The notes under the pieces were generated by a model. That model did not search any database. It worked only from the letters and a program-made list of their open reading frames with translations, and was not told where the DNA came from. From Synechococcus sp. RSCCF101 (GTDB taxonomy: Bacteria; Cyanobacteriota; Cyanobacteriia; PCC-6307; Cyanobiaceae): DNA of 64,000 nt. This document shows, piece after piece, positions 1-64,000 of the stretch; the first letter of the stretch is position 1, and each line of letters begins with the position of its first letter. The translations under genes were made by a program, and so were the position numbers. The stretch spans positions 2,108,001 to 2,172,000 of the forward strand of contig NZ_CP035632.1 in NCBI RefSeq assembly GCF_008807075.1. The letters are read 5' to 3'.

Positions 1-1210
1 CCGTGAGCAGGGCGCCACCGCAGCGGTCCTGAAGCCTCAGCAGTGGCTCGACGAAGGCGGAGAACAGGAGCACCGGGCCGCTGCCACCGGTGAGATCGGC
101 CAGCAGCCGCTCGGCATAGGCGAGCTTGAACCGTGCGCCGATCGTGCGCAGGGCGGTGAGCAGGGCCAGGACCTCGGCATCCGGCCGCACCGCACCGGTC
201 GCGACGCGCCGTCTGTAGGAAGCCACGGCCCGGTCGATCTGGTGCTCGTGCCCCATGGCCTCCGCGGGACTGAGGGAGATGGGATGCAGGCTGCGCTCCT
301 TGCCGGGCAGCTCCAGGCAGTCCTGCTTGCGCCGATGCAGGACCAGGGGGCGGATCAGCCGCCTCAGCTCCGGCAGCCGGGCCGCGCCACCGGCCTCCCA
401 GCGCAGGCGGCCACCCCGCTCACGCCAGTGGCCCTGGCAGAAGCGCTCCTCAAAGGCCCTGGGATCCCTGGCCAGCGGATGACCGATGGCTGCCAGGAGC
501 GGCAGGAGCTGAACCGGCCGGCCGTTCTTCATCGGGGTGCCGCTCAGCAGCCAGATGGCTCTCAGGCGGGGGTGACGGGCGAGGCGCAGGAAGGCGCGGG
601 TACGGGCCGCGCTCAGGTTCTGGGCGTAATGCGCCTCATCGGCGATCAGAACCGTGCCGGCCGGTGGCAGGTCGCTCGGCAGGCGGGCCCAGCTGGCCAG
701 GCTGATGCCCATTTCCATTGATGCGGCCTCCCGCTGCCAGTGCCCATGGAGACCCGCCGGGGCCACCACCAGCACCCTGCAGCCGGACTCACGGGCCAGG
801 GCGCGGGCCGCCGCCAGGGCCGTGAGGGTCTTGCCCAGCCCCATGGCATCGGCCAGGAGGGCGCCGCGGCGGGCCAGCAGCCAGCGCACGGCAAGCTGCT
901 GATGCCGGAGGAGATGGCGGCCGTCCGGCAGCGGCGCCGCCGTGGCGGCGGCCCTGACCAGCTGACGGTGGGGGGGCAGGGGGGGCAGCGGCTGCCGCAG
1001 CCAGCTCAGCCAGCGATCCAGCTCGGGATCGGTGCTGAACCGTCCCTCGAGCAGGGCATCGAGGCTGAGGGCCGCCTCCAGGGGAAATTCCCAGCAGCGC
1101 CGCGCCGATCGCCACACTCCCCTGGGACGCACCCGGCCCAGCTGGGCATGGGTGACCGGATCGAAGGGGAAGACCAACTCGATCAGACCGGACGGTCCCA
1201 GACGCCTCAC
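1..1210 (-). CDS. SNF2-family DEAD/DEAH-box ATPase, 3' end outside the window
   Basis: The minus-strand frame stays open from about 1210 to the left edge, giving some 400 residues of an SF2 SNF2/Rad54-like ATPase. Counting from the GTG at 1210, motif I is DAMGLGKT (about residues 121-128), motif II is DEAH (191-194) and motif III is SGTPMKN (223-229), in the right order and spacing. The N-terminal ~100 residues are not recognised. The visible part covers the first RecA lobe and the beginning of the second; helicase C motifs would lie beyond the edge. SNF2 ATPases translocate on double-stranded DNA and remodel protein-DNA complexes; the specific bacterial role is unknown. The start is uncertain: in-frame GTG codons exist upstream (near 1227 and 1315), and 1210 was chosen because similarity-like sequence begins just after it. 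It is divergent from the HNH gene. Confidence 0.85.
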   Translation of the reverse strand, partial: MRRLGPSGLIELVFPFDPVTHAQLGRVRPRGVWRSARRCWEFPLEAALSLDALLEGRFSTDPELDRWLSWLRQPLPPLPPHRQLVRAAATAAPLPDGRHLLRHQQLAVRWLLARRGALLADAMGLGKTLTALAAARALARESGCRVLVVAPAGLHGHWQREAASMEMGISLASWARLPSDLPPAGTVLIADEAHYAQNLSAARTRAFLRLARHPRLRAIWLLSGTPMKNGRPVQLLPLLAAIGHPLARDPRAFEERFCQGHWRERGGRLRWEAGGAARLPELRRLIRPLVLHRRKQDCLELPGKERSLHPISLSPAEAMGHEHQIDRAVASYRRRVATGAVRPDAEVLALLTALRTIGARFKLAYAERLLADLTGGSGPVLLFSAFVEPLLRLQDRCGGALLT

Positions 1211-1365
1211 ACAGGCCGGAGCCGGCGGGGAGAGGGCACGGGGCACAGACAGCGGGCCGAGGCAGGGAACAGTCTGACGGCTGAGACGAGATGGGCAAAA
1301 TGCAATCGTCGACACATTGACTCTGGTGAAAAGCAGGCCAGACTTTTGCGAACCGAGGCACGCGA

Positions 1366-1746
1366 ATGCACGCCAGGGATGCGGTCTTTCTTGAGGATCT
1401 CTGCCCGAAACTGCGTGTCCGACGATGGCGACAAACACTGCATTCCCACACCCGAAACCGCTGCATCTACTGCGGCTCAACCTCAGAATCGATTGATCAT
1501 GTGCTGCCGCGCAGCCGGGGAGGCCTCAGCGTCACTGAGAACTGCGTGCCCGCCTGCCTCTCCTGCAATGGCCTGAAAAGCGACAGCGAAGCGTTCGCCT
1601 GGTATCGCCAGCAACGCTTCTACGACCCCAGGCGCGCCATGGCCCTGCGGGCCTGGATGGAGGGTGATCTCCGCCTCGCCCTGCGACTGTTGCAGTGGGC
1701 CCAGCCGGACGACGATGAGGGCGTGACGACGCTTCAGGCCGCCTGA
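1366..1746 (+). CDS. HNH endonuclease family protein
   Basis: A 126-residue free-standing HNH protein. The zinc knuckle CIYCG (Cys33, Cys36) is followed by the IDHVLPRSRGG segment with the catalytic-type His45, then NCVPACLSCN with Asn59 and the second Cys pair (Cys64, Cys67). This is the full ββα-metal fold with its structural zinc site, so it should be an active nuclease, but the DNA substrate is unknown. Homologous small HNH proteins are common as single genes in cyanobacteria and are not necessarily mobile. It has no visible partner such as a methyltransferase, toxin-immunity pair or intron. About 155 bp separates its ATG from the start of the divergent SNF2-type gene. The C-terminal 50 residues are charged and contain no extra motif. 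Confidence 0.88.
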   Translation: MHARDAVFLEDLCPKLRVRRWRQTLHSHTRNRCIYCGSTSESIDHVLPRSRGGLSVTENCVPACLSCNGLKSDSEAFAWYRQQRFYDPRRAMALRAWMEGDLRLALRLLQWAQPDDDEGVTTLQAA

Positions 1747-1820
1747 ATCCGCTCCCATGGCAGCCGGCGGAGCCACGGGTCCGGCGCGAGAGTGGTCTTC
1801 GCTGCACAAAACGGGGCCGC

Positions 1821-2777
1821 TTGAGCAGAGCCGAAGGCAAGCCTGAGCCGGGCGACGACACGCTCTGGCGCCTGAAGCGCCAGGGTTGCGAGGGGGTGTT
1901 GATCCTGGGTGCCGGGTACTGCGGTGCGCGACTGGCGAGAGCACTGCAGCACCGCGGCATCCGGGTGGTCACCACCTCGCGATCGGAGCCTCCTGCGGGA
2001 GCCGCGAGCGCCGCTTCATTGCAGCTCCAGCGGCGCTTCGATCCGGGGCAGGGCGTTCTGCTCGCGGATTCCGATCTGGATGGAATCAGCCATGTGCTGG
2101 TCAGCATCCCGCCGGATGCCGAAGGGCGTGATCCGAGCCTGGCCCCGCTTCAGGGTCTGCTGGCGGGGAGACCGCTGCAGTGGCTGGGCTATCTCTCCAC
2201 CACCGGTGTCTACGGCGACACCGGTGGTGAATGGGTCACGGAGGCGGACACGCCCAGACCCAGCCAGGCCCGCAGCCAGGCCCGGCTGCGGGCGGAACAG
2301 GCCTGGCGCTGCTCCGGTCTGGCGGCGCGGCTGATCCGGCTTCCCGGCATCTACGGCCCCGGCCGCTCCAGCCTTGAGCAGGTCAGCGCGGGCCGGGCCC
2401 GGCGGGTCATCAAGGCGGGCCAGGTGTTCTCCCGCGTGCATGTCGATGACATTGTCGGCGCGCTGCTGCACCTGATGGGACTGCCGCCGGGTGACCATCC
2501 GGAGGTGGTCAACGTCGCCGACGATCTTCCCTGCGCCGCATCGGAGGTGGTCGAGGAGGCCGCCCGGCTTCTGGGGTGCAATCCGCCGCCCGCACGGAGC
2601 TTCGAGGAGGTGCGGGACTCCATGAGTCCGATGGCGCTCAGCTTCTGGCAGGACAACCGCCGGGTCAGCAACCGCCTGCTGCGCGACGGCCTCGGCTACC
2701 GCCTCAAGCACCCCACTTACCGGGAGGGCCTTCGCGCTGTGCTGATGGAGCAGCGGGGCGGAGAGCCTGTCCCCTAG
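1821..2777 (+). CDS. NAD(P)-dependent epimerase/dehydratase-like (extended SDR, YeeZ type)
   Basis: Rossmann-fold protein of about 318 residues. The dinucleotide-binding loop GAGYCG lies at residues 30-35 if the TTG at 1821 is used; a GTG at 1896 would start directly before VLILGAGYCG and is an equally plausible start. The YLSTTGVYGDTGG segment is the signature of the YeeZ-like atypical SDRs. The later IRLPGIYGPGRSSLEQV and RVHVDDIVGALLHLM segments match the substrate-side regions of extended SDRs. The substrate is unknown; YeeZ-type proteins are annotated as sugar nucleotide epimerases without firm evidence. The stop codon is shared with the convergent small gene: the four bases CTAG at 2774-2777 read as TAG on both strands. 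Confidence 0.8.
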   Translation: MSRAEGKPEPGDDTLWRLKRQGCEGVLILGAGYCGARLARALQHRGIRVVTTSRSEPPAGAASAASLQLQRRFDPGQGVLLADSDLDGISHVLVSIPPDAEGRDPSLAPLQGLLAGRPLQWLGYLSTTGVYGDTGGEWVTEADTPRPSQARSQARLRAEQAWRCSGLAARLIRLPGIYGPGRSSLEQVSAGRARRVIKAGQVFSRVHVDDIVGALLHLMGLPPGDHPEVVNVADDLPCAASEVVEEAARLLGCNPPPARSFEEVRDSMSPMALSFWQDNRRVSNRLLRDGLGYRLKHPTYREGLRAVLMEQRGGEPVP

Positions 2778-2938
2778 CGCTCCTCTGACTCCGGGGATTC
2801 GATGATCGACTTGTTCCAGTCCGTGCCGGGCAGGTTGAGGTCTTCCCGCACCCGCTCACCGTTCCATTCGATCCAGCCCGTGCGCAGCCCGTACCCCAGC
2901 CCGAAAACCAGTCCTCCGATCAGCAACCAGCGCAGCAT
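2774..2938 (-). CDS. Small single-pass membrane protein, 54 aa
   Basis: A 54-residue protein starting MLRWLLIGGLVFGLGYG, that is, one hydrophobic helix right at the N-terminus, then a basic/aromatic stretch (RTGWIEWNGERV) and a short polar tail ending ESPESEER. The helix is long enough to span a membrane or to act as a signal anchor with the tail on one side. I chose the ATG at 2938 because the longer open frame upstream reads antisense through the start of pdxA. It sits between the SDR gene and pdxA, divergent from pdxA with 52 bp between the starts, and a similar small gene occurs at this place in relatives as far as I recall. No function is known to me. Confidence 0.6.
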   Translation of the reverse strand: MLRWLLIGGLVFGLGYGLRTGWIEWNGERVREDLNLPGTDWNKSIIESPESEER

Positions 2939-2990
2939 CGATGCATCTGTGCGACGAGAGGCGACCCTCCCAGACGCACCATTGAAGAGC

Positions 2991-3992
2991 ATGCGGCTGG
3001 CCATTTCCATGGGCGATCCAGCCGGCATTGGTCCTGAGGTGGTGCTGCGGGCTCTCGCGACAGGCCTGCCCGATGGCTGGGAACCGGTCGTGGTCGGCTG
3101 CAGGAGGACCCTGATCCGCTGCCGGGAGCACCTGGCCAATCAGGGAGTGCGGGACCTGGCTGACCCCGCCGGACTGGAGATGGCCGACATGCCCCTGAGC
3201 GGCTCCGTGGCCGCCGGCGCCCCGTCGGCCATCAGCGGCAACGCGGGCTTCCGCTGGCTCAGCGCCGCCGCGGGGCTCGTGCTCGACGGCCGCTGCCAGG
3301 CCCTCGCCACGGCACCGATCGCCAAGGAGTACTGGCATGCGGCAGGCCATGCCTATCCGGGGCAGACGGAGCGCCTCGCCGAGCTCTGCGGCGGAGCCGC
3401 CGTGTCGATGCTCTTCACCGCACGCTCCCCCTCGGGTCGCTGGCGACTCAACACCCTTCTGGCCACGACCCACATTCCCCTGGCCGCGGTCCCGGAAACG
3501 CTCACACCGGAGCTGCTCCATCGCAAGCTGGACGCCTTGGACGGCTTCTGCCGTCGCTTCCGGAGCCACCCCAGGCTGGTGGTGGCCGGACTCAATCCCC
3601 ACGCGGGGGAGGCTGGCCTCCTCGGCCATGAAGAACGGGACTGGCTGACCGCGGCGCTGACCGCATGGCAATCCAGCCACCCCCACACACGGCTTGAGGG
3701 ACCGAGGCCGCCGGACACCTGCTGGCTGGATGCCGCCGGGGCCTGGCACGGGGCCGAGGACGGTCCGGACGGATACCTGGCGCTCTACCACGATCAGGGG
3801 CTGATCCCCGTGAAGCTGCTGGCCTTCGACGCGGCCGTGAACACCACTCTCGGCCTTCCCTTCGTGCGCACATCGCCGGACCACGGCACAGGCTTCGACA
3901 TCGCCGGACGGGGGATCGCCCGGGACGCCAGCATGAGAGCGGCGATCGAGACGGCCGTGGAGCTGTGCGTCAGGCCGGCCGGACCCGCATGA
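2991..3992 (+). CDS. pdxA: 4-hydroxythreonine-4-phosphate dehydrogenase PdxA
   Basis: 333 residues, the normal PdxA length, starting MRLAISMGDPAGIGPEV, the canonical N-terminus; the open frame extends further upstream but the ATG at 2991 fits the family. PdxA oxidises 4-phosphohydroxy-L-threonine in the DXP-dependent pyridoxal phosphate pathway. LNPHAGE (His204) and YHDQGL (His267) correspond to two of the three metal-ligand histidines of the Escherichia coli enzyme. The first ligand, in the E. coli motif GHTE, reads GQTE here (Gln125), with a histidine five residues earlier (His120). GLPFVRTSPDHGTGFD near residues 288-303 is the cofactor-side signature. Its 3' end overlaps the convergent accB by 23 bp. 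Confidence 0.95.
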   Translation: MRLAISMGDPAGIGPEVVLRALATGLPDGWEPVVVGCRRTLIRCREHLANQGVRDLADPAGLEMADMPLSGSVAAGAPSAISGNAGFRWLSAAAGLVLDGRCQALATAPIAKEYWHAAGHAYPGQTERLAELCGGAAVSMLFTARSPSGRWRLNTLLATTHIPLAAVPETLTPELLHRKLDALDGFCRRFRSHPRLVVAGLNPHAGEAGLLGHEERDWLTAALTAWQSSHPHTRLEGPRPPDTCWLDAAGAWHGAEDGPDGYLALYHDQGLIPVKLLAFDAAVNTTLGLPFVRTSPDHGTGFDIAGRGIARDASMRAAIETAVELCVRPAGPA

Positions 3993-4440
3993 GCACCTGG
4001 CCGAACTCCACCGGGGTGCCGTTCTCCAGAAGGATCTCGACCACTTCACCGGCCACCTCGGCCTCCAGTTCGTTCATCAGCTTCATCGCCTCCAGGATGC
4101 AGACGGTCTGGCCGATGCCGATGCGGCTGCCCACCTCCACGAACGGCGCATCACCGGGCGCGGGAGCCCTGTAGAACGTCCCCACCATCGGCGCGGTGAT
4201 CTCATGCAGCTCGCTGCGGCTTGCCGTGGTCTGAGGAGGGGCGGCGGCAGGAACCGGTGACGGTGCGACCGGCATCGGTGGTTCCGACGGCGTGGGCACC
4301 GGGGCGGCCAGCACGCTGCCGTGGGCGGGAGGACGGCGGACCTCCAGGCGGAAATCCCCCTCCTCGAGACGGAACTCCTGGATATCGGTCTCACAGAGGA
4401 AGGCGAGCAGCTGCTGGAGACGGTCGTGATCAAACTGCAC
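3970..4440 (-). CDS. accB: Biotin carboxyl carrier protein of acetyl-CoA carboxylase
   Basis: 156 residues with the classical AccB layout: an N-terminal segment (1-37) MQFDHDRLQQLLAFL, a Pro/Ala-rich flexible linker (about 38-75), and a C-terminal biotinyl domain (about 78-155). The biotinylation motif EAMKLMNE puts the attached biotin on Lys120. It carries the carboxyl group between biotin carboxylase and carboxyltransferase in fatty acid synthesis. It lies 49 bp downstream of efp on the same strand; the efp-accB pair is a common cyanobacterial arrangement and probably one transcript. It ends inside the 3' end of pdxA. Confidence 0.96.
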   Translation of the reverse strand: MQFDHDRLQQLLAFLCETDIQEFRLEEGDFRLEVRRPPAHGSVLAAPVPTPSEPPMPVAPSPVPAAAPPQTTASRSELHEITAPMVGTFYRAPAPGDAPFVEVGSRIGIGQTVCILEAMKLMNELEAEVAGEVVEILLENGTPVEFGQVLMRVRPA

Positions 4441-4489
4441 GGGCGTGGGAGACGAGAGAAACGGGGTCGCGGGCTTGGGGTTGTGGCGG

Positions 4490-5050
4490 TCAGTTCTCGC
4501 GACCGAGGTAACTGTCGTTGCGCGTGTCGATCTTGATCTTCTCGCCGATGGAGATGAACAGCGGCACCATCACCTGGGCACCGGTCTCCACAATCGCCGG
4601 CTTGGTCCCACCGGTGGCCGTATCCCCCTTCACACCCGGATCGGTCTGTGTGACCTCGAGAACCACGGAATTGGGAAGCTCGACTTCCAATGGGGCCTCA
4701 TTCCAGGACACCACATTGACTTCCATCCCCTCCTTCAGATACTTGCGCTGATCACCGATCTGCTTGGCGGTGAGGCGGGTCTCCTCGTAACTTGACATAT
4801 CCATGAACACAAAGTCTTCGCCATCCATGTAGGTGTGCTGAAGCGTGGTTTTCTCCAGCAGAGCCTGGGGAATCATCTCACCGGCGCGGAACGTCTTCTC
4901 CACAACATTCCCTGTCTGCACAGCCTTGAGCTTGGTGCGAACGAAAGCCGAACCTTTGCCGGGCTTGACATGAAGAAACTCAACCACACGCCAGACGGAG
5001 CCATCGATCTCGATCGTTGTCCCCGTGCGAAAGTCGTTGCTGGAGATCAT
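4490..5050 (-). CDS. efp: Translation elongation factor P
   Basis: 186 residues, the normal EF-P length, starting [17 protein letters not shown]. The KOW-like domain I carries the loop [10 protein letters not shown], with Lys32 at the position that is modified or protrudes to the peptidyl-transferase centre; domains II and III follow ([14 protein letters not shown], then the C-terminal [16 protein letters not shown] signature). EF-P relieves ribosome stalling on polyproline. I see no epmA/epmB or rhamnosyltransferase gene nearby. A longer frame extends upstream but it runs antisense through the cyclophilin gene, so the ATG at 5050 is correct. The cyclophilin gene is divergent, 64 bp away. Confidence 0.97.
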
Positions 5051-5114
5051 TCCCGCCAAACGGTTCAGGCGATTGTAGAGCTGTGCCAAAGTCCGCTCAG
5101 TGGACAGCTCCGCT

Positions 5115-6212
5115 ATGAAGCCACTCCTCAGGTCCATCACTCCAGCCGATCTGCTTCGCCCCGCCATCGCCCTGCTGCTGATGGCCGGCCTGATGCTGGG
5201 AGGATCGCCCGCCTTCGCCGGGCTGCCGCCGGGCAATGCGGTGACCGACCCGGACGCCCTGCTGCGGGACGCCCTTCCCGTGCAGCAGGAGGATCTGGTG
5301 GGTCTGCAGCACCGGCTCGAGGGCACCAGCGACGACCTGAGAGCCAAGCGCTGGAGCGCTCTGCTCCGCACCATCCGACGCACCCAGGCGGCCTACACCA
5401 CCCGCCGTGCCGTGATCCTGGACGCCGTCCCTGACGACCGGAGACAGCGGGCCGACGGGCTGATGGAGCAGCTGCGCACGGACCTGGAGGGACTGGCGGA
5501 GGCGGCGGAAACCCGGGACCGGGATGCCTTCCTGGCGGATCGGCGCCGGGCGCTCACCGCCATCGGAGGAGTGGAAGCCCTTCTGGTGCAGGGGGCGGAG
5601 GTGGTGATTCCGCCGGAGTTCGATGCGCTGCCCCGGCTGGTCGGGCGCGCGACTGTGTCGATCAGCACCAACAAGGGCGAGCTGCTGGCGGTCGTCGATG
5701 GCTACAACGCCCCCCTCACGGCCGGAGCCTTCGTGGATCTGGTGCGGCGGGGCTTCTACGACGGTCTGCCCTTCATCCGCGCCGAGGATTTCTATGTGCT
5801 TCAGACCGGGGATCCGAAGGGCGACGCCGATGGCTTCGTCGACCCCGCCAGCGGTCGTCAGCGCACGGTGCCCCTTGAGATCCGCATCCCCGGGGAGGAG
5901 GCTCCCTTCTACAACCAGACCTTCGAGGACCTCGGGCTGTACAAGGCGACACCCACCCTGCCCTTCGCCACCAAGGGCACCATGGGCTGGGCCCATTCCG
6001 ACCAGGCCCTCGATGACGGTTCATCACAGTTCTTCCTGTTCCTGTTTGAACCCGAACTCACACCGGCTGGCCTCAATCTGATCGATGGTCGCTATGCGGC
6101 CTTCGGCTACGTGGTCGATGGCTTCGATGTGCTGGAGGAGCTCACCGCGGACGACCGGGTGGAACGGATTCGTCTGGTGAACGGCGAGGAGATGTTCATG
6201 GACCATGCCTGA
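5115..6212 (+). CDS. Exported cyclophilin-type peptidyl-prolyl isomerase (TLP40-like)
   Basis: About 365 residues. The N-terminus has a hydrophobic segment [18 protein letters not shown] followed by SPAFAG, a good signal peptidase site near residue 31, so the protein is exported to the periplasm or thylakoid lumen. Residues 40-160 are an alpha-helical, charged region that resembles the N-terminal domain of the plant lumen cyclophilin TLP40/CYP38. The C-terminal half carries the cyclophilin fold ([36 protein letters not shown]). The arginine and phenylalanine positions of active cyclophilins are only partly conserved, so a chaperone role in photosystem II assembly is as likely as catalysis. 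A GTG at 5100 is an alternative start; ATG 5115 gives the better signal peptide. It overlaps thiL by 8 bp. Confidence 0.87.
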
Positions 6213-7236
6213 GACCCTGGCGGACCTGGGTGAAGCGGAGCTGCTGCATCGCCTGGCCCGCTATGCCCCGCCGGGTCAGCTGTCCGACGACGCCGCGGTG
6301 CTCCACTGGCCCGCCGGGCCGGACCTGGTGGTGAACACCGATGTGTTCGTCGAAGACATCCACTTCAGTGACGCCACCATGGGACCGCAGGCGGTGGGCT
6401 GGAGGGTGGCCGCCGCCAACGGGTCCGACCTGGCGGCGATGGGGTGCCGCAGCTGCCTGGGCCTGACGGTCGGGCTGGTGGCGCCGGGATGGACGCCCTG
6501 GCCCTGGGTGCAGGGTGTGTATGAGGGCCTCTCGCAAGCCCTCGCCGACTTCGGCGGCGTCATCCTGGGGGGCGACTGCAGCGGCGGAGATCAGCGCGTG
6601 CTGGCCGTGACCGCTCTCGGGCACCTGAGCGGACGGCAGACGATCCGGCGCTCGGACGCCCGTCCGGGTGATTGGCTGATCAGCACGGGCAGCCACGGGC
6701 TGAGCCGCCTGGGCCTGGCCCTGCTCCGGAGCGAGATGCCGGTCGGCGACATTCCGGACGCGCTCCGCCAGCGCGCCATCTCCCGTCACAGGCGGCCGCG
6801 ACCTCGCTGGGACGCGGCTGAACGGTTGCGGCGGTCACGCCCCTCGGCCTGCCATTGGAGGGTTGGCGGGGTGGACAGCAGCGACGGCCTGCTGGCCGCG
6901 CTGGAGGCTCTGGCCACCAGCAGCAGCTGCCGCATCCGGATCAACGAAGCCGGGATCCCACTTGACCCGGCGATGTCATACCTGCCTCAGGCCCGGGAGT
7001 GGTGCCTTGCGGGAGGGGAGGACTTCGAGCTGGTGCTCAGCCTGGAGCCCAGCTGGGCCCGTGCCCTGCTGAGCCTCAGCCGCGACGACGCATCCGAAAC
7101 GGGAGATGAGGATCCGGACTGCTACCGCCACATCGGCTGGGTGGAAGCGGGACCTGCGGTTGTGACTGATGTTCAGGGTCTCCCCCTACTGGAGCCACCT
7201 AAAGGCCGGAGCCAGGGATTCGAGCACTTTCGCTGA
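6205..7236 (+). CDS. thiL: Thiamine-monophosphate kinase ThiL
   Basis: 343 residues of the PurM/ThiL ATP-binding superfamily. The N-terminal domain has the ATP/Mg signatures DDAAVL (about residue 29) and NTDVFVEDIHFS, and ILGGDCSGGDQ follows. The C-terminal half has VDSSDGLLAALEAL and the AGGEDFELVLSL motif that forms part of the nucleotide site. ThiL phosphorylates thiamine monophosphate to the active cofactor thiamine diphosphate. The ATG is embedded in the last codons of the cyclophilin gene (ATGCCTGA), which indicates translational coupling. The 3' end is 45 bp from the convergent gap2 stop. No TPP riboswitch is visible upstream. Confidence 0.95.
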   Translation: MPETLADLGEAELLHRLARYAPPGQLSDDAAVLHWPAGPDLVVNTDVFVEDIHFSDATMGPQAVGWRVAAANGSDLAAMGCRSCLGLTVGLVAPGWTPWPWVQGVYEGLSQALADFGGVILGGDCSGGDQRVLAVTALGHLSGRQTIRRSDARPGDWLISTGSHGLSRLGLALLRSEMPVGDIPDALRQRAISRHRRPRPRWDAAERLRRSRPSACHWRVGGVDSSDGLLAALEALATSSSCRIRINEAGIPLDPAMSYLPQAREWCLAGGEDFELVLSLEPSWARALLSLSRDDASETGDEDPDCYRHIGWVEAGPAVVTDVQGLPLLEPPKGRSQGFEHFR

Positions 7237-7281
7237 GCCCGGACCCCCGGCGAGCTGGAATGAGTCAGGCGGCGTGCCGGA

Positions 7282-8304
7282 TCAGGCCCACTTGGAGGCC
7301 ACCACCTCGGCCAGATCGACGACGCGCTGGCTGTAGCCCCACTCGTTGTCGTACCAGGCGACGACCTTGACCAGGTTGTCACCGATGCTGAGGGTAAGGG
7401 CTTCATCCACGATGGTGGATTCGTCGGTGCCGGCGTAGTCACTCGACACCAGCGGCAGATCGCCGTACTTGATGATGCCCTTCATCCCGTTCTGTGAGGC
7501 GGCCTTCAGGGCGCTGTTGACAGCCTCAGCAGTGGTGGGCTTGGCCGATTCAAAGACCAGGTCGACCACCGAGACATTGGGTGTGGGGACACGCATCGCG
7601 ATCCCGGTGAGCTTGCCTTTGACGCTCGGGTAGACGAGAGCCACAGCCTTGGCCGCTCCGGTGGAGGTGGGAACGATGTTCATCGCCGCAGCGCGGGCAC
7701 GGCGGAGATCGCGATGGCTGGCATCAAGGATGCGCTGGTCTCCGGTGTAGCTATGGATGGTGGTCATCAGACCCTTGACCACACCGAACTCCTGATCGAG
7801 AACCTTCACGATCGGAGCCATGCAGTTGGTGGTGCAACTGGCGTTGCTGACGATGTCGTAGTCAGCGTGGCGGTATTCGGACTCGTTGACACCAACGACG
7901 AATGTACCGACACCTTCGCCCTTGCCGGGGGCCGTGATGAGAACTTTTCTGGCACCGGCCTGGAGGTGCTTGCTGGCGCCCTCCTTGGTCACGAACACGC
8001 CGGTGGATTCGATCACCAGATCCACGCCCCACTCCTTCCAGGGGAGATTGAGCGGATTGCGATCGGAGAAGCACTTGATCGTCTTGCCGTTGACGATGAG
8101 CGTGTCGTCCGTGTAACCGACTTCGGTGTCACGGATGCGACCCAGCATCGAGTCGTAGGTCAGCAGGTGGGCGTTGGTTTTCGGATCGGAGGTGTCGTTG
8201 AGACCCACCACTTCCAGACCCGTGTTCTCACCGCGGCTCAGCCAGCAGCGCATGAAGTTGCGTCCGATGCGTCCGAAACCGTTGATCGCAACGCGCAGAG
8301 TCAT
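7282..8304 (-). CDS. gap2: Glyceraldehyde-3-phosphate dehydrogenase, Gap2/GapB type (Calvin cycle)
   Basis: 340 residues, full length. The Rossmann motif INGFGRIGR opens the protein; the catalytic cysteine is Cys157 in SNASCTTN and the base is His184 in [11 protein letters not shown]. The [14 protein letters not shown] segment after the second strand, in place of the Asp-containing NAD-specific motif, is typical of the photosynthetic enzymes that accept NADPH. It therefore acts in carbon fixation and gluconeogenesis. There is no CP12-like C-terminal extension, so redox control would need separate CP12. Its codon use is strongly biased, as expected for an abundant protein. It is divergent from murC, with about 150 bp between the starts holding GC-rich inverted repeats but no clear promoter. 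Confidence 0.97.
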
Positions 8305-8456
8305 GGCACGGGCGGCGTGGCCGCAGAGTTCTGTTTTGGCTGCAAATCATACAGACCGGCTGACGGCAGCCTGGCCGGAAGGCCGGCGGCACCTCCGGCC
8401 GCTGGCTTGTTCACAGGGGGTGCGGAAGGATCGAGGCTGATCTAATTTCGCCTCGA

Positions 8457-9920
8457 TTGGACAGAGCCTTGCCGCTGGAGCTCCAACCTGGCCAGCCCGT
8501 TCACTTCATCGGTGTGGCCGGAATCGGCATGTCGGCTCTGGCTCTGATCCTGGCTGACCGGGGGTACCCGGTCAGTGGCTCCGATCCCAGGGAGTCGCCG
8601 ATGCGGTCGCACCTTGAAACGGTGGGGGTGCGGGTCTTCTCCCGTCAGGACGAGAGCACGGTGGCCCAGCTGGACAGCAGCGGCCTGAATCCACTGGTGG
8701 TCTGCAGCACCGCCATTCCCGAGAGCAATCCGGAACTGAAGGCCGCGAGGACTCGTGGCTGGCCCGTCCTGCACCGTTCCGATCTGCTGGCCGCTCTGAT
8801 CGATCAGCAGCCGGCCATCGCGGTCGCCGGCAGTCACGGCAAGACCACCACGAGCACCCTGATCACGGAATTGCTGCTGGCGGCGGGCGAGGATCCCACC
8901 GCTGTGATCGGGGGGGTGGTTCCCTCCCTCGGGCGAAACGGTCGCTGCGGCCAGGGCCGCCTGCTGGTGGCCGAGGCCGATGAATCGGACGGCACCCTGG
9001 TGAAATTCGCGCCGGAGCTGGGCGTGATCACCAATCTCGAGCTGGACCACACGGATCACTATCACGATCTGGACGCGCTGGTGGCGACGGTGTCCCGCTT
9101 CGCCGGCAACTGCCGGTCCGTGCTGGCCAATCACGACTGCGCCGTGCTGCGCCGGCACCTCAGGGCCCAGAGCTGGTGGTCGGTGGAGCACGCCGATGGC
9201 GTCGCGTTCGCCGCTCTGCCGGTTCACCTCGACGGCGACCACACCATCGCGGAGTTCTACGAATCAGGCGAGCCTGTCGGCCGGCTGCGGTTGCCCCTTC
9301 CGGGACGCCACAACCTCAGCAATTCCACGGCCGCCCTGGCGGCCTGCCGGATGCAGGGTGTTCCGTTCGAGCGCCTGCGCGAGGCGATGGCGACGCTCCG
9401 ATCGCCCGGCCGACGTTTCGATCTGCGGGGAACCTGGCAGGGGCGCTTCGTGGTGGACGACTACGCCCACCATCCCAGCGAAGTCGCGGCCACGCTCGCC
9501 ATGGCACGGCTGATGGTGGAGAGCGGCAACAGCCCGCTGCCAGGCCGGCCCGAGAGACTGGTGGCGCTCTTCCAGCCGCACCGCTACAGCCGCACCCAGG
9601 ACTTCATGGAGGCCTTCGCGGAAGCGCTGCGGGCAGCGGATCTGGTGCTCCTGGCTCCCCTGTACGCCGCCGGCGAGGAGCCGAGACCCGGAATCTCGAG
9701 TGCGGCCCTGGCCAGCGCCATCGAAGCCGCCCCCCACCACCCGGACGTCCATGTGGCGGGCAGCCTGGATCAGCTGGCGGATCAGGTGGTCGCGGTCAGC
9801 CGCCCCGGGGATCTGCTGTTGGCCATGGGCGCCGGCAATGTCAACAGCCTCTGGGGGCTGCTGCAGACCCGGACGACGGACGAGCACCCCGGCTCCGATC
9901 ACCCTCCCGTCGCCGCATGA
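8457..9920 (+). CDS. murC: UDP-N-acetylmuramate-L-alanine ligase MurC
   Basis: 487 residues of the Mur ligase family. The N-terminal Rossmann-like motif [12 protein letters not shown] (about 18-29) binds UDP-MurNAc; the ATP-binding P-loop is GSHGKTTTS (125-133); the [12 protein letters not shown] region and the DDYAHHPSE motif in the C-terminal domain complete the set. MurC adds L-Ala to UDP-MurNAc, the first step of peptide-stem synthesis. No ATG fits the N-terminus: the usable starts are TTG 8457 or TTG 8469. It is followed directly by murB with an ATGA stop-start overlap, so the two are translated together. Confidence 0.95.
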
Positions 9921-10837
9921 CCCGCTCCCCGCTCGAGAGGGAGTCGATCCCGGCACCCGATGCAGCCCCGCAGGCGGGCATCCCCCTGGCCGGCTACACG
10001 ACCTGGCGGGTGGGCGGTCCGGCGGAATGGTTCGCCGAGCCCGCCACACTCCCCGAGCTCATCTCCCTGCTGGCGTGGGCCGTGGATCGGGGCCAGGCGG
10101 TGCACCTGATGGGGGCCGGCTCGAACCTGCTCATCCACGATGCCGGCCTGGAAGGGCTCACCCTCTGCCTGCGCCGCCTCCAGGGAGCCCGGATCGATCC
10201 GGCCACCGGTCTCATCAGCGCCCTGGCCGGTGAACCGATCCCCACCCTGGCCCGGCGGGCCGCCCGGGCCGGACTGGCCGGACTGGAGTGGTCGGTGGGC
10301 ATTCCCGGCACGGTGGGGGGCGCGGCGGTGATGAATGCCGGCGCCCAGGGGGGCTGCATCGCCGAGCGGCTGGTCGAGGTGGAGGTGATCGAGCCGTCCC
10401 GGCCGGAGACACCCCATCGCCTCAGCGCCGCGGAGCTTCGCTTCGGCTATCGCCACAGCCGCCTTCAGGAGGAGGACCTGGTGGTGCTCTCAGCCTCCTT
10501 CCAGCTCGAGCCCGGCCATGACCCGCGGCAGGTGACCGCACGGACCACGGGCAACCTGCAGCACCGCACCACCACCCAGCCGTACCACCAGCCCAGCTGC
10601 GGTTCCGTCTTCCGCAATCCCGAACCTCAGAAAGCGGGACGCCTGATCGAGGGCCTCGGCCTCAAGGGACGAAAGGTCGGCGGGGCGATGGTCTCGGACG
10701 TTCACGCCAATTTCATCGTCAACACGGGTGAGGCGACCGCCGAGGAGATCGAATCCCTGATCAGCCAGGTGCAGGCGGAGGTGCTCAGGGCCCATGGCAT
10801 CGGGCTGGTCACGGAAGTGAAGCGGCTGGGCTGGTGA
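9917..10837 (+). CDS. murB: UDP-N-acetylenolpyruvoylglucosamine reductase MurB
   Basis: 306 residues. Opens with the FAD-binding domain ([12 protein letters not shown], then [12 protein letters not shown], and [14 protein letters not shown]), followed by the substrate domain with [12 protein letters not shown], which contains the serine that donates a proton to the enol intermediate. A long open frame starts far upstream inside murC but the ATG at 9917 overlaps the murC stop codon and gives the family length. MurB reduces UDP-GlcNAc-enolpyruvate to UDP-MurNAc, just before MurC acts, so the pair makes consecutive steps. The C-terminal [11 protein letters not shown] is the typical end. It is 70 bp upstream of the YbaB-family gene. 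Confidence 0.96.
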
Positions 10838-10907
10838 CCCTCCCGCCCGGTCCGGCGGGCCGGGCCGATCCGCGATCTAGGCTCTGGCCCCTGCACGGAT
10901 CAGCGTT

Positions 10908-11243
10908 ATGGCCGGTTTCGGTCTCCCCAATTTCGGTCAGCTGACCGAAGCCTTCAAGAAAGCGCAGCAGATCCAGCAGGACGCGCAGAAGCTGCAGGAG
11001 GAGCTCGACGCGATGGAGCTGGAGGGGACCAGCAGCGATGGCCGGGCCAGCATCTGGCTTTCGGGCAACCAGCAGCCCCTGAAGGTGCGCCTGGCGCCGG
11101 AACTGGTGTCGGAAGGCGCAACCGTCACCGAAGCGGCCGTGCTCGAGGCCCTGAAAGCCGCATACGACACCTCCACCAGCACGATGAAAGCGCGGATGGA
11201 GGAGCTGACCGGAGGCCTCAACCTCAACCTGCCCGGCGCCTGA
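10908..11243 (+). CDS. YbaB/EbfC-family nucleoid-associated protein
   Basis: 111 residues. The N-terminus [20 protein letters not shown], the long helix with [15 protein letters not shown], and the central [13 protein letters not shown] strand pair are characteristic of YbaB/EbfC. These small dimers bind DNA in a tweezer shape and act as nucleoid proteins; in many bacteria the gene follows dnaX/recR, but in picocyanobacteria it follows murB as here. It has a typical length and a clear ATG. Its last 20 bp overlap the convergent rsgA stop. Confidence 0.93.
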
Positions 11244-12201
11244 GGCCCGGGCGCCTGCCCCCCTCTCCCCGCCCGGCCAAACACACCTCTTCCACTGCAC
11301 GTCGGTAGAGGGGGGCACGATCCCAATCCCGGCCCACGCAGCAGCCCGGCTCGTCCAGATGCAGGCAGTCCCGGAAGCGGCAGCGGCCGGCCGAGAGTCG
11401 CGCCCGGATCTCCGGAAACAGCGCTGCCAGCTCGCCGGGCGCCTCTGGAAGCGAGGGCCTGTTGAATCCGGGTGTGTCCGCGACCAGCGCTCCGTCGCCC
11501 ACCGCCAGCAGCTCCACATGGCGGGTGGTGTGCCGTCCCCGCTCCAGGCGCCCGGAGACGGCACTGACCCGCAACCCAAGACCGGGAGTCAGCGCGTTGA
11601 GCAGGCTGCTCTTGCCCGCGCCGGAGGGGCCGCAGAGCACGGTCAGGGGTTGTGCGGCCAGCACCCGGCGATAGGCCTCCAGACCAGGACCATCGACACA
11701 GCAGAGCGGATGGGAGGCGTAGCCCCACCCGCCGATCCGGCTGCGCAGGCCGGCCACGGCATCGGGTCCGGACAGATCCGTCTTGGTCAGCACCACCGCC
11801 ACGGGCAGGCCGGTGCCCTCGGCGGTGATCAGGAAGCGACTCAGCTGATCGGGATCGAAGGCCGGCTGCTGCAGTGAGACCACCACGTGGATGTGACTGC
11901 AGTTGGCCACCGAGGGGCGGGTCAGCAGGCTGCGGCGGGATTCACGCGCCGCGATCACCGCCCGGCCGGAAGACCAGTCGATCGCCTCCACCCACACCTG
12001 ATCACCGACGACGACCCAGCGGCCGTCGCGATCGAGCCGGGAGCGCCGCACACAGAGCAGGTGATCCCGGTTTCCGGGACCCGGTCGGCGCAACCGGACC
12101 CGGCAGAACCCCCCCTGCAGGGCGATGACCCGCCCCTGGTGGCGGCCCCCTCCGGCCTCAACCGGCGGCACGCTGGATTCGCAGCCGGGTGACACCCCCA
12201 T
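11224..12201 (-). CDS. rsgA: Ribosome biogenesis GTPase RsgA (YjeQ)
   Basis: About 325 residues with the circularly permuted GTPase order: an N-terminal OB-fold (about 20-85), then G4 (TKTD) before G1 ([10 protein letters not shown]) and G3 (DTPGF). The C-terminal zinc knuckle is C-x4-C-x-H-x5-C ([14 protein letters not shown]). RsgA checks late 30S subunit maturation and releases assembly factors. The start is uncertain because the 5' end overlaps tusA by some 40 bp; ATG 12201 is used, and ATG 12216 is an alternative. It is the last gene of the minus-strand run grpE-dnaJ-tusA-rsgA. Confidence 0.93.
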
Positions 12202-12406
12202 GGCGGTGGGCCACATCCACCCTGTGCCCGGCGTCTCTCAGCCCCTCGCTGACCATGGCCTCGGGTTCCCCGGCATCGAGATCCACCTGAAGCCAGGACC
12301 CCGGCTCCAGGCCCTCGAGGGCAAGCCGGGTGCGGATGTAATTCACCGGGCAGGGAAGGCCCCTGAGGTCGAGGGTCTCGGAGGGCTCCAGCGCGGGATC
12401 GGTCAC
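12158..12406 (-). CDS. TusA-family sulfurtransferase-like protein
   Basis: 82 residues. TLDLRGLPCPVNYIRTRLAL contains the CPxP motif of the TusA/SirA fold with the active cysteine at residue 19. In the place of a β-strand/helix pair it has the typical QVDLDAGEPEAMVSEGLRDAGH segment. TusA relays persulfide sulfur for tRNA thiolation or molybdopterin in other bacteria; the cyanobacterial role of this paralog next to dnaJ is not established. It is 4 bp downstream of dnaJ and overlaps the start of rsgA, so it is almost certainly co-transcribed and coupled with both. Confidence 0.9.
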   Translation of the reverse strand: MTDPALEPSETLDLRGLPCPVNYIRTRLALEGLEPGSWLQVDLDAGEPEAMVSEGLRDAGHRVDVAHRHGGVTRLRIQRAAG

Positions 12407-12410
12407 GGAG

Positions 12411-13526
12411 TCAGTTGTGGTGCCCGAACAGCCCTCCGAACAGACCGCTCTTGTGGGGGTGGTCCTTGCCGGAATGGTGCCCGGCCAGCTGGCCCAGGAG
12501 ATCGCGCTCCTGGTCGTTCAGCCTGGTGGGCAGCTGGACCACGACCCGCAGCAGGTGATCGCCACGGGCCACGGGATTGCCCAGGCGGGGAATGCCCTTG
12601 CCCTGAAGGGTGAGTTGGGCCTGGGGCTGGGTGCCGGCGGGGATCTCGATCGTCTCGGGACCATCCACGGTCTCGACCTCGATCCTGTCGCCCAGGATCG
12701 CCTGCAGGTAGCTGACCTTCACCTCCGAGAGCACCGTGGTGCCATCCCTCTGCAGCCGCGGATGGGGTTTCACGGTCAGGAAGACATAGAGATCACCACT
12801 CGGGCCGCCGCGGGGGCCAGCGTTGCCCTCCTGCCCGATCCTGAGACGGGTGCCGGAATCGACTCCGGCAGGGATGGTGATGCGGAGCTTCTTGCGCACC
12901 TGCTGAAGCCCCTGACCGCCGCAGGCGTCACAGGGATCGGCGATCACCTGGCCGCTGCCGCCGCAGGTGGGGCAGGGAGCCACCTGGGTGAAATTGCCGA
13001 AGGGTGTGCGGGTGGAGCGGCGCACCTGGCCGCTGCCGCCACAGGTGCTGCAGGTGGTAGGTCCACTGCCCGACTTCGCTCCAGTGCCCTTGCAGGTGCT
13101 GCAGGTCTCGAGGTGCCGGATCTGCACATCCCGTTCGCCGCCGAAGACGGCATCCTCGAAGTCCAGAGTGAGGTCGAGCCGAAGGTCCTCGCCCTGCTGA
13201 GGTCCGCGTCGGCGTGGTCCCTGCGCCGCTCCGCCGAACCCGCTGAAGAAGGTCTCGAACAAGTCGGCGAAGCCGCCCATGTCGCCCATGTCGGGCATCC
13301 CGGCCGCTCCCGACACACCGGCCTCGCCGAACTGGTCGTAGCGAGCACGCGTCTGGGGATCGCTGAGGACCTCGTAAGCCCGTCCGATCTCCTTGAACCG
13401 ATCCTCGGCCCCAGGGTCCTTGTTGACGTCAGGGTGGTACTGACGCGCAAGCCGGCGATAGGCCCGCTTCAGGGTCTCACCGTCAGCGTCACGGCTGACC
13501 CCGAGCAGGTCGTAGTAATCCGCCAT
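12411..13526 (-). CDS. dnaJ: Chaperone protein DnaJ (type I, full length)
   Basis: 371 residues with every type I element: J-domain (1-68) with HPD at 31-33; Gly/Met/Phe-rich linker (about 70-108); a zinc domain with four CxxCxGxG motifs between residues 142 and 206; and two β-rich C-terminal domains, ending in a His/Gly-rich tail [12 protein letters not shown]...HHN. It stimulates DnaK ATPase and delivers substrates. It lies between grpE (75 bp upstream) and tusA. The matching dnaK gene is 45 kb away in this window. Confidence 0.97.
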
Positions 13527-13601
13527 CGTGAGGCTTGAATGGATGAACGGTAGGGAAGGGTCTCCAGATCAGGGGAGGAGGGAGAACCGAATCCGGCTCG
13601 C

Positions 13602-14336
13602 TCAGCCCGCAGGCTCCTCGGCATCCGTGGACGGCGCGTCCGGGGCGGGACCCGGACCCATGGACACCTTCACCAGGGCGTGGCGCAGAACGCGTTCATT
13701 GAGCTGGTAGCCCCGCTGCAGTTCGGCGGTGATCACGTCCTCGGGATGTTCGTCGCTCTCCTCCCGCATCACGGCTTCGTGGAGGGTCGGATCAAAGGTC
13801 TCACCCTCGACACGCATCACCGAGACACCGAACTTCCGCAGCACATCGACCAGCTGCTTGTAGAGACCCTGGTAGCTGCGGTGCAGGCCCTGGGCTTCTT
13901 CGTTCTGGGGATCCAGCTGCTGGCGGGCTCTCTCGAAGTTGTCGACCACCGGCAGGATCTCCGCCAGCGTGGTGCAGGTGAGCTGCAGACGCTGATCCTC
14001 CTGATCGCGCTGCTGGCGCTTGCGGAAGTTGTCGAAGTCCGCCGCGATCCGCACGTACTGGCTGTTCAGGGCCTCGTGTTCCCGGCTGAGGCTCTCCAGT
14101 CGGGCCTCAAGCTCACGGACCCGATCCGCGGCGGCATCCGGACCGGTGGTGTCCCCGATCCCCGGTGAAACGGGGGGTTCGGTAGCAGATCCATCCTCCC
14201 CCTGATCGCCGCCGGCATCGGCGACGTCCGAGGGCTGGGCGCCAGCGGCCTGTGGGTCTCCCGCCGGGTGCTCCATCCCGTCACGGGCGGGGTCGGTCTC
14301 CGGTCGCTCTGGTGTGACGGGAGTCTCTCCGCTCAT
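13602..14336 (-). CDS. grpE: Nucleotide exchange factor GrpE
   Basis: 244 residues from the ATG at 14336 (an ATG further upstream adds seven residues in the pilB promoter gap). The first ~75 residues are acidic, low-complexity and disordered; then a long coiled coil (about 77-140, [32 protein letters not shown]) and the C-terminal β-domain with [14 protein letters not shown] and [19 protein letters not shown], the DnaK-contacting signature. It exchanges ADP for ATP on DnaK. It is the first gene of the run with dnaJ, tusA and rsgA, and is divergent from pilB with 97 bp between starts. No CIRCE operator is visible in that gap. Confidence 0.96.
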
Positions 14337-14433
14337 GGCTGAACTGGTCCAACACAACTAGACATGTTGAACGGCTGCGGTTCCCTCTCACAAGCGGGGA
14401 AGGCCGCACCTCGCTTCATGCATCGCGCTCGCC

Positions 14434-16263
14434 ATGACTCTCGCCCCAGCCAGGCCCGTCCCCGACGCCATCGCTCCCGAGCAGCAGCGGCTTGAGGTGG
14501 AACTGCTGCTGCAGCGGCGGGTGCTGCAACCGGATGAGCTCATGGGCTGGCCGGAGGCGGCGAGCACCGAGCCGACTCTGCCGCTGCAACGCTGGCGGGA
14601 GCTGGGGGGTCTTCCGGTCTTCAGGGAGGGCACCCTGCTCCATCTGGCAATCCCCACCGGATGGGGAGAGGACGAGCAGTCCGCGCTGATGGGTGCCGTG
14701 CAGGAGCTGGGTCTGGAGGCCAGGCTCCATCTCGCTCTGTCCGATGACATCGAGGAGGCCTGGGCCTTGGCTGAGGCGCAGGGCGACGCAGCGACACCGA
14801 CGGAGAAGCACGAGACCGAGGCCGAGGCACCGGTGGATCTGCTGTCCGAAGAGGTCCTGAAAGGATTTGAGATCCAGGGCGCACTCGAGGAGGACAGCGA
14901 GACCGGCGACGCGCCGGACCTCGAGGTGAGCCTGCGGGACACGAACAGTTCACCCGTGATCACCCTGGTGGATCGGATCCTGATGCAGGCCCTGAGCATG
15001 GGGGCCAGCGACATCCATGTGGAACCGCAGCGCAAGGGGCTCCAGATCCGCTTCAGGCAGGACGGGGTACTCCAGCTCCAGAAGAATCCGCTGCCCCCGC
15101 GGCTGATTCCAGCGGTCACGTCCCGGTTCAAGATCATGGCCGACCTGGACATCGCGGAGCGCCGGGTCCCCCAGGACGGGCGGATACGGCGGGTGTTCAA
15201 GGGACGACCGATTGACTTCCGTGTCAACACCCTTCCCAGCCGCTTCGGGGAGAAGGTGGTGCTGCGTCTCCTGGACAGCAGTGCCACCCAGCTCGGTCTC
15301 GACCGGCTTGTAACAGACCAGAGGGCACTCGGTCTGGTGCGGGACATGGGATCCAAACCGTTCGGCATCATTCTCGTGACGGGCCCAACCGGCTCTGGTA
15401 AGTCAACAACTCTGTATTCCCTGCTGGCCGAGCGCAACGATCCGGGCATCAACATCTCCACCGTGGAGGATCCGATTGAATACACCCTCCCGGGAATCAC
15501 TCAGACCCAGGTGAACCGTGAAAAGGGTCTTGACTTCTCTACAGCCCTGCGGGCTTTCATGCGTCAAGATCCCGATGTGCTCCTGGTTGGAGAAACACGC
15601 GATCTGGAGACAGCGAAGACGGCCATCGAAGCCGCCCTCACCGGTCACCTGGTGCTGACCACACTCCACTGCAATGACGCGCCCAGCGCGATCGCTCGTC
15701 TCGATGAGATGGGCGTTGAGCCCTTCATGGTGAGCGCTTCCCTGCTGGGCATCATTTCCCAGCGTCTTCTCCGTCGTGTGTGTCCCGCCTGCAGAGAGCC
15801 CTACGAGCCGGGCCAGGAGGATCTCGGACGTTTCGGGCTGATGGCGTCATCCGAAGCTCATGTGACGTTCTACCGGGCGCGCAAGGGCGAAGGCCTTGAC
15901 GGAACCGTCTGCCCCCGCTGCGGCGGCAGCGGCTATAAGGGCCGCGTTGGGGTCTACGAGGTCCTGGTGATGAACGAGACCCTCGCCTCGGCCGTGTCGA
16001 AGGGAGCTCCGACGGAGACCATCCGGCGACTGGCTCTCGAAGCCGGCATGAAGAGCCTGCTCGGCTATGGCCTTGATCTGGTCCGGGAAGGGCACACCAC
16101 GCTGGAGGAGGTGGAACGGATGCTGCTCACCGACACCGGTCTGGAATCGGAGCGTCGAGCCCGCGCCCTCAACACCCAGACCTGTGAGGGCTGCGGAGCA
16201 GGGCTGGCCGACGAGTGGCTGGACTGCCCGTACTGCCTCACGCCCCGCACCATGCCGGAGTGA
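14434..16263 (+). CDS. pilB: Type IV pilus extension ATPase PilB
   Basis: 609 residues of the GspE/PilB secretion ATPase family. The N-terminal MshEN-like region is divergent and acidic; the N2 domain begins near ASDIHVEPQ (191-199); the Walker A box is GPTGSGKST (317-325); the Asp box, Walker B (DPDVLLVGETRD) and His box (LTGHLVLTTLH) follow. A CxxC pair with CPAC and CPRCGG forms the tetracysteine zinc site typical of PilB. The last 15 residues carry a second CEGCG/CPYC pair, which looks like an added zinc ribbon. It powers pilus polymerisation, used for twitching motility and DNA uptake. pilT follows 92 bp downstream. Confidence 0.95.
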   Translation: MTLAPARPVPDAIAPEQQRLEVELLLQRRVLQPDELMGWPEAASTEPTLPLQRWRELGGLPVFREGTLLHLAIPTGWGEDEQSALMGAVQELGLEARLHLALSDDIEEAWALAEAQGDAATPTEKHETEAEAPVDLLSEEVLKGFEIQGALEEDSETGDAPDLEVSLRDTNSSPVITLVDRILMQALSMGASDIHVEPQRKGLQIRFRQDGVLQLQKNPLPPRLIPAVTSRFKIMADLDIAERRVPQDGRIRRVFKGRPIDFRVNTLPSRFGEKVVLRLLDSSATQLGLDRLVTDQRALGLVRDMGSKPFGIILVTGPTGSGKSTTLYSLLAERNDPGINISTVEDPIEYTLPGITQTQVNREKGLDFSTALRAFMRQDPDVLLVGETRDLETAKTAIEAALTGHLVLTTLHCNDAPSAIARLDEMGVEPFMVSASLLGIISQRLLRRVCPACREPYEPGQEDLGRFGLMASSEAHVTFYRARKGEGLDGTVCPRCGGSGYKGRVGVYEVLVMNETLASAVSKGAPTETIRRLALEAGMKSLLGYGLDLVREGHTTLEEVERMLLTDTGLESERRARALNTQTCEGCGAGLADEWLDCPYCLTPRTMPE

Positions 16264-16355
16264 TGACGACCGCCCGGGCGGCTTCAGGCCTATTGCCCAG
16301 TACCGCCGCGACTTTCAGAATCGTGCTCACGACCCTGATCCAGCGCTGACCCTCC

Positions 16356-17429
16356 ATGGACTTGATGATTGAGGACCTCATGGAGCAGCTCGTGGAGGGC
16401 GGGGGCAGTGACCTGCACCTGGCGGCCGGCCAGCCTCCCTATGGACGCTTCAGCGGGGAGCTGAGGCCGATGCTTGAGGAACCTCTGACCGAGGAGAACT
16501 GCAACCGACTCATCTTTTCGATCCTCAACAACGCCCAGCGCAAACAGCTGGAGCAGACATGGGAGCTGGACTGCTCATACGGTCTCAAGGGCATCTCCCG
16601 CTTCCGGGTCAACGTCTACCGCCAGAGGGGCAGCTACGCCTCCTGCCTGCGGGCGCTCGGCAGCAAGGTGCCCAGCCTGAAGGTGCTTGGTCTGCCGGAC
16701 GTGGTGGAGGCCGTGAGCCATTCACCCAAGGGACTGGTATTGGTCACCGGACCAACCGGATCCGGGAAGACAACCACGTTGGCCGCTCTGCTCCAACACA
16801 TCAACGAGTCCAGAGCAGAGCACATTCTCACCATTGAGGATCCGATCGAATTCGTCTACGCCAGCGATAAGAGTCTGATTCATCAGCGAGAGCTGAATGA
16901 GGATACACGCTCCTTCGCCAATGCATTGAGGGCTGCGCTGCGTGAAGATCCAGATGTGATTCTAATCGGGGAGATGCGAGATCTGGAGACCATTCAGTTG
17001 GCCATCCGTGCCGCAGAGACCGGCCACCTCGTCTTTGGCACATTGCACACCAGCTCGGCAGCCCAGACGGTGGATCGCATCGTGGATGTCTTCCCACCTG
17101 AACAGCAGACCCAGATCCGTGTGCAACTCAGTGGCAGTCTTGTGGGGGTCTTCTCCCAAACGCTCTGCAAGCGCTCCAACCCCAAGCCAGGTCAGTATGG
17201 CCGGGTCATGGCTCAGGAAATCATGGTGAACACTCCGGCCATCGCCAACCTGATCCGCGAAGGAAAAACGGCTCAGCTGTATTCCCAGATTCAGACCGGT
17301 GGTCAACACGGCATGCAAACCCTTGAACGCGCCCTCGCCAACCTGGCGATGAATGGGGAGATCACACTGGAGGAAGCCAAGTCGCGGTCCAGCAAACCCG
17401 AGGAGCTCAAGCGACTCGTGAGCGCCTGA
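16356..17429 (+). CDS. pilT: Type IV pilus retraction ATPase PilT
   Basis: 357 residues, the usual PilT length. The N-terminal PAS-like domain opens with MDLMIEDLMEQLVEGGGSDLHL; Walker A is GPTGSGKTTT (132-141); the Asp box region HILTIEDPIEFVY, Walker B DPDVILIGEMRD, and the His box AETGHLVFGTLHT follow. The AIRAAETGHL signature separates PilT from PilB. It disassembles pili and provides retraction force. It lies between pilB and pilC on the same strand in the order pilB-pilT-pilC that cyanobacteria share. The middle of the gene uses more A/T-ending codons than its neighbours. Confidence 0.96.
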   Translation: MDLMIEDLMEQLVEGGGSDLHLAAGQPPYGRFSGELRPMLEEPLTEENCNRLIFSILNNAQRKQLEQTWELDCSYGLKGISRFRVNVYRQRGSYASCLRALGSKVPSLKVLGLPDVVEAVSHSPKGLVLVTGPTGSGKTTTLAALLQHINESRAEHILTIEDPIEFVYASDKSLIHQRELNEDTRSFANALRAALREDPDVILIGEMRDLETIQLAIRAAETGHLVFGTLHTSSAAQTVDRIVDVFPPEQQTQIRVQLSGSLVGVFSQTLCKRSNPKPGQYGRVMAQEIMVNTPAIANLIREGKTAQLYSQIQTGGQHGMQTLERALANLAMNGEITLEEAKSRSSKPEELKRLVSA

Positions 17430-17452
17430 GTCCCTCATCATCAGCCACTGCC

Positions 17453-18718
17453 ATGGCCTCTTTCATCGCCACGTACACCGCCAGGGGCAAGGAACAGACT
17501 CTCACCCTCAGGGCAAACGATGTAACTGCAGCCCGCCGCAGGCTACGGCGGCGCGGCATTCGGCCAACAACTCTGGTGAAACAGAGCAAGGAGGCCGTCC
17601 GCACGGGGGCCGCTAGCGGGGGCCTGGCCAACCTGCAGAGTTTGAGCAAACTCAACATCGGACGCTATTTCGAAGCAGCTCCAGATGTGAAGGATCGGGC
17701 ACTGTTCGCCAGCAAGCTCTCCGCTCTGGTGGACGCCGGCGTTCCCATCGTGCGGGGGATCGATCTGATGGCCAAGCAACAGAAGAAGCCCCTGTTCCGT
17801 CGTGCTCTGGAGCAGGTGAGCCTGGTCGTCAACGAAGGGGGTAGCCTCGGGGAGGCCTTTCGCCAGTGGCCCAAGGTGTTCGACAGGCTCACTCTGGCCA
17901 TGGTGGAGGCGGGAGAGGCCGGCGGTGTTCTGGATGAAACCCTGGCCCGCCTGTCCAAGCTTCTCGAGGAGAATGCACGCATCCAGAATCAAATCAAAGG
18001 CGCATTGGGTTATCCAACAACAGTCTTTGGTCTGGCAGTGCTCGTTTTCCTTGGAATGACGATGTTTGTGATTCCTACTTTCGGTGAGATCTTCGATTCG
18101 CTGGATGCGGAACTACCGGCATTCACCCAATTCATGCTTGATCTTAGCGCATTACTTAGATCAGCCTTTCTTGTGGTGATTATTGGCCTCCTTATTCTTG
18201 CTGCAGCACTTTTTCGAGGTTACTACAACACTCCCCATGGGAAACGAGTCGTTGATCGCATTGTTCTCAAACTCCCCCTGTTCGGAGACCTCATTCAGAA
18301 AGCCGCAACAGCTCAATTCTGTCGTATCTTCAGTGCCTTGACTCGGGCCGGGGTTCCGATCCTCTACTCACTCGAGATTGCTGCAGATACCGCTGGGAAC
18401 GCCATCATCTCCGACGCCATCCTTTCGTCCCGAGAAATGATCCAAGAGGGTGTGCTACTCAGCCGCGCTCTTGTGGAGCAGGGTCAAGTCTTTCCCGAAA
18501 TGGCTCTGGGGATGCTCGGCATCGGCGAGGAGACGGGAGAGATGGATGCCATGCTCTCAAAGGTTGCAGACTTCTACGAGGACGAGGTCTCAGCAGCCGT
18601 GAAACTGCTCACCTCCATGCTGGAACCGGCCATGATCGTTTTGGTCGGCGGCATTGTGGGAGCGTTGTTGCTGTCGATGTACCTACCGATGTTTGCAGTG
18701 TTCAACGAAATCGGCTGA
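17453..18718 (+). CDS. pilC: Type IV pilus inner-membrane platform protein PilC
   Basis: 421 residues of the GspF/PilC family: two repeated cytoplasmic helical domains (about 75-190 and 275-385), each with the F-ALxxAGVPI signature (FASKLSALVDAGVPIV; FSALTRAGVPIL), separated by membrane helices near 185-205 and 235-255 and closed by a C-terminal helix near 385-410. The protein couples the PilB/PilT motors to the pilus base. It starts 23 bp after pilT. The stretch from about 17,990 to 18,330 is strikingly AT-rich for this genome. It ends 1 bp before the convergent flavoprotein gene. Confidence 0.95.
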   Translation: MASFIATYTARGKEQTLTLRANDVTAARRRLRRRGIRPTTLVKQSKEAVRTGAASGGLANLQSLSKLNIGRYFEAAPDVKDRALFASKLSALVDAGVPIVRGIDLMAKQQKKPLFRRALEQVSLVVNEGGSLGEAFRQWPKVFDRLTLAMVEAGEAGGVLDETLARLSKLLEENARIQNQIKGALGYPTTVFGLAVLVFLGMTMFVIPTFGEIFDSLDAELPAFTQFMLDLSALLRSAFLVVIIGLLILAAALFRGYYNTPHGKRVVDRIVLKLPLFGDLIQKAATAQFCRIFSALTRAGVPILYSLEIAADTAGNAIISDAILSSREMIQEGVLLSRALVEQGQVFPEMALGMLGIGEETGEMDAMLSKVADFYEDEVSAAVKLLTSMLEPAMIVLVGGIVGALLLSMYLPMFAVFNEIG

Positions 18719-18719
18719 T

Positions 18720-19976
18720 TCAGACCGCAGCATCCGCCATGGCCCGGCCGGCGATCCAGCCGCTGGTCCAGCAATGCTGGAAGTTGAAGCCACCCGTCAC
18801 GCCATCCACATCGAGCAGCTCGCCGGCCACATGAAGCCCGGCGTGCCGCCGGCAGGCCATGGTCGCCAGGTCGATCTCCGAAAGGCTGATGCCACCGGCC
18901 GTGACGAACTCCTCCCCGAACGGGCCGCGGCCGCTGACCGAATAGCTGCTGCGGCGCAGAGCGGCAAGCAGACGGTCCAGGCCCCTGGCCGACAGCTCCC
19001 CCCAGGGCTGATCCCCGTCCAGACCGGCGTCCTGCACCAACTGCTGCCAGAGGCGGCGACTGAGCTCGGGCCAGGGCCGGCGGCTCCGGAGTCGCTGGCG
19101 CCCCTGGTCGGCGCGCATGCTTCCAAGCAGCTGCTCCAGCTCCCCGGCAGCCATTCCCCCGCTCCAGTCCACCTGCAGCTCCGCCCGGTAGCCGGCGGCA
19201 TGCAGATCTCTGGCGGCGAAGGCGGTGAGCCGCAGGACGGCGGGGCCACTGAGCCCCCAGTGGGTGATCAGCAGCACACCGCGTTCGCGGTGGCGGCGGC
19301 GTCCGACCCGCAGCTCCATGGAGACCGGCTTGACCACCACTCCCGCCAGTGACTGCAGGGGCCTTTCGGCCAGCGCGAGGGTGAACAGGGAGGGAACCGG
19401 ATCCACCACCTTCAGCCCCAGCTGCCCGGCCAGCCTGCGGCCGCTCGGATGACTGCCGGTGGCCAGGAGCACGCGCCCGGCCTCCAGCTGCGGCGTGGCG
19501 ACGGACCTCCCCCGCAACCCCAGCTGCCAGCCCCCGCCGCTTTGGCCCGGGCGGAGCGTCTGCAGTCCTGCCCCGGTCCACAGCTGCACGCCGCTGGATC
19601 GCGCCGCCCTGAGCAGACAGGCCACCACATCGCTGGAGCGATGCGTGCGCGGGAAGAGGCGTCCATCGGCCTCCTCCACCAGCTGCAGCCCCCGTTTGGC
19701 GAACCAGGCCACGGTGTCGGCGGCGGCGAAGCGGCTGAAAGGTCCCCGCAGCGGCCTGGATCCTCTCGGGTAGTGGCTCACCAGATCCACCGGATCCCAG
19801 CAGGCATGGGTGACATTGCAACGCCCGCCGCCGCTGATGAGGACCTTGCCCAACGGTTCCGGCGCCGCCTCCAGCACCAGGACACGAGCCACACCGGCCT
19901 CAGCGGACGTGATGGCGGCCATCAGCCCGGCGGGACCACCACCGGCCACCACCACATCCCAGCGCGGGGAGCCCAT
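18720..19976 (-). CDS. HI0933/YhiN-family FAD-dependent oxidoreductase
   Basis: 418 residues. The N-terminal dinucleotide-binding motif VAGGGPAGLMAAITSAE and the family hallmark KVLISGGGRCNVTHA are both present, with the large middle domain and the closing GGFNFQHCWTSGWIAGRAMA that binds FAD at the C-terminus. The HI0933 family (YhiN, BaiN) contains flavoproteins of mostly unknown substrate; one member was studied as a bile-acid reductase, but that assignment does not transfer here. The gene is convergent with pilC and divergent from dusA (35 bp between starts). Confidence 0.88.
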   Translation of the reverse strand: MGSPRWDVVVAGGGPAGLMAAITSAEAGVARVLVLEAAPEPLGKVLISGGGRCNVTHACWDPVDLVSHYPRGSRPLRGPFSRFAAADTVAWFAKRGLQLVEEADGRLFPRTHRSSDVVACLLRAARSSGVQLWTGAGLQTLRPGQSGGGWQLGLRGRSVATPQLEAGRVLLATGSHPSGRRLAGQLGLKVVDPVPSLFTLALAERPLQSLAGVVVKPVSMELRVGRRRHRERGVLLITHWGLSGPAVLRLTAFAARDLHAAGYRAELQVDWSGGMAAGELEQLLGSMRADQGRQRLRSRRPWPELSRRLWQQLVQDAGLDGDQPWGELSARGLDRLLAALRRSSYSVSGRGPFGEEFVTAGGISLSEIDLATMACRRHAGLHVAGELLDVDGVTGGFNFQHCWTSGWIAGRAMADAAV

Positions 19977-20011
19977 GCGGCCGCCACCTCCAGACGCAGC
20001 AGGCTGGCACG

Positions 20012-21061
20012 ATGCCTGCCATGGCCACCATCCTGAGCCGGCAAGCCCCGCCCCATCGCTTCAGCGTGGCGCCGATGATGGACTGCACCGATCGGCACTT
20101 CCGCGTGCTGATGCGGCAGATCTCCCGGCGCTGCCTGCTCTACACGGAGATGGTCGTGGCCAATGCTCTGCACCACGCCCGCCGGCGGCCGCCGGCGGAG
20201 CGCGAGCGGTGCCTGGAGCGCCTGATCGGCTTCGATGGCTGTGAGCGCCCACTCGTGCTCCAGCTGGGCGGGGAGGATCCGCAGCTGCTGGCGGAAGCGG
20301 CCGAGCTGGCGGCCGAGTGGGGCTATGACGAGCTCAACCTGAATGTGGGCTGTCCCAGCCCGCGCGTGCGCAGCGGTCGCTTCGGGGCCTGCCTCATGGA
20401 CGAGCCCGAGCGGGTGGCCCGCTGTGTGCGGGCCATGGCGCAGGCCTCAGGTCTGCCGGTGAGCGTCAAGCACCGGGTGGGGCTCAACGGTGCGGCCTCG
20501 CTGGAGACGCTGGAGCGGTTCATGCTGCCGGTGGCGGCTGCCGGCGCGTGCCGCTTCTCGGTCCATGCCCGTTCGGCCTGGCTGGAGGGTCTGGACCCGA
20601 AGCAGAACCGCACGGTCCCGCCGTTGCGGCATGACCTGGTCCAGACGATGAAGGCACGGCATCCGGAGCTGGTGATCGAGCTGAACGGCGGCCTGGAGGA
20701 TCTGGAGCAGTGCCGTCAGGCCCTCGGCTGGGCCGATGGCGTCATGGTGGGGCGGGCGGCCTATGGCCATCCCCTGCGCTGGAGCCGCGTGGATCAGGTG
20801 CTGTTCGGAGAGGGCAGGCCCGAGCCGTCAGCCGCTCTGGAGCCCTCCCGGGTGCTGCTGGATCTGGTTCCCTATGCCGAGCGCTGGTGCGAGGGCGGCG
20901 GACGGCTCTGGGCGCTGGGGCGTCACCTGGTGCACCTGGTGGAAGGCCTGCCGGGAGCACGGCGCTGGCGGCAACGGTTCACCACGGCGGCCTGCCGGGC
21001 CGGCGCCGGCGCACAGAGCCTGGTGGCCGCCGCCGCGGAGCTGGCAGCGGCGGGGCACTAG
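20012..21061 (+). CDS. dusA: tRNA-dihydrouridine synthase DusA
   Basis: 349 residues, TIM-barrel FMN enzyme. HRFSVAPMMDCTDRHFRVL is the DusA-type opening; LNLNVGCPSPRVRSGRFGACLM contains the catalytic cysteine in GACLM; HARSAWLEGLDPKQNR and the ELNGGLEDLEQ/DGVMVGRAAY segments are the FMN phosphate region. DusA reduces uridines in the D-loop (positions 20/20a) of tRNA. ATG 20012 or ATG 20021 could be used. The position next to argH is conserved in picocyanobacteria. Confidence 0.95.
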   Translation: MPAMATILSRQAPPHRFSVAPMMDCTDRHFRVLMRQISRRCLLYTEMVVANALHHARRRPPAERERCLERLIGFDGCERPLVLQLGGEDPQLLAEAAELAAEWGYDELNLNVGCPSPRVRSGRFGACLMDEPERVARCVRAMAQASGLPVSVKHRVGLNGAASLETLERFMLPVAAAGACRFSVHARSAWLEGLDPKQNRTVPPLRHDLVQTMKARHPELVIELNGGLEDLEQCRQALGWADGVMVGRAAYGHPLRWSRVDQVLFGEGRPEPSAALEPSRVLLDLVPYAERWCEGGGRLWALGRHLVHLVEGLPGARRWRQRFTTAACRAGAGAQSLVAAAAELAAAGH

Positions 21062-21078
21062 AGGCGGGGCCGATCGCC

Positions 21079-22512
21079 TCAGGTCTGACGGTGCCGGGCG
21101 AGGGCCTCGCGCACCAGATCGATGGAGGTGCCGCCCCAGCTGGTGCGGGCCTGAACCACAGCGCGCGGCTCCAGTCGCTCGAGCAGATCGGCCTCGATCA
21201 GGGGGTGCATCTCCTGCCAGCGCGACAACGGCAGATCTCTCAGCAGACAACCCTCCGCCAGACAGGTCTTCACCACGCGGCCGACCAGCTGGTAGGCCTC
21301 CCGGAAGGGCACGTCCTTGCCCACCAGATAGTCGGCGACATCGGTGGCATTGGAGAAATCGGACGCCACGGCATCGGCCAGGCGGGCCGGCCGGAAGCTC
21401 AGGCCCTCCCGCAGCAGGATCGTCATCGCCCGGAGGCAGTCGCGGGTCGTGCGCACGGCATCGAACAGACCCTCCTTGTCCTCCTGGAGGTCCTTGTTGT
21501 ACGCAAGGGGGAGACCCTTGAGCACGGTCAGCATGGCCATCAGGGATCCGAACACCCGCCCGCTCTTGCCACGCACCAGCTCGGGCACATCGGGATTCTT
21601 CTTCTGAGGCATCAGGCTGCTGCCGGTGGCGCAGCGATCACTGAGGGTCACGAAGGCGAACTCCTCACTGGCCCAGAGGATCACCTCCTCACTCAGCCGG
21701 CTCAGATGCACCAGGATCAGACTGGCGCCGGAGAGGAAGTCCACGACGAAATCCCGATCGCTCACCGCATCGAGGCTGTTGGCGCAGAGACCCTCGAAAC
21801 CCAGCTGACGCGCCGTGCTGTGCCTGTCGATCGGAACAGGTGTGCCTGCCAGGGCCGCAGCACCGAGCGGGCACTGGTTGACCCGCCGGCGCACCTCGGC
21901 CAGTCGCTCGCTGTCGCGACCGGCCATCTCCACGTAGGCGAGCAGGTGGTGGGCGAGGGAGAGTGGCTGAGCCCTCTGCAGATGGGTGTAGCCGGGGATG
22001 AGCGTCTCCAGGTGGGTCTCGGCCAGATCGAGCAGGGCGCTCCGGTAGTCGGCCAGATCGCCCTGGAGAGCGTCGATCTGCTCCCGCAGCCAGAGGCGCA
22101 GGTCGGTGCTGACCTGATCGTTGCGACTGCGGCCCGTGTGCAGCTTCTTGCCCAGGGAGCCCACCATCTCGATCAGGCGCCGCTCGACCGCGAAGTGAAC
22201 GTCCTCGTCCTGAAGGGAGGGCACGAAGCGGCCCTCCTCCGCATCGCGCTGGATGGTCACCAGGGCTTGATCGAGCTGATCGGCCTCCACGGCTGTGAGC
22301 ACCCCGACCTCGGAGAGCATGCGGGCATGGGCCCTCGAGCCGATCAGGTCATGACGCAGCAGCTCCCGATCGAAGCCGATGGAGGCGTTGAAGCCCTCGA
22401 TGAACGGGTGCAGCCCCTCCTCGAACCGGTCGCTCCAGCCGCTGCCGCCACTGCCGGTGACACTGGCGGCCCCGCCGGCGTCCGGCGCGGGCGGGTGCGG
22501 AACCTGGGCCAT
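21079..22512 (-). CDS. argH: Argininosuccinate lyase
   Basis: 477 residues of the fumarase/aspartase superfamily. [33 protein letters not shown]-like [14 protein letters not shown], and the mobile-loop signature [13 protein letters not shown], which carries the catalytic serine, are all present. It cleaves argininosuccinate to arginine and fumarate, the last step of arginine synthesis; argG, the preceding step, is 32 kb away in this window. It is 48 bp downstream of the SpoIIE phosphatase gene on the same strand and convergent with dusA (17 bp gap). Nothing unusual in length. Confidence 0.96.
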
Positions 22513-22560
22513 GGCGATCGGGGCATGCCGGGACGGTTGAGCATGGCACCGCAGCCGGTC

Positions 22561-23958
22561 TCAGCCGGCAAGGCTGGGCAGCGTCACACCGCCGGGCACC
22601 CGCAGCACCACCATCGAGGCATCGTCCTCCAGTCGGCGGTTGGCACCCACATAGCGGTCGAGTCGCGCGAACAGATCGTCGAGGATGCCCTGGGCATCGG
22701 CGCCGGACTGGCAGGCGCTGCGGAAGGCGGCCTGAAGCCTCGGTTCATCGAAGCGATCGCCGGTGAGCCCGGGGGCCTCCGTCACGCCATCGGTGTAGTA
22801 CAGGATCACGTCACCGGGCTGAAGCTGAAGCGAGTCGCTGCCGAAATCCACCTCCGGCTGCAGGCCGATCAGCAGTCCCGGTGAATCGAGCCGATCCAGC
22901 CGACGTCGGCTCTCCCGCCACAGCAGCGGGGGGTTGTGGGCGGCGTTGGCGTAGCGCAGTCGCCGGGTCAGGGGGTCGTAGTCGGAGTAGAAGAGCGTGA
23001 CGAAGCGGTGGGAGTGGGCCAGATCCTCCTGAGCCAGCTGGTTCAGATCGTGGAGGATGCGATCGGGCGGATGACCACTCAGCACCTCGGCCCGCAGCAT
23101 GCCGCGCATCAGGGTCATCAGGAGCCCGGCCGGCACCCCCTTGCCCATCACATCGCCCATGACGATGGCCCAGCGGCCCTGCTCGCGCCGCTTGCCGAGG
23201 GCCTGGGGACGGGTGGGGATGAAGTCGTAGTAGTCCCCACCCACCTGAAAGGCGGGCCGGCAGCGGGCGGCCAGCTCGATGCCGGCGATCACGGGGCAGT
23301 GATCCGGCAGCAGCTGTGCCTGGATCTCGGCGCCGATGGTGAGCTGGCGATCCACGCGCTCGTGCTGCCGCTGATCCTCCAGCAGGGTGTCGGTCTCGAT
23401 GGCCACGCCCGTGAGATCGGCCACCAGCTGAACGTGGCGGCGATGCACCTCGCTCCAGCGGATCGGCGATCGTGAGGAAACCACGTACAGGCGTCCGCGG
23501 ATGTGGGCGCGGGCCGACACGGTGGTGGCGAAGAGGGAGGCGCTGCTCAGCTGCCGCTGCACCAGGGCATCGAGAAAGGCGGACCGGGCCTCCTCGTCTC
23601 CCTGGTCCAGGAGGCTCTCATCCGGCAGCTGCGCGAGCTGGTGCACCACATCGGCGACCGGGCCTTGCGGGTGGCCGTGGATGTGCTGACGCCAGAGGCG
23701 GCCGTCGGCATGCAGGGGCACCAGCAGGGCGGCCTCCGCCTCCACCAGCCGGGCGGTGAGCAGGGGAACCAGCTCGAGGAACCGCCCCAGGTTGGTGAAA
23801 CTGCGCAGCCCGAAGGCGAGGGAGGTGAGGAGCTCCTGGTTGCGGCGCTGTTCACGGGTGAGGCTGGCCAGCAGCTGGCGCAGGGACACCGTGGCCGTGA
23901 ACGGATCGGCGGGCTGTTGCGCGGGTGGGGTGGACCTGTGGGGCGGCAGGCTGCCCAA
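22561..23958 (-). CDS. SpoIIE/RsbU-type protein phosphatase with N-terminal GAF-like domain
   Basis: 465 residues. The N-terminal part (about 40-215) is predicted as a GAF-like sensor (LVADLTGVAIETDTLLEDQ ends it with a helical linker). The C-terminal PP2C-like SpoIIE domain has the metal-binding signatures VGGDYYDFI, GDVMGKGVPAG, YANAAHNPPLLW, YTDGVTEA and EDDASMVVL, so the phosphatase should be active. Such enzymes usually dephosphorylate an anti-sigma antagonist; none is encoded next to it. The gene lies between ftsY and argH on the same strand, as in other picocyanobacteria. The signal sensed is unknown. The start at 23958 is a plausible ATG. Confidence 0.9.
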   Translation of the reverse strand: MGSLPPHRSTPPAQQPADPFTATVSLRQLLASLTREQRRNQELLTSLAFGLRSFTNLGRFLELVPLLTARLVEAEAALLVPLHADGRLWRQHIHGHPQGPVADVVHQLAQLPDESLLDQGDEEARSAFLDALVQRQLSSASLFATTVSARAHIRGRLYVVSSRSPIRWSEVHRRHVQLVADLTGVAIETDTLLEDQRQHERVDRQLTIGAEIQAQLLPDHCPVIAGIELAARCRPAFQVGGDYYDFIPTRPQALGKRREQGRWAIVMGDVMGKGVPAGLLMTLMRGMLRAEVLSGHPPDRILHDLNQLAQEDLAHSHRFVTLFYSDYDPLTRRLRYANAAHNPPLLWRESRRRLDRLDSPGLLIGLQPEVDFGSDSLQLQPGDVILYYTDGVTEAPGLTGDRFDEPRLQAAFRSACQSGADAQGILDDLFARLDRYVGANRRLEDDASMVVLRVPGGVTLPSLAG

Positions 23959-24033
23959 GGCATGGCCGCGGGAGTGCGAAAGCTAGCAGCGATCAGCAGA
24001 GGCGTCTGAATGGACCATGCGGGCGGCGGCTTG

Positions 24034-25689
24034 TCAACCCGCCAGAAGCGCCTCGACGAATTCGTAGCTGTTGAACGGCCGCAGATCCAGCGCCCCCTCT
24101 CCGGCGCCGATGAAGCGGATCGGCAGATCCGCATCCGAGGCCACGGCCAGGGCAACGCCTCCGCGGGCGGTGCCGTCGAGCTTGGTGATCACGACTCCGG
24201 TCAGAGCCGCGGCCCGGGCGAAGGCCAGGGCCTGCCGCAATCCGTTCTGACCCTGGCTGGCATCCAGCACCAGCAGCGACTCCACAACCGCCTCCGGCGC
24301 CTGCCGGTCGATCACGCGGCGGATCTTGGCGAGTTCCTCCATCAGGTTGTGCTTGGTCTGCAGGCGACCGGCCGTGTCGACGAACAGCAGTTCGGTGCCC
24401 TTGGAACGGGCTGCACCGAGAGCGTCGAACACCACGGCTGCCGGGTCGGCATTGGCACTGGCATTGGCCACCACTGCCACATCGCTGCGTTCGCCCCAGA
24501 TGCGCACCTGCTCCACGGCGGCGGCGCGGAAGGTGTCGGCGGCGGCGATCAGGGCTGAGTAGCCGCTGCGCCGAGCCAGATTGGCCAGCTTGCCGATGGT
24601 GGTGGTCTTGCCCACGCCGTTCACACCCACCATCAGCCAGATGTTGAGGCGTTCCCGCTGCGGCACCAGCAGCTCGGCGCCGCTCCGCCGGATCGGCCCC
24701 TCGAGCAGATCGCGCAGCTGCTGCTTGAGAAAGGCCAGCCCTTCGCTGGAATCGACCACCTCCTCGTTCATGCGCTGCCGCAGGGCCTCGATGACCTGAT
24801 CCGTGGCGGCCACGCCCGCGTCAGCACGGAGCAGCAGGGTCTCCAGCTCCTCCAGCAGCTCCGGGGTGAGGGGATCGTCCCCGAGGCTGCTGAGCAGCTG
24901 GGTGACAAACCCCTGGCGGGTCTTCTCCAGGCCGCGGCGCAGGCGACCGAGCCAGTCGATCTCCTCAAGGGACACCTCCTCCGCCCGGCGCCCCTGGGCC
25001 GCCAGGACCTCGGCGGACCAGGTGAAGGTGCTGTCGAACCCTCCAAGCCGCTCCTGCTCCGCCGGCCGACCGGCGGGCTCGGCGTCGCTCTCGGGAGCTG
25101 GGGCGACGAGGGGGGGAGTCTGCGGAGCGGTGGTGGTCGCAGCCGGGATGTCCACCACCGCCCGCTCGCGCTGTTCCTGCTGCCGCACCTGGCGTTCGGC
25201 GGCGGCCCGCTCCAGCAGGGAGAGGCCGGGAGAGGGCGGCGGCGGAGCAGGGTCAGCGGGAGCCGGCTCAGCAGCGGCGGGGGCCGGGTCAGCCGCAGCC
25301 GGAGCCGGGTCAAGGACGGACTCCTGCGGCTCCGACTGGGCGACCGGTTCGGCGGGTGGGGGTTCCGGCGCGGCAGGGGCGGAACGGGCCTGCTGCTGGG
25401 CCTTGAGGCGGGCATAGACCTCACGAGCCCAGGCCAGAGAGGCCTCATCCGGGCCGGATGCCACCGGGGCCGGCGGCGTGGGAGAGCGCTCCGTTTCGGA
25501 GGCCGGTTCCTGCACTGGAGCCGGGCTCGATTCGCCCGAGCTGCCGGTCAGCTCAGGCGCGGGTTCCGACGCTGACTCGGATTCCGGTCCGGGTCCCTCG
25601 GCAGGTGGGTCCTGCTGGGCCTCGGGAGTGTCGGAAGGCGGCTCGGGGGAGGGTCCGCTCCGCTGCCGTTTGAACCAGTCGAACACCAT
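24034..25689 (-). CDS. ftsY: Signal recognition particle receptor FtsY
   Basis: 551 residues. The first ~235 are a Pro/Ala/Glu-rich acidic domain (A domain), including a short Ala-Pro-Ala-Asp-Pro repeat around 125-150; it is long compared with many FtsY proteins. The N domain (about 245-340) is helical; the G domain carries G1 GVNGVGKTTT, the insertion-box ADTFRAAAVEQ, DTAGRLQ, TKLDGTARGG and the closing IGAGEGALDLRPF. It docks ribosome-SRP complexes at the membrane and with it inserts membrane proteins. It starts 6 bp after nusB and is translated from the same mRNA. Confidence 0.97.
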   Translation of the reverse strand: MVFDWFKRQRSGPSPEPPSDTPEAQQDPPAEGPGPESESASEPAPELTGSSGESSPAPVQEPASETERSPTPPAPVASGPDEASLAWAREVYARLKAQQQARSAPAAPEPPPAEPVAQSEPQESVLDPAPAAADPAPAAAEPAPADPAPPPPSPGLSLLERAAAERQVRQQEQRERAVVDIPAATTTAPQTPPLVAPAPESDAEPAGRPAEQERLGGFDSTFTWSAEVLAAQGRRAEEVSLEEIDWLGRLRRGLEKTRQGFVTQLLSSLGDDPLTPELLEELETLLLRADAGVAATDQVIEALRQRMNEEVVDSSEGLAFLKQQLRDLLEGPIRRSGAELLVPQRERLNIWLMVGVNGVGKTTTIGKLANLARRSGYSALIAAADTFRAAAVEQVRIWGERSDVAVVANASANADPAAVVFDALGAARSKGTELLFVDTAGRLQTKHNLMEELAKIRRVIDRQAPEAVVESLLVLDASQGQNGLRQALAFARAAALTGVVITKLDGTARGGVALAVASDADLPIRFIGAGEGALDLRPFNSYEFVEALLAG

Positions 25690-25695
25690 CCAGCC

Positions 25696-26319
25696 TCAGC
25701 CTCTGGATGCGGGGGCCTCCATCAACCGCCGCAGAACACCGTTGATCATGCGACGGCCCTGGTCGTCGCTATAGCGATGGGCCAGTTCCACCGCCTCATT
25801 GCAGGCCACCGCCGGAGGGGTGCGCAGCAGCTCCAGATCCACACTGGCCAGGCGGAGGATGTCGCGGTCGATGCGGGGCAGGCGCTTGAGGCGCCATCCC
25901 TCCATCACCGCGTCAAGACGCTCATCGATGCTCTCGCGCTGATTGAGCACCAGCCGTACCCGCTCCTCCACCTGACGGCGGATGCTGCCCTGATCGGCGA
26001 GCAGCAGAAGCCGGGGCAGGTCGAGACAGCCGGAGAGATGGTTGAGCACCTGCTCGGCCCTTCCCAGGCCATCCCCCAGAAGGATGCGGGCCTGCTCGGC
26101 ATCGGGCGTCTCCCGGCCGAGCTGCTGCTGGCAGCGCTCCAGGTCGTCGGCAGCACGGTCGAGGGTTTCCCGAAGATGCTCCCGCAGACCGGTGAGGGCA
26201 CGCTCCAGCAGGGAGGGAATCTCCGCGGCGGCGTCCGGGGCCGGACCACGGTCGGGGATCTGAGCCAGGGTCAGGAGCGCCAGCTCCCGGGCCAGTGAAC
26301 GCTCGTGCATCGCAGACAT
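25696..26319 (-). CDS. nusB: Transcription antitermination factor NusB
   Basis: 207 residues; longer than the E. coli protein, as usual in cyanobacteria, because of an insertion (about 60-110) with a long charged helix. SLARELALLTLAQIPDRG begins the fold and the C-terminal half has LPRIDRDILRLASVDLELL and AVACNEAVELAHRYSDDQGRR-type family signatures. NusB with NusE binds boxA RNA and supports rRNA transcription antitermination. It lies 3 bp downstream of the DUF502 gene and 6 bp before ftsY, a tightly packed operon. Confidence 0.94.
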   Translation of the reverse strand: MSAMHERSLARELALLTLAQIPDRGPAPDAAAEIPSLLERALTGLREHLRETLDRAADDLERCQQQLGRETPDAEQARILLGDGLGRAEQVLNHLSGCLDLPRLLLLADQGSIRRQVEERVRLVLNQRESIDERLDAVMEGWRLKRLPRIDRDILRLASVDLELLRTPPAVACNEAVELAHRYSDDQGRRMINGVLRRLMEAPASRG

Positions 26320-26322
26320 GGT

Positions 26323-27081
26323 TCAGGACAGGCCGGAGATGCCGCCCCTGGAACCGGGTGGCACGGGGGAGCGAAGCTGTGCCAGCAGGGTCGAGAAACT
26401 GCGGGTCGTCGGGGTGACCCGCTCGTCGGGGCTGACGATCCCAGCCGAGATGATGGTGCGGAAGGCGTCCTCCACCGACAGGTCCAGGTCGCGGACGGCC
26501 CGCTCGGCCACAACGGTGTACCAGCCGGTTGTGGGATTGGGAGAGGTGGGGATGAAGACACTCAGCATCCGCTCGTCGAAATCCGCCTGAAGCGTGGCTG
26601 CCAGCTGCCCGGTCACGAAGCCGATGGCGAACAGTCCTTCGCGGGGGTATTCCACCAGCACCACCCGGCGGAAGCGGCTGGTGTTGTCGCGCAGAAAGGT
26701 CTCCAGCAGCTGTTTCAGCGTCTTGTAGACGGAACCGGCCAGGGGGATGCGCAGCAGCGTGCCTTCGCCGAACTCGAGCAACCAGCGCCCGACGATGTTC
26801 CGGGCCATCAGGCCGATCAGAAGGATGGCCAGGAGGGGCACCATCACTCCGAGGCTGACATTGATCAGATCCTGGAGGAGAGGATTGAGGTTGATGAAGG
26901 GGTTGAACTGCTTCGGAATGGATGTCACGAACGTCAGCACGAATCGGCTGACGGTTGTTGACAACCAGATTGTGGTGGCCAGGGGAATCACCACCAGCAG
27001 ACCGGCGATCAGATCGTTCTTGAGGTCCTGCCTCAGGCGAAGCCCGAAGGGCTGATCAGGTCGGGGATTGGATTGAACCAA
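26323..27081 (-). CDS. DUF502 family membrane protein
   Basis: 252 residues. LKNDLIAGLLVVIPLATTIWLS is the first transmembrane helix, after a short cytoplasmic tail, and VSLGVMVPLLAILLIGLMARN is the second; then RIPLAGSVYKTLKQLLETF, the DUF502 hallmark, and a C-terminal β-rich cytoplasmic domain with GVVVTSP-like IPTSPNPTTGWYTVV. Members occur widely; plant homologues (COV family) are membrane proteins with roles in vein patterning, and the bacterial function is unknown. It precedes nusB on the minus strand and follows the HpsJ-like gene. Confidence 0.9.
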   Translation of the reverse strand: MVQSNPRPDQPFGLRLRQDLKNDLIAGLLVVIPLATTIWLSTTVSRFVLTFVTSIPKQFNPFINLNPLLQDLINVSLGVMVPLLAILLIGLMARNIVGRWLLEFGEGTLLRIPLAGSVYKTLKQLLETFLRDNTSRFRRVVLVEYPREGLFAIGFVTGQLAATLQADFDERMLSVFIPTSPNPTTGWYTVVAERAVRDLDLSVEDAFRTIISAGIVSPDERVTPTTRSFSTLLAQLRSPVPPGSRGGISGLS

Positions 27082-27161
27082 GGAAAAGCCGCAGAGCGCG
27101 GCGTCTGAACGGGGCCGATCCGATCAACCTAGCCAACACGACCGCTTGGATCGGGAGGGGT

Positions 27162-27788
27162 TCAGACCACAGCGGTGAGGGCCAGCAGCACGAAGGCGAT
27201 CGCCAGAACAATGGCCGTGCCGGTTCCGCCGAACCGGCGCTGGTTGACCGCCAGGCTGCGGGCCCGTTCGGCCTGCTCCAGCTGGGTTTCCATCTGCTCG
27301 AGCTGTCGATCGACGAAGGCGCGGGCGGCGGCCACCTGTTCCTCCTCGCCAGCACCGGCGGGCAACTGGCCGGCCTGGGCCAGTTGCTGGCCGAGCATCT
27401 GGATCGCCTCCGGATTTCCGGACTGCTGCCGCGCCGCCTCCAGGCGGTTTCGCTGCTCGCTGATGGTCTGATCGGCCTGCTCCGCCAGGCTCTGATTGCC
27501 GCTCACCACCAGCGGCACCACCGCCAGCATCGACAGGGCCAGCAGAGCGCTGAGCGCACAGATCAGCCAGCGAAACGGGGTCCGCCCCGACTGCGGGGCA
27601 TCAAGGCGTGAGGCCGTCAGCATCAGGATCAGGCCCACCAGAGCCATGGGCGCCTGGCTGACCATGCGCTCCAGCAACAGCTGCTGAAACGCCTCATCAC
27701 CCCAGTCCGCCGCTGGAAGCAGAACGGCCAGCTGCAGCAGGAGCAGCAGCACCAGGGTCAGACCCAGCCAGCGCAGCAGCACCGCCAT
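27162..27788 (-). CDS. HpsJ-family membrane protein
   Basis: 208 residues from ATG 27788 (a longer frame up to 27866 overlaps queG and is not favoured). It has four likely transmembrane helices: near 5-21, 42-57 and 70-90, then a last one at the C-terminus, separated by a charged helical segment (about 100-185) with coiled-coil character. This is the layout of HpsJ, which was first linked to hormogonium polysaccharide in filamentous cyanobacteria; unicellular relatives keep the family without hormogonia, so its role here is open. It is divergent from queG with 70 bp between starts. Confidence 0.72.
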   Translation of the reverse strand: MAVLLRWLGLTLVLLLLLQLAVLLPAADWGDEAFQQLLLERMVSQAPMALVGLILMLTASRLDAPQSGRTPFRWLICALSALLALSMLAVVPLVVSGNQSLAEQADQTISEQRNRLEAARQQSGNPEAIQMLGQQLAQAGQLPAGAGEEEQVAAARAFVDRQLEQMETQLEQAERARSLAVNQRRFGGTGTAIVLAIAFVLLALTAVV

Positions 27789-27858
27789 CCGGCCCGGGCT
27801 GGTGGTGGGTGCAGGCGATGGCGTCACGTCAGCATGAAAAAGGGGCGCAACTCTAGAG

Positions 27859-28803
27859 GTGAGCACTGAGGCGGAACTGGCAGAGGCCCTGAAGCGGCGC
27901 GCCCGAGCTGAAGGGTTCGACCCGGTGGGGCTGGCCAGCGCCAGTGGCAGCCCGCGGCTGCAGGCCCGCAGCGCAGCGCTGCAGCGATGGCTGGAGGCGG
28001 GCCATCAGGCCGACATGCACTGGATGGCCTCCCCCAGACGGCAGCGGATCGAGCACCTGATGCCGGAGGTGCAATCCGTTCTCGCCGTGGCGCTTCCCTA
28101 TCGCGTCTCCGGCGAGCGCCGGGCCGGCAGCCTGGCCGTGGCCCGCTATGGCTGGGGGCGCGACTACCACCGCGTGATCGATCAGCGCCTGCGCCGCATC
28201 GGCCACTGGCTGAGCAGCCAGCGACCCGACGCACGCTGGCGGGCCTGCGTGGACTCGGCCCCGCTGATGGACAAGGCCTGGGCTGAGGAGGCGGGCCTGG
28301 GGTGGATCGGCAAGAACGGAAATCTCATCCACCCCGAGCGTGGGTCGTGGCTGCTGATCGGCCACCTGCTGCTCAGCCTGCCGCTCCCCGCCGACCCACC
28401 GGCGCTGGCCCGCTGCGGGGCCTGCACGCTCTGCATCACGGCCTGTCCGACCGGGGCGATTCCGGAGCCGTTCGTGGTCGACAGCCGGCGCTGCATCGCG
28501 TACCACACGATTGAGAACCGGGATCCGGAGCTTCCCGGCGAGATCGAAGCGGCCATGGGGCCCTGGGTGGCGGGCTGCGACATTTGCCAGGAGGTGTGCC
28601 CGTGGAACGGCGCACGGGTGCCGCTCAGCACGGATCCAGAGCTGCAGCCGCGCTCCTGGATGCTGGCCCTCACGCGGCAACAGGTGATGGAGTGGAGCGA
28701 CAGCCTCTGGGATCAGCGGCTGCGGGCCTCCGCGCTGCGGCGGATCAAACCCTGGATGTGGCGTCGCAATGCACGACACTCCTACCCTCCTGGCAGATCG
28801 TGA
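27859..28803 (+). CDS. queG: Epoxyqueuosine reductase QueG
   Basis: 314 residues with a GTG start. The N-terminal cobalamin-binding region (WLEAGHQADMHWMA, ALPYRV) leads to the catalytic aspartate region in VDSAPLMDKAWAEEAGLGW and IGKNGNLIHPERGSW. Two four-iron clusters are marked by CGACTLCITACPTGAI and CDICQEVCPWN. QueG reduces epoxyqueuosine in tRNA to queuosine, the final step. There is no HEAT-repeat extension. Its 3' end is followed 7 bp later by the ATG of the TPR gene, consistent with one transcript. Confidence 0.95.
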   Translation: MSTEAELAEALKRRARAEGFDPVGLASASGSPRLQARSAALQRWLEAGHQADMHWMASPRRQRIEHLMPEVQSVLAVALPYRVSGERRAGSLAVARYGWGRDYHRVIDQRLRRIGHWLSSQRPDARWRACVDSAPLMDKAWAEEAGLGWIGKNGNLIHPERGSWLLIGHLLLSLPLPADPPALARCGACTLCITACPTGAIPEPFVVDSRRCIAYHTIENRDPELPGEIEAAMGPWVAGCDICQEVCPWNGARVPLSTDPELQPRSWMLALTRQQVMEWSDSLWDQRLRASALRRIKPWMWRRNARHSYPPGRS

Positions 28804-28810
28804 AGGCTGG

Positions 28811-29695
28811 ATGAACCGGTCCTGGCATCCGTGGCTGGCCAGCGGCGCGATGGCGCTCAGCGCACTCCTGACGCCCGCGGCTCGGGCGCTCACGCCCTAC
28901 GTGTACGTCCCCCCGCCGCAGGAGCTGCAGGGTGCGGGTCTGGGAATCGCCCAGACGGCCCGCCAGCTGCTGCGGCTGGGGCAGGCGCGCGAGGCCGCCA
29001 GGCTGGCAGCGCTCTCCAGCAGGCTGATTCCAAGCGATCCGAGGGTGTGGGCGCTGCTGGCAGAGGCACAGCTGCGCAGCGATCAGCTGCAGGACGCACG
29101 GGTCTCCCTGGCCCGGGCCAAGGAGCTCGATCCCGACAAGGCGGCGATCTGGTTCGCCGAGGCGGCCCTGGCCCTGCGATCCGGTCAGCCCGATGAAGCG
29201 GTGACCCTGCTGGATGAGGGACTGAGCCGCGATGCCAACAATGCCGGCGCCTACTTCGATCTCGGCAACGCGCGCATCATGCAGGAGCGGCCGCAGGATG
29301 CACTGGCAGCCTTCGAGAAGGCCGCCTCCCTGCGCGCCGACTTCTGGGAGGCGATCAACAACCAGGGTCTGATCCTGTTCGAGATGGGGCAGACGCGACA
29401 GGCGATCGATCGCTGGCGCCGGGCCCTGACGATCACGGCCAATGCGGAGCCCCGTCTGGCGCTGGCCGCGGCTCTGCTCCAGCTGAACGGGTCCAATCGC
29501 CCTGAAGCCCGTGAGCTGGCCAGTGAGGCGCTCGGCGAGGACCCCAACTACGTGCTGGCCAGCCATCAGGAGGAGCAGCTCTGGGGGCCGAAGCTGCGGG
29601 AGGCCGCCAGGACGCTGCTGAACGATCCGGACCTCAAGGCCGCTGTCGAACGGGCCATGGCCAATGCGGATGGCCAGCCGCGCCCGGCTCCCTGA
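28811..29695 (+). CDS. Exported tetratricopeptide-repeat protein
   Basis: About 294 residues from ATG 28811; earlier starts inside queG are less likely. The N-terminus has a hydrophobic stretch ending LLTPAARALTPYVYVP, a likely signal peptide with cleavage near residue 28. At least four TPR motifs follow (residues ~70-210: DPRVWALLAEAQLRSDQ, AAIWFAEAALALRSGQPDEA, AGAYFDLGNARIMQERPQDA, DFWEAINNQGLILFEMGQTR). TPRs bind partner proteins; the partner here is unknown. The gene is conserved in position between queG and the gyrA paralog in picocyanobacteria. Membrane or lumenal location is an inference from the leader only. Confidence 0.82.
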   Translation: MNRSWHPWLASGAMALSALLTPAARALTPYVYVPPPQELQGAGLGIAQTARQLLRLGQAREAARLAALSSRLIPSDPRVWALLAEAQLRSDQLQDARVSLARAKELDPDKAAIWFAEAALALRSGQPDEAVTLLDEGLSRDANNAGAYFDLGNARIMQERPQDALAAFEKAASLRADFWEAINNQGLILFEMGQTRQAIDRWRRALTITANAEPRLALAAALLQLNGSNRPEARELASEALGEDPNYVLASHQEEQLWGPKLREAARTLLNDPDLKAAVERAMANADGQPRPAP

Positions 29696-29772
29696 ACCGC
29701 CGCCGCGCACCGGAGCCCTGGCGCACCATCGGTATGGTGAGCCCCGCCGCCGCGTGAGACCGGTCGTTGGCC

Positions 29773-32253
<2,481 letters not shown>

Positions 32254-32264
32254 CGCCGCAGCCC

Positions 32265-33752
<1,488 letters not shown>

Positions 33753-33804
33753 AGAGTGAAGTGAGGCGACCCTGACTGTATGGCTCGCTGCCTCGGAACG
33801 GACT

Positions 33805-36189
33805 TCACGCCTTCATGCGGCGGGGCAGAGCCTGCTCATAACGCTCGGCCATGGCATCGAGATCGAGATCCAGCAGCGCCGTACCGGTCAGGCTCAGCCG
33901 CAGGCGGCGCTCGCCGCTGACCGAGCCGATGCAGCAGGCCGGTGGCGCGGCATGATCCGGATCACCGGCGGCCAGAAGGGCCTGCCAGGCCGCCTCCGCA
34001 GCAGCCGGAATGCTGACCAGAACGCGGGCACCCCCCTCGGCGAACAGCAGCCGATCGATGCGGCCGGAGGCGCTGGCAAGGTCGATCCCGGCTCCGAGGC
34101 CACCGCCGAGGCAGCTTTCCGCCAGGGCCACGGCCAGCCCGCCGTCACTGCAGTCATGGGCGGACGCGAGCAGGCCGCCGGCCGCGGCACGTCGCACGAG
34201 AGTCTGCACGCTGCGCTCCAGATCCAGGTCGGGCCGGGGCGGCCGGCCGGTCACCCGGCCGTGCACCGCACTGAGGTAACTGCTGCCGCCAAGGGAGACC
34301 CGGTCGTCCTCCTGGGCCTCCAGCGGCACCCCCAGCAGCCAGATCCGATCGCCGGGCGTGCGCCAGGCCAGGCCAACGAGACGCTCCAGATCGTGGACCA
34401 GTCCCACCATCCCCACCACCGGCGTTGGATGGATCGGCAGCAGGCTGCCATCAGGCTGGCGGGTCTCGTTGTAGAGTGAGACGTTGCCACCGGTGACGGG
34501 CGTCTCCAGGCAGCGGCAGCCCTCCGCCAGCCCTCGGCAGGCCATGGCGAGCTGCCAGTAGCCGGTCGGGGTCTCCGGTGAGGGGAAGTTGAGGTTGTCG
34601 GTCACGGCCAGAGGCTCGGCGCCGCAGCAGCTGAGATTGCGGGCCGCCTCCGCCACCGCCGCCATGGCGCCCCGCTCGGGATCGAGGGCCACCCAGCGGT
34701 TGGGGCAGTCCACGGTGGCGGCCACACCCCGGCGGGAGGGCTCGGAGGACCCGGGGCCGCACTGGGGCCGCAGCCGCACCACGGCGGCATCGGCTCCTCC
34801 CGGCGGGATGACCGTGTTGGCCTGCACCTGATGGTCGTACTGACGCCAGACCCAGCGCTTGCTGGCCACGGTGGGGTCATCCAGAAGGGTCAGCAGCAGA
34901 TCGTCCCAGCTGCGGGTGCTGGCGTCGCCGGAGGCCGCGACCTCCAGGCCGTGGGTCGAGCAGGGCGGCAGCTGATCCTCGCTCCAGAGCCAGTGCCGAC
35001 GGATCTCCTCCGGCGGTTCCGCCAGCAGGGTGTGGCTGTTGATGGGCGTGTCATCGGCCAGGGCCGAGGCCGGCACCTCGGCGGCCACGCTCCCGCCCTG
35101 GAGCACCCGCACGATGGGCTCCTCCAGCACCCGGCCCACCACGGCGGCCTGCAGGCCCCAGCGACGGAACCGGGCCATCAGCGCCTCCTCGCGGCCGGCG
35201 GCCACCACGAAGAGCATGCGCTCCTGCGATTCGGAGAGCAGAAACTCGTAGGCCGACATGCCCCGCTCCCGGGCCGGCACCCGGTCCAGATCGAGTTCGA
35301 TGCCGACACCGCCGTTGGCGGCCATCTCCGAGCAGCTGCAGGTGAGCCCTGCGGCGCCCATGTCCTGGGCGGCGAGCACATCGCCGCTGGCGAAGGCCTC
35401 CAGGCAGGCCTCGATCAGGCCCTTCTCCAGGAAGGGATCCCCCACCTGCACGGCGGGACGATCGTCGAGGGAGGCCTCGCTGAGCTCGGCACTGGCGAAG
35501 CTGGCTCCGCCCATCCCATCCCGACCGGTGGTGCTGCCCACGTACACCACCGGGTTGCCGATGCCCACGGCACCGGAGCGGACGATCGACTCGGTCTCCA
35601 TCAGCCCCAGGGCCATGGCGTTGACCAGGGGGTTGCCGGCATAGGCCGGGTCGAAGCCCACCTCACCGCCGACGGTCGGCACGCCGACGCAGTTGCCGTA
35701 ATGGGCGATGCCCGCCACCACCCCCTCCACCAGGCCCACGGTGCGCGGATCCTCCAGGGCCCCGAAGCGGAGGGAGTTCAGCAGGGCGATCGGACGGGCC
35801 CCCATGGTGAAGATGTCCCGCAGGATGCCCCCGACGCCGGTGGCGGCGCCCTGAAACGGCTCGACGGCGGAGGGATGGTTGTGGCTCTCGATCTTGAACG
35901 CCAGGCGCTGGCCTTCCCCGAGGTCCACCACACCGGCGTTCTCGCCGGGGCCCACCAGGATGCGGGGTCCCTCCGTCGGAAAGCCCCGCAGCAGGGGGCG
36001 CGAGTTGCGGTAGCAGCAGTGCTCCGACCACATCACGCCGAACATGCCCAGCTCGGCCCGGTTCGGAGGACGGCCAAGCCGCCTGACGATCTCCGCGTGA
36101 TCGGCCTCGCTGAGCCCCTCCTGGCGCAGGGCATCGGCAAGCACGAAAGCGGGCTCCTGGCTCACGGCGGTCCACCGGTCAGCCTCCAC
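33805..36189 (-). CDS. purL: Phosphoribosylformylglycinamidine synthase subunit II (PurL)
   Basis: 794 residues, the small-PurL type that works with PurQ and PurS, which are not in this window. The N-terminal signature [15 protein letters not shown], the ATP-binding [21 protein letters not shown], and SFNxP-like [19 protein letters not shown] are all present, and a second pseudo-symmetric half follows ([30 protein letters not shown]). It amidates FGAR in purine synthesis, using ammonia. It sits between the PRC-barrel protein and purF on the minus strand, 48 bp from the former. ATG at 36189; MSQEPAF-type starts further in are possible. Confidence 0.97.
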
Positions 36190-36237
36190 TTTCGCTGAGG
36201 GCGGTCAGCGGGTCGGAACCGACGCGGTTGACCGTCT

Positions 36238-37002
36238 TCAGAGCCAGGGATCGGGGCGATCCCGCGGATCGGGACGGTCCCTGGGGTCATCCTCCTCCCA
36301 CTCATCCCAGACATCCCGGGCCGGGGGCGGCTCCCGGGCGGGAGCATCCGGTCCGTCCCAGCCGTCGTCGTCCTCCAGCCAGCCCTCCAGCCGGCTGCCG
36401 GCCCGCTGGCCGAACTCCTGAACCTGATCCCGCAGGTTGCCGGTGCGGTCGTCGAACTGATCGCGCCAGCGCCGCGAGCGTCGCATCAGCTCCTCCCGCA
36501 CGCTGGCCCGCACCAGGGGCAGGTCATCAAGACCCTGCAGCGCCGTGGTCACCCGGCCGGGCTGCTGGTCGGTGATGCGTCGGGGGTCGAGGCGCCAGCG
36601 GCTGCTGCCGGGGACGCGGGGATCGCTGCGGCTGACGAGGTAATCGATGATCGCTCCATCGGACAGCCGCACGCTGCAGTCGGCGATGGTGCCGATCACC
36701 TCGCCACCGGCATCCATCACCGGGGCCAGCAGCAGCGTGGGCAGGCGCTCGAGCGTCTCGTTGTCCGTGCCGGCGCCCTCGCCCCGCACGAAGGCCTCCT
36801 GGGTGGTGAGCCCACGCAGCTGGTTCAGCCGCCAGACCCAGCGCTGCTGGCCGAACTGGGACGGGCGGGTGGCCCAGCCGAGCAACCGGTGCACGGGCGG
36901 ATGCATCCAGGCGATGCAGCCCTGACCCCGGTCCAGCCCCTCCTCGCAGCGCACACGCCGCAGCAGGAGATCGCTGAGCAGCAGGCTCTCGGGCGCCTTC
37001 AC
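36238..37002 (-). CDS. PRC-barrel-like protein of unknown function, translationally coupled to dnaN
   Basis: 254 residues with a GTG start that overlaps the dnaN stop (GTGA). Two PRC-barrel-like segments can be seen: an N-terminal one (LLLSDLLLRRVRCEEGLDRG) and a clearer one near residue 90-125 (LLLAPVMDAGGEVIGTIADCSVRLSDG, YLVSRSDPR). The last ~90 residues are charged and then acidic, rich in Asp, Pro and Arg, with a short tandem DPRDRP repeat at the end. PRC-barrels bind RNA or protein; no activity is known for this family. The gene sits between dnaN and purL in picocyanobacteria as I know them, which suggests a conserved but unexplained link to the replication locus. Confidence 0.78.
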   Translation of the reverse strand: MKAPESLLLSDLLLRRVRCEEGLDRGQGCIAWMHPPVHRLLGWATRPSQFGQQRWVWRLNQLRGLTTQEAFVRGEGAGTDNETLERLPTLLLAPVMDAGGEVIGTIADCSVRLSDGAIIDYLVSRSDPRVPGSSRWRLDPRRITDQQPGRVTTALQGLDDLPLVRASVREELMRRSRRWRDQFDDRTGNLRDQVQEFGQRAGSRLEGWLEDDDGWDGPDAPAREPPPARDVWDEWEEDDPRDRPDPRDRPDPWL

Positions 37003-38144
37003 GTGCGGATCTGGACCGGCATCACCAGGTAGGTGAACCGGGGTTTGTCAGCTTCAGCGCTGAGCACGGCGGGGGTGGTGGCGGTGTTGCACTGCAGCAC
37101 CACCCGCTCATCGGTCAGGGCCTTGAGTCCCTCGAGCAGATAGCGGACGTTGAAGGCGATCTCGAGCGGCTCGCCTTCGATGCGGGCCGCCAGGGATTCG
37201 GCGCCACTGCCCACGTCCTGCGCATCGGCACCGACGCGGAGCACCCCGGCGGCCGGATCGCTGGAGAGGCGCACCACATTGTTGTGCTGATCAGCCAGAA
37301 CGGCCACCCGTTCCAGAGCCGCCTGCAGGGCCTTGCGGTCCACGAAGATGCGCCGGTTGAACGAGGCCGGAATCAGCTGCCGGTACTGGGGGTAGCTCCC
37401 ATCCAGGCTGCGGCTGGTGACGACGCGGTCGGCCCAGAGAAAGACCACCTGACCCCGCTCGGAGAAGAGGCTCACGCCGTCCTCGGGCGGCTGGCCGGAG
37501 AGCAGGCGCTCCACCTCACGCAGGGACCGGCTCGGCACCGTCAGCTCGAAGGGCTCGTCGGCCGTGGCGGGTTCCGCCACGGCATCCGGAATGGTCTGGA
37601 CCGCCAGGCGGTGACCGTCGGTGGCGGCCGCCTCCATCGATCGCTCCGTGAGGCTCAGGTGCACGCCGGTGAGCAACTGCTTGGCCTCATCGCCGCTGCT
37701 GGCGAAGAGGGTGCTGCGCAGGCCGCCGATCAGGGCCTCGGCGGAGAGTCGGATCGGCACCCCCGATTGCACCAGAGGCAGGTCCGGGAAGTCGTCGGCG
37801 GGCATGCCCCGCATCTGGTAAGAGCCGGTGAGGGAGGTGAGCTCCACCGATTCGCCGTCCTCGGAGGCGGTGAGGGTGATCGGGCTGTCCCCGGGCAGCC
37901 GGGCGACGATGTCGGAGAAGAGTCGTGCGGGGACCGTCACCGCTCCGCTGCTCTCGACACTGGCGGGCAGAGAGGTCTGAATCCCGAGGCTCAGATCGAA
38001 GCCGGTCAGGCTGAGGCGGCCGGTGCCGGCATCGGCGGTGAGCAGCACGTTGGCCAGCACCGGGTGGGTGGGGCGCGAGGCGACAGCCCGTCCCACCAGT
38101 TGCAGGCTGCCGTTCAGTTCGATCTGGGAACAGACCAGCTTCAT
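36999..38144 (-). CDS. dnaN: DNA polymerase III sliding clamp subunit beta
   Basis: 381 residues from the ATG at 38144; the open frame continues upstream, but this start gives MKLVCSQIELNGSLQLVGRAV, the family N-terminus. Three repeated clamp domains are recognisable, with the C-terminal LVMPVQIRT forming the terminal conserved end. It encircles DNA and tethers polymerase. Picocyanobacterial genomes are usually numbered from this gene because the replication origin lies beside it. Upstream is the 436 bp gap described as the origin candidate; downstream the PRC-barrel gene overlaps by 3 bp. Confidence 0.97.
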   Translation of the reverse strand: MKLVCSQIELNGSLQLVGRAVASRPTHPVLANVLLTADAGTGRLSLTGFDLSLGIQTSLPASVESSGAVTVPARLFSDIVARLPGDSPITLTASEDGESVELTSLTGSYQMRGMPADDFPDLPLVQSGVPIRLSAEALIGGLRSTLFASSGDEAKQLLTGVHLSLTERSMEAAATDGHRLAVQTIPDAVAEPATADEPFELTVPSRSLREVERLLSGQPPEDGVSLFSERGQVVFLWADRVVTSRSLDGSYPQYRQLIPASFNRRIFVDRKALQAALERVAVLADQHNNVVRLSSDPAAGVLRVGADAQDVGSGAESLAARIEGEPLEIAFNVRYLLEGLKALTDERVVLQCNTATTPAVLSAEADKPRFTYLVMPVQIRT

Positions 38145-38580
38145 GGTGGGGATGCAGGGGCTGGCGGCGGGCCGCCGAATCGGGCACCACGGTTTCACAG
38201 GAGGTGATGCCAGAGCAAGGGTGCCCCGGACCGGCCTGCGATCGCGAGGCCACCGGGAACGACGCGACGGTATCCACTTCCCCAGACCGTGGAAATCCCT
38301 ACGACTGAATGGTTTGAAGAAGGTCTTGAACAAGAACAAAAACCGCCGTAGCAGGGCCTGGGGAAACGCTGAAAAAAGCAGCTCATCCCCGTTCCGACCG
38401 CGATCTGCTCCAGCCGGCGCTGTGGAGACGGAGATGTCGGCTGGGGACGGCCACCCCGCTTTCCCCTGAGTTCACAGAACCCCCAGCCTGTTGAACGGCG
38501 CAGACCGAACCAGGCGCCTCAGGCCCGGTCGTTCTCCACGGCCTGGGGAGGGCGTCTTCCGCAGGTTCTCCCCAGCCGGC
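38145..38580. other. Candidate chromosomal replication origin region (dnaN-thrC gap)
   Basis: This 436 bp stretch is the largest gap in the window and I see no open frame in it that looks like a gene. It is delimited by dnaN and thrC, the arrangement where the origin is expected in picocyanobacteria. It contains four sequences two mismatches from the cyanobacterial DnaA box TTTTCCACA (38270-38278, 38288-38296, 38421-38429, 38532-38540), five copies of TCCCCAG on either strand, one exact GCGATCGC (38238-38245), and an AT-rich 39 bp segment (38304-38342, 13 G/C). No perfect DnaA box was found, so this is an inference from position plus motif clustering. dnaA is not in this window. Confidence 0.55.
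38304..38342. other. AT-rich segment, possible DNA unwinding element
   Basis: Only 13 of 39 bases are G or C here, about 33%, against roughly two thirds around it. It contains the runs GAACAAGAACAAAAA and is flanked by near-DnaA boxes on the left. It is the most AT-rich stretch of that length I noticed in the non-coding sequence. Unwinding elements in bacterial origins are AT-rich and lie beside DnaA box arrays, which fits; the upstream promoter of dnaN is an alternative explanation, since its −35/−10 region would fall in this direction. Confidence 0.4.
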
Positions 38581-39705
38581 TCAGAAGCCCATCACGCCGG
38601 CCACCACCGGCAGGGTCGGTTCCAGGTCGGTGTGGAAGGCCGCGTCGTTGTTGGCGATGGCGCAGTCGGGGTCCTTGAGCCCGTTGCCCGTGAGCACACA
38701 CACGACCGTGGCGCCGGATGGCACCTCCTCGGCCCGCTTCAGCAGACCCGCAACGGAGGCGGCACTGGCCGGTTCGCAGAACACACCCTCTTCGCCGCCC
38801 AGCAGCTTGTAGGCCGCGATGATCTCCTCATCGGTCACGTCGAGAAAGGCGCCACCGCTCTCGGCCCGCGCCGCCAGCGCCTTCTCCCGGTTCACCGGGT
38901 TGCCGATCCGGATTGCTGTGGCGATCGTCTCCGGATGCTCCACCGTGCTGCCCTGCACCAGGGGGGCGGAACCACTGGCCTGGAAGCCCATCATCCTGGG
39001 CAGGCTGGAACAGCGGCCGGCCCGCGCGTATTCCTGGAAACCCATCCAGTAGGCGCTGATGTTGCCTGCGTTGCCCATCGGGATGCAGAGCCAGTCCGGC
39101 GCCCGTCCCAGGGCATCCACCACCTCGAAAGCGGCGGTCTTCTGGCCCTGAAGCCGGTAGGGATTGACCGAGTTGACCAGGGTGACCGGATAGCTGGCCG
39201 CCATCTCCTGGACGATGCTGAGGGCGCGATCGAAGTTGCCGCGGATGGCCAGCACCTCGGCTCCGTAGACCAGCGCCTGGGCCAGCTTGCCCTGGGCCAC
39301 ATAGCCATCGGGAATCAGCACGAACGCCCTCAGACCGCCACGGCGGGCGTAGGCCGCGGCCGCGGCCGAGGTGTTGCCGGTGCTGGCGCAGATCACCGCC
39401 TCGCAGCCGGCCTCCTTGGCCTTGCTGATGGCCATGGTCATGCCACGGTCCTTGAAGGAGCCCGTGGGATTGAGGCCGTCGTATTTCAGGTGCACCGTCA
39501 CGCCACGGCCGATGCGCGCGGCCACGGCCGGAGCGGGGATCAGGGGGGTGGCTCCCTCCCGCAGCGTGATCACGGGAGTGGCTTCGCTCACCGGAAGCCA
39601 GGAGCGGTAGGCCTCGATCAGACCGGGCCAGTCGGCTGGGGACGGAGCAGCGGCCCTCCCCCATTGCCGAAGAAGCGGGGACAACCAGGACACCACGGCG
39701 CGCAC
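38581..39705 (-). CDS. thrC: Threonine synthase
   Basis: About 374 residues from the GTG at 39705; the frame is open further upstream but there it runs into the DUF1400 gene. The PLP lysine is in NPTGSFKDRG; the phosphate-binding STGNTSAAAAAYA and the later MGNAGNISAYWMGFQEY and GEEGVFCEPASAASVAGL segments are all present. It converts O-phosphohomoserine to threonine. Its 3' end forms the right border of the origin-candidate gap. In other picocyanobacteria thrC is also the gene on the other side of that gap. Confidence 0.94.
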   Translation of the reverse strand: MRAVVSWLSPLLRQWGRAAAPSPADWPGLIEAYRSWLPVSEATPVITLREGATPLIPAPAVAARIGRGVTVHLKYDGLNPTGSFKDRGMTMAISKAKEAGCEAVICASTGNTSAAAAAYARRGGLRAFVLIPDGYVAQGKLAQALVYGAEVLAIRGNFDRALSIVQEMAASYPVTLVNSVNPYRLQGQKTAAFEVVDALGRAPDWLCIPMGNAGNISAYWMGFQEYARAGRCSSLPRMMGFQASGSAPLVQGSTVEHPETIATAIRIGNPVNREKALAARAESGGAFLDVTDEEIIAAYKLLGGEEGVFCEPASAASVAGLLKRAEEVPSGATVVCVLTGNGLKDPDCAIANNDAAFHTDLEPTLPVVAGVMGF

Positions 39706-39721
39706 GTCGGTGCGGCCGAAT

Positions 39722-40417
39722 CTAGGGTGCGCTGCCCTCCGGATCCGAGGCGGCATCAGGGCCGGGGCCGGCATCGGTCCCGGAGCTGGAGTCCGGCGAC
39801 TCGATCCCACCCCGCAGACCGTCGAGGGGCGATTCACTGAAGAACCGCACCAGTTCAGCGATCGAGCTGGCCTTGCGGATCACGCCCATCAGTGCCGGGA
39901 TGTTCACCTCCATGTCGTCGGTGGGGTAGGCCTTGAGCCATCCCACCGGCGTCAGCCGGCCCTCCCCGTTGTCCAGGCCGAGGATCACTGCGGCCCGGAA
40001 GGCCGGAACACCGGACCGCGGACTGTTGAGTGGATACACGATCTGGGCGACCCGCTCGATGATGGCGGTGCCGATGCGTGTGTTCATCAGCCGACTGGTG
40101 AGCACCAGGGGGAGGCTGATGCCCTGATTGAGCAGGCCGGAGACGGTCTCGGGGTCCTGATTGCTGAAGCGCAGCACGTCCGCGAGCAGGCCCCGTGCCT
40201 GGCCGGTCTCGGCCAGGTGCTCGAGATCCGCCACGGGGATGGAGCGGCGGAAGGCGCCACTGACGAAGGCCACCCGTTCCGCGGCACGGCTGGGCAGTGC
40301 CTGGCTCAGGCTCAGACCCAGAAGCATCGCCAGAAGAGGAGCGGCGACAGCGCGGCGGGCGCGTGATGTGGGCACGGTGCTCTCGCTCACGGCGCTGACC
40401 AGCGATGGGCCCGACAT
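39722..40417 (-). CDS. Exported DUF1400-only protein
   Basis: 231 residues. There is a basic start followed by AVAAPLLAMLLGLSLSQALPSRAA, a signal peptide cleaved after about residue 45. The mature part contains the DUF1400 domain (AFVSGAFRRSIPVADLEHLAETGQ, RIGTAIIERVAQIVY), which in cyanobacteria usually precedes an alpha/beta hydrolase domain; that catalytic part is absent here. The last ~35 residues are acidic, low-complexity and end in DPEGSAP. A full DUF1400-hydrolase is encoded 7 kb away in this window. The gene starts 1 bp before the ABC1 kinase stop and is followed by thrC after 16 bp. Function unknown. Confidence 0.78.
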   Translation of the reverse strand: MSGPSLVSAVSESTVPTSRARRAVAAPLLAMLLGLSLSQALPSRAAERVAFVSGAFRRSIPVADLEHLAETGQARGLLADVLRFSNQDPETVSGLLNQGISLPLVLTSRLMNTRIGTAIIERVAQIVYPLNSPRSGVPAFRAAVILGLDNGEGRLTPVGWLKAYPTDDMEVNIPALMGVIRKASSIAELVRFFSESPLDGLRGGIESPDSSSGTDAGPGPDAASDPEGSAP

Positions 40418-42363
40418 TACGAGGCCAGACGGGCGGGAGCCATGGCCGGGTGCTGCAGCTGGGGATCCACGAGCACGTCGCGCACCAGCCGCACCAGACC
40501 ACGCTCGGCCAGCCCCCGGGCCACATCGAATCCCATCCGCCGCACATCCGGCTCCCGCAGCAGCCGGGGCAGACGGCTGAGCAGCAGCCGGGGCTCGAAG
40601 CCGGGCAGCTGGGTCAGGATCCGCAGGAGCTGCTGAATCGGTTCCAGATCGAGCAGGGGGTCGCTGAGGCTGCCCTGCAGAGCCCGTCGCAGAGCCGGAG
40701 GTTGCCAGGCATCGGGCAGCCGCCGGCTGACGGTCTGGAGCGTGCGCCAGCCCAGGGCATCCATGCGATCCACCACGGCATCCACCAGCTGGCGTCGCAA
40801 CAGGCCGCCGCGGGGGGAGAAGAGGAAATCGAGAACCTGGTCCACGAGGGTGTCGAGATCCAGGTCCTCCTGCCGGGCGGCACTGGCGATCAGGTTCTCG
40901 AGGCGCTGCCAGAGGAAGGTGTCTCCATCGAAGAGCATGTCCTTGAGGCTGCGGCGCAGCTCCGGATCGGGATCCTCCATCAGTCGGCGGGCGAAATAGG
41001 GATAGGCGGCGCCGAGGATCTTGAAGTCGGGATCCACACTCAGGGCAATGCCTTCCAGCGTCACCAGGGACCGGATGATCAGGGCGTAGTAGGGCGGGAC
41101 CCGGAAGGGGAATTTGTACATCACGCCGGAGAGATCGTCGGTCACCGCCTTGAAATCCATCCGGCTCACGCCCATCTCCAGAGCCTGGGCGAACACGGTC
41201 TCGAAGGCCGGCACAATCGGTTCGAGATTCACATCTTCCGCCAGAAATCCGAGCTTGACGAAATCTGTTGACAGAGCTGGGAAATTCCGGTTGACCAGAT
41301 GGACCACTGCCTGGATCAGGCCGGTACGCGATTCACGCGTCACCTGGCTCATCATGCCGAAGTCCAGATAGGCCAGTCGACCATCTGCCAGAGCCAGAAG
41401 ATTGCCGGGGTGGGGGTCGGCGTGGAAGAAGCCATGCTCCAGCAGCTGCTGCAGGCTGCAGCTGACGCCGATCTCCACCATGCGATCGGGATCGATGCCC
41501 AGGTTGCGGACCTGCTCAAGATTGGTGAGCTTCACCCCGTCGATCCATTCCATCGTGAGTACCCTGCGGCTCGTGGCGTGGTGATAGATGCGCGGGACAG
41601 CGATCGAAGCATTGTGGCTGTGCAGGTCGCGGAAGCGCTCGGCATTGGCCGCTTCGTTGAGATAATCCATCTCTTCGAAGACGCGTGTGCCCAGTTCATC
41701 GATCAGCGCCACCAGATCACTGCGGATCGCGCCGATGTTGCGCTTAAGCCAGCCCGCGATCAGGCGCACGATGTAGAGATCCAGGGTGATCTGCTCCCTC
41801 AGCCCCGGCCGCTGCACCTTCACCGCAACCGACTGACCATCCCGCAGCACGCCCCGGTGCACCTGCCCGAGGGAGGCGGCCGAGATGGGCTCCCGGTCGA
41901 GCTGCTCGAACAGCTCGTCCACCGGTGCCCCGAGGTCCTCCTCGATGCAGGCCATGGCCAGGGCACTGTCGAAGCCGGGAAGCTGATCCTGCAGCTGGGC
42001 CAGCTCCTCGAGCAGCACCGGCGGCACGATGTCGGGACGGGTGGAGAGCGCCTGGCCGGCCTTGATGAAGGCGGGGCCCATCTGCACCAGCAGCGCGGCG
42101 CATTCCCGGGCGCGTGCACGGGCGCGTTCCGGCTGGCGCAGCCGACCGCTCAGACGGTCGCCCAGAACTCCCAGCAGGAAGAGACCGATGGGGACGAGCG
42201 TCTGCCAGAGACGGCGCAGCAGGCGCCGGGGGTGTCCGGCGTACAGCCGTGTGATGGCGGCCGGGTCGTACTGGAGCAGTCCGGAGGCTTCGATGAAGTC
42301 ACTGATCTCCGGCTTACCGCCGCTGCTCCGTCCCTCGGTGATGTCGACGGCGGTGGGCCCCAT
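40417..42363 (-). CDS. ABC1/UbiB-family kinase-like protein
   Basis: 648 residues. The family-specific KxGQ motif is in AFIKAGQALSTRPDIVP; the nucleotide-binding lysine is in VAVKVQRPG; the catalytic-loop HADPHPGNLL and the metal-binding YLDFGM follow. ABC1 proteins are atypical kinases/ATPases linked to isoprenoid quinone metabolism and plastoglobules in plants; the substrate is unknown. The C-terminal ~150 residues are helical (LLRILTQLPGFEPRLLLSRLP), and no clear membrane helix closes the protein, though LVPIGLFLLGVLGD near residue 55 could be one. It is divergent from recN by 83 bp and is followed by the DUF1400 gene, whose start it overlaps by 1 bp. Confidence 0.93.
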   Translation of the reverse strand: MGPTAVDITEGRSSGGKPEISDFIEASGLLQYDPAAITRLYAGHPRRLLRRLWQTLVPIGLFLLGVLGDRLSGRLRQPERARARARECAALLVQMGPAFIKAGQALSTRPDIVPPVLLEELAQLQDQLPGFDSALAMACIEEDLGAPVDELFEQLDREPISAASLGQVHRGVLRDGQSVAVKVQRPGLREQITLDLYIVRLIAGWLKRNIGAIRSDLVALIDELGTRVFEEMDYLNEAANAERFRDLHSHNASIAVPRIYHHATSRRVLTMEWIDGVKLTNLEQVRNLGIDPDRMVEIGVSCSLQQLLEHGFFHADPHPGNLLALADGRLAYLDFGMMSQVTRESRTGLIQAVVHLVNRNFPALSTDFVKLGFLAEDVNLEPIVPAFETVFAQALEMGVSRMDFKAVTDDLSGVMYKFPFRVPPYYALIIRSLVTLEGIALSVDPDFKILGAAYPYFARRLMEDPDPELRRSLKDMLFDGDTFLWQRLENLIASAARQEDLDLDTLVDQVLDFLFSPRGGLLRRQLVDAVVDRMDALGWRTLQTVSRRLPDAWQPPALRRALQGSLSDPLLDLEPIQQLLRILTQLPGFEPRLLLSRLPRLLREPDVRRMGFDVARGLAERGLVRLVRDVLVDPQLQHPAMAPARLAS

Positions 42364-42446
42364 GATTGCGATCGAACCGGCAGTGCTCTCCGCTCTTCTA
42401 GGTCAGATGAGGGCTGGCTACGTTCGGCCCACCCTGAACCACGCGG

Positions 42447-44162
42447 GTGCTCACCGCCCTCCGGCTCGAGAACATCGCCCTGATCGACCAGCTGGAGCTC
42501 AGCTTCTCCGGTGGCTTCACCGTGTTCACCGGCGAGACGGGCGCCGGTAAATCCCTTCTGCTGGACGCTCTCGATGTGCTGCTGGGAGGCGGCGGTTCCG
42601 GAGCCGCCGCCCGGCTGATCCGCGACGGGGCGCAGCAGGCCCGGATCGAGGCCCATTTCGCCGTCAGCCCTGCCGTGGCCAGCTGGCTCGAGCAGCAGGA
42701 GCTGGAGCCCGAGGGGGAGCTGAGCATCAGCCGGGACTGGCGTCTGGGGGAGAATCGCCTCAGCAGCCGCTCCCGGCTCAATGGTGTGCTGGTGGGCCGG
42801 CCCCAGCTGCAGGAGCTGAGGCCGCTGCTGGTGGACCTCACGGCCCAGGGCCAGAGCCAGCGCCTGGCCCAGAGCGCCGGTCAGCGCCTCTGGCTCGATC
42901 GGTTCGCGGGGCCGGAGCTCGACGGTTCCCTGCGGGACGCCGCCGAGGCGTGGAGCGCCTGGACCGATGCCAGTCAGGCTCTGGAACGGCTGCGCCGCGA
43001 GCAGCAGGAGGCACAGCTGCAGCGGCTGCAGCGGCAACAGGAGCTGGAGGACCTGGAGGCCGCGGCCCTGGAGGACCCCGGCGAGGTGATCCAGCTGCAG
43101 CGGGACCAGGACCGCCTGGCTCACGGCGTGCACCTGCAGGACGGTCTCGCTGCGGTGATGGGCGGCCTGCGCGACGGCGACAGCGCCGGTGCGGCGGCCG
43201 TGGACCAGCTGGCTGGCGCCACCCGGACGCTGCTGCAGCTCCAGGAGCTGGATTCGACGCTGTCGACCCTCGCCGACGGCTGCGCCGATCTGGCGGCCGG
43301 CCTCGATCAGCTGGTGCGCGATCTCGATCGCTACGCGGGACTGCTGGAGAGCGATCCGGCCGCCCTGGCCGACCTTCAGGATCGTCTGGCTCAGCTGCGG
43401 GCCCTGGAGCGGCGATATGGGCTGGAGCTGCCGGAGCTGATCCGGCGCCGCGACGCCCTCCGGCGGGAGCTGGACGGTGCGGATGCCGCCGATGATCTCG
43501 ATGCGCTCGCCGCCTCTGAGGAGCGGGCCCGCGCCCGGCGCGACGCCGCCAATGCCGAGCTCAGCGGCGGAAGGGCCCGTGCCGCAGCGCGGCTGGAGAC
43601 GGAGCTTCTGGAGACTCTGGCCGGACTGGGCCTGGAGGCCGCCCGCTTCCACGTGGCGATCCAGCCGGGGGACCCGGGTCCCCATGGGGCGGACCGGGTG
43701 GCGTTCCTCTTCTCGGCCAATCCCGGTCAGCCTCTGGCACCTCTGGCCGAGGTGGCCTCGGGCGGGGAGATGAGCCGCTGCCTGCTGGCGCTCAAGGCGT
43801 CGCTGGCCGCGGCCGACGCCGACGTGAGCCTCGTGTTCGACGAGATCGACACCGGGGTGAGCGGACGCATCAGCGAAGCCATCGCCCGGCTGCTGCGCCG
43901 GCTGGCGGCCCATCGCCAGGTGTTCTGCGTGACCCACCAGCCGCTGATCGCCGCCGCGGCCGATCACCACTTCCAGGTCAGCAAGCAGGTGCGGCAGGGC
44001 CGGACCCACACCCGGGTCAATGCCCTCAGGGACTCGGGATCCCGGCAGCAGGAGCTGGCCGAGCTGGCCGGCGGCGGTCGCAGCGGCGCGCAGGAATTCG
44101 CCGCCCGGCTGCTTGAAGGCGCGTCCCCGCCGCAACCGCCCGACGGGACCGGTCGGCCATGA
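42447..44162 (+). CDS. recN: DNA repair protein RecN
   Basis: 571 residues, SMC-like ATPase with a GTG start. The N-terminal Walker A is FTGETGAGKSLLLDAL (about 30-45); a coiled-coil arm fills the middle; the signature motif ASGGEMSRCLLALK and Walker B LVFDEIDTGVSG are in the C-terminal ATPase half. RecN acts early in double-strand break repair. The coiled-coil arm is rich in Glu/Gln/Leu/Arg. The gene is 46 bp upstream of uvrA, so it may be co-transcribed; no LexA box could be identified. Confidence 0.96.
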   Translation: MLTALRLENIALIDQLELSFSGGFTVFTGETGAGKSLLLDALDVLLGGGGSGAAARLIRDGAQQARIEAHFAVSPAVASWLEQQELEPEGELSISRDWRLGENRLSSRSRLNGVLVGRPQLQELRPLLVDLTAQGQSQRLAQSAGQRLWLDRFAGPELDGSLRDAAEAWSAWTDASQALERLRREQQEAQLQRLQRQQELEDLEAAALEDPGEVIQLQRDQDRLAHGVHLQDGLAAVMGGLRDGDSAGAAAVDQLAGATRTLLQLQELDSTLSTLADGCADLAAGLDQLVRDLDRYAGLLESDPAALADLQDRLAQLRALERRYGLELPELIRRRDALRRELDGADAADDLDALAASEERARARRDAANAELSGGRARAAARLETELLETLAGLGLEAARFHVAIQPGDPGPHGADRVAFLFSANPGQPLAPLAEVASGGEMSRCLLALKASLAAADADVSLVFDEIDTGVSGRISEAIARLLRRLAAHRQVFCVTHQPLIAAAADHHFQVSKQVRQGRTHTRVNALRDSGSRQQELAELAGGGRSGAQEFAARLLEGASPPQPPDGTGRP

Positions 44163-44208
44163 CCCCCCGATCGCGGCTCCTACACTCGTCGATCCTCGAG
44201 CCAGGTGC

Positions 44209-47201
<2,993 letters not shown>

Positions 47202-47202
<1 letters not shown>

Positions 47203-48761
47203 TGACAGCTCCCAGCTTTTCTGTCCGCCGCGCCGGGAGCCGACGCTCCCCCGCGCGCTGGGCCTGCCGTCTGCTGCTCGCGTCCGGTTTGGTGGGCCTG
47301 GTGGCGCCCGCCCGGGCGCTGGAAGCCCTTGAGATCGAACTTCCTGTTTTCGGAACGGGATTCCGGATCGAACTCGGTGAACTCGAGTCTCCGGAACAGC
47401 TGATTGCCGGAACCAGCGATCTCGCCGAGCTCGACCGGGCCACCGATGGTCGTGTGGGCCGCCAGCTGCTCACGTTGTTCAACGCTCCGCTGCCCGCGGA
47501 TCTCACATCCGTGGTGGAAGGGTCCTCGGGTCAGCCTCTGTTCGAGCAGGCCCTGATGGGCCTCAGCCAGCTGGTGGATGTGGAGGGGGTGGAGGTGGAC
47601 ACCAGTGGCCGGGTCCTTGCCGAGGCGATCCAGACCGCCAAGGCCGCCGGGCAGCCCACCCTGCTCGGCATGCTCCGCGCGCTGCCGGGTTCCACCGCGA
47701 CCATCAATCTCGGGCGCACCGCCGTCGTGGCCCGGCGTCTGCGCCGCAACCAGCGGGAGGGCCGCCGGCTGGTCGCATCCCTGCCGGCGGCCACGGTGGC
47801 GCCGTCCCTGAAGGAGCCCGGCCCGAACACCTGGGAACGCAGCCGCGCCGAGGTCACGGCGGCACACCGCCCGGAGCCGATCAGTGTTGAGGTGGTGCGC
47901 CCGTTGCAGGGGTCGAACCGGCGTGTGGTGGTGATCTCCCATGGCCTCTGGGATTCCCCCGCCAGCTTCGGTGGCTGGGCCGAGCATCTGGCCAGCCATG
48001 GCTTCACCGTGCTGCTGCCGGAGCATCAGGGCAGTGACAAGAAGCAGCAGAGCGCGATGCGCTCGGGAACCCTTCCGCCCCCGACGCCGGAGGAGCTGCG
48101 CCTGCGGCCGATCGATGTCAGCCGCGTGCTGGATGCGCTCTCCTCCGGAGCACTGATCGGTGATTCGGGCGCTCTGACCACCGATGCGGTCGGGGTGATC
48201 GGCCATTCCTGGGGGGGCACCACCGTGATTCAGCTGGCGGGCGCCGAAGCCAGGGACCCGAGGCTGGTGGAGCTCTGCGATGACTACAACCATCCCTCCC
48301 GCAACCTGAGCTGGTTTCTCCAGTGCAGCCTGCTCTCCTCGGCCGACGGCACCTCCCTGGCCGACCCGCGGGTGAAGACCGTGATCGCCGTCAGCCCGGT
48401 GGTGGGGCTGCTGTTCGATCCCACCCCCGATCGGGGTGCGCAGCTGGCCCCCATGCTGTTGACCAGCGGCACCGCCGACTGGGTCGTGCCATCCGGGCCG
48501 GAAGCCCTGACGCCCTTCCGCCGAGCTGATGCGGCCGCCAACGGGCACCGGCTGGTGCTCGCCGACGGCGGTGACCACTTCAACCTGCGGGCGCCGGATG
48601 GATCGGGAGGCGGTGCCCTCGGCGGCCTGATCCTGGCCTGGATGGAGGCCCAGCTGGCTCCAGCCGCGGTTGACGGAAGCGTTCCGGCGACCCTGCCGCC
48701 CCAGGGCTGGGGTGATGTGCGCTATCCACTGGTGGACGTCACCTCCGAAACGCGACCCTGA
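47202..48761 (+). CDS. Exported DUF1400-alpha/beta hydrolase
   Basis: 519 residues. Basic start then WACRLLLASGLVGLVAPARALEALE, a signal peptide with cleavage near residue 35. Residues ~40-175 form a DUF1400-like domain (GFRIELGELESPEQL, RVGRQLLTLFNAPLP). The C-terminal ~330 residues are an alpha/beta hydrolase: nucleophile elbow GHSWGG, a likely acid in TSGTADWVVP, and the histidine in DGGDHFNL. The product is probably a secreted esterase or lipase with unknown substrate. The ATG overlaps the uvrA stop; a GTG three bases earlier is an alternative start. Conserved cyanobacterial family. Confidence 0.85.
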
Positions 48762-48803
48762 GGGTCTCCGCCGGCGGCCCGGACGGCCCCCTCCCGCGCC
48801 TCC

Positions 48804-50996
48804 ATGGGCCTCGCGCTGCTCCATCTCCACCTCCACGGCCTCTTCCGCAGCCGTGACCTGGAACTGGGGCGGGACGCCGATACCGGTGGCCAGAGCCTCT
48901 ACGTGCTGGAGCTGGCCCGCAACCTGGCGGCCTGCCCCCAGGTCGAGAGCGTGGAGGTGGTCACCCGCGCCATCCACGACCGGCGCGTGTCGCCGGACTA
49001 CGGGCGCAGCGAGGAGGACCTGGCTCCCGGGGCCAGGATCCGTCGCTTCGCCTTCGGGCCCCGCCGCTATCTGCGCAAGGAGCTGCTCTGGCCCCATCTC
49101 GATGAACTGGCCGATCAGCTGGTGGATGAGCTGGTCGCCCGCCCCCGTCTGCCGGACTGGGTCCACGCGCACTATGCGGACGCGGGCTACGTCGGTGCTC
49201 TGGTCTGCCGGCGCCTGGGGCTGCCGCTCGTCTTCACCGCCCATTCCCTTGGCCGCGAGAAACTCCGCCGCCTGCTGGCCACGGGCATCGACCACGAGCA
49301 GATCGATCAGACCTACGCGATCAACCGCCGCATCGACGCCGAGGAGCTCGCGCTGGCCCATGCGGCTCTCGTGGTCACCAGCACCCGGCAGGAGGCCAGC
49401 GAGCAGTACGGCCGTTACGGCCGCTTCCGTCACGACCGCTCCGCGGTGATCCCGCCGGGTGTGGATGGGCGCCGCTTTCATCCGGAACCGGAGGCCGCTG
49501 AGACAGCCGGAGCCGAGACCGCCGCGGTGGAGGCTCTGCTGCGGCCCTTCCTGCGCCGGCCCGACCGCCCGCCCCTGCTGGCCCTCTCCCGGGCCGTGCG
49601 CCGCAAGAACATCCCCGCCCTGGTGGAGGCCTACGGCCGTTCGGCCCTGCTGCGCCGCAGCCACAACCTGGTGCTGGTGCTCGGTTCTCGCGATGACCTG
49701 CGCCAGCTGGAGCGGCAGCAGCGGGAGGTGTTCCAGCAGCTGTTCGAGCTGGTGGACCGGTTCGATCTCTATGGCCGCGTCGCCTACCCCCGGCGGCATG
49801 AAGGCAGCCATGTGCCCGCCCTCTACCGCTGGGCCGCCGGGCTGGGGGGCCTGTTCGTGAACCCTGCTCTCACCGAGCCGTTCGGTCTCACCCTGCTGGA
49901 GGCGGCGGCTTCGGGTCTGCCGGTGGTGGCCACCGACGACGGAGGACCGCGCGACATCCTCGAGCGCTGCCGCAATGGCCTGCTGGTGGATCCCACCGAC
50001 CTCGATGCGCTGCAGGAGACCCTGGAGCTGGCCGTGGCCGATCGCGACCGCTGGCAGAGCTGGCGGCGGCAGGGGCTGGCGGCGGTGCAGGCCACCTTCA
50101 GCTGGCAGGCCCACGTGCGCTGCTACCTGGAGCGGGCGGCTGCGGCCGCCGGCCGTCAGCGGGGAATGGGGAGCCGGCCGCCGTCGCTGCCGCCCGCGGC
50201 GGAGGCCGATCCCGGCCGGGCATGGGCCGGCCTGCTGCTGATCGATCTGGATGTGGTGCTGCGGGACTCGGCGCCGGAGGATCTGCAGGCCCTCGCTGCC
50301 TGGCTGGACGACCTGAGCCGCCGCGGCGAGGACTCCTGGGCCATCGGCCTGATCAGCGGGCTCTCCCGAGAGGATGGGACCCGGCGGGCTGCCCAGCTCG
50401 GTCTGCCCGAGCCCCGGGTGTGGATCAGCGAGGCCGGCACCGTGATCCATGAGCGCGATGCGGGCGGAGCATGGCGGCCGGATGAGCGCTGGGCAAGCCG
50501 CATCGCCCGCGGCTGGGACCGGCAGGAGGTGGTGGCCGCCCTCTCCCAGCTCAGCGAGCGTCTGGACTGGCAGGAGGAAGCCCATCAGGGCCCCCTGAAG
50601 GTGAGCGTGACGCTTCGCCATCCCGGTCCCGGCGCCCTGGCGATGGTGCGCCAGAAGCTCCGCCACTGCCGGGTCGAGGCCCGACCCCAGCTCTACAGCC
50701 ACGCCTTTCTCGATGTGGTGCCCATGCGGGCCTCCAAGCTGGAGGCGAGCCGGCACCTAGCCCTGACGCACGGCGTTCCCCTGCAGCGGCTGGTGGTGGT
50801 GGTGGCCCAGCAGGGCGATGCCGATCTGCTCACGGGTGCCGCCCCCGGCGTTGTGGTGGCCGGCCACGACCCATCCCTGGAGGGTCTGCGCGGTCGCCGC
50901 GGGGTGGTGTTCGCTCCGGCCGGCGGCGCGGCGGGGGTGCTGGAGGGTCTGCGGCAGCTGAAGGTGATCCGGGGCCGTCGCCTCAGCCCGGACTGA
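48804..50996 (+). CDS. sps: Sucrose-phosphate synthase with C-terminal HAD-like domain
   Basis: 730 residues. Residues 1-~455 form a GT-B glycosyltransferase: donor/acceptor signature DTGGQSLYVLELARNL near 28, VHAHYADAGYVGA, AHSLGREKL, LSRAVRRKN, and the C-terminal EPFGLTLLEAAASGLPVV motif of family GT4. It makes sucrose-6-phosphate. From about 470 a HAD/SPP-like domain begins, with LIDLDVV (about 478-484), LISGLSRED, SKLEASRHL (the conserved lysine), and a degenerate AQQGDADLLTG in place of GDSGNDxxM. Motif I keeps both aspartates, but motif IV is altered, so the phosphatase may be inactive. It is convergent with purT, overlapping it by 14 bp. Confidence 0.93.
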   Translation: MGLALLHLHLHGLFRSRDLELGRDADTGGQSLYVLELARNLAACPQVESVEVVTRAIHDRRVSPDYGRSEEDLAPGARIRRFAFGPRRYLRKELLWPHLDELADQLVDELVARPRLPDWVHAHYADAGYVGALVCRRLGLPLVFTAHSLGREKLRRLLATGIDHEQIDQTYAINRRIDAEELALAHAALVVTSTRQEASEQYGRYGRFRHDRSAVIPPGVDGRRFHPEPEAAETAGAETAAVEALLRPFLRRPDRPPLLALSRAVRRKNIPALVEAYGRSALLRRSHNLVLVLGSRDDLRQLERQQREVFQQLFELVDRFDLYGRVAYPRRHEGSHVPALYRWAAGLGGLFVNPALTEPFGLTLLEAAASGLPVVATDDGGPRDILERCRNGLLVDPTDLDALQETLELAVADRDRWQSWRRQGLAAVQATFSWQAHVRCYLERAAAAAGRQRGMGSRPPSLPPAAEADPGRAWAGLLLIDLDVVLRDSAPEDLQALAAWLDDLSRRGEDSWAIGLISGLSREDGTRRAAQLGLPEPRVWISEAGTVIHERDAGGAWRPDERWASRIARGWDRQEVVAALSQLSERLDWQEEAHQGPLKVSVTLRHPGPGALAMVRQKLRHCRVEARPQLYSHAFLDVVPMRASKLEASRHLALTHGVPLQRLVVVVAQQGDADLLTGAAPGVVVAGHDPSLEGLRGRRGVVFAPAGGAAGVLEGLRQLKVIRGRRLSPD

Positions 50997-52158
50997 GGCG
51001 GATGCAGGCGGCCGCCGCATCCGCCCGCTCGCGGGCCTGATGGGTGTCCGCCCCGCGGGCCAGGGCCACCCCCATGCGCCGGAAGGGACGGGCCTCCTCC
51101 TTGCCGAACAGCAGCACCCGGGCCTCCGGCACGGCCAGCGCGTCCTCCACCCCATCGGCGATGACGGGGCTGAAGGCTCCCTCCGCCAGGATCACCCGGC
51201 TGGCGGACGGGGCCCGGTTGGTGATCTCGGGGATGGGCAGGCCGAGCACCGCCCGCAGATGCAGCTCGAATTCACTCAGCTCCTGACTCACCAGGGTCAC
51301 CAGGCCGGTGTCATGCGGCCTCGGCGAGAGCTCGGAGAACACCACCTCCTCGCCGCAGAGGAAGAACTCCACCCCGAACAGACCGGCTCCCCCGAGGGCA
51401 TCGGTCACGGTCCGGGCCATCCGGCAGGCCTCGCTCAGCTGGGCCGGAGTGAGGCCGGCGGGCTGCCAGCTGCACTGGTAGTCGCCCCGCTCCTGCAGAT
51501 GGCCGATCGGCGGGCAGAACAGGGTGGGTCCCTGCCACTGCCGCACCGTGAGCAGGGTGATCTCCAGCTCGAAGCGGAGGAACTCCTCCACGATCACGCG
51601 CGTCGAGGCGCCCCGCGCCCCGTCCATCGCCGCCTGCCAGGCCGCCTCCAGCTCCCCGGGCCCCTGCACCACGCTCTGGCCCTTGCCGGAGGAACTCATC
51701 ACCGGCTTCACCACCACCGGCCAGCCCAGGGGCTCGGCCGCGGCCCTCAACTCGGCGGGGCTGGAGGCGTAGGCGAAGCGGGCGGTGCGCAGGCCCAGAT
51801 CAGTGCTCGCCAGATCGCGGATGCGGTCGCGGTTCATGGTCACGGCCGTGGCGCGGGCGGTGGGAATCACCGTGGTGCCCATGCGCTCCACCTCGGCCAG
51901 CGCCTCCACCGCCAGGGCCTCGATCTCGGGGATCACCAGATCGGGTTGGTGGCGTTGCACCACCTGCTGCAGCGCAGCCGCGTCGGTCATCGCGATGACC
52001 TCCCGCGCGTCGGCCACCTGCATCGCCGGAGCGCCGTCGTAACGATCCACGGCCACGACCCGGCAGCCCAGCCTCTGGGCGGCGATGGCCACCTCCTTGC
52101 CCAGTTCGCCGCTGCCCAGCAGCATCAGCGTGCGGGGGAGACGGAGGCGGCCGGTCAT
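50983..52158 (-). CDS. purT: Formate-dependent phosphoribosylglycinamide formyltransferase PurT
   Basis: 391 residues from ATG 52158; the longer upstream frame is not family-like. ATP-grasp enzyme: MLLGSGELGKEVAIAAQRLG (about 12-31), the ATP-binding VVVKPVMSSSGKGQSVV, the VEEFLRFELEITLLTV region and the metal-binding GVEFFLCGEEVVFSELSPRPHDTG. It formylates GAR using formate and ATP, as an alternative to the folate-dependent PurN, which is not in this window. PurU, 11 kb away, can provide the formate. It is divergent from the small gene at 52253 and convergent with sps (14 bp overlap). Confidence 0.96.
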   Translation of the reverse strand: MTGRLRLPRTLMLLGSGELGKEVAIAAQRLGCRVVAVDRYDGAPAMQVADAREVIAMTDAAALQQVVQRHQPDLVIPEIEALAVEALAEVERMGTTVIPTARATAVTMNRDRIRDLASTDLGLRTARFAYASSPAELRAAAEPLGWPVVVKPVMSSSGKGQSVVQGPGELEAAWQAAMDGARGASTRVIVEEFLRFELEITLLTVRQWQGPTLFCPPIGHLQERGDYQCSWQPAGLTPAQLSEACRMARTVTDALGGAGLFGVEFFLCGEEVVFSELSPRPHDTGLVTLVSQELSEFELHLRAVLGLPIPEITNRAPSASRVILAEGAFSPVIADGVEDALAVPEARVLLFGKEEARPFRRMGVALARGADTHQARERADAAAACIRLSPG

Positions 52159-52252
52159 GGTGCTGCTGGCGGACCTGTCCGATCCTGCCGGACGCACGTC
52201 CGGCGCAGGCTGGAGATGATGTGCCGGCCCTTCCGTTGCCCGCCCCCTCCCG

Positions 52253-52414
52253 ATGCCGAGCCTTCTCGCCTTCAGCACGGCCGCCGATGCAGCCGATGGC
52301 CTGCTCTTCGGCTGGGACATCGCCGCCCTTCAGAACGGCGCCCTGGTCTATCTGGGACTCTCGGGCCTGGGCTTCGCCCTGGTCTGGCTGCTGGGGATGG
52401 TGCGCCGGGGCTGA
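52253..52414 (+). CDS. Small single-transmembrane protein, 53 aa
   Basis: A short plus-strand frame of 53 residues with ATG 52253. It is too short for most gene finders but is supported by composition: an amphipathic N-terminus (MPSLLAFSTAADAADG), then a polar NGA turn and one hydrophobic segment LVYLGLSGLGFALVWLLG, ending with the positive MVRRG, so positive-inside would put the C-terminus in the cytoplasm. Size and shape resemble the small subunits of photosystem, cytochrome b6f or NDH-1 complexes, but I cannot match it to a named subunit. It is divergent from purT by 94 bp and convergent with the next gene (1 bp gap). Confidence 0.6.
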   Translation: MPSLLAFSTAADAADGLLFGWDIAALQNGALVYLGLSGLGFALVWLLGMVRRG

Positions 52415-52415
52415 T

Positions 52416-52679
52416 TCAGGCGCCTGAGGCCGGCGGCTCCGGGTCGGTGCTCAGGCTGAGCTGCCGCTGCGGCGGCTCCTCATCGATGAAGCCGTAGGCC
52501 TCGAAGACGCCGGGGTCGTCATGGACGATGCGCTGTCCATCGGCATGCCGTTCGACCCGGAACCCCTCCGAGGCGAGCCGTCGCATCAGGGAGGCCGCCT
52601 CCTCGAAGCGTGAGGCCATGGACTCCAGGCTGGCGCAGTCCGCGCTCAGCCCCCGTTCCCGCCAGGTGAAATGTGCCAT
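52416..52679 (-). CDS. Conserved-looking hypothetical protein, 87 aa
   Basis: Start taken at the ATG at 52679 (MAHFTWRERGLS); a longer frame adds six residues. The 87 residues form a small soluble α/β-like protein: SMASRFEEAASLMRRLASEGF is an amphipathic helix, then a strand-like FRVERHADGQRIVHDDP and GVFEAYGFIDE, and a disordered acidic end. No cysteines in pairs and no membrane helix. I do not recognise the family, though the layout looks like other small cyanobacterial proteins of unknown function. It is convergent with the small membrane protein gene and is 94 bp downstream of mraY on the same strand. Confidence 0.55.
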   Translation of the reverse strand: MAHFTWRERGLSADCASLESMASRFEEAASLMRRLASEGFRVERHADGQRIVHDDPGVFEAYGFIDEEPPQRQLSLSTDPEPPASGA

Positions 52680-52773
52680 CCGGGTCAGTCTCACCACCGC
52701 AGCCCATCCTCCCGCAGCTGCTGACGCTGCCGCCGCCCGCGCGGAGCCCCGCAGGGCCCCAGGACCAGTGAAC

Positions 52774-53862
52774 TCAGGGAATCAGGAGCAGTCCCAGGCC
52801 CACCAGCGCGGCGCTGACCAGCCAGAACCCCAGGACCACCTGCTGTTCATCGGCACCACCCAGCTCGAAGTGATGGTGCAGAGGGGCCATGCGCAGCACC
52901 CGTTTCCCCTGGCCATCGGGCCCCTTGGTGGCCTTGAACACCCACACCTGCACGATCACCGACAGGGATTCGGCCAGGAAGACACCGCCCATGAGCAGCA
53001 GGGGCCAGAGGCTGTCGCTGAGCAGGGCGATGGCGCTCAGGGCCGCTCCCATGGCCAGGGATCCGGTGTCGCCCATGAACACCCGGGCCGGATGGCGGTT
53101 CACCGCCAGAAAGCCGAGCCAGCTCCCGGCCATGGCGGCGGAGAAGCCGGCCATGGCCGGATCGCCGCCGTTGCCGCGCAGCACCAGCTGAAGGGCCAGA
53201 CCCGTGAACACCACGGCCCCGCAGCCGGCGGCCAGACCGTCGAGACCGTCGGTGAGGTTGGTGGCGTTGCTCTCCGCCAGGAAGACGAACAGGGCCAGCG
53301 GCCAGATCAGCAGCCCCAGCGGCAGCACCAGGGCCCAGGGCAGGGCGATGCCGCCGGCCAGCCAGCCGCGGCTCCAGCACCAGCCCACGAAGGCCAGGGC
53401 CGCGGCCGCCTGCAGCAGCAGCTTGCCGCGGGGTGTGAGGCCCGTGTTGGTGCGGCGGGTGAGGCTGCGCCAGTCATCGAATCCGCCGATCAGCATGTAG
53501 GCCAGCACCACCAGGGCCACCGCCGGCAGCCGCGGATCGGACGGACTCACCAGAGCGCCCACCACCACCCCGGCCGGCACGACCAGCACACCGCCCATCG
53601 TTGGCGTTCCCGCCTTGCTCCTGTGCCCGGCGGGGCCATCCTCCCGGATGAACTGGCCGAGTTTCAGGGCCCGCAACCGGGGGACCCCGAGCCGGCAGGC
53701 CAGAAGGCTCACGGCCGCACCCAGCAGCAGGGGGAGGCACAGGGCCGAATTCGGCAGCCAGGCGTCACTCGCCAGGGCAGCACCGATCAGCGCGGCGGTG
53801 AGCAGCGCCGCTGCGAGCCCCGGAGGGACACGCTGCGACGCGGCGGACGGGGACGACGACAT
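52774..53862 (-). CDS. mraY: Phospho-N-acetylmuramoyl-pentapeptide transferase MraY
   Basis: 362 residues from ATG 53862; a longer frame reads through the DUF3134 gene boundary. About ten hydrophobic helices are visible. The family signatures are [21 protein letters not shown] near residue 72, the catalytic-loop [27 protein letters not shown], and the last cytoplasmic loop [11 protein letters not shown]. MraY transfers phospho-MurNAc-pentapeptide to undecaprenyl phosphate to give lipid I. It is the third Mur-pathway gene in the window after murC and murB, but lies in a separate place. It follows the DUF3134 gene by 10 bp. Confidence 0.96.
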
Positions 53863-53872
53863 CGCGGCCGGC

Positions 53873-54124
53873 TCAGTCCTCCCAGTTCTCTTCCTGTTGC
53901 TCGTCGGCGCTGTTGTAGTCCTCCTTCTCACCCATGAGTGCGGAGAGCTCCTCCTCCTCCACCGTGCTCACCTCGGGCGTGGCGGTCTCCTCATCGGCCA
54001 CCAGCCGGCCGCTTGTCTCCAGCCAGCTCAGTAGATCCGGCTCATCCCGCAGGGGCAGCACCGGGGCCGGCTCATGCCGTCCGTAGCGGGTGAGGGAGGG
54101 ATTGATGGTGTCGAGAAGGCTCAT
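53873..54124 (-). CDS. DUF3134 family small acidic protein
   Basis: 83 residues, [40 protein letters not shown] at the start, which matches DUF3134 as I recall it: a short folded N-terminal part with the conserved [15 protein letters not shown] core, and then a strongly acidic disordered tail ([28 protein letters not shown]). No catalytic residues are known for this cyanobacterial family. It precedes mraY on the minus strand and is divergent from the small membrane gene at 54191. Confidence 0.8.
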
Positions 54125-54190
54125 GCGCAGCGGCGGGCGGATGCGGGGACAGGCCGATCTGCAACCCTAGCGCTGCTGCCGGCTGTTTCC

Positions 54191-54403
54191 GTGCGCCTCC
54201 GTCTGACGCTCACCCTGGTCCTCTGGTCCGCCGCCCTGCTGGCGAGCGCGGCACTGCGCTGGTGCGGCAACCGCTGGCCCGAGCCGCTGCCGCCATCGAC
54301 GCCGCTGGTGCTGCTGCTGGTGCTGGGGCCGCCGGCGCTGCTCAGCCTCTGGCTGCTGTCGCGCTGGCCCGGGCGACCCGGCGGGGGAGAATCGCTCCAG
54401 TGA
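54191..54403 (+). CDS. Small membrane protein with two helices, 70 aa
   Basis: Start GTG 54191. The protein has two hydrophobic helices: [20 protein letters not shown] and [18 protein letters not shown], separated by a short loop with Cys, Trp and prolines ([13 protein letters not shown]), and a Gly/Arg-rich cytoplasmic end ([13 protein letters not shown]). Its TGA overlaps the argG ATG (TGATG), so it is probably translated in the same operon as argG. I do not recognise a function. A shorter or longer start in the same frame is possible because the upstream region is open. Confidence 0.55.
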
Positions 54404-55632
54404 TGAGCGCGCGGACCGCGATGGCACGGGCAAAGCGGGTGGTGCTGGCCTATTCCGGAGGGGTGGACACCAGTGTCTGCATTCCCTATCTCCGGCAGGA
54501 GTGGGGTGTGGAGGAGGTGATCACCTTCGCTGCCGATCTGGGTCAGGGCGACGAGCTGGAGCCGATCCGGCGCAAGGCGCTCGACGCCGGCGCCAGCCAG
54601 TCGATCGTGGGCGATCTGATTGAACCTTTCATCGCCGACTACGCCTTTCCCGCCATCCGGGCCAACGCGCTCTACGAGGGCCGCTATCCCCTGTCGACGG
54701 CGCTGGCGCGGCCCCTGATCGCCAAGCGCCTGGTGGAGGTGGCGCGGGAGGTGGGAGCCGATGCCGTGGCCCATGGCTGCACCGGCAAGGGCAACGACCA
54801 GGTGCGGTTCGATGTGGCGATCGCCAGCCTCGCCCCCGATCTCAAGGTGCTGACGCCCGCGCGGGAGTGGGGCATGAGCCGCGAGGAGACGATCGCCTAC
54901 GGGGAGCGCTACGGGTTGCCCGCGCCTGTCAGCAAGGCGTCGCCGTACTCGATCGATCTGAACCTGCTGGGCCGCAGTGTCGAGGCGGGTCCGCTCGAGG
55001 ACCCGATGGTGCCCCCGCCGGAGGAGGTGTTCGCCATCACCGCCTCGATCGATCAGGCCCCCGACGCGGCCGAAACGATCGAGATCGCCTTCGAGCAGGG
55101 CAATCCCGTGGCGATCGACGGTAAGCCGCTCGATCCGGTGTCGATGCTGCGGCGCGCCAACGCCCTGGCCGGCCGGCACGGCATCGGCCGGCTCGACATG
55201 ATTGAGAACCGGGTCGTGGGCATCAAATCGCGGGAGATCTACGAAACCCCCGGCCTGCTGCTGCTGATCCAGGCCCACCAGGAGCTGGAGAGCCTGACCC
55301 TGGCCGCTGACGTGCTGCGCTACAAACGCCAGGTGGAGGCCACCTGGGCGGATCTTGTGTACCAGGGCCTCTGGTTCGGACCGCTGAAGCACGCCCTCGA
55401 CGGCTTCCTGGACCGCACCCAGGAGGATGTCAACGGCACGGTGCGGCTGAAGCTGCACAAGGGCAATGCCGTCGTGGTGGGCCGGGGCTCAGCCGACAGC
55501 CTCTACACGCCCGACATGGCGACCTACGGCAGTGACGATCGCTTCGATCATCGCGCAGCTGAAGGATTCATCTATGTCTGGGGACTGCCTCTGCGGCTCT
55601 GGTCCGCGGTGCGCCGGGCCGGCGGCCGCTGA
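54403..55632 (+). CDS. argG: Argininosuccinate synthase
   Basis: 409 residues from ATG 54403. The pyrophosphatase-type P-loop is [67 protein letters not shown], and the C-terminal [20 protein letters not shown] segment complete the family set. It ligates citrulline and aspartate for arginine synthesis; argH, the next step, is elsewhere in the window. It starts on the stop codon of the small membrane gene and is followed after 9 bp by a convergent gene. Confidence 0.97.
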
Positions 55633-55641
55633 ACCCGTCCC

Positions 55642-56103
55642 TCAGGCCACCTCGAAGGAGTCGTCCTCGTCGTCGAACTCGTGGCGGCGGTTCCATCCCC
55701 AGAGCCGCTCCCGCAGCCGCTGCAGCTGGGGGGTCCGCTCTGCGCTGCGCTCGCGTGTGCGGGGCCTCAAGACAGGCTGCTCGAGGCTCACCGCTGCAGC
55801 GGGGGTGAGCAGCGGGCGCTCCTGCTGTTGCTGAGCGGCGATCAGGCGTTGCTGCTGGAGCAACGGCTGAAGCCGCTGCTGGAACTTGCGCTCGAAGATG
55901 CCCGGCAGATCCGAGAGCAGGGATTCCATCTCCAGCAGCCGCGACTGGGAGGCTTCCAGCTCCCGGCGCAGGCGCAGGCATTCGCCCTCCAGCTCGGCAA
56001 TCCGTTGCAGGGACCGCGGCGGCGGTTCCGGTGGCGACGGCGGCTCACCCAGTTCAAGGCGGTGAAGCCGCTGCCGATGCAGTGACGCTGTGGACTCGTC
56101 CAT
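55642..56103 (-). CDS. Hypothetical protein with coiled-coil region, 153 aa
   Basis: 153 residues. The segment QRIAELEGECLRLRRELEASQSRLLEMESLLSDL (about 33-65) is a clear coiled coil; QQRLQPLLQQQRLIAAQQQQ continues it as a Gln-rich helix; the rest is basic, ending in a short acidic tail DDEDDSFEVA. Nothing suggests membrane insertion. I do not recognise a family. It lies between argG (convergent) and rpsF (same strand, 60 bp upstream), which is a similar position to that of small hypothetical genes in relatives. Its start at 56103 is one choice among several in the same frame. Confidence 0.6.
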   Translation of the reverse strand: MDESTASLHRQRLHRLELGEPPSPPEPPPRSLQRIAELEGECLRLRRELEASQSRLLEMESLLSDLPGIFERKFQQRLQPLLQQQRLIAAQQQQERPLLTPAAAVSLEQPVLRPRTRERSAERTPQLQRLRERLWGWNRRHEFDDEDDSFEVA

Positions 56104-56163
56104 GGGCGGCAGGGTATCGCCCTCGAACCGGTCTCACAAGTCGCAACGAGGCGACCGATCTGC

Positions 56164-56508
56164 TCAGCTGGCAGCGCTGCTGGGCACACCCACGGGCGGA
56201 CGGGTCACGGGCAGCGGGCCGTCCTGCTTGACGGTCAGATAGCGGATCACGTCCTCGCTGAGGCGCATCACCTTCTCCAGGGCGGCCACCTGCTGGCCGT
56301 CGCCGTTGTGGCTCAGCTGCACGTAGATGCCTTCGCGGTGCTTGGCGATGGAATAGGCCAGACGGCGCTTGCCCCGCATCTGGTTGTCGAGCACCTCGGC
56401 ACCGGCCTCAACCAGCACATCGCGGTACTTGGTCAGATGTCCCTCCACCTCATCTTCGGGGATGTCGGGCCGGAGGATGTAGAGGGTCTCGTAGTACGGC
56501 TGGCTCAT
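56164..56508 (-). CDS. rpsF: 30S ribosomal protein bS6
   Basis: 114 residues from ATG 56508; the frame upstream is not protein-like. [18 protein letters not shown], the strand-helix-strand bS6 fold with [26 protein letters not shown], and [35 protein letters not shown] are all canonical. The C-terminal ~15 residues are a Pro/Ser/Val-rich disordered tail. bS6 sits at the 30S platform with bS18; rpsR is not next to it here. A GC-rich region of 138 bp separates it from the upstream Tic20 gene and contains no clear terminator. Confidence 0.96.
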
Positions 56509-56646
56509 GACTGGGGTGACTCCGTCAGGGACTGATGGCTCACGGGCTGCAGGCTCCGGTGCTTGGCCGGTGCCCTGCGCCGGCAAGCGGCGGATCAACC
56601 ACCCTATCGCCAGGCCCCCCGCCAGCCGGACACCGGCCCATGGGCT

Positions 56647-57114
56647 TCAGAACAGCTGCATCCGCACAGCGGAGGAGAGGGTGGGGATGTCGGCCTCGCG
56701 GCCGCGCGCGCACTCGATCGCGGCGAAGAGCACCACCACCACCGTTCCAAGAAAGATGGTGTTGCTCAGGGTCCGGGTGGCGAAGTCCGCCTGCAGGGGC
56801 ACCAGCACCACCTGGAACACGAGCCCCAGCAGCACGAGCACGATGTCGATCAGGATCGCCTGCAGCACGTTGAAGCGGATGAAATAGGGAATGCGCGGGT
56901 TGCGCACCACCACCAGGAACAGCACCAGGAAGAGCAGAAACCCGCCGAAGGGAATCGCTCGCTCCACCATCAGGATCGGCAGGGCCGGCAGGGTGCTCCA
57001 CTGCAGCGCCGGCACGAGGTTGAACAGGTAGCGGCCGAAGCCCACCCCGTCGCTCCAGGGCAGCAGATAGGCCAGCAGCGCCACCAGCCGCTGCCAGATC
57101 GGTGGATTGCCCAT
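56647..57114 (-). CDS. Tic20-family protein
   Basis: 155 residues with about four transmembrane helices (WQRLVALLAYLLPWSDGV, ILMVERAIPFGGFLLFLVLFLVV, AILIDIVLVLLGLVFQVVLVP and NTIFLGTVVVVLFAAIE). The NPRIPYFIRFNVLQAILI segment is the family's most characteristic piece. Tic20 forms the channel of the plastid inner-membrane import machinery; cyanobacterial homologues (ycf60) have an unknown role in the bacterium. It lies between rpsF and aroE on the minus strand, as in picocyanobacteria. Confidence 0.87.
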   Translation of the reverse strand: MGNPPIWQRLVALLAYLLPWSDGVGFGRYLFNLVPALQWSTLPALPILMVERAIPFGGFLLFLVLFLVVVRNPRIPYFIRFNVLQAILIDIVLVLLGLVFQVVLVPLQADFATRTLSNTIFLGTVVVVLFAAIECARGREADIPTLSSAVRMQLF

Positions 57115-57170
57115 GGCTCACAGCCCTGCCGTCTTCAGCGACCCTAGGGGCAGCGGCCGGTGGCGATGGC

Positions 57171-58040
57171 TCAGGCGAGGGCCGCCAGCGCCGCCCGGCG
57201 CATCGTCTCCACGGGCACGGAGTCGGCGCCCGTCCAGAGCCGCAGGGATGCGGCGCCCTGCTGCACGAGCATCTCCAGTCCATCCAGGGTGCGGCAGCCC
57301 CTGGCCCGGGCCTGGTGCAGCAGACGGGTCGGCCGGGGGGTGTAGATGAGGTCGTAGACCGTCACGTCGACGGCCAACGCGTCCAGTTCGCCGTCGTCCA
57401 GCGGGCAGTCCGGCCCGGCCTGACCACCCATGCCGGCGGGCGTGGTGTTCACCACCAGGCGGCTCTGCTCCAGCAGCGGCTGCAGGGGTTGATCCCGCGG
57501 ATGGGAGCGCAGAGCGGGACACCAGCCGCTGCAGTCGCTCACGAAGGCCGCCAGGGCCTCCGCCCGACGCCCCACCACCACGATCGGATCGCAGCCCAGG
57601 GTGTGCAGGCCCGCCACCACTGCCCGGGCGCTGCCACCGCAGCCCAGCACGACGGCGGCCTGCCCCCGCCAGTCGCCACCCGCCTCGCTGAGCGGTGCCA
57701 TGAAGCCCTCCACGTCGGTGTTCTCACTGCGCCAGCCCCCCTCCGGCAGCCTCAGCAGGGTGTTGGCGGCACCGAGACGGCTGCTGAGCGTCGAGTGCCG
57801 GCGGGCGAGGCGATGGGCCTCGGGCTTGTGCGGCAGGGTCACGTTGAGGCCGCGGCAGTCGATCGCTTCCAGGCCCTGGAGGGCCCGGGCCAGATCGGAG
57901 TGTCTGACCGGCAGGGCCAGGTAGACCCAGTCCAGGCCCATGGCGGCGAGGGCCGCGTTGTGCATCAGGGGGGAGAGGGAGTGCCGGATCGGATCCCCCA
58001 GCACCCCCACCAGGGCTGTGGCCGAGGAGATGACGGGCAT
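57171..58040 (-). CDS. aroE: Shikimate 5-dehydrogenase
   Basis: 289 residues from ATG 58040, chosen because the frame upstream adds 16 Pro/Arg residues that no AroE has. LGDPIRHSLSPLMHNAAL, GLNVTLPHK with the substrate-binding lysine, and the NADP-binding VVLGCGGSARAVVAGL are all present; TTPAGMGG and LEMLVQQGAASLRLWTG close it. It reduces 3-dehydroshikimate to shikimate in aromatic amino acid synthesis. It is divergent from dnaK with 119 bp between starts. Confidence 0.95.
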   Translation of the reverse strand: MPVISSATALVGVLGDPIRHSLSPLMHNAALAAMGLDWVYLALPVRHSDLARALQGLEAIDCRGLNVTLPHKPEAHRLARRHSTLSSRLGAANTLLRLPEGGWRSENTDVEGFMAPLSEAGGDWRGQAAVVLGCGGSARAVVAGLHTLGCDPIVVVGRRAEALAAFVSDCSGWCPALRSHPRDQPLQPLLEQSRLVVNTTPAGMGGQAGPDCPLDDGELDALAVDVTVYDLIYTPRPTRLLHQARARGCRTLDGLEMLVQQGAASLRLWTGADSVPVETMRRAALAALA

Positions 58041-58144
58041 GGGTCGGGTGGCGTCTGGCCGCACGGGAGCAGGGTTCGGGAACCTCACCTCGCCCGCAAC
58101 GGACCTCGGTGATGAAGATGAAACCCAGATTGATTCAACATCAG

Positions 58145-58153
58145 AGGAGGTGA
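58145..58153 (+). promoter_or_regulatory. Strong Shine-Dalgarno sequence of dnaK
   Basis: AGGAGGTGA matches the anti-Shine-Dalgarno end of 16S rRNA perfectly and lies six bases before the dnaK ATG at 58160. It is one of the few strong ribosome binding sites seen in the window and supports the start, and agrees with high DnaK expression. Confidence 0.8.
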
Positions 58154-58159
58154 ACGCCC

Positions 58160-60076
<1,917 letters not shown>

Positions 60077-60094
60077 TGCCTGGCATGTCCTGAC

Positions 60095-60114
60095 GGGTGA
60101 TCGACGGATCACCC
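60095..60114 (+). terminator. Perfect 8 bp hairpin after dnaK (palindrome)
   Basis: GGGTGATC, a four-base GACG loop and GATCACCC form a perfect 8 bp stem 19 bp after the dnaK stop. There is no uridine run next to it, so alone it may be a mRNA-stabilising structure rather than a terminator. Confidence 0.5.
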
Positions 60115-60147
60115 ATCCGCTGCCGGTACTGGAATCGATCCATCAAC

Positions 60148-60171
60148 AAGGCCCGCCGTGAGGCGGGCCTT
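60148..60171. terminator. Strong GC-rich hairpin between dnaK and pstS, likely bidirectional terminator
   Basis: AAGGCCCGCC, loop GTGA, GGCGGGCCTT is a perfect 10 bp stem, followed by a short T-rich CGCTTT. On the other strand the run of A upstream (CATCAACAAGG) gives a weak T-tract, so it could stop both dnaK and the convergent pstS transcripts. A third smaller palindrome follows at 60178-60194 (GGGGCC/GGCCCC). Confidence 0.7.
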
Positions 60172-60210
60172 CGCTTTGGGGCCTCAGGGGCCCCGGGCCG
60201 TTTCAGCAGG

Positions 60211-61236
60211 TCACTCGCTGATGCGTGCCACCTGCTCCTTCGACTTCGCCACCACTTCCGGCGGCAGAGTCACGTAGCCGAGCTCGGGGGCCTGGGCCTG
60301 GGCCTCCTCGGAGAGCATGAAATCGAAGGTCTCCTTCAGCAGGGGAGTCTTGTCGCCGTTGCCGGTCTCGTAGGCCAGGATCCAGGTGAAGGTCACGATC
60401 GGATAGCCCTGGTCGGGATTGGGGTTGCCGCCGATCAGGTCGGGTCCGAGGTCGATGGAGGCCAGCGCCAGGCTCTCGGTTTCGTTGGTCGGCATGACGG
60501 ATTCGCCGGAGGCGTTCTCCAGCGCGGCCGCCTGCAGGCCGTCCTTGACGTAGGCCACCTCCACGTAGCCGATGCCGCCATCGATCTGCTTCAGCTGGGC
60601 CGAGACGCCTTCATTGCCCTTGGCGCCGACACCGACCGGCCAGCTGATGGATTTGTCCGCTCCGGGGCCACCGTCCCACTCGGGGCTGATGGCCGCCAGG
60701 TGCTTGGTGAAGTTGAAGGTGGTGCCGGAGCCGTCGGAGCGGTGCACCACGCGGATCGGCTTGTCGTCGCAGCCCACCTCGCTGAAGTTGGTGATCGAGC
60801 CGAGGAAGATGCCGGCCAGCTGCTCCTGGTTCAGGGCCAGCTCGCATCCCTCGAAGTTGTAGGCCACGGCGATGGCGCCGGCGGTCATCGGGATCTGCAG
60901 CACGCCGCGGCTCACCTCGGCGATGGCGTCCTCCTTCATCGGGGCGTCGGAGGCAGCGAAGTCAACCGTTTCAGCCTGGAACTGCCGCACGCCGGCGCCG
61001 GAGCCGACCGATTGGTAGTTCACATTGACGCCCTTCTCGGCGAGCTGCTGGAACCAGCGCTGATAGATCGCGGCAGGGAAGGAGGCTCCGGCGGCGTTGA
61101 GGGAGCCGGTGGGGCCCTCGCTGCCGCCGCCGGCGGCATCGTCACCCGCACCGCCGCAGGCAGCCAACGTGAGGGTTCCGGCCAGACCGAGGGTGGCGGC
61201 GAGCGACCGAAGCGTTCGGCGACGGAAGACAGACAT
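60211..61236 (-). CDS. pstS: Phosphate ABC transporter substrate-binding lipoprotein PstS
   Basis: 341 residues from ATG 61236; the open frame upstream is not signal-like. The lipobox LAACGG places the lipidated cysteine at residue 27. The mature protein has the phosphate-binding PstS signatures NAAGASFPAAIYQRW, VDFAASDAPM, VHRSDGSGTTFNFTKHL and IGYVEVAYVKDG. It captures phosphate in the periplasm for the PstCAB permease, which is not in this window. The Pho-box-like repeat described separately lies 83 bp upstream of the ATG. No other pst gene is adjacent, which is common when several pstS copies exist. Confidence 0.96.
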   Translation of the reverse strand: MSVFRRRTLRSLAATLGLAGTLTLAACGGAGDDAAGGGSEGPTGSLNAAGASFPAAIYQRWFQQLAEKGVNVNYQSVGSGAGVRQFQAETVDFAASDAPMKEDAIAEVSRGVLQIPMTAGAIAVAYNFEGCELALNQEQLAGIFLGSITNFSEVGCDDKPIRVVHRSDGSGTTFNFTKHLAAISPEWDGGPGADKSISWPVGVGAKGNEGVSAQLKQIDGGIGYVEVAYVKDGLQAAALENASGESVMPTNETESLALASIDLGPDLIGGNPNPDQGYPIVTFTWILAYETGNGDKTPLLKETFDFMLSEEAQAQAPELGYVTLPPEVVAKSKEQVARISE

Positions 61237-61318
61237 GCGTGAGAGGTTGGATGGTGGGCCGGGCGACGCGCACGCCGCAGCTGGCGGCGACCGCATTCCG
61301 GCGCCTGAACGGTAGAGA

Positions 61319-61351
61319 TGCCAGGTGAGCACAGGTTTAAGGGTGCGTTAA
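61319..61351 (-). promoter_or_regulatory. Pho-box-like triple direct repeat upstream of pstS
   Basis: Reading on the minus strand toward pstS, the sequence gives TTAACGCACCC, TTAAACCTGTG and CTCACCTGGCA, i.e. three 11 bp units in tandem; the first two share TTAA at an 11 bp period, and CTTAAACCT resembles the cyanobacterial Pho box half-site CTTAACCT. PhoB/SphR sites have the same 11 bp period. The unit ends 83 bp before the pstS ATG. It contains the stop codon of the upstream flavoprotein gene (61337-61339). Score only by eye. Confidence 0.6.
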
Positions 61352-62443
61352 CAGCCCGATCTGACGGCTCACCCAGGCCGCGCTGGCCGGTGCCAGCAGC
61401 ACCCCGTTGCGGTGATGGGCGGTGGCCACGATCAGTCCCGGCTCCGGCTGCTCGAGCACCGGCGCCGGCCGGCCGGCCGGCCGCGGCCGGATCCCCTCCC
61501 AGCGATGGCACAGCCGTGAGCGCCGCAGCCAGTCCGGCGGGTCTCCCTCCAGCTCCCGCAGCCGGTTGAGCGGAGTGCTGCCGGCTCGCCGGCCCGGCTC
61601 CACCGTGGCACCGACCCAGAGTCGTCTGCCCGGCCGGGGCACCAGGTTGAGGCCGCGCCAGACCATCGCCCCGGGCCAGCGCCTCCACAGATCGCCGTCC
61701 GGCAGGGGATCGGTCAGCTCCAGCTCCAGGGCCTGGCCCAGGACCGGCGCCACCGGGATCGGGTGATTGAGCGGCGCCAGCAGGGCGTTCAGCCCTGTGG
61801 CGACACACAGCACCAGCCAGCGGCCCTCCAGCGGCTCCCCCTGTTGCCGCTGCACCCGCCAGCCCCGCTGGCAGCGCTCCAGGGCCCTGACCCGATCCGG
61901 CAGCAGACGTCCGCCCAGGCGAGCCACCTCGCTGCGCAGGGCCTGCAGCAGCGGCAGCGGGTCGATCTGGCCGTCGGTGGCGGAGTGCAGACCGCCCAGG
62001 GCCTGACGCGGCGGGTGCGGCTCCAGTAGCCGGAGATCACCGGGCTCGAGCCAGCGCAGGTCGCGTTCAGCGCCATGGGCGTCCGCGAAGGCCCTGAGGC
62101 GCCCCTCCTCGTCGGCATCGGCCGCCAGCAGCAGCAGGCCGGAGCGGGCGGGCAGCCGATGGCCGGCCTGCCGCAGCTCCGCGATCCATCGAGGCCACAG
62201 CGCCATGGCCTCCTGGCGCAGCCGCAGGCCGCGGCCACTGCGGCGCCGGTACACCTGACCCATCAGCACACCGAGGGCGGCGGGAGAGCCCCAGGCACTG
62301 GGTGCGGGGGGCGCCTGAGTGGGTCCGGTCGTCTCCGCCAGCTCGGGGTCCATCAGGGTCACGGCGCACCCCTGGCGGCTGAGCTGCCAGGCCACGGCGC
62401 TGCCGACGACACCGGCGCCGACCACGATCACCTCAGGGGCCAT
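61337..62443 (-). CDS. FAD-dependent oxidoreductase, DAO superfamily (glycine oxidase ThiO-like)
   Basis: 368 residues from ATG 62443. VIVVGAGVVGSAVAWQLSRQG is the FAD-binding GxGxxG region; the family core GGLHSATDGQIDPLPLLQAL follows the ThiO arrangement, and VGATVEPGRRAGSTPL with the closing HRNGVLLAPASAAWVSRQI is the C-terminal FAD site. ThiO oxidises glycine to iminoglycine for the thiazole of thiamine, but many DAO members have other amine substrates; I cannot decide which. thiL is far away. Its stop codon lies inside the Pho-box-like repeat of pstS. Confidence 0.82.
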   Translation of the reverse strand: MAPEVIVVGAGVVGSAVAWQLSRQGCAVTLMDPELAETTGPTQAPPAPSAWGSPAALGVLMGQVYRRRSGRGLRLRQEAMALWPRWIAELRQAGHRLPARSGLLLLAADADEEGRLRAFADAHGAERDLRWLEPGDLRLLEPHPPRQALGGLHSATDGQIDPLPLLQALRSEVARLGGRLLPDRVRALERCQRGWRVQRQQGEPLEGRWLVLCVATGLNALLAPLNHPIPVAPVLGQALELELTDPLPDGDLWRRWPGAMVWRGLNLVPRPGRRLWVGATVEPGRRAGSTPLNRLRELEGDPPDWLRRSRLCHRWEGIRPRPAGRPAPVLEQPEPGLIVATAHHRNGVLLAPASAAWVSRQIGLLTHP

Positions 62444-62498
62444 CTCCGGCCGATGAAGGGTTCGGCCGCTCCGGATGAGGAGCGGCGGGCAGGCCGGA

Positions 62499-63065
62499 TC
62501 AGGCGGCCGGCAGGCCCATGGCTTCCATGGCGTCGTCGCCCTCGTCGCTCGCCTCAGTGGTGCTGTCCGCGGCGGCCCGGGCGGCGGCCTCATCGGCAGC
62601 GGCCTGGATGCTGGCGATGGCCTGGGCCGGAATCACCTCGGCGTAGCTGGCGAACCCGGCGGCCACGCCGGAGTAGGCCCGATCCATGCGCATCGGCTCC
62701 TGCAGGCGTGCCGCTTCATCCAGCTCGGCCATGGAGCGCTTCAGGGCGGCGGCGCGGGAGTTGGCCTCGGCCCGATCGCCCGGCAGCAGGCGCTGGTTGA
62801 TGTAAAGCATCTCCCGGCCCACCTCCTGCATCGGGCCGTGGATCAGGTTGCGCGCGAAGATCCAGTTGCGCTGGGAGACCAGCGCCGCCAGCTCAGGCAG
62901 ACGCTCCATCGAGGCCAGATAGCCCTCTGCCTGACGGGTGATCACCGCCATGTCCTCGGGTGGGATGCCGGGCTGGGCGGACTGGGCGCCGGAGCAGGCC
63001 ACCAGGGACACCGCCAGGGCCAGGCTGAGGCAGGCCTTGAGCAGGCGACGCAGGGTGGGGGCCAT
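62499..63065 (-). CDS. psbQ: Photosystem II extrinsic lipoprotein PsbQ (CyanoQ)
   Basis: 188 residues. MAPTLRRLLKACLSLALAVSLVACSG is a lipoprotein signal with the lipidated cysteine at residue 24. The mature protein is a four-helix bundle: ITRQAEGYLASMERLPELA, QRNWIFARNLIHGPMQEV with the tryptophan/proline region of PsbQ, REMLYINQRLLPGDRAEANS, and LQEPMRMDRAYSGVAAGFASYAEVIP. It binds on the lumen side of photosystem II and stabilises the oxygen-evolving complex. The longer open frame upstream reads through the purU gene and is not real. It is divergent from purU by 111 bp. Confidence 0.9.
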   Translation of the reverse strand: MAPTLRRLLKACLSLALAVSLVACSGAQSAQPGIPPEDMAVITRQAEGYLASMERLPELAALVSQRNWIFARNLIHGPMQEVGREMLYINQRLLPGDRAEANSRAAALKRSMAELDEAARLQEPMRMDRAYSGVAAGFASYAEVIPAQAIASIQAAADEAAARAAADSTTEASDEGDDAMEAMGLPAA

Positions 63066-63176
63066 CGGGGGACAGCGCAAAGACGAGGCTGGACTGTACC
63101 TGCCGCGCCCGGGCCGGCGGGCCTCGAGCGGCCGTCTCGGCACAATGCCCAGGCCACCCGCCCGGACGTCGCCGCG

Positions 63177-64000
63177 ATGAGCGTGCCCACGGCCATCCTG
63201 CAGCTGATCTGTCCCGATCGCCCCGGGCTGGTGAGCGAGCTCTCGGGCTGGGTGGCGGCCAATGGAGGCAACATCCGCCACGCCGACCACCACACCGATG
63301 CCGATGCGGGTCTGTTCCTGAGCCGCCTGGAGTGGGATCTCGACGGCTTCGGCCTGCCGCGGGAGGCGATCGCACCGGCGACGGAGGCCCTGGCCCAGCG
63401 CCTGCAGGGCCGCTCCTCCCTGCACTTCTCCGATGCCCTCAGCCGGACGGCCATCTTTGTGAGCAAGCAGAGCCACTGCCTGCTCGATCTGCTCTGGCGC
63501 ACCCGCAGCGGTGAGCTGCCGATGGAGGTGCCGCTGGTGGTCTCGAATCACCCCGATCTGCGGCAGGAGGCCGAGGCCTTCGGGAGCCGCTTCGTGCACC
63601 TGCCCGTGAGCCAGGGCAGCCGGGCTGAGGTGGAACAGCAGCAGCTGGAGCTGCTGGCCGCGGAGCGCATCGACCTGGTGGTGCTGGCCAAGTACATGCA
63701 GATCCTCTCGGCCGATTTTCTCGGCCGCTTCGGGGAGGTGATCAACATCCACCACTCCTTCCTGCCGGCCTTCAAGGGCGCCCAGCCCTATCACCGGGCC
63801 TGGGAGCGGGGGGTGAAGCTGATCGGGGCCACCGCCCACTATGTCACCGAGGACCTGGATGACGGCCCGATCATCGAGCAGACCACCGTGCACGTGAGCC
63901 ACCGCGACGAAGTGGAGGATCTGATCCGCAAGGGCCGTGACACCGAGCGACTGGCCCTGGCGCGGGCAGTGCGGCTGCATCTGCGTCGCCAGGTGATGGA
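63177..64000 (+). CDS. purU: Formyltetrahydrofolate deformylase PurU, 3' end cut by the window edge
   Basis: About 274 residues are visible. An N-terminal ACT domain (LQLICPDRPGLVSELSGWVAANGGN) is followed by a formyltransferase-like domain with FVSKQSHCLLDLLW, SNHPDL, VVLAKYMQILS, the active-site INIHHSFLPAFKGA and GATAHYVTEDLDDGPII with its catalytic aspartate. It hydrolyses 10-formyl-THF to THF and formate, and the formate is used by PurT, which is in this window. ATG 63177 gives the normal start; the reading frame is open to the edge and the normal protein is about 285 residues, so only a few residues are missing. Confidence 0.95.
   Translation, partial: MSVPTAILQLICPDRPGLVSELSGWVAANGGNIRHADHHTDADAGLFLSRLEWDLDGFGLPREAIAPATEALAQRLQGRSSLHFSDALSRTAIFVSKQSHCLLDLLWRTRSGELPMEVPLVVSNHPDLRQEAEAFGSRFVHLPVSQGSRAEVEQQQLELLAAERIDLVVLAKYMQILSADFLGRFGEVINIHHSFLPAFKGAQPYHRAWERGVKLIGATAHYVTEDLDDGPIIEQTTVHVSHRDEVEDLIRKGRDTERLALARAVRLHLRRQVM

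Follow-up and report, generated by a model that had tools for sequence, protein, structure and literature searches.

A probable chromosomal replication origin with weak DnaA-box-like sites beside dnaN in Synechococcus sp. RSCCF101, and distal DnaA-box arrays upstream of DUF2811 genes

Linkage of the chromosomal origin of replication (oriC) to dnaN is the rule in cyanobacteria, being given for 55 of 68 species in the available part of PMC4674748. The oriC of Synechococcus elongatus PCC 7942 lies beside dnaN and possesses a cluster of DnaA boxes, with a skew switch nearby and with dnaA located elsewhere (PMC4674748, PMC7198777, available parts); seven of its eleven boxes read TTTTCCACA (PMC4674748, same part). 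Irregular GC skew is common in cyanobacteria according to the available part of PMC7198777, so a GC-skew switch is not required of a cyanobacterial oriC, and the same text states that the role of DnaA in cyanobacteria replicating without it is an open question. For the basal unwinding system (BUS), the accessible text of PMC8287927 describes a box followed by a spacer and by triplets of the form 3'-NAN-5', the commonest being 3'-GAT-5', found chiefly beside the box. Under its search rule, a box with no more than two mismatches must have at least three such triplets no further than 16 bp away.

The window (the whole stretch of DNA analysed, 64 kb) spans positions 2108001-2172000 of C1, the single contig (2,984,853 bp) of a genome that is 98.1% complete. 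The gap between dnaN and a thrC-like gene (436 bp, 65.4% GC) therefore lies at C1 2146145-2146580 (Table 1). It is very probable that this gap is oriC, an ordinary origin with weak initiator sites, an assignment consistent with the clustering of boxes, the gene order, the box positions common to relatives, the instability of the duplex and the AT skew. These same lines of evidence support a preliminary description of the DNA, in which a dnaN-linked origin with diverged initiator sites had been proposed. A further point in favour is that dnaA is present elsewhere in the genome as one intact gene (544 kb, approximately 1.38 Mb from the gap) that encodes a complete protein, C-terminal domain included. 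Compared with the oriC of S. elongatus PCC 7942, as it is described in the available parts of the sources named above, the locus shares the general arrangement but contains no TTTTCCACA, and its skew is seen in A/T rather than G/C.

Table 1. Coordinates of features in and around the dnaN-thrC gap (window positions) and at the 1.29-Mb locus (C1 positions, last two lines)
Feature	Position	Strand	Basis
oriC region (very probable), entire intergenic gap	38145..38580	.	Box clustering; architecture common to 69 aligned relatives; AT-skew switch nearby
dnaN, DNA polymerase III beta clamp	36999..38144	-	Three Pfam DNA polymerase III beta domains
thrC-like gene, PLP-dependent enzyme	38581..39837	-	Pfam PALP only; same neighbour in 77/80 relatives
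dnaN-proximal element CCACGGTTTCACAGG	38187..38201	+	Identical 15 letters in 14/69 aligned relatives; sister form CCACGCTTCCACAGG in 17
Box-like GTATCCACT (mismatches: two to TTATCCACA, three to TTTTCCACA)	38270..38278	+	Mismatch scan
TCCCCAG-type core, CTTCCCCAG	38277..38285	+	Core scan
Box-like ATTTCCACG	38288..38296	-	Mismatch scan
AT-rich unstable block, candidate DNA-unwinding element	38303..38342	.	Duplex stability
Triplet tract CTG CTA CGG CGG after spacer GGCC (38355-38358); candidate DnaA-trios of eroded BUS	38343..38354	-	
DnaA-box-like GTTTCCCCA, adjoins triplet tract, one mismatch from TTTTCCCCA, two from TTTTCCACA	38359..38367	-	Alignment column B5
Degenerate partner of tandem pair, TTTTTTCAG	38369..38377	-	Alignment column B4
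Box-like GTCTCCACA, single box	38421..38429	-	Mismatch scan, alignment column B3
CTTTCCCCT at second box of facing pair	38459..38467	+	Alignment column B2
Box-like TTCTCCACG	38532..38540	+	Mismatch scan
Box-like site, no more than two mismatches from TTTTCCACA	38555-38563		Mismatch scan
Box-like TTCTCCCCA, one mismatch from TTTTCCCCA	38566..38574	+	Mismatch scan
EF-P gene in uncovered stretch	4490-5383		Crude codon-usage caller, then inspection
RecN/SMC-like gene in uncovered stretch	42447-44162		Crude codon-usage caller, then inspection
ORFs in uncovered stretches	39722-40417; 61337-62593		
CbiX gene	C1 1290406-1291482	-	Pfam CbiX
DUF2811 gene	C1 about 1293275-1293517	+	Pfam E 2.4e-26

Gene order and DnaA-box-like sites of the gap

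The closest matches of the DnaN protein, approximately 74% identical, were found in Cyanobium, Synechococcus and other cyanobacterial records, and in members of the same family. In a DnaN search of named genomes, from which the best 80 of 211 loci were kept, the order thrC-gap-dnaN was identified in 77 of 80 relatives, the records of the other three (L011, L021 and L070) ending before thrC. This upholds the earlier observation that the gap adjoins dnaN as in picocyanobacteria, and the thrC label given at that time fits the gene order, with Pfam itself returning PALP only. A crude codon-usage gene caller left uncovered stretches longer than the gap in the 64-kb window, 722-1820 and 47203-48803 among them; the four inspected (Table 1) hold genes, and the gap may be the largest of the window, as described earlier. 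Between dnaN and a purL-like gene there is a 254-aa ORF (36238-37002, minus strand) for which no Pfam match was found; a tblastn match to it follows dnaN in the loci of all 80 relatives.

Six 9-mers with no more than two mismatches from TTTTCCACA were identified in the gap (at 38288, 38359, 38421, 38532, 38555 and 38566), where 0.28 would be expected per 436 bp at the rate of the window. First-order Markov copies of the gap (n=1000) held a mean of 0.88 such 9-mers. Two of the gap sites, 38359 and 38566, differ from TTTTCCCCA at no more than one letter. Of the 15 copies of the core TCCCCAG in 64 kb, counted over both strands, five are in the gap. The preliminary description had recorded that the gap lacks a perfect DnaA box, which was confirmed for both TTTTCCACA and TTATCCACA. 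Three of the four sites that it had placed two mismatches from TTTTCCACA stand, with the fourth (38270-38278) being three away; its list was also incomplete, as 38359-38367, 38555-38563 and 38566-38574 fall within the same limit, and it had overlooked the well-conserved sites 38359-38367 and 38187-38201. The TCCAC cores, thought to be all on one strand, were found on both (38270 and 38532 on the plus strand, 38288 and 38421 on the minus strand).

The search of the gap for a site within one mismatch of TTTTCCACA gave none, which counts against oriC. That all gap sites are at least two mismatches from TTTTCCACA would also suit the view that they arose by chance in a long spacer rich in GC, but this is exceedingly improbable, given that six sites were reached in none of the 1000 Markov copies and that the site positions recur across 69 aligned relatives. 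The gaps of the 77 relatives, 363 to 1797 bp in length, contain 3 to 10 sites with no more than two mismatches from TTTTCCACA (4 to 8 in 64 of them) vs 0.2 to 2 expected per gap from its own locus, and nine of the 77 have no site within one mismatch. The commonest box forms in 78 gaps (window included) were TTTTCCCCA (59 sites), GCTTCCACA (43) and TTTTCCCCG (29), showing C in place of A at box position 7 to be a habit of the family. After removal of near-duplicates, TTTCCCCAG was found in 60 of 76 gaps (window included) vs 1.3 in Markov copies.

Alignment was performed on 70 gaps, those of the window and 69 relatives, with six excluded by length. As had been advised earlier, the gaps of relatives were thus compared, and box positions were found to be common to the window and the 69 relatives. 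In the direction from thrC to dnaN, the aligned gaps begin with a facing box pair (TTTTCCCCAG, GTGGAAAAC), a single box (TTCCCCAG) and a tandem pair (TTTTCCCCG, TTTCCCCAG), and continue with CCCTACGACGACGG, a tract rich in T and CGTTGCGC, with either TGTGGAAGCGTGG or TGTGAAACCGTGG close to dnaN; a module of box, spacer and triplets beside the unstable block is common to the alignment. The window retains the second box of the tandem pair, the single box, the second box of the facing pair and the dnaN-proximal element, with the first boxes of both pairs being degenerate. It resembles the picocyanobacterial thrC-dnaN origins (Cyanobium, Synechococcus) in gene order, box order and the frequent C at box position 7, but differs from them in the degenerate first box of its tandem pair and in an altered CGTTGCGC. 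The TTGC letters of CGTTGCGC are invariant in the 69 relatives and are altered in the window as aligned; a weaker match containing TTGC was seen by eye near 38210-38223. The best-conserved element of the gap is the one nearest dnaN (38187-38201). This element occurs in two forms, CCACGCTTCCACA and CCACGGTTTCACA, of which positions 6 and 9 seem to covary.

Duplex instability, triplet tract and strand skew

The AT-rich block noted in the preliminary description is real, 38303-38342 being the 40 bp of lowest stability in the window. When the length scanned is raised to 60 bp, one further place is equally or more unstable, and at 100 bp there are six. Beside this block the window reads GGCC CTG CTA CGG CGG, then TTTTTGTTCTTGTTC, where CTA on the strand read here corresponds to 3'-GAT-5'. 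The resemblance to the BUS, as it is set out in the accessible text of PMC8287927, consists of a box, a 4-nt GC spacer, triplets and an AT-rich run in the same order. The tract differs from the BUS in that only two of its four triplets have the conserved middle base and in that the next qualifying run lies 16 bp from the box. This run, TTT TTG TTC TTG TTC (38328-38342), comprises five qualifying triplets and starts exactly 16 bp after box 38359, so that under the published search rule, in the form given in that text, it would just qualify, and the tract alone supplies two qualifying triplets.

For further comparison, 700 bp upstream of dnaN was taken from 20 additional genomes of the family. 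The homologous tract was found to contain the canonical CTACTACT in all ten relatives below 40% GC among those fetched, as in the BUS of PMC8287927 (accessible text). Of 96 sequences scanned with a pattern for the module, 85 matched. Three of the ten low-GC genomes (L171, L173 and L177) are among the 11 that did not, and at least one match (L180) looks false. Among the 85 matches T was the middle base of the first triplet in 85 (a feature scored by the pattern itself), of the second in 33, of the third in 41 and of the fourth in 21. The mean number of canonical triplets was 3.86 of four in the seven matches below 40% GC vs 1.81 in the 63 matches of at least 55% GC. All of these figures describe pattern matches rather than an unbiased test. 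From these sequence comparisons the tract of the window is read as a putative homologue of the BUS that has partly decayed in a GC-rich lineage. The unwinding module would have the canonical form in relatives of low GC content and a partly eroded form in those rich in GC.

Strand skew was sampled in 40 even stretches of 20 kb and in 16 more that were concentrated around the gap and where the terminus is expected; together with the window, these cover 38% of the chromosome. In the 40 even stretches GC skew was weak and AT skew clear. A two-breakpoint fit of AT skew on a 10-kb grid gave 2.17 and 0.63 Mb (R2 0.12). The gap and its antipode lie at 2.146 and 0.654 Mb, and the best breakpoint is 24 kb off the gap; positions from 2.15 to 2.19 Mb were within 3 lnL units. 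Block bootstrapping (60 rounds, 5-95%) placed the first breakpoint at 2.14-2.18 Mb and the second at 0.56-1.31 Mb. With the share of plus-strand ORFs allowed for, the replichore term had t = -5.4 for AT and -1.2 for GC. When the 40 stretches were permuted 20,000 times the AT difference was never reached, although neighbouring stretches are not independent, and 5% of all chromosome positions separate the AT arcs as well as the gap does. A switch in strand composition near the gap and its antipode is therefore present in AT skew at a resolution of tens of kb, and its sign agrees with a leading strand that is rich in T and starts from the gap. The skew supports an origin region and not an exact base.

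A GC-skew switch at the gap, which the preliminary description had proposed as a check, was uninformative here, as the best two-breakpoint fit (0.54 and 2.69 Mb, R2 0.04) gave the gap no support. The GC skew, the R2 of 0.12 and the 24-kb offset of the AT fit, the 5% of positions that separate the arcs equally well, the uneven placing of the added stretches and the altered CGTTGCGC are further points against oriC. The GC skew would also suit a gap that is only a promoter or regulatory region of dnaN, with DnaA as regulator and with replication starting at multiple sites, as happens in certain other cyanobacteria, since irregular GC skew is seen in multiple-origin cyanobacteria (PMC7198777, available part), and this reading gains from the best-conserved element being that nearest dnaN. 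We consider it improbable, as AT skew forms two arcs of about equal length that meet near the gap, and the triplet tract and unstable block have no obvious promoter role.

If the gap is oriC, as is very probable, DnaA would bind weak boxes of the form TTTYCCMCA across the gap, and from box 38359-38367 a DnaA filament would grow over the GGCC spacer onto the triplet tract. The AT-rich block would then be opened by DnaA, and helicase would be loaded there to give two diverging forks. The assignment locates the origin of a GC-rich picocyanobacterium that has no close relatives in the search set.

Perfect-box arrays at 1.29 Mb and upstream of DUF2811 genes

Perfect boxes elsewhere in the genome are evidence against oriC at the gap. 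The pattern TTTTCCMCA was found to have 20 matches in the genome, none of them in the gap, vs four for the reversed pattern, and five perfect copies lie at 1,290,342-1,293,321. These belong to two arrays of near-perfect DnaA boxes outside the window (C1 1,290,297-1,293,517). The first is situated 3' of the CbiX gene, facing a GMC oxidoreductase gene, and has two copies of TTTTCCCCA and one of TTTTCCCCG, spaced at 22 and 20 bp, together with ATTTCCACA. In the second, upstream of the DUF2811 gene, two perfect TTTTCCACA are spaced at 20 bp, and another perfect copy lies within the gene itself.

Perfect boxes clustered near dnaA had been named in the preliminary description as grounds for doubting the gap; a cluster does exist at 1.290-1.293 Mb, but it is not near dnaA and AT skew has the same sign on its two sides. 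Were the working origin this cluster beside the CbiX and DUF2811 genes (1,290,297-1,293,321), the concentration of five perfect boxes into 3 kb (three TTTTCCACA, two TTTTCCCCA) would be readily accounted for, but positive AT skew was sampled to either side of it (at 1.19, 1.27 and 1.34 Mb). Furthermore, the CbiX gene is separated from dnaN by 29% of the genome length in this chromosome, and by 31-46% of theirs in 13 relatives with single-contig genomes (five lengths rounded), which makes dnaN-centred and CbiX-centred origins incompatible with each other. An origin at the cluster is thus highly improbable, and with the unchanged AT-skew sign and the CbiX-dnaN distance the arrays in general are unlikely as origins.

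Two other perfect TTTTCCACA (C1 457922 and 1884191) share the flank GAGTTTTCCACATGTA and lie beside an apparent repeated transposase gene, identified by eye, and at least these two were therefore taken for insertion-sequence copies carrying a DnaA-box-like site. An 11-column matrix refined by EM from the relatives was dropped after drifting to a T/C-rich mix of phases; among those of its top places that were inspected (part of the list), 1269355 and 2617884 had no site within one mismatch, and 2219622 and 449-450 kb had one or two.

CbiX followed by DUF2811 on one strand was found in 28 of 69 fetched loci, and in all 28, over 34-70% GC, the spacer between them has at least two boxes within one mismatch of TTTTCCACA or TTTTCCCCA, with the 20-22 bp spacing recurring. 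Each of the 30 DUF2811 loci fetched from the family, the best matches among 61 genomes, has at least two boxes in the 500 bp upstream, Markov copies of these stretches holding 0.02 to 0.63 boxes. A length of 500 bp misses the arrays of L258 and L283, which are visible at 700 bp. A phylum search, which included 50 genomes outside the class (most of them from groups outside this study) and found DUF2811 within the class only, gave 30 DUF2811 loci, of which L280 (source genome), L284 (genome without dnaA) and L287 were set aside. L287 is a second, divergent DUF2811 copy in G212 with no box upstream. All 27 remaining class loci have at least two boxes in the 700 bp upstream (mean 4.1), vs three of 27 in the 700 bp downstream (mean 0.56), and dnaA was found in 26 of the 27 genomes behind them, with G228 lying outside this test. 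Successive plus-strand boxes over 30 loci are most often spaced at 22 bp (36 times), followed by 21 bp (13 times) and 11 bp (seven times).

The datA and DARS loci are DnaA-box clusters outside origins that change the amount of active DnaA. At the 1.29-Mb locus, a candidate for such a role, a box cluster conserved in relatives was seen, and the arrays may titrate DnaA, control DUF2811, or both. Searching four array loci against Rfam gave nothing. Only DUF2811 was significant in a Pfam search of the DUF2811 protein, and a profile search for a solved relative found none (best E 0.11); an impression that it could be a ribbon-helix-helix protein was unsupported by either search. No paper mentioning DUF2811, and none with TTTTCCCCA together with DnaA, was found in a literature search.

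DUF2811 and dnaA across cyanobacterial genomes

DUF2811 is little studied and seems tied to DnaA in cyanobacteria. Among 195 genomes of the class with at least 95% completeness, the DnaA C-terminal domain was absent from three (G201, G204 and G206) and DUF2811 from four, namely G201, G206 and the drafts G245 and G331, both of which have dnaA. Two of the three genomes without dnaA thus also lack DUF2811 (Fisher p 0.0009, related genomes not being independent). The link is not absolute, as G204 keeps DUF2811 without dnaA; no box within one mismatch was found in the 700 bp upstream of its DUF2811 gene.

It is possible, although doubtful, that the timing of initiation in cyanobacteria depends on an imbalance of sites, in which an origin with weak boxes is set against distal near-perfect arrays (21-22 bp phase) upstream of DUF2811 genes. 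The small uncharacterised DUF2811 protein would act together with DnaA and be under its control, would for the most part be retained only alongside DnaA, and would be a DnaA target even where replication is DnaA-independent. DUF2811 is a conserved candidate DnaA target that is directly testable and bears on the role of DnaA where replication is independent of it.

A joined dnaA and DUF2811 query of 156 genomes of the order of G206 gave at least two matches in 129, one in six and none in 21, matches being counted without sorting each pair into one DnaA and one DUF2811. The six single-match genomes include DnaA in two (G473 and G476) and DUF2811 in one (G204). The 20 match-less genomes among those listed belong to seven families, and genera g221 and g193 each contain one member with two matches alongside others with none; joint absence of DUF2811 and dnaA looks repeated.
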